Under the pieces are notes generated by a model. That model did not search any database, was not told the origin of the DNA, and was given only the letters and a program-made list of their open reading frames with translations. Shown piece by piece: positions 1 to 21,174 of a stretch of 21,174 nucleotides of DNA. The first letter of the stretch is position 1. Each line of letters starts with the position of its first letter. This DNA is from a virus. Location of the stretch: positions 1 through 21,174 of the IMG/VR virus record IMGVR_UViG_3300025636_000050, one strand, 5' to 3'. Position numbers and translations under genes: made by a program.

Positions 1-193
1 CGCTTCGTTCCTATTGCTAAAGAGTTTTTATGTGTAATGTGCAGTTTTTCGACAGCCAACAATCTATCTATACCAACCAGTGAGCCCAATTTGTTTGATG
101 GCTTCCTCCCTCTGGGGAGTCGATCAGTATGTTACGTGTGCTTCTATACGAGAGCTTTTTCCACAGCGGTATTATTAAACTGGCCCGCCAACC
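1..193. other. Left-edge stretch with no supported gene
   Basis: No minus-strand ATG lies here that could begin a gene running off the left edge. Plus frame 1 is open from the window edge to a stop at 244-246, but it runs antisense into the end of the nuclease gene and its product resembles no family I know. On the minus strand one frame stays open past the nuclease stop (194-196) for about 40 codons, and another is open from about base 130 to the edge without a convincing start. By hand count G+C is about 45%, richer than the neighbouring genes. A short inverted repeat (106-110 with 115-119) is present, without a T-tract. It may be intergenic DNA, a gene remnant, or the 5' end of a gene with a non-ATG start. 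Confidence 0.4.
106..119. repeat. Small 5-bp inverted repeat (hairpin)
   Basis: CTCCC and GGGAG flank a 4-base loop TCTG. Read on the minus strand, the GGGAG arm continues as GGGAGGA, which resembles a ribosome-binding site, so the hairpin could hide it. No start codon lies at a suitable distance and no T-run follows. It is therefore neither a clear terminator nor a clear translational switch. Confidence 0.3.
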
Positions 194-643
194 TTAAGTG
201 TTGGATTGTTTTGCCTGTATGGAGTGTTCTAGCAACGCCTGTTTGAGTTTGTCTGATCCGCCTACTCTAACATTAATAATACCATTATAGTATTCGTCTG
301 TTTCAAGTACACGCCTATCAAATTGTTCTCTTGCCTCTATGTAGGACATTTCGCCCCTACCTTTACATAGGTATAATATTTCTCTTGTGAAATTTTCTTC
401 GCCTAATGCTGCTACATCTGCGTTTAGTCTGTCTGAACTACCGTAGTATGTTCGCCAATCGCTTTCTTTGTAACCGCGTCTTTTATTCTTCTTGCCTTTT
501 AGAGGTGGCTTAGTAGTTTTAAATTTTGCTAGTTTTTTGCCTACGTACTTTTGACCAGTGGTAAGATTCGTAATAAGATAAACAAAGCCTTCATACTCAT
601 CTGGTATTGTGTCTATTTGTTTACCTTCATACGTCCACTGCAT
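194..643 (-). CDS. GIY-YIG-type endonuclease-like protein
   Basis: A 149-residue protein with the GIY-YIG core near its N-terminus. The first strand is G19-F-V-Y22 (in place of GIY), and the second is Y33-V-G35-K36 (in place of YIG), followed by a lysine-rich segment (36-56). A W63-R-T-Y-Y-G-S-S block follows, where R64 is a possible catalytic arginine. An E-A-R-E stretch near residue 103 is a candidate for the metal-binding glutamate, and asparagines occur at 120 and 124. Proteins of this kind are free-standing in T4-like marine phages and are often labelled Seg-like or homing endonucleases; T4 DenA has the same fold but is not a close match. The gene is last in the minus-strand gp47-gp46 operon, 10 bases after the preceding stop, with only a weak ribosome-binding site. 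The fold is fairly secure; whether it is a homing enzyme, a repair nuclease or a host-DNA nuclease is unknown. Confidence 0.75.
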   Translation of the reverse strand: MQWTYEGKQIDTIPDEYEGFVYLITNLTTGQKYVGKKLAKFKTTKPPLKGKKNKRRGYKESDWRTYYGSSDRLNADVAALGEENFTREILYLCKGRGEMSYIEAREQFDRRVLETDEYYNGIINVRVGGSDKLKQALLEHSIQAKQSNT

Positions 644-653
644 GAAGTACTTA

Positions 654-863
654 TTATTTGCCTTTTTTCTCAGCCTCTTTCTTGGCAGTGTATGAGTCGT
701 GTATTTCGATCATTCGTTCTTTTGCAAGTGTACGAATTTCACGTAGCCACCGTCTGCTAGCTGCGTGTGTTCTGTGACTTTTACGCGACTCGTAAGATTC
801 GTTTGCCTTAAAATATTCTAGATAAGCTTTTGTTAGCTTGTCATGTGTATCATCGTCTATCAT
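654..863 (-). CDS. Small basic charged protein, unknown function
   Basis: A 69-residue, highly charged, probably all-helical protein. An acidic N-terminus (D3-D-D) is followed by Lys/Arg-rich helices (residues 26-50) and a Lys/Glu-rich tail. There is no signal peptide or membrane segment. The start codon overlaps the gp46 stop as ATGA, which points to translational coupling and to real expression with the recombination genes. Small proteins of this style recur next to gene 46 in marine T4-like phages as far as I recall. The basic helices would suit nucleic-acid or protein binding, but no catalytic motif or known domain is visible. It ends in tandem stops (TAA TAA). Confidence 0.7.
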   Translation of the reverse strand: MIDDDTHDKLTKAYLEYFKANESYESRKSHRTHAASRRWLREIRTLAKERMIEIHDSYTAKKEAEKKGK

Positions 864-2629
864 TCTACAACTTCAACATCATTTTCGTAACTTGTAAAGC
901 CGTTTTCTTTTACAACTTTAAGAATATGATTTACTCTACCTACTAGCTCGTCTTTGTGCGAGATTAAAAAGATATTCTTTTCACGCTCACGTGCAATTTT
1001 CTTAAGAACACTTAGTGCACCTTCAACGCCGGCAGTGTCCATGCCACTATCAATAAGCTCATCGATAAACAACAAGTTGATATTTTGATACAAGCTTTCC
1101 CAAACGTCACGGAATGCAAAGCTAAGACCTAAGATAAGTCTGTTACGTTCGCCTCGACTCAAGTTATCAAAGTCCAAATCCTGTCCTAGTTGCGTAATCT
1201 CGACATTCAAATCGTTTTGGAACACAACTTGATGCGGCAATCCTAGTTTGTCTAAGTAATATGTTAGACGATTGTTCAAATATGCTAAGTTTTGTTCAAT
1301 AATCTTCTTGCGAATGAAACTGTCTTTGTTTGTAAGCAGCTTTAACAAAAACTCTTGATGCTCTTTGTAATTTGTAAGTTCGTTAATAGAACCCCAACTA
1401 ATCTCTTGCATGGCACTAGTGGTTAATTCATCAATTTGTGCTTGATAAGGATCATTCTCTGCTTGCTTTGACTGTAATGCTTGCTTTAAACTATCAACAT
1501 TTTGTCTATGCTCGTATGCTTCTTTGGCGCTGTCATAAAACGTTGTAGGTTTACCATTGATATCACCAATTTCTTCAAGTGCTTTCATTACATCAGTAAG
1601 TTTGCCTGAAACTTCTGTTTGATATGCTAGTGCATCAGCAAGTTCTTTGTTCTTACGTTCTGCAATTTCTGCTTTTTTGTCTGCATGAAGTTCTTGTCCA
1701 CAAGTATAACAAGTAGCATCTTCTAGTTCTGCAATATCTTTTTCTGCTTTGGTTACACTTTTGTCAGCACGTTGCAGTGCAGGTTCAAGTGTGCTTAGTT
1801 CTTTCTTAAGAGCTAGGATAGCATTGTTATGTTCGGTCCAGTTTGCTAATTTTTCATGCGACTCTAGTTCAGCTTCGATATCTAAGTGTTCTAGTTCGTT
1901 GATGCCTTTTTGCAATTTAGCAATATCTTGTTCACGTTTAGCAAGCCAAGCACGTTGATTGCCCTGCAAGCTTGTAATAGTAGTTTCAATCTTACTATTA
2001 GCAGCCTGTATTGCTTCAATCTTTAGTGTTTCTTGTGTAATAGAATCTTTGGTACTACGTACTTGTTCTTTTAAGTTTTCTGCCTTTTCAGATAAGATAG
2101 TAATACCTAAAAGTTGCTCAATAATAGCACGTTGGTCGTTTGTACGCATTGCTAAGAACGGTTCTGAGTATGTATTCAGTGCAACAATGTGTTTAAACAT
2201 ATCGTGCGACATACCTAGCAAGTCAATTAAGTATTCTTGCGTCCTGCGACTATCACCTTGCGACTCATCTTCTATTTGTTCTTCATTGTTAATAAAAAAC
2301 TTAAAGAAAGTAGGCGAACGACCTCGCTCAATACGGTATTGATTGCCATCTTTTTCAAAATCTAAGCTAACAACCATGCCTTTTGAGTTAGTTTTGTTAA
2401 TAAGATTGTTAGCTCTAATGTTAGTAAGTGCTTTACCGTACATTGCATATGACAGTGCATTAATAATAGTAGTCTTACCAGTTCCGTTACGACTTCCGCT
2501 GTCGTCTCCGCCTTGATCTAAGTTTTCGCCAAGTACTAGAGTTAGTTTTTCTTTGTTAAAATCTACAGCCTGGGTTTGATTCCCCACACTCATAAAATTC
2601 TTAACTGTTAAATCCTTAATTTTTATCAT
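860..2629 (-). CDS. 46: gp46, Rad50/SMC-like recombination exonuclease subunit
   Basis: A 589-residue ATPase subunit of the phage gp46-gp47 complex, the counterpart of Rad50-Mre11 and SbcCD. The complex resects DNA ends for recombination-dependent replication, and in T4 also helps degrade host DNA. Landmarks in order: N-terminal beta strands, Walker A G45-S-R-N-G-T-G-K52-T-T, a long coiled coil (about 180-400) interrupted by a zinc hook C307-Y-T-C310, the ABC signature L490-S-R-G-E-R, Walker B L519-L-F-I-D-E524, a D-loop near 528-531, and the H-loop H558 in I-S-H-K. All key residues are present and the length is close to T4 gp46 (about 560). Its start overlaps the gp47 stop (ATGA) and its stop overlaps the next start (ATGA), so the trio is read from one message, probably from the promoter before gp47. 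Confidence 0.95.
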   Translation of the reverse strand: MIKIKDLTVKNFMSVGNQTQAVDFNKEKLTLVLGENLDQGGDDSGSRNGTGKTTIINALSYAMYGKALTNIRANNLINKTNSKGMVVSLDFEKDGNQYRIERGRSPTFFKFFINNEEQIEDESQGDSRRTQEYLIDLLGMSHDMFKHIVALNTYSEPFLAMRTNDQRAIIEQLLGITILSEKAENLKEQVRSTKDSITQETLKIEAIQAANSKIETTITSLQGNQRAWLAKREQDIAKLQKGINELEHLDIEAELESHEKLANWTEHNNAILALKKELSTLEPALQRADKSVTKAEKDIAELEDATCYTCGQELHADKKAEIAERKNKELADALAYQTEVSGKLTDVMKALEEIGDINGKPTTFYDSAKEAYEHRQNVDSLKQALQSKQAENDPYQAQIDELTTSAMQEISWGSINELTNYKEHQEFLLKLLTNKDSFIRKKIIEQNLAYLNNRLTYYLDKLGLPHQVVFQNDLNVEITQLGQDLDFDNLSRGERNRLILGLSFAFRDVWESLYQNINLLFIDELIDSGMDTAGVEGALSVLKKIAREREKNIFLISHKDELVGRVNHILKVVKENGFTSYENDVEVVE

Positions 2630-3636
2630 AGCTCGTTATAAATGTCCAGTAGCATTTTCTTGTTGAAGTTTTCGCTGTCAATTGCAGTAATTTCTTTAGA
2701 TACAATTTCATCAACACTTTCAAATGTAGAAATATCTAAGTCTGTAGTAATTTCTTCGATTTGTTTTTGTGGAATTAATGTAATTTCACGACAGTTGTGC
2801 TGACTAATGTAAGTTTCTTTGATAAACTGTGCTTCTTCGTAGCTAATAGGTACATCAATAGTGACACGCAAGTACATTTTAGGTTTAATAATATCTGCAT
2901 TAGGATCTAACAACTTGCTTAGTGAAGTTGTGCGATATTTAGGACAGTTCCACCAGTTAATGTACTCGGGCTCTTTACCGTTTTCGCGATCTAGTATCAT
3001 CATGCCACGTTCGTCATCCCATACATCGGCATAGTTGTGCGGAAACGCATTACCGATGTAATGAATCTTACCTTGCACTTGTCGTTTGTGGAAGTGACCA
3101 CTAAACACATACTCTTGATTAGCAAAATGACTAGGACGCAAGTCGCCGTGATCAGGCATTTTAACTAAGGCATTCATGTAAAAGCTAGGAAGTTCAAAGT
3201 GTCCAAACATATATTTGGATTTAATTTTTTCAATCTTCTTCCATTCGTCGCCTACTAGCCAAGGAACAAGTGCAACGTCATCTTCGATAAGAATTTTGTC
3301 TACAAATGTAATTCCTGGAATGTGTTTAGCAAAAGCAGTACTATTAACGTCACGTTTGTCTTTATAATACAAGTCGTGATTACCATCAAAGAAGTAAAAC
3401 TTCTCAAATGCAGCACCTAGCTTTTCCATACATCTAATTGTTGCATCCATAGTGGTAAGATTAAGCGAATTTCTGTTATGATGCCAGTCTCCGCAGAAAA
3501 TGCCAGTCTCGCAACCGGCAGCTTGTGCTTGTTCTATGTACCAATCAATAAATTCTTCACAATCTTCATTGTGAACACGACTGTTACCTTTTAGTCCGAA
3601 GTGAATGTCTGTAAACACTGCTGCTTTTTTAAACAA
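2626..3636 (-). CDS. 47: gp47, Mre11/SbcD-like recombination nuclease subunit
   Basis: A 336-residue calcineurin-like metallophosphoesterase that forms the nuclease half of the gp46-gp47 end-resection complex. Metal-binding motifs appear in the usual order: D10-I-H12, G49-D50-W-H52-H, G85-N86-H87-D88, G145-H146, and G180-H181-F-H183. The length matches T4 gp47 (339). The start is a TTG at 3634-3636. An in-frame TAG lies just upstream, no ATG or GTG is available, and a good AGAGGA ribosome-binding site sits 8 bases before the TTG. The gene lies immediately behind a perfect sigma70-type promoter and overlaps gp46 by ATGA, so the two subunits are coupled in expression. Confidence 0.95.
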   Translation of the reverse strand: MFKKAAVFTDIHFGLKGNSRVHNEDCEEFIDWYIEQAQAAGCETGIFCGDWHHNRNSLNLTTMDATIRCMEKLGAAFEKFYFFDGNHDLYYKDKRDVNSTAFAKHIPGITFVDKILIEDDVALVPWLVGDEWKKIEKIKSKYMFGHFELPSFYMNALVKMPDHGDLRPSHFANQEYVFSGHFHKRQVQGKIHYIGNAFPHNYADVWDDERGMMILDRENGKEPEYINWWNCPKYRTTSLSKLLDPNADIIKPKMYLRVTIDVPISYEEAQFIKETYISQHNCREITLIPQKQIEEITTDLDISTFESVDEIVSKEITAIDSENFNKKMLLDIYNEL

Positions 3637-3663
3637 ATTTAGATTCCTCTATTATGATGTCTT

Positions 3664-3692
3664 ATTATAGCAAGTTTTTCTACACCTGTCAA
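3664..3692 (-). promoter_or_regulatory. Perfect sigma70-type promoter for the gp47-gp46 operon
   Basis: On the minus strand the -35 box TTGACA (3687-3692) and the -10 box TATAAT (3664-3669) are separated by exactly 17 bases (3670-3686). The expected start point is near 3657, giving a leader of about 20 bases that holds the gp47 ribosome-binding site. The -35 box begins 4 bases after the gp55 stop. Such a promoter should be read by unmodified host polymerase early in infection; the timing is inferred. Confidence 0.88.
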
Positions 3693-3695
3693 CAG

Positions 3696-4520
3696 TTATT
3701 TTGTATTTTTTTCTTCGCGTTTTAGTGCAGCTTCCCATTCACCTGCATGTTGTCTAGTATGACTAGGATTTAAATCATTCATTTCGAGAATGTCGTCTCG
3801 AATATTTTGATTACGCTTTTCTATATTAATAATACGAACAAAGCTATTAGTAACAGCAGCGGTATAATAAGCAAAGGGGTTATTAGATTTAGCTTCATCA
3901 AATTGTAGTCCAATTTGTGCAAGTTGGAGGATTGCTTGTCCTCTCATTTCGTCATTATATGTATATCCACGAACATTACCTCGAGTAGCATACCGTTCAC
4001 ACAGCTTAATCCACATCATAGCAAGTTTATTTGTTGCTTGACCTTTTTTAAGATTAAAGAAACCGTTCTCCATGCCGCCCTCCCAGTGTGATTTTCCTAC
4101 ACACACTAATTCACCGTCGTCATTAAATTTAAAATGTTGAAATGGAGGAAAGTTGAGTTTAACTCGAGTGTCTGCCACTGTCTTTGGGTTCTTTTTACGA
4201 CCTGGTTCTTCCGGAATATGGTCAAATGTCATAATTCTAAAGATTAATTCTTCTTTGGTAATCTTTCGATAGTCAACTTCGCAATCTGCTTGTTTAACTT
4301 TTTCACCAGATTCTTTTCGTGCAGCGTAGTCGGCTTGTGATAATCTTTTTGCCTTATTTCGTTTAGCTTCTGCAATGGTCCTAATGTTAATTTTTTCGAT
4401 ACTTTCTAAAATAATATCGTATTGGGCAAAGTCAACTTCAACAAAACTTGAAAAAGATGCTTTTGACTTGTGTATTTCTAATAATAAATCTTTATTATTA
4501 AGATAGTTTACTTTTCTCAT
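3696..4520 (-). CDS. 55: gp55-like sigma factor for late transcription
   Basis: A 274-residue protein resembling the T4 gp55 family, which directs host core RNA polymerase to late promoters together with the sliding clamp and gp33. The sigma region-2-like core lies in the C-terminal half: a helix around 166-180 (A-M-M-W-I-K-L-C-E-R), Y186-T-Y-N-D-E-M-R-G, and N214-P-F-A-Y-Y-T followed by F228-V-R-I-I-N-I-E-K-R. It is about 90 residues longer than T4 gp55 (185). The extra material is mostly at 50-160, including a conserved-looking V141-G-K-S-H-W segment that I associate with the exo-T-even form. The tail after 240 is charged and could hold the clamp-binding end. ATG at 4518-4520 follows AGGAGA at short spacing. 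The gene has its own sigma70-type promoter and diverges from the late genes it should activate. Confidence 0.88.
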   Translation of the reverse strand: MRKVNYLNNKDLLLEIHKSKASFSSFVEVDFAQYDIILESIEKINIRTIAEAKRNKAKRLSQADYAARKESGEKVKQADCEVDYRKITKEELIFRIMTFDHIPEEPGRKKNPKTVADTRVKLNFPPFQHFKFNDDGELVCVGKSHWEGGMENGFFNLKKGQATNKLAMMWIKLCERYATRGNVRGYTYNDEMRGQAILQLAQIGLQFDEAKSNNPFAYYTAAVTNSFVRIINIEKRNQNIRDDILEMNDLNPSHTRQHAGEWEAALKREEKNTK

Positions 4521-4544
4521 GGAGTCTCCTGATATGTTATATAC

Positions 4545-4573
4545 ATTATAATATATGTAGTTTAAAAAGTCAA
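4545..4573 (-). promoter_or_regulatory. sigma70-type promoter of the gp55 gene
   Basis: On the minus strand TTGACT (4568-4573) is followed after 17 bases by TATAAT (4545-4550), one mismatch from full consensus. The start point should be near 4538, leaving a leader of about 18 bases that contains the AGGAGA ribosome-binding site of gp55. Host polymerase should therefore make the late sigma factor without phage help. Confidence 0.85.
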
Positions 4574-4581
4574 CTAAATAA
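4574..4581 (+). promoter_or_regulatory. Putative T4-like late promoter before the baseplate cluster
   Basis: CTAAATAA matches most of the T4 late -10 element TATAAATA, with no sigma70 -35 box upstream. Initiation about 6 bases downstream would give a 14-base leader carrying AGGAGAG, which fits the start at 4600. A related TAAATA element lies before gp6. The assignment rests on motif likeness and position only. Confidence 0.55.
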
Positions 4582-4599
4582 TACTATAGGAGAGCACAT

Positions 4600-5373
4600 A
4601 TGGCTAACTTTTTAAAAAATCTAGGCAATAGTCTTGTTAATACAGCAAAACAGTCTATAATAGACGAAGTGTCAGATACTAATTTTGGAAGAGCACTAAG
4701 AACACTAAATATTCTTCCTGGAGCCAATCCGGATAATACTTCATCATTTGCATCGGGTTCTTGGGATACCGGAACAAATGCAGATTGGCGTGTTAGAATT
4801 TCTGTACCTCCTGGTGGTACATATGGTAGCAGTACGATACTATCACCGTTAAGAGAAACACAAAATTCTATGGTCTTTCCTTATACTCCTCAAGTTTTTA
4901 TTACGCATAGTGCTAATTACAGTGCGCTACAGCCTACACATAGTAATTATCCTTTTCAAATCTACAGTAATTCTTCTGTAGATGCTTTTACAGTTACTGG
5001 TGAATTTACAGTAGAAAACTCAAAAGAAGCAGAATATTGGATTGCCGCAGTGCATTTTTTAAGAAGTATAACTAAAATGGCTTACGGAGATAGTTCAAAT
5101 AAAGGTTCGCCGCCGCCTGTTGTAAAATTAAACGGATATGGTGATTACGTATTTAATAATGTTCCTGTAGTTATTCAAAACTTTAATGTTACTTTACCAT
5201 CTGATGTAGATTACATACCTGCTAGCATTGGCTTTAACGGGTCATATGCTCCTACTAAGTCTGAAATTGCAGTATCAATGGTACCAGCATATAGTAGAGA
5301 TAAGGTTAACAAATTTAGTCTTGACAAATTTGTTAATGGCGGTTACATTTTAGGCGGAGATGGGTATATTTAA
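4600..5373 (+). CDS. 48: Baseplate tail-tube cap/initiator protein (gp48/gp54-like)
   Basis: A 257-residue late structural protein. It resembles the protein annotated as gp48 (baseplate tail-tube cap) in marine T4-like phages; T4 gp48 and gp54 are related tube-initiating proteins sitting on the hub. Visible features: an amphipathic N-terminal helix (F4-L-K-N-L-G-N-S-L), beta-rich segments at 62-72 and 94-135, a helix V151-H-F-L-R-S-I-T-K-M160 followed by A-Y-G, and a strand pair ending V198-T-L-P-S-D-V-D-Y-I. The C-terminus is Gly-rich. There is no signal or membrane segment. It is the first gene after the late-type promoter, and its TAA stop overlaps the next ATG (TAATG). gp48 versus gp54 cannot be decided from sequence alone, since only one such protein is in view. 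Confidence 0.65.
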   Translation: MANFLKNLGNSLVNTAKQSIIDEVSDTNFGRALRTLNILPGANPDNTSSFASGSWDTGTNADWRVRISVPPGGTYGSSTILSPLRETQNSMVFPYTPQVFITHSANYSALQPTHSNYPFQIYSNSSVDAFTVTGEFTVENSKEAEYWIAAVHFLRSITKMAYGDSSNKGSPPPVVKLNGYGDYVFNNVPVVIQNFNVTLPSDVDYIPASIGFNGSYAPTKSEIAVSMVPAYSRDKVNKFSLDKFVNGGYILGGDGYI

Positions 5374-5675
5374 TGGCTAATTATGACGATAAAAGTCCTT
5401 ATAAAGACACTAGAGACGTAGGCGGACAGTATTTAGGAATCTTAAATATTAGACCAGTTCCTGCAGAAAATGACGACATATTATATGAAATCGAGTCGCA
5501 ATATACTTATAGACCTGATTTGTTAGCTTACGATTTATACGGTGATCGACGTTATTGGTGGGTTTTTGCTCAAAGAAATATGAATGTTTTAAAAGATCCT
5601 GTATACGATTTTAGACCAGGAACACAGATATACCTACCTAAAGAACGAAACATTACATCAAAGTTAGGAGGTTAA
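5373..5675 (+). CDS. 53: gp53-like baseplate wedge protein
   Basis: A 100-residue protein carrying the gp53 signature Y46-R-P-D-L-L-A-Y-D-L-Y-G followed by R59-R-Y-W-W-V-F-A, then Y78-D-F-R-P-G-T-Q-I-Y-L-P, which has the look of a LysM-like baseplate module. In T4, gp53 links neighbouring wedges around the hub during baseplate assembly. T4 gp53 is 196 residues; this one is about half that and seems to hold only the conserved core, as is usual in marine relatives. The start overlaps the upstream stop (TAATG), suggesting reinitiation. The next gene follows after 4 bases. Confidence 0.85.
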   Translation: MANYDDKSPYKDTRDVGGQYLGILNIRPVPAENDDILYEIESQYTYRPDLLAYDLYGDRRYWWVFAQRNMNVLKDPVYDFRPGTQIYLPKERNITSKLGG

Positions 5676-5679
5676 TAAA

Positions 5680-8475
5680 TTGCCTTTTGAACCTCAAAAT
5701 TTACAAGCTAGATTAAATCAAATAGGTCAAGATTTTACTAATAGTTCCGAACAATTTGGTAATGACTTAGGTAATACTCTACGACAACCGTTACCAACTT
5801 CGGCAAATATTTCCTTAGATCCCTTAGGACAAGCTCTTATTGATACAACAAGTTCAGCAAGGGGAGCAATTTCTGCAATTAATTCTGTAATTTCTAATCC
5901 AGGAGCAGCATTAGGAAATGCTGTTAGTGGAGCACTAGGCGGAGCACTAGGCGGAGTACTAGGCGGAGCACTAGGCGGGTTATTCGGCAGCGGCGGTATT
6001 GGCCTTCAACCTAATTCATTGAATAAGTTTGCAAGTTATAATAACATTTTTACTTTTGGTGCCGTAAGTAGAACTTCTTACAATACTCCAAATTTTTCAT
6101 ACAGGACAGGAGGTCCGGATGTAGTAGTACTAAGATCTGGAGGAACATCAGGCGATCAAGTAAAAACTCCACTAGAGAAATCTGCTGGAATTACTGGAGA
6201 ATATTTTATTGATGATGTTGACATCATATGCCTCGTAGCACCTAATAGCAGAACACAACAAACAAATGCTACTACGATTACGTTTAATGTTATGGAACCG
6301 TATAGTATGGGATTATTCATGCAATCGTTACACATAGCAGCCGCAAAGGCAGGATATAGTAATTATTTAGAAGCAGTATATTTACTACAAGTAGAATTTA
6401 TCGGTTATGACGACAACGGTCGTTCAGTAAAAGACTCGCGATCTACTAGAATGTTTCCTTTAAAACTTTCAAATGTTGAATTTGAAGTTACTGAACAAGG
6501 AAGTAATTATTTTATTGAAGCTATTCCGTATCACGAATGGGCATTGTCAGACGAAGTACAAATGACTCCAGTAACCGTAGATATTCAAGGATCAACTATA
6601 TCAGAACTTTTACAAACAGGTCCGCAAAGTCTTTCTACTATTCTAAATACAAGAGAACAAGAACTACAACAAGCAGGAAATAAAAAAGTTGCAGACGAAT
6701 ACGTTATTATGTTCCCCAAAAGTATGTCTAGTGCATCAAATTCGCCGTTAGGTGCAGCAATACCAGCATTGCAAGGCGCAACAACTGCTTCCGCAGCTGA
6801 CGCAGGAACAGAAGGAGCTGACTCAGAAGATTCTAATAAAAATCAAAAGTTATATGATCAATTAACTGGCATTGAAGGCGGCGAAGTGCCTGCAGATTTT
6901 GATGCAGAAATTAGTAAAGTACTAGGCATTGTTGTAAGACGTAGTGAAATTGGAGAATCTATTAGAGAATCTGCAGAAAGCGAAGAAAATATAAATGCCA
7001 TAGGACAAAGTAAAATTGTTAAAAGCTTTTTAGATCAAGGAACACAATATTTTGGCCGTCCTGCGTTTGTAGAAGATAAAGAAAATGCTCCAGGCATTTT
7101 TCAAAGAGGTAATATAAAAATAAGCGACGAAGGAAGAAGAATTAACTTTGCTCAAGGAACTAAGGTACAAAATATAATAGAAGAAGTTGTACTTCTTTCA
7201 GATTATGCAAGAAATTTTGTATCCGAACAACCAGATGCTAACGGCATGAAAACTTGGTTTAGAATTGAAAGTGATGTATTTTTAGTTCCTGGAAATTCAA
7301 ATGTTGCTGCCACAGGCCAAGGCGCAAAGGTATATGTTTATAAAGTTGTTCCTTATAAAACCCAGGTAGCTAGATTTACATCGCCAACTTCTGCACCTCC
7401 AGGATATCCTAATCTAAAAACTCAGGCTATTAAAAAATACGATTATTTATATACCGGAGAGAATGACGATATAATAGATTTTAATATTAATATTAATGCT
7501 GCATTTTTTACAGCATTAAACGGTGACTTTGGACAATTAAGTGCAAGTCAGATTACACTTGGAGCAAACGGTTTAGTTATAAATCCCGAATCGCCAACGT
7601 TTGGTACTTCTAGCGGAAATAACACTAATTCGTCAACTTCTGGAATAAGTAGTGCTAGACCTACTCCGACTACAAATACAGGCCAAGCAGGTTCTGGACC
7701 ACAAAATCATCCTGAAAATGCTATTGCTAGAACATTTAACGATGCAATTGTAAATAGCGAAACTGACTTGGTGGGTATTGATTTTGAAATTTGGGGAGAT
7801 CCTTATTATATTACAGATAGCGGAATGGGAAATTACAACTCATCTCCTACAGGTAGTATTAATTTAAATAGTGACGGATCTATGGATTATCAAAGCGGAG
7901 AAGTAGATATTTTAATAAACTTTAGAACCCCAGTTGACATACGAGATCCGGGTTTTATGAAATTTCCAGCAGGCGGTACAAAAGCAGTTGGTGCTTTTAG
8001 CGGCCTTTACCAAGTAATAGAAGTTACAAATTCGTGGAGTAGTAATAGATTTACTCAAAAATTAAAAACAATTAGAAGAAGAAATCAACCAGAAGATACA
8101 GGCGTTTCTCCTATTGATATTTCTATAGAAAGTATTATTGAAAAAGGTCTTGATGCTATTATTTCTCCATTAGTGTCATCTCCGGTTGCAGCATTTAGCG
8201 GAGCAATAGATGATATACAAGGACAAATTGATCAGTTAGGTGCAACACTTTCTCAAGGAATCGGCGGCGCAGTAGCAAATGGTGTTGCTGCACTTGACGC
8301 TGCTGCATCTGACGCCGTTGGAAATATTTCATCTTCGATATCCGGTTCTGCTCCAAATATACCTGCTGCGCAGCAGTCTAGTGCAGCTTCAGTAACTGGC
8401 GCTGAAGATAATACTTTTGAAGCACAACATGCAGAGTATCTAGCTAAAGCAAGAAGAGTAACTGGAAGAACTTAA
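5680..8475 (+). CDS. Large Gly/Ala-rich virion protein, probably baseplate hub-associated
   Basis: A 931-residue protein starting at TTG (5680-5682), with a strong AGGAGG 8 bases upstream; no better start is seen. Residues 1-75 are polar helices. Residues 75-110 form a Gly/Ala/Leu glycine-zipper stretch encoded by 12-bp repeats. Residues 115-300 hold a beta-rich domain with Y229-L-E-A-V-Y-L-L-Q-V-E-F and G242-Y-D-D-N-G. A charged linker spans about 360-480. A second beta domain contains T-G-E-N-D-D-I-I-D-F near 591-600 and F-S-G-L-Y-Q-V-I-E-V near 770-780. The tail (about 820-931) is Ala/Ser/Gly-rich. It lies between gp53 and the gp5 spike, and no separate gp27 gene is visible, so a gp27-type hub role is a reasonable inference. 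I do not recognise it beyond a marine T4-like virion protein of this position. Confidence 0.7.
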   Translation: MPFEPQNLQARLNQIGQDFTNSSEQFGNDLGNTLRQPLPTSANISLDPLGQALIDTTSSARGAISAINSVISNPGAALGNAVSGALGGALGGVLGGALGGLFGSGGIGLQPNSLNKFASYNNIFTFGAVSRTSYNTPNFSYRTGGPDVVVLRSGGTSGDQVKTPLEKSAGITGEYFIDDVDIICLVAPNSRTQQTNATTITFNVMEPYSMGLFMQSLHIAAAKAGYSNYLEAVYLLQVEFIGYDDNGRSVKDSRSTRMFPLKLSNVEFEVTEQGSNYFIEAIPYHEWALSDEVQMTPVTVDIQGSTISELLQTGPQSLSTILNTREQELQQAGNKKVADEYVIMFPKSMSSASNSPLGAAIPALQGATTASAADAGTEGADSEDSNKNQKLYDQLTGIEGGEVPADFDAEISKVLGIVVRRSEIGESIRESAESEENINAIGQSKIVKSFLDQGTQYFGRPAFVEDKENAPGIFQRGNIKISDEGRRINFAQGTKVQNIIEEVVLLSDYARNFVSEQPDANGMKTWFRIESDVFLVPGNSNVAATGQGAKVYVYKVVPYKTQVARFTSPTSAPPGYPNLKTQAIKKYDYLYTGENDDIIDFNININAAFFTALNGDFGQLSASQITLGANGLVINPESPTFGTSSGNNTNSSTSGISSARPTPTTNTGQAGSGPQNHPENAIARTFNDAIVNSETDLVGIDFEIWGDPYYITDSGMGNYNSSPTGSINLNSDGSMDYQSGEVDILINFRTPVDIRDPGFMKFPAGGTKAVGAFSGLYQVIEVTNSWSSNRFTQKLKTIRRRNQPEDTGVSPIDISIESIIEKGLDAIISPLVSSPVAAFSGAIDDIQGQIDQLGATLSQGIGGAVANGVAALDAAASDAVGNISSSISGSAPNIPAAQQSSAASVTGAEDNTFEAQHAEYLAKARRVTGRT
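5929..5976 (+). repeat. Four tandem 12-bp repeats encoding a glycine zipper
   Basis: Units GGAGCACTAGGC start at 5929, 5941, 5953 (one base changed, GGAGTACTAGGC) and 5965, followed by a diverged GGGTTATTCGGC. In frame they encode Gly-Ala-Leu-Gly units (residues 84-99 of the 931-aa protein). The near-identity at DNA level suggests recent slippage or selection to keep the repeat. Confidence 0.9.
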
Positions 8476-8522
8476 ATTAATACAGTAGTATACAGAATAA
8501 CAAAAATTAGAGATAGGTTATA

Positions 8523-10508
8523 ATGGTAGATAAGATCAATAATAATCAAGTTGAAAGAACAAGTCAACGAGGTACTAAAGAACAATTTCCTTCGCAACCT
8601 AAAGTTGCTGTTGTTAGAAATCATCTAGATACAACATATATGGGAAATCTTGAAGTTGAATTGTTAACATCATCGAACTCTGGACAATCTACTAATGCTC
8701 CAGGACAGATGATTGTAGCAAAATATATCAGTCCTTTTCACGGAGTAACGTCTTTACAAGGAACGTCAGATAACGCAGGTTATTTAAATAGTCAAAGAAG
8801 TTACGGATGGTGGGGTGTTCCACCGGATATTGGTGCTAAAGTTCTTGTAATTTTTGCAGAAGGCGGCCAAGCATTTTGGATCGGATGCATTCCAGAAGAG
8901 CATACTAATATTATGACGCCAGATCCGTATGTTTCTAGCACATACAATGATTTAGATGACTCTAAAAAATTACCTGTAGTAGAATATAATAAAAGAACCG
9001 AAGACGGAAATGGAAGAAATAGTACACAGTTTATTAAACCTGCAAATGAAGATATAATTAATGTTTTAGCTACTCAAGGTTTACTTGAAGATGAAATAAG
9101 AGGAGTAACAAGCACTAGTTCTCGTCGAGAAGTTCCTAGTGCAGTAACTGGATTTAGTAGTCCTGGACCACAAGATAGACGTCCTGGTTCTCCTAGAGTA
9201 AATTATGGCGAAAATTTTGCACAAACTCCAATGCCCCAAAATAGATTAGGCGGCAGTAGTTTAGTATTTGACGACGGTGATGCTACATTGTTGCGTAAAA
9301 CTCCAGCAAAAGACGGACCTCCTGTGTATGCAAATGCCGAAGCTGGAGAAACAGACGGCGATCCTACACTTCCTCATAATGAACTAGTACGTTTAAGAAC
9401 AAGAACGGGTCATCAAATATTGCTCCACAATACAGAAGATTTAATTTATATTGCTAATGCACGAGGCACTACTTGGATTGAATTAACTGCAAACGGAAAA
9501 ATTGACATTTATGCACAAGACAGTATTAGTGTACATAGTGAAGCAGACATTAATATGAAAGCCGGTGCTAATGTTAATATTGAAGCAGGAGCAGATATTA
9601 ATTTAAAAGCAGGCGGCGATACAAACATAACTGCTCCGGGCAGTGTAAACTTAGATACTCCTGATACAAATATGAAAAATTTAGATGTAAACGGCAATGC
9701 AATAATAAGTGCAAATACAAACACAGGTTCTTTGTCAGCAGGAAGTGTTAATGGAACTAGTGCAGGTTCATCTTGGACAGATCGCCCAGGAAGTGACAAT
9801 CAAATACTTGGATCACATAGTTCTGCATCGCCTACAGCTCCGACAGCGGCTATACCAAGCGCAAGAGTTCCCTTGCACGAACCTTGGAGTGGGCACGAAA
9901 ATTTGTTCAACACTACTGCTACAACTCCTGATACATTTAGACAAAATACATCAAGAGAAGCATCAGCTACACCAAATACATCGCCGCCTGAAACAGCCGA
10001 AGCACCGTCATCTGCACCTGTTGACGGCGTAGTGTCGACTCCTGAAGTTTCGTCAACTAGTATACCTACTGACGTTGGAAATGCATTAGGCGGAGTGCAA
10101 GAAAGTGTTAGTCAATTTAGTGTAGGAAACTTGGTAAACTCTGTAGTAGACTCAGCTTCTCAGATTACCCATAGTGTCGGACAGTCAATTGTAGGAGCAA
10201 TTGACAACATTGCAAGCCCAGGAACATTGAGTAGTATTACAGACGGCATTATTGGGTCAGCAGTATCTAATACAGTCGGAGCATTAGGTAGCTTGCTTAA
10301 TTTAAGAACTTCTCTAGCAAAGGGACAAACTCCAAACCGTGCATCAGTAACTCCTCCTGGCCCGTATGACGAATTAGACCCTAAAATCGATGTAGCAACA
10401 TTTAAATCAGTAGCAGCAGGCGAGTATCCAGACGGATCTACGGTAACTTTAACTAACGGCAAGACGTACACAGTTACAAAATCTGGTGATTATTACGAAT
10501 TAACATAA
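8523..10508 (+). CDS. 5: gp5-like baseplate central spike, no visible lysozyme domain
   Basis: A 661-residue spike protein. Residues 25-125 form the OB-fold that seats the spike on the hub; its end is marked by Y94-G-W-W-G-V-P-P and V107-L-V-I-F-A-E-G-G-Q-A-F-W-I-G-C. A polar linker (130-290) follows, where T4 gp5 carries its lysozyme; no T4-lysozyme-type catalytic segment is seen. From T293-R-T-G-H-Q-I-L-L the chain enters a beta-helical needle with about six octapeptide repeats (336-380), each like I-N-L-K-A-G-G-D. Past 430 come Ser/Thr/Pro/Ala-rich linker, a hydrophobic Gly/Ser/Val segment (517-600), and a small C-terminal domain (613-661). In T4, gp5 trimerises and pierces the outer membrane. 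The ribosome-binding site is weak (GATAGG). The assignment is firm; the muralytic function seems absent. Confidence 0.85.
   Translation: MVDKINNNQVERTSQRGTKEQFPSQPKVAVVRNHLDTTYMGNLEVELLTSSNSGQSTNAPGQMIVAKYISPFHGVTSLQGTSDNAGYLNSQRSYGWWGVPPDIGAKVLVIFAEGGQAFWIGCIPEEHTNIMTPDPYVSSTYNDLDDSKKLPVVEYNKRTEDGNGRNSTQFIKPANEDIINVLATQGLLEDEIRGVTSTSSRREVPSAVTGFSSPGPQDRRPGSPRVNYGENFAQTPMPQNRLGGSSLVFDDGDATLLRKTPAKDGPPVYANAEAGETDGDPTLPHNELVRLRTRTGHQILLHNTEDLIYIANARGTTWIELTANGKIDIYAQDSISVHSEADINMKAGANVNIEAGADINLKAGGDTNITAPGSVNLDTPDTNMKNLDVNGNAIISANTNTGSLSAGSVNGTSAGSSWTDRPGSDNQILGSHSSASPTAPTAAIPSARVPLHEPWSGHENLFNTTATTPDTFRQNTSREASATPNTSPPETAEAPSSAPVDGVVSTPEVSSTSIPTDVGNALGGVQESVSQFSVGNLVNSVVDSASQITHSVGQSIVGAIDNIASPGTLSSITDGIIGSAVSNTVGALGSLLNLRTSLAKGQTPNRASVTPPGPYDELDPKIDVATFKSVAAGEYPDGSTVTLTNGKTYTVTKSGDYYELT
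9528..9662 (+). repeat. Octapeptide repeats of the beta-helical needle
   Basis: These are consecutive 24-bp coding units (residues about 336-380 of the spike) of the pattern (I/V)-N-(M/I/L)-(K/E)-A-G-(A/G)-(D/N). They are conserved at protein level but diverged at DNA level. An 8-residue period is the hallmark of the gp5 C-terminal and VgrG-type triangular beta-helix. Confidence 0.8.
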
Positions 10509-10521
10509 GGGTAAATACGAT

Positions 10522-10968
10522 ATGAGTACACAAGAAAAAAGCATTTATAAACAAATAGTTGTTCCTGGAAACCAATCTCAAGTTGCAATTCCAGAATCAA
10601 GAGCTTATAGAGGAATAAGCACAGTTGATCCTGATGCTACTGAATGGATATTATACGATATTGCCCTAATTAAACAAGATATTATCAATCATTTTCATAT
10701 TCGCCAAGGTGAAAAGTTAAGTGATCCAGAATTTGGAACTATTATTTGGGATGTACTTTTTGAACCATTAACTGACCAACTTCGTGATGCTATTACTAAA
10801 AATGTATCAAGACTTATTAACTATGATCCAAGAGTAAATGTTGATAATATTATAATATCTTCCTATGAAAGTGGAATACAAATTGAATGTACATTAGCTT
10901 ATTTGCCTTATAACATTTCAGAAACTATGAATCTAAAATTTGATGAAAATGCTGGGTTTTTATCATAA
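10522..10968 (+). CDS. 25: gp25-like baseplate wedge protein
   Basis: A 148-residue protein of the gp25 family, one of the best conserved baseplate components in contractile tails and type VI secretion (TssE). In T4 it joins gp6 and gp53 at the wedge core and helps start sheath assembly. Visible: R30-G-I-S, D45-I-A-L-I-K-Q-D-I (helix), Q62-G-E-K-L-S-D-P-E-F-G-T, then W76-D-V-L-F-E-P-L and Y101-D-P-R-V. The last resembles the E-P-R-type element of the family with Glu replaced by Asp. Slightly longer than T4 gp25 (132) because of a polar N-terminus. It sits 13 bases after the spike gene, with AAGG as a poorly spaced ribosome-binding site, so it may depend on coupling. Confidence 0.9.
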   Translation: MSTQEKSIYKQIVVPGNQSQVAIPESRAYRGISTVDPDATEWILYDIALIKQDIINHFHIRQGEKLSDPEFGTIIWDVLFEPLTDQLRDAITKNVSRLINYDPRVNVDNIIISSYESGIQIECTLAYLPYNISETMNLKFDENAGFLS

Positions 10969-10994
10969 AATAAACTACGCACATAATATAATAA

Positions 10995-11003
10995 AATAAA
11001 TAC
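10995..11003 (+). promoter_or_regulatory. Putative late promoter before gp6
   Basis: AATAAATAC closely matches the T4 late consensus TATAAATA. The expected start near 11008 gives a leader of about 18 bases that includes GAGGAAAG (11012-11018), 7-8 bases before the gp6 ATG. It lies in a 57-base AT-rich gap (10969-11025), the longest within the late cluster, which fits a second late start point. A TATAAT at 11006-11011 has no -35 partner. Confidence 0.55.
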
Positions 11004-11025
11004 ATTATAATGAGGAAAGCAACAC

Positions 11026-14000
11026 ATGTCATCTACAGATAGGCAAAACAGATTATTAATAGCAGAAGACTGGAAAAAAGTTTATCAGTCTTTCCGTAAC
11101 GCAGATTTTAAAAGTTACGATTTTGACAATCTACGCCGCACAATGATTTCTTACTTGCGTGAGAATTACCCAGAAGATTTTAATGATTATATTGAATCGA
11201 GTGAATATCTAGCGCTCATTGACATGATTGCATTTTTAGGTCAAAACATTGCTTTCCGTATTGACTTAAATGCTCGTGAAAATTATTTAGAGCTAGCAGA
11301 GCGCCGCGAAAGTGTATTACGTTTAGCAAGACTTCTTTCCTATAATCCTAAGCGTAATCAAGCAGCAAATGGTCTACTAAAAATTGAAGCAGTTAGTACA
11401 ACTGAAGAACTAATTGATTCAAATGGAATCAATCTTGAAAATCAGACAATTCAATGGAATGATTCGTCTAATCCTGATTGGTACGAGCAGTTTATTAGAG
11501 TAATAAATTCTGCATTGCCTGTTAACGGCACTTTTGGAAGACCAGTAAAGTCAGAAATTATTAGCGGAGTTCCTACTGAGCAATATCGAATGAATTCAAC
11601 TAATACAGAAATACCTGTTTATAGTTTTACAAAAACAGTTGACGGTAAAAGTGTTCCTTTCGAAGTTGTATCGACAGATATTAATGATTCTGAAATCTAC
11701 GAAGAACCACCATTCCCTGGCAACAATTATGCATTCCTTTATAGAGAAGACGGAAGAGGCGTAGCAAGTTCAAATACTGGCTTTTTTACACATTTTAGAC
11801 AGGGTAAAATAGATACTGGTCAATTTAATGTTACTAATCCTAGCACAAGTCAAGTTGTAGCAATTGATGCAAGAAATATTAATCAATCAGATGTTTGGTT
11901 ATATAACTTAGATAGTATTGGAAATGAACAAGAACTATGGACAAAGGTAGATGCTGTTGAGGGTAACAATGTAATTTACAATAGTTTAAATAAAAGTATT
12001 AGAAACATTTATAGTATCTTAACACGCATCGAAGATAGAATTAGTTTAATCTTTTCAGACGGTACTTTTGGTAATCTTCCGCAAGGTAATTTCCGTGTTT
12101 ACTATCGTTCTAGTAAAAATCAAAGACTTGTAATTACTCCTGATAATTTACGTGGTATTTCTGTACGTATTCCTTACGTGTCAAAAGCAGGTAAAGCTGA
12201 AACTATAACAATTACACTTGAGTTAAAGTACACTGTAGACAATTCAACAGTGTCAGAGACTAATGCAAGTATTAAGAAAAATGCTCCTAGCACGTATTAT
12301 ACTCAAAATAGATTAATTACTGGTGAAGATTACCAATTAGGACCATTAGCAGTAAGTCAAGAAATAGTAAAAGCAAAAAGTGTAAACAGAATTTCGAGCG
12401 GTATTAGTAGATATTTTGATCTAGTTGATGCAACTGGAAAATACAGTACTACAAACTTATTTGGCACAGATGGAGCAGTTTATAAAAACTATATAACAAC
12501 AAAAACAGGCTTTGCATTTGAAACACTTACAGATATTGAAGGTCAAATACTTAACACTATTGAACCTATTTTATCTAGTATTAAAGTACGTAATTATTAT
12601 TACGATAAATTTCCTAAGCTTTTGGTTGAAGACCTAGGAGCAACATGGACACAACTTACTGAAGATACTAACAATTTTACCGGTAGGATGATTAATTCTG
12701 CAGGCGTATTAGTAAAAACGGGAACCTTTACTGGTTCTAATATGAAATTTGTAAAACCAAATAGTTTGTTAAAGTATATTCCTCCAGAAGGATATCATTT
12801 TTTAAATGGTAAATTACAACTAGGTGCTCCGGATTACAGAGGAGGCACAGATTACAAGTGGGTAAAGGTTATAAGTGTTATAAGAGACGGGACTGAAATT
12901 CAAGAAGACGGTTCAGGTCCTATTACTATTAATGATAGTATTCCTACTGGTTCTAGATTAATTGAAATTAGAACTGCACTTCCTACGGCGCTTACTGCTG
13001 ACGTTCAAGCTCAAATTACTGCACAAATATTTGCTTATAAGACATTTGGATTACGTTATTCTAGAAATGACGGTGAATGGAGATTAATTACAGAAAATAA
13101 TCTAGCGGCTAACAGCGAGTTTAGTACAGGTAAAACTGGAAATACTACCGGCCAGCAATTAGATGCTAGTTGGATTTTAAAATTTAATACAGATGGCGAA
13201 AAGTACACTATTACACATCGTGAAATGCGATATGTATTTGAAAGTGATCAAGATATAAGATTTTATTACGATAGCAGCGATAAGATTTATAATAACCGTA
13301 CTGGAAAAATTGTAAAAGACAAAATTAATGTTCTAAGTATTAATACTAAGCCTACACAATCCAATCCTTTTAACACTGATTATCTTTGGGAAATTGTTGA
13401 AGAATATAGAGATGCCGAAGGGTATATTGATAGTAAAAAAATACAAGTAAGTTTCTTCGACGAAGACGACGATGGAGTTGTTGATAATCCTGAAGTGTTT
13501 AATGATATTGTAGACGAATTTAATATTACTGATGAAAATATCGATAAAAAACTAGTTTTTCAAAAGAAAAAAACAACAGCAGACGGAGTTGAAGACTTTG
13601 TTTATGTTTCTAAAAACAATATTTTTAGAGACCCTGATCAACTTATTTTACTATCAAAATCTAATAGAGCACCATTAAGTTCGTACGAAGATGGAGATAT
13701 TTTATACTATCTAACGGAAGATATCTTTGAAGTGTTTAACGAAGCAACTACACAATTAACAATTACAACAGATTATAAAGCATTTGTTGGTAGAGACGGA
13801 TTAAAATTTCAATATGTGCATGCTGCTGATCAAGAAAGCAGGATCGATCCTAGTGCAAGTAACATCATTGACACTTATTTGTTAACACGAGGTTATGATA
13901 CACTATTTAGAAAATGGCTAGACGGTGACATAGATAATAAACCTCTACCTCCTAGTAGTGATGATTTATACATTAGTTATGCTAGCAATTTGAATAAAAT

Positions 14001-14502
14001 TAAATCATTAAGTGACGAACTTATCTATCATCCGGTTAAGTACAAAGTGTTATTTGGTTCAAAGGCAAAAGAAGACTTGCAAGCAACATTTAAAATTGTT
14101 AAAAATCCTAATTTAGTGTTAAATGATAACGAACTAAAATCAAATGTTATTAGTGCAATAAACAAATTTTTTGCACTTGACAATTGGGATTTTGGAGATA
14201 GATTTTACTTTTCGGAATTGGCAAGTTATGTAATGAGTCAGTTATCGCCAAATCTTGTTACCTTTGTAATTGTTCCAGTTCAAGAAGATCAAGGTTTTGG
14301 ATCGTTACAAGAAATTAAAGCCGAATCAGACGAAATTTTTATTAGTAATGCCACAGTTGCAAATATAGAAGTAATAGATGCAATTACTGCTGGCAGATTA
14401 AAATCGCAAGGAGCAGTTGTAACAAGTGTTACAGCTACTAATACTGGCATCCAAAGTGGTGTATCAAACTCAACGTTAAATAACGGAGGCCTTAGCTACT
14501 AA
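11026..14502 (+). CDS. 6: gp6-like baseplate wedge protein, enlarged
   Basis: A 1,158-residue protein of the gp6/J-type wedge family. In T4, gp6 dimers make the inner ring that holds the baseplate together and drives its change of shape. The N-terminus has the family pattern: D21-F near a region with Y43-L-R-E-N-Y-P, then Y62-L-A-L-I-D-M-I-A-F-L-G, N82-A-R-E-N-Y and L102-L-S-Y-N-P. A long beta-rich middle follows. An EF-hand-like loop D812-E-D-D-D-G-V-V-D-N-P-E823 lies near residue 812. The C-terminal domain includes V-N-F-V-type strands and Y-x-F-S-E-L-A near 1065. T4 gp6 is 660 residues, so about 500 residues are inserted. Strong GAGGAAAG precedes the ATG. The stop overlaps the next start (TAATG). 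Confidence 0.88.
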   Translation: MSSTDRQNRLLIAEDWKKVYQSFRNADFKSYDFDNLRRTMISYLRENYPEDFNDYIESSEYLALIDMIAFLGQNIAFRIDLNARENYLELAERRESVLRLARLLSYNPKRNQAANGLLKIEAVSTTEELIDSNGINLENQTIQWNDSSNPDWYEQFIRVINSALPVNGTFGRPVKSEIISGVPTEQYRMNSTNTEIPVYSFTKTVDGKSVPFEVVSTDINDSEIYEEPPFPGNNYAFLYREDGRGVASSNTGFFTHFRQGKIDTGQFNVTNPSTSQVVAIDARNINQSDVWLYNLDSIGNEQELWTKVDAVEGNNVIYNSLNKSIRNIYSILTRIEDRISLIFSDGTFGNLPQGNFRVYYRSSKNQRLVITPDNLRGISVRIPYVSKAGKAETITITLELKYTVDNSTVSETNASIKKNAPSTYYTQNRLITGEDYQLGPLAVSQEIVKAKSVNRISSGISRYFDLVDATGKYSTTNLFGTDGAVYKNYITTKTGFAFETLTDIEGQILNTIEPILSSIKVRNYYYDKFPKLLVEDLGATWTQLTEDTNNFTGRMINSAGVLVKTGTFTGSNMKFVKPNSLLKYIPPEGYHFLNGKLQLGAPDYRGGTDYKWVKVISVIRDGTEIQEDGSGPITINDSIPTGSRLIEIRTALPTALTADVQAQITAQIFAYKTFGLRYSRNDGEWRLITENNLAANSEFSTGKTGNTTGQQLDASWILKFNTDGEKYTITHREMRYVFESDQDIRFYYDSSDKIYNNRTGKIVKDKINVLSINTKPTQSNPFNTDYLWEIVEEYRDAEGYIDSKKIQVSFFDEDDDGVVDNPEVFNDIVDEFNITDENIDKKLVFQKKKTTADGVEDFVYVSKNNIFRDPDQLILLSKSNRAPLSSYEDGDILYYLTEDIFEVFNEATTQLTITTDYKAFVGRDGLKFQYVHAADQESRIDPSASNIIDTYLLTRGYDTLFRKWLDGDIDNKPLPPSSDDLYISYASNLNKIKSLSDELIYHPVKYKVLFGSKAKEDLQATFKIVKNPNLVLNDNELKSNVISAINKFFALDNWDFGDRFYFSELASYVMSQLSPNLVTFVIVPVQEDQGFGSLQEIKAESDEIFISNATVANIEVIDAITAGRLKSQGAVVTSVTATNTGIQSGVSNSTLNNGGLSY

Positions 14503-17500
14503 TGGCATATAATAACGACCAAAATCCAACTAACCTTCCTATTGGAGACAATAACAGGCGCCGTAGTTCAGATCACTTACCTAGATATTTTAGAACTAGA
14601 GTTAATAACAAATTTCTTTCTAGTACAATAGATCAGCTAATGCAACCAGGATCAGCTGAAAAGCTTAATGGATACTTTGGACAAAAAGAAGCCAAAGGAT
14701 TTCGAACAAAAGATTTTTATATTGGTGATGTAAATAAACAACGAGAAGATTATCAGTTTGAACCTTCTTCTGTGATAAAAGATTCTTTAGGAAACATAAG
14801 TTTTTATAGCGATTATAATGATTATGTTAACCAGTTATCGTCATTAGGAAGTAGTGTTTCGGATCATAGTTTACTTAATAGACAAGAATATTATTCTTGG
14901 AAGCCGAATATTGATTGGGACAAATTTGTAAACTTTAGAGAATACTACTGGTTGCCTACAGGCCCTCGACCTATACAAATATCAGGCGAAAAAGACAACG
15001 TAGTAAAAACTATTAAAGTTACTGCTATTGATAATGGCGAAAATTACGGATACGTATTTACACCTGATGGACTTACTCAAAATCCTGTTTTAACATTGTT
15101 TAGAGGTATAACTTATAAGTTTGAAATTAATGCTAAAGGAAATCCGCTGTCGTTTAGAACTAAAAAAGATTCAGCACCGATATATACGCCTAATTTTTTG
15201 TATGAACAAAACGAAAAAGTTAACTTTAATGGCGGAATTTATATATGTAATTCTGCACATGTGTCTGGTGTAAATTTAGATCTAGACTTATGGGATTTGG
15301 ATACATCATTTAACTTATCTAATGTAGTAAGTGAAAATAGTATAGAATTAGGAACTATAGAAGTTACTTTAGACCAAAGTACCCCTGATTTAATTTATTA
15401 CATGTCAGATAACGACTTGTATGCAAGTAATGTTATAAATGTTCTTGACATCACTGAAGCAACTTCTATTAATGTAGAAGAAGAAATTATAGGAACAAAG
15501 ACTTACAAAACAGAATCAAATGTTGAATTGTCTAATGGCATGAAAATAGAGTTTGTAGGAAAAGTTACGCCTGAAAAATATGCAACTGGCTTTTGGTATG
15601 TAGAAGGAGTTGGAGATGGCATAATGTTAAGGTCAGAAGAAGATCTTAATGTTCCTAGCTCATACACATCGGATTTAATCGTAGAGTTTGATACTGAAGG
15701 ATTTGACGAACTTCCTTATTCAGAAGCAATAGGTTATCCTTCTAATAAAGATTATATTACAATTAATAGAGCAAGTCAAGATGGAAACTTATGGTCAAAA
15801 TATAATCGTTGGTTTCATAAAAGTGTAATTGAAAAAAGTGCAGAGATTAACAATCAGCCTCTCGAGTTAGATCAGTCTGCACGAGCAACTAGACCTATTA
15901 TTGAGTTTGAACCTAACTTAAAATTATTTAATTATGGGACAGTTGTTAAGAAAAGTATTGACTTAGTAGACGATTTTACAAAAGATGCTTTTAGTACAAT
16001 TGAAGGATCTGAAGGTTATAATATTGATAATGTAGATTTATCTAATGGCATGAGAGTGTTATTTACTGCTGACAATGATCCTCTAGTATATGGTAAGATT
16101 TTTGAAGTTAAATTTATTAATTTTAGAAATCGTAGACAAATTACTCTTACAGAAGTTGACGATAGTCAGCCTTTATTAAATGAAGTTGTTCTTTGTAAAC
16201 AAGGAACAGAATACAAAGGTAAGATGTTATGGTTTAACGGAACTCTGTGGAAACTAGCACAGCAAAAATTAAATTTAAATCAACCACCGTTATTTGATAT
16301 TTTTAATGAAAGTGCAATAAGTTATTCAGATAGTAACGAGTTTGAATCTACTACGTTTAAAGGAACAGAACTGTTTTCATATAAAATTGGGTTAGGTGTA
16401 AATGATTCTGAATTAGGGTTTCCATTAACGTATAGAAGTATTGAAAATGTTGGCGACATTGTATTTGAATATGACTTATCTTTTGATACCCTGACTTATG
16501 CTAAAACAGGAGAAACACCGATAACAGCCTCTGTTAATCGAGGATATCTTAGAAAATATACATCAAGAACTGAATTTGAAGTATTAAACGGTTGGACAAA
16601 GGCAACAGATTATAGTACACAATCTGTTATTAGACAATACGTTAATGATAATACTAGAACCTTTTTTACAGTAGATGTTTATGAAAGAAGCGGATTATTA
16701 GATGATTTATGGTTAAGAGTTTTTGTAAATAATTCTTTAAAATTTAAAGATGTAGACTATACAACTTCTATGGATGCTAATGAAAATTTAACAATTAAAT
16801 TTAACAATTTGTCTTTAGACGATAACATTGTTATTAAAACTAGGTCAGCAGCTGAAAAAACAGAAAACGGAAAATATGAAATTCCTAGTAATTTGGAAAG
16901 AAATCCGTTAAACACTAATGTTAATGAATTTACGCTAGGTGAAATAAATGATCATGTTGGAACAATCGTTGAAGAAATAAATGAGTTTAACGGCATTTAT
17001 CCCGGAACAAGCAATTTAAGAGATTTAAAAGAGTTGTCAGGTTACGGAAAACGTATTGTAAAACATAGTTCGCCGTTAAACTTGCCGCTGTACCATATTG
17101 TTGATAAAGATGCAAATGTTATTAAAGCAATAAAATATGCAAGACGTGAATACGGAAAATTTAAAAGATCTTTCCTTCAGCATGCAGCAGACATAGGATT
17201 TAGTGGACCAGTAAAAGAGCACGTTGACTTAATATTAAAGGAAATGAATAAAGACAAAACTAAGTTAATGCCTTATTATTTTTCAGATATGATTCCATAT
17301 ACAGGCTCAACTAAGTTTATTGACGAAATTACAGATCCTGAAAATAACTTTTTTGCATTATCTAAGCCGTTTAATACTACTACTCCTAGCGATACTGCGG
17401 TGCAAGTTTACATAAACGGTCAGCAACTAATATATGGTAAAGACTATACATTTAACGACCAAGGTTTTATAATTGTTACTGCTTCTAAAGCACAAGGTGA

Positions 17501-20500
17501 CATAATCGAAATATATGAATACGAATCAACAAACGGTAGTTTTGTCCCACCAACTCCGACTAAGTTAGGGATATATCCTAAATTTATTCCTGAAGTATTT
17601 GTTGATGATACGTACCAAACACCTACAAAGGTAATACAAGGACACGACGGTAGTATTACTGTAGCATACGATGATTTTAGAGATGATCTTATATTAGAAT
17701 TAGAAAAGAGAATTTTTAATAATCTTAAAGTTGAATATAATACTGAGTTATTTGACATTTATGATTATGTGCCAGGATATAGTAGAAATACTGGGTTAAC
17801 ATTAGCCCAACTTAATAAGTCTATGATTAGTGACTTTGTCCAATGGTTGCAATTAGTTGATTCTGATTACACTAAGCATGAATTTTTTGTAAGAGAAAAT
17901 ACTTTTACATTTAATCATACTGGAATGACCACTGTCCAAGGACAGCCTGTAAATGGATGGTGGAGAGCTGTTTACAAATATGCATATGACACTGATCGTC
18001 CACACACACATCCTTGGGAAATGCAAGCATTTTCGATTAAGCCAACTTGGTGGGATGCACAATACGGACAAGCACCTTACACTAAAAATAACTTCTTAAT
18101 GTGGGAAGATATCGAAGCAGGTATTATTCGCACACCAAATACATTAGCTGTGCCTAATGAAAAAATTGCAAGAAAAAATTTAACAGCTCATATACCAGTT
18201 GATGATGATGGAAATTTAGTTAGTCCTGTTTTAAGTAGCTTTGTCGAAAGTTACAATACAACTACTTTGGACAATAATTTTACATTCGGCGATCATAGTC
18301 CTGTTGAAAATGCCTGGCGCAGAAGTTCAGAATATGCATTTGCATTGATTTCGTCATTAATTCTAAATCAACCAGCTAACGTATTCTCTACAGCATTTGA
18401 TAGAGTTAGACAAATTAGAGGGTTAACAGGCAATATTGTTTATGATATGCCTAACACACAAATTAGACTTAACAACATACAGTTTCCTAATACGTCAGAT
18501 GAAACTGATAGAGTTTATACATCGGGATTAATTGACTACATTAGCAATTATCTGTCTTCAAATGTTGATACTCCATATGATGAATATAAAGAAAATTTAA
18601 GAAATGTTGATAATCAAATTGGGTTTAAGCTAGGCGGATTTACTACAAAAGATAAATTTAAACTTATTTTAGATAGTCGAACTCCTACTAATAAAGGCAA
18701 TGTTTTTATACCCGAAGAAAATTATCAAATTTTTCTAAATACAAGTGCGCCAATTAAGAGCATTACTTATAGTGGAGTTATAGTTGAAAAACAATCTTAC
18801 GGATTTGTAATAAAAGGATATGATCAAGAATCTCCGTATTTTAATTATTATCCAGCAGTAGAATTGCAAAATGATCCGTTAGTAAGAATAGGCGGCATTA
18901 GTGCAAGTTTTGTAGAATGGAATGCTAACAAAACTTATGTTAACGGATCTATCATAGAACATCAAAATACTTATTATAGAGTTACTGAAACACATACAAG
19001 TAACAACGAGTTTGATGATACAAAAGTTGCTAAAATACCTAAATTGCCTGAGGAAGGCGGCAGCGAAGCTTACTTTAGAAAAGCGTTTGCTAATAATATT
19101 AAACAACTTCCATACGGAAGTGTCTTTGAAACAATTCAAGAAGTAGTTGACTTTATGTTAGGTTACAATCAATATCTTGAGACTGAAGGATTTGTTTTTG
19201 ATTATTATGCTGAAAAAAGTAATTTTGTGTCTAATTGGGAAACTAGTGCAAAAGAATTTATGTTTTGGACTACACAAAATTGGGGCGCTGGTTCAGTTAT
19301 AACATTAAGTCCAGGAGCATTCCAGCTTAAATTTAATTCTCAGTATGCAGTAGTTGATGATATTTATGATACGTTCTATGGTTATAGTTTACTTAAAGCT
19401 GATGGTAAAAAGCTTTTACCACAGAATGTTAGCTTAACAAGAGAAAATCCTCAAGAGTTTGTTATTAGACCAAAAGCAACAGAAGACGGAATTTATTCAG
19501 TTCGTCTTTCACTTGTGCAAAAAGAACATGTAGTTGTGATTGATAATAAAACTGTTTTTGGAGATATTATTTACGATCAAGAACCAGGGTACCGTCAAGA
19601 ACGAATTAAAGTATTAGGTTATAGATCAGGAGACTGGGACGGTTCTATTAACATTCCGGGTTTTGTATATGATAATGTAACTATCACAGAATGGAAGTCT
19701 TGGAAAGATTACAGTATAGGCGATGTAGTAAAGTACAAAGAGTTTTATTACATTGCTAAAAATAAAGTTCCAGGCACAGAAGTGTTTATTGCAAGTCAGT
19801 GGTCAATACTAAGCGAAAAACCAGAAGCAGAATTATTACCAAACTTTGAATATAAAACAAATCAATTTGCAGATTTCTACGATCTTGATACTGATAACTT
19901 TGATCTAGAACAACAAAAATTTGCACAGCATTTGATCGGATATCAAAATAGGGAGTATCTTGCTAATATCATTAACGATGATGTTAGCCAGTATAAATTC
20001 TATCAAGGAATGATTCAAGATAAAGGAACACAGAATTCTTTAACAAAGCTATTTGATGTACTTGGAAGTGCTGACAAAGATAGTTTAGATTTTTATGAAG
20101 AATGGGCTATTAAGGTAGGTCAATATGGAGCCGCAGCTGGGTTTGAAGAAGTTGAATATATATTAGATGAAGATAAATTTAAATTACAACCGCAGAGCGT
20201 AGAATTAGTAAATTCAGTAACAGGTGAAGAAACTGACTTAATTTATAGAATTAGGCCATTTGAAACATATTTAACACCTGAAAATTATACTCACACACCG
20301 TTCCCTACAAAGTATATTGATAATACATATACTAAAACTGCTGGTTATGTAAACTCAGACGATGTTGATTTTATTATTGACGAGTACAACTCTATTGTTA
20401 ATATAAATTATGATGATATTAGATATAATCATTTAGTATGGGTCGGAAATGTGGGACAGTCTTGGAATGTTTACACTTTTATAAAAGACGAAATATTTTT

Positions 20501-21174
20501 AGAAAGTGTTACTGAAGTAGGTGATCAAAAAGAATTGTCATTTAATGTTATTCCTAACGATCTAAATGTTAATGATATTATCGGAGTTGAATATACTGAC
20601 GAAGAAAATAATAAAATTGCAGAATTTGTAAAAATAACAAAAATTTTAAACAATAAAATTACTGTAAATAGTTCAATATTAACAGCGAGCGAAGCTGTAA
20701 CTAATCCTATTATAACAAAATTTGTAAGTGTAAGAGTTTCTACCCTTGAAGAAGCAGGCGAACTAATACAAACGTATAAACAAGGCATTAAGCGCATATG
20801 GATTGATGACGACGGTAGCGGAGAATGGAAAGTATTTAACAACACTCCGGGATTTAATGTTCAACAAACTATTGAAAATTCTGAGCCTGGAACTAACCAA
20901 AATTATGCTCAAGTTATTGTAGCAAGTAATAACAATACATTATTAGTAGTTGGATCTCCAGATGATGTTGACGGTAAAGTGTTTACATATATTAGAGCAG
21001 GCAATTCAGGATCGTTCCAACTTAACCAAATAATAGATCCAGACCAGGGGCTTGCTAAGTCATATCCTTCCTTTAGAGGAGGCGAAAGATATACTATTAC
21101 TGATATTGTTGTTTTTAATAAAGAATATTACGAAGCAACTAATACATTTACATCTACTGTTGTTATAGACATCG
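14502..21174 (+). CDS. Giant virion structural protein, partial (3' end outside window)
   Basis: The frame is open from ATG 14502-14504 to the window edge (2,224 codons, no stop). The start overlaps the gp6 stop (TAATG), with GGAGG at 14485-14489. The N-terminus (H25-L-P-R-Y-F-R-T-R, S40-S-T-I-D-Q-L, G53-Y/K-L-N-G-Y-F-G region, Y-Y-S-W-K-P-N-I-D-W-D-K-F near 131-143) resembles the large structural protein following gene 6 in marine T4-like phages. Two related segments begin near 340 and 510 (V-x-L-S-N-G-M). Residues about 1150-1215 include T-H-P-W-E-M-Q-A-F. Carbohydrate-binding-module-like segments lie near 1470, 1728 and 2188, and a propeller-like stretch begins near 2100. T4 has gp7 and gp8 at this gene position, so it may serve as the peripheral wedge or fibre anchor; this is inference. 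Confidence 0.8.
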   Translation, partial: MAYNNDQNPTNLPIGDNNRRRSSDHLPRYFRTRVNNKFLSSTIDQLMQPGSAEKLNGYFGQKEAKGFRTKDFYIGDVNKQREDYQFEPSSVIKDSLGNISFYSDYNDYVNQLSSLGSSVSDHSLLNRQEYYSWKPNIDWDKFVNFREYYWLPTGPRPIQISGEKDNVVKTIKVTAIDNGENYGYVFTPDGLTQNPVLTLFRGITYKFEINAKGNPLSFRTKKDSAPIYTPNFLYEQNEKVNFNGGIYICNSAHVSGVNLDLDLWDLDTSFNLSNVVSENSIELGTIEVTLDQSTPDLIYYMSDNDLYASNVINVLDITEATSINVEEEIIGTKTYKTESNVELSNGMKIEFVGKVTPEKYATGFWYVEGVGDGIMLRSEEDLNVPSSYTSDLIVEFDTEGFDELPYSEAIGYPSNKDYITINRASQDGNLWSKYNRWFHKSVIEKSAEINNQPLELDQSARATRPIIEFEPNLKLFNYGTVVKKSIDLVDDFTKDAFSTIEGSEGYNIDNVDLSNGMRVLFTADNDPLVYGKIFEVKFINFRNRRQITLTEVDDSQPLLNEVVLCKQGTEYKGKMLWFNGTLWKLAQQKLNLNQPPLFDIFNESAISYSDSNEFESTTFKGTELFSYKIGLGVNDSELGFPLTYRSIENVGDIVFEYDLSFDTLTYAKTGETPITASVNRGYLRKYTSRTEFEVLNGWTKATDYSTQSVIRQYVNDNTRTFFTVDVYERSGLLDDLWLRVFVNNSLKFKDVDYTTSMDANENLTIKFNNLSLDDNIVIKTRSAAEKTENGKYEIPSNLERNPLNTNVNEFTLGEINDHVGTIVEEINEFNGIYPGTSNLRDLKELSGYGKRIVKHSSPLNLPLYHIVDKDANVIKAIKYARREYGKFKRSFLQHAADIGFSGPVKEHVDLILKEMNKDKTKLMPYYFSDMIPYTGSTKFIDEITDPENNFFALSKPFNTTTPSDTAVQVYINGQQLIYGKDYTFNDQGFIIVTASKAQGDIIEIYEYESTNGSFVPPTPTKLGIYPKFIPEVFVDDTYQTPTKVIQGHDGSITVAYDDFRDDLILELEKRIFNNLKVEYNTELFDIYDYVPGYSRNTGLTLAQLNKSMISDFVQWLQLVDSDYTKHEFFVRENTFTFNHTGMTTVQGQPVNGWWRAVYKYAYDTDRPHTHPWEMQAFSIKPTWWDAQYGQAPYTKNNFLMWEDIEAGIIRTPNTLAVPNEKIARKNLTAHIPVDDDGNLVSPVLSSFVESYNTTTLDNNFTFGDHSPVENAWRRSSEYAFALISSLILNQPANVFSTAFDRVRQIRGLTGNIVYDMPNTQIRLNNIQFPNTSDETDRVYTSGLIDYISNYLSSNVDTPYDEYKENLRNVDNQIGFKLGGFTTKDKFKLILDSRTPTNKGNVFIPEENYQIFLNTSAPIKSITYSGVIVEKQSYGFVIKGYDQESPYFNYYPAVELQNDPLVRIGGISASFVEWNANKTYVNGSIIEHQNTYYRVTETHTSNNEFDDTKVAKIPKLPEEGGSEAYFRKAFANNIKQLPYGSVFETIQEVVDFMLGYNQYLETEGFVFDYYAEKSNFVSNWETSAKEFMFWTTQNWGAGSVITLSPGAFQLKFNSQYAVVDDIYDTFYGYSLLKADGKKLLPQNVSLTRENPQEFVIRPKATEDGIYSVRLSLVQKEHVVVIDNKTVFGDIIYDQEPGYRQERIKVLGYRSGDWDGSINIPGFVYDNVTITEWKSWKDYSIGDVVKYKEFYYIAKNKVPGTEVFIASQWSILSEKPEAELLPNFEYKTNQFADFYDLDTDNFDLEQQKFAQHLIGYQNREYLANIINDDVSQYKFYQGMIQDKGTQNSLTKLFDVLGSADKDSLDFYEEWAIKVGQYGAAAGFEEVEYILDEDKFKLQPQSVELVNSVTGEETDLIYRIRPFETYLTPENYTHTPFPTKYIDNTYTKTAGYVNSDDVDFIIDEYNSIVNINYDDIRYNHLVWVGNVGQSWNVYTFIKDEIFLESVTEVGDQKELSFNVIPNDLNVNDIIGVEYTDEENNKIAEFVKITKILNNKITVNSSILTASEAVTNPIITKFVSVRVSTLEEAGELIQTYKQGIKRIWIDDDGSGEWKVFNNTPGFNVQQTIENSEPGTNQNYAQVIVASNNNTLLVVGSPDDVDGKVFTYIRAGNSGSFQLNQIIDPDQGLAKSYPSFRGGERYTITDIVVFNKEYYEATNTFTSTVVIDI
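18906..19010 (+). other. Carbohydrate-binding-like module 1 in the giant protein
   Basis: Residues about 1469-1503 show W1473 followed by a K-T-Y-V-N-G-S-I-I turn, then Y-Y-R-V-T. This is the W...Y..G..V......Y.A layout of CBM5/12-type modules. The aromatic and glycine spacing is the only basis. Confidence 0.45.
19683..19811 (+). other. Carbohydrate-binding-like module 2 in the giant protein
   Basis: Residues about 1728-1770 contain W1731-K-S-W, D-Y-S-I-G-D-V-V-K-Y, then F-Y-Y-I-A-K and a closing Q-W. This is the best match to the CBM5/12 layout of the three, including the Y-x-x-G-D-x-V core and the terminal tryptophan. Confidence 0.55.
20790..21062 (+). other. Propeller-like segment at the end of the giant protein
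   Basis: From about residue 2097 the chain reads W2100-I-D-D-D-G-S-G-E-W, then N-T-L-L-V-V-G-S-P-D-D-V-D-G-K-V-F-T-Y-I near 2146-2165. The pattern L-V-V-G-x-P...G-x-V-x-x-Y is that of FG-GAP or integrin-type beta-propeller blades. One blade is visible; further blades would lie beyond the window. Confidence 0.45.
21063..21174 (+). other. Carbohydrate-binding-like module 3 in the giant protein, cut by the window edge
   Basis: Residues from about 2188 contain G-E-R-Y-T-I-T-D-I-V-V-F and E-Y-Y-E-A-T, similar to modules 1 and 2. The clear start tryptophan is missing, and the end lies outside the window. Confidence 0.35.

Follow-up and report, generated by a model that had tools for sequence, protein, structure and literature searches.

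Overlapping early and late promoters and a late-promoter palindrome at the gp55 locus of a T4-like phage group

Gene layout and promoter anatomy

The window (record IMGVR_UViG_3300025636_000050, 21,174 nt) is a genome fragment from a T4-like phage, and its features are given in Table 1. The genes of the late sigma factor gp55, gp47 and gp46 lie on the minus strand, and a series of virion and baseplate genes beginning with the gp53 operon lies on the plus strand; 79 bp separate gp55 from the gp53 operon. The long ORF named gp6, for which the Pfam search gave no match, owes its name to its size and the gene order. Four near-perfect 12-nt repeats (GGAGCACTAGGC) at 5929-5980 give the virion protein a GALG repeat. 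A sigma-70 promoter with all 12 consensus bases (TTGACA-17-TATAAT) is located before gp47 at 3692-3664 on the minus strand, and similar sites also follow gp55 in other contigs; judging from this site, gp47 may have its own early promoter separate from that of gp55.

Table 1. Genes and promoter features of the window
Feature	Position	Strand	Basis or remark
SegE-like GIY-YIG homing endonuclease ORF	194-643		Downstream of gp46; Pfam PF19835, E 1.3e-35
gp46	860-2629	-	
gp47	2626-3636	-	
gp55 late sigma factor, 274 aa	3696-4520	-	phrog_12791, E 1.7e-74; phrog_234, E 9.9e-22
Expected early transcript start	4538	-	From sigma-70 spacing
-10 box TATAAT of leftward early gp55 promoter	4545-4550	-	Read directly
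Palindromic late-promoter upstream element TAATATATGTAGTTTA, weak copy	4549-4564	+	Score 11.1, gp6-trained PWM; within early spacer
-35 box TTGACT of gp55 early promoter (AGTCAA on plus)	4568-4573	-	Read directly
Late -10 element TAAATA, rightward promoter	4575-4580	+	Read directly
Expected late transcript start	4586	+	From T4 spacing
Virion structural protein, gene 1 of late operon	4600-5373	+	phrog_12050, E 1.6e-47
gp53-like baseplate wedge protein	5373-5675	+	phrog_7145, E 5.6e-27; Pfam PF11246
Large virion protein	After gp53 in rightward order	+	
gp5-like hub/lysozyme	8523-10508	+	
gp25-like wedge protein	10522-10968	+	
Second palindrome copy TAAACTACGCACATAA	10971-10986	+	Score 18.0; upstream of gp6
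Late TAAATA of gp6	10997-11002	+	Palindrome spacing same as at gp55
Long ORF, called gp6	11026-14502	+	Size and gene order

The leftward gp55 promoter, TTGACT-17-TATAAT, matches 11 of the 12 consensus bases with a spacer of 17, as expected of a sigma-70 early promoter, and is among just three sites scoring 11 or more in positions 1-12000 of the window. The TAAATA element on the opposite strand is placed 25 nt before the rightward virion/baseplate operon. The sole base separating TAAATA from the -35 box is a C on the plus strand at 4574, which is almost always a G on the gp55 strand in the related loci and is explained by neither promoter consensus; the fused copies carry this C directly before TAAATA, and most other late promoters carry an A there. 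The two promoters are antiparallel and overlapping, packed in a conserved segment of about 36 bp, and this anatomy is solid.

TAAATA is not over-represented in the window as a whole (32 found, 46 expected). In 11 contigs with 695 ORFs, called by a simple script so that the gene starts are approximate, it occurs 105 times at 23-40 nt before ORF starts, where 6.6 are expected, a 16-fold enrichment; in a 335-kb contig, 49 are found at -20 to -40 against 5.6 expected. A -10 element resembling TATAAATA at leader distance before late genes is the arrangement of T4-type late promoters, and TAAATA, judged from its placement, serves this lineage as the late element. The earlier note, made from the window alone, had placed the early and late boxes one base apart, which direct reading confirms, and its assignment of the two boxes is borne out by the match to sigma-70 promoters and by the enrichment before ORF starts. 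It had also staked its proposal on TAAATA being conserved in related phages; the element, read as TATTTA on the gp55 strand, is found within 170 nt upstream of gp55 in 261 of 265 distinct loci, where about 9% is expected by chance. The transcript starts that it named, 4538 to the left and 4586 to the right, agree with usual promoter spacing and are kept here as expected positions.

Conservation of the fused register

A total of 80 IMG/VR relatives of gp55 were fetched, giving 79 loci with enough upstream DNA, the window included. The 12-mer TATTTAGTTGAC, which holds both boxes, is exact in 74 of the 79, TATTTATTGAC takes its place in two, and the promoters are apart in three. As the loci were not chosen for carrying the composite, 74/79 is a fair measure of conservation; in these 74 loci the 12-mer stays fixed while the N-terminus of the neighboring gene varies. 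When composite-carrying loci were aligned, the flanking columns mostly reached 0.2-0.9 bits, and the TATAAT box hardly varied among the 63 distinct close loci aligned, which had been selected with a pattern that required a -10-like box. In a scan of IMG/VR for TATTTAGTTGAC-N18-TATAAT, 71 of the 80 matches listed precede gp55 (68 by tblastn and three truncated genes by eye), and the nine others are without the conserved spacer. Since the 12-mer is exact in 74/79 loci and 71 of the 80 listed matches stand at gp55, the juxtaposition of the boxes is not due to chance. In 11 contigs totaling 951 kb, TATTTAGTTGAC is present as one copy per contig, always at gp55, and this single copy rules out the fused composite as the general early promoter of the phage.

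Among the 265 distinct gp55 loci of the wider lineage, the fusion is exact in 142 and one base shorter in five; these counts replace the 158 given by a loose regular expression, which included the false positives L365 and L428. In about 100 of the 265, the promoters are 12-60 nt apart or in another register. In L276, L497 and L297 (from the contigs of L025, L044 and L055), the early promoter is about 55 nt off while TATTTA and the palindrome described below still adjoin, and their nesting inside the fused clade marks them as loci with re-separated promoters. The overlap is not indispensable, because it is absent from about 100 relatives and was lost in these three loci. On the gp55 tree, which comes from a quick search with modest support and a few mis-scored states, the fused state changes eight times against a mean of 68.8 after shuffling, and most fused rows form one large group.

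Other forms of overlap were also observed. In L438, L463, L434, L433, L450, L477, L467 and L452, TATTTA itself takes the place of the -35 box, with an extended -10 box (TGTGCTATTAT or alike) following about 17 nt later, which is a different and even tighter overlap. In L403, L437, L473 and L392, the early promoter contains TATTTA within its spacer.

The overlap could result from compaction only, where a short intergenic space brought the promoters together, the register was inherited, and occlusion has no regulatory role. The gaps of the fused loci in long contigs, 79-87 bp, are near the minimum for two promoters and two leaders, and the fused state, being mostly confined to one clade, may be a frozen accident. 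However, the register tolerates almost no insertion or deletion over more than 100 distinct gp55 genes, and other subclades overlap differently, with TATTTA either replacing the -35 box or standing within the spacer, a pattern that hints at repeated selection. Compaction alone is a possible explanation, and we place it on the unlikely side.

The order of the gp53 operon and gp55-gp47(-gp46) is kept in the cultured phages PA5oct, PBECO4, RaK2, BF, CBB and Vibrio phage 2.275, and several cultured jumbo phages carry TATTTA beside an early-type box in unfused form. The boxes of CBB and PBECO4 are close and unfused, and no clear palindrome was seen at them; the cultured Agrobacterium phage Atu_ph07 carries the 12-mer TATTTAGTTGAC at gp55, where its sequence reads TATTTAGTTGACAAATTAACTA, without a good -10 box at the right distance. 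The fused site is also carried by two contigs in a Neomarinimicrobiota MAG, L501/G021:C57 (PBPT01000016.1, 335 kb) and L502/G021:C77 (153 kb), in which the gp55 match score is identical (485 bits, 77%). The same tail genes are present on the 335-kb contig, which is probably a jumbo phage placed in the wrong bin, so the name of the bin gives nothing firm on the host. The fused promoter is a feature of a large group of T4-like phages, most of them uncultured.

A palindromic element upstream of late promoters

Conservation extends to the 18-nt spacer of the gp55 promoter, which holds a palindromic element with the consensus TTAANTRC|GYANTTAA. As shown in Table 1, the element recurs upstream of gp6 at an equal distance to TAAATA, and no early promoter was seen on this gp6-upstream element in the window. 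All 42 distinct gp6 upstream regions carry TAAATA together with the palindrome or the variant AATTAANTACGCACTTTA at nearly fixed spacing, with the palindrome at about -30 from the late start. A symmetric position weight matrix (PWM) trained on the gp6 sites only finds 37 strong sites in 951 kb, training sites included, of which 34 are intergenic, where intergenic sequence makes up 3% of the DNA; after removal of the gp6 and gp55 sites, about 21 of 24 strong palindromes are intergenic by hand count.

When the matrix was scanned by position over 261 gp55 loci, it peaked at the offset of the element in the window. The mean score of the fused loci is 11.3 at offset 10, and the unfused loci peak at offset 9, where 36% score above 5, with nearly none elsewhere. 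In loci with the early promoter elsewhere, the peak lies 8-10 nt past TATTTA and almost nowhere else. A role of the conserved spacer as part of the early promoter is ruled out by its recurrence at gp6 and by its staying with TAAATA in unfused loci; on this positional evidence, the palindrome belongs to the late promoter, though it lies inside the early spacer. At 16 places, the palindrome center lies 18 nt from TAAATA, and further palindromes stand at baseplate-hub, tape-measure-like, tail sheath and tail tube genes and at two small uncharacterized genes, where the tape-measure and sheath names come from the look of the sequence and the gene order.

The symmetry of the element suggests that a dimeric protein probably binds it. 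A CtrA box (TTAA-N7-TTAA) is ruled out by the eight bases between the arms and by the conserved TRCGYA core. No obvious transcription regulator emerged among 71 small ORFs of two contigs with Pfam and PHROGs (25 of 78 PHROG families listed), and neither a published account of the palindrome nor a transcript map of phages of this lineage was found in the literature searched. In the promoter of a conserved 96-aa gene (MSRPKPT...) with no assigned family (G010:C1 8364-8435, G006:C1 13191-13259, G007:C1 4906-4974 and G021:C57 144166-144221), two palindromes stand about 30 bp apart, an arrangement that an autoregulated gene might have.

At gp55 and at genes of 90-96 aa, the palindrome center lies 5-6 nt before -10-like boxes, which is a classical repressor position; the palindrome could accordingly be read as mainly a repressor operator of gp55 and similar early promoters, with its proximity to TAAATA secondary. 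However, gp6 keeps the distance between palindrome and TAAATA in 42/42 regions with no early promoter noted there, and unfused gp55 loci keep the palindrome with TAAATA and not with the early promoter, so that we consider this reading improbable. Strong sigma-70 promoters commonly have AT-rich upstream flanks, and TATTTA beside the -35 box might be such an extension rather than a late promoter, but this is very improbable, as TATTTA persists in the 261 loci even where the early promoter is elsewhere, precedes the divergent late gene by the length of a leader, and reads on the other strand as an element enriched before ORF starts.

Proposed switch and relation to known systems

The gp55 of the window belongs to the gp55 family by sequence and by its sigma domain 2 fold, and the best match of its predicted fold is T4 gp55 in the RNA polymerase complex (7d7c_F, Z 11.4, 3.3 Å over 118 residues). 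With 274 aa, it exceeds T4 gp55 by about 90 residues, and helices and strands are predicted with high confidence in the extra part, residues ~25-155. A match of this part to a domain reading the -35 region was considered and rejected, as the structure search with whole gp55 gave folds of sigma domain 2 and, beyond those, poor matches.

In the proposed mechanism, host sigma-70 polymerase would transcribe leftward from TTGACT/TATAAT early in infection to produce gp55, probably together with its neighbors gp47 and gp46. The gp55 protein would then redirect polymerase to TAAATA on the opposite strand and to the rightward baseplate operon; a late complex on the site would shut down further gp55 synthesis, and early occupancy would delay the late operon. 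With standard footprints, polymerase at either promoter would span all of 4545-4590, and occupation should therefore be mutually exclusive. The earlier note had proposed that gp55-programmed polymerase would cover the -35 region of gp55; the boxes do overlap as it described, but it considered just one direction, and the late promoter is larger than TAAATA, including the palindrome. Because the palindrome at about -30 lies in the early spacer, the overlap spans the whole early promoter, and exclusion would act both ways. A dimeric protein on the palindrome would extend over the early spacer and onto the border of the early -10 box, and its position relative to the late start would be about -30; such binding would block the early promoter, and it could either gate the late promoter or assist it. 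An early-to-late switch with feedback on gp55 is plausible on this promoter geometry. Against the explanation, the unfused relatives presumably work, so overlap is not required, and the palindrome copy at gp55 in the window is weak. We regard the whole explanation, comprising the fused two-way promoter, mutual polymerase exclusion, the end of gp55 synthesis upon late success, and the palindrome-bound protein, as reasonably probable.

Divergent overlapping promoters with a shared operator are known from temperate-phage switches. The present locus resembles them in that the promoters stand back to back, the polymerases would exclude each other, and a palindrome lies between the boxes; it differs in that each direction uses a sigma factor of its own, and the factor for the rightward promoter is the product of the leftward gene. 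In the middle promoters of T4, the MotA box is an element centered near -30 that replaces the -35 box; the element of this lineage also lies near -30 in place of a -35 box, whereas it is palindromic and paired with a late -10 element. The search for the MotA activation domain PF09114, run without a positive control, gave no match in 11 contigs.

The T4 late promoters (TATAAATA, gp55/gp33/gp45) likewise combine a gp55-family sigma factor with a TAAATA-type -10 element before structural genes. They lack both an upstream and a -35 element and use gp45 and gp33 (PMC2988020), whereas some late promoters of the present lineage carry a palindrome at a set position of about -30, as in the 42 gp6 regions and at gp55. 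In Pectobacterium phage CBB and Cronobacter phage GAP32, the late motif ATAAATA and a second promoter class have been described (PMC5259590); they share with the present lineage a related gp55, the divergent synteny of the gp53 operon and gp55-gp47-gp46, and ATAAATA before structural genes, and they differ in that TATTTA and the -35-like box of gp55 are 5 nt apart and unfused and the palindrome is undescribed there. The gp45 C-domain PF09116 gave no match in the partial lineage contigs, PA5oct or CBB, where a cyanophage control was positive; the clamp N-domain PF02916 gave no match anywhere, the cyanophage included, and is hence uninformative. Published work reports no gp33 or gp45 homologues in CBB (PMC5259590). 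From these searches, a site-specific activator may possibly take the place of the clamp. More specifically, and only tentatively, the lineage may be one without clamp-dependent late activation, in which a dimeric regulator at about -30 of selected gp55-dependent tail and baseplate promoters acts on an operator that also shuts off gp55.

T4 late transcription is the model for the coupling of late genes to replication via the sliding clamp, and a T4 late promoter is described as consisting of a -10 box alone. In this widespread T4 relative, gp55 promoters carry a positioned palindrome, and the promoter of the sigma gene itself is built over one of these gp55 promoters; to the specialist, a positioned palindrome in gp55-type promoters is more surprising than the overlap. 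The locus gives a concrete, testable handle on clamp-free control of late transcription and on the self-limitation of gp55. If the reading with a regulator in place of the clamp is true, one protein-DNA contact would start tail-gene expression and end gp55 synthesis.
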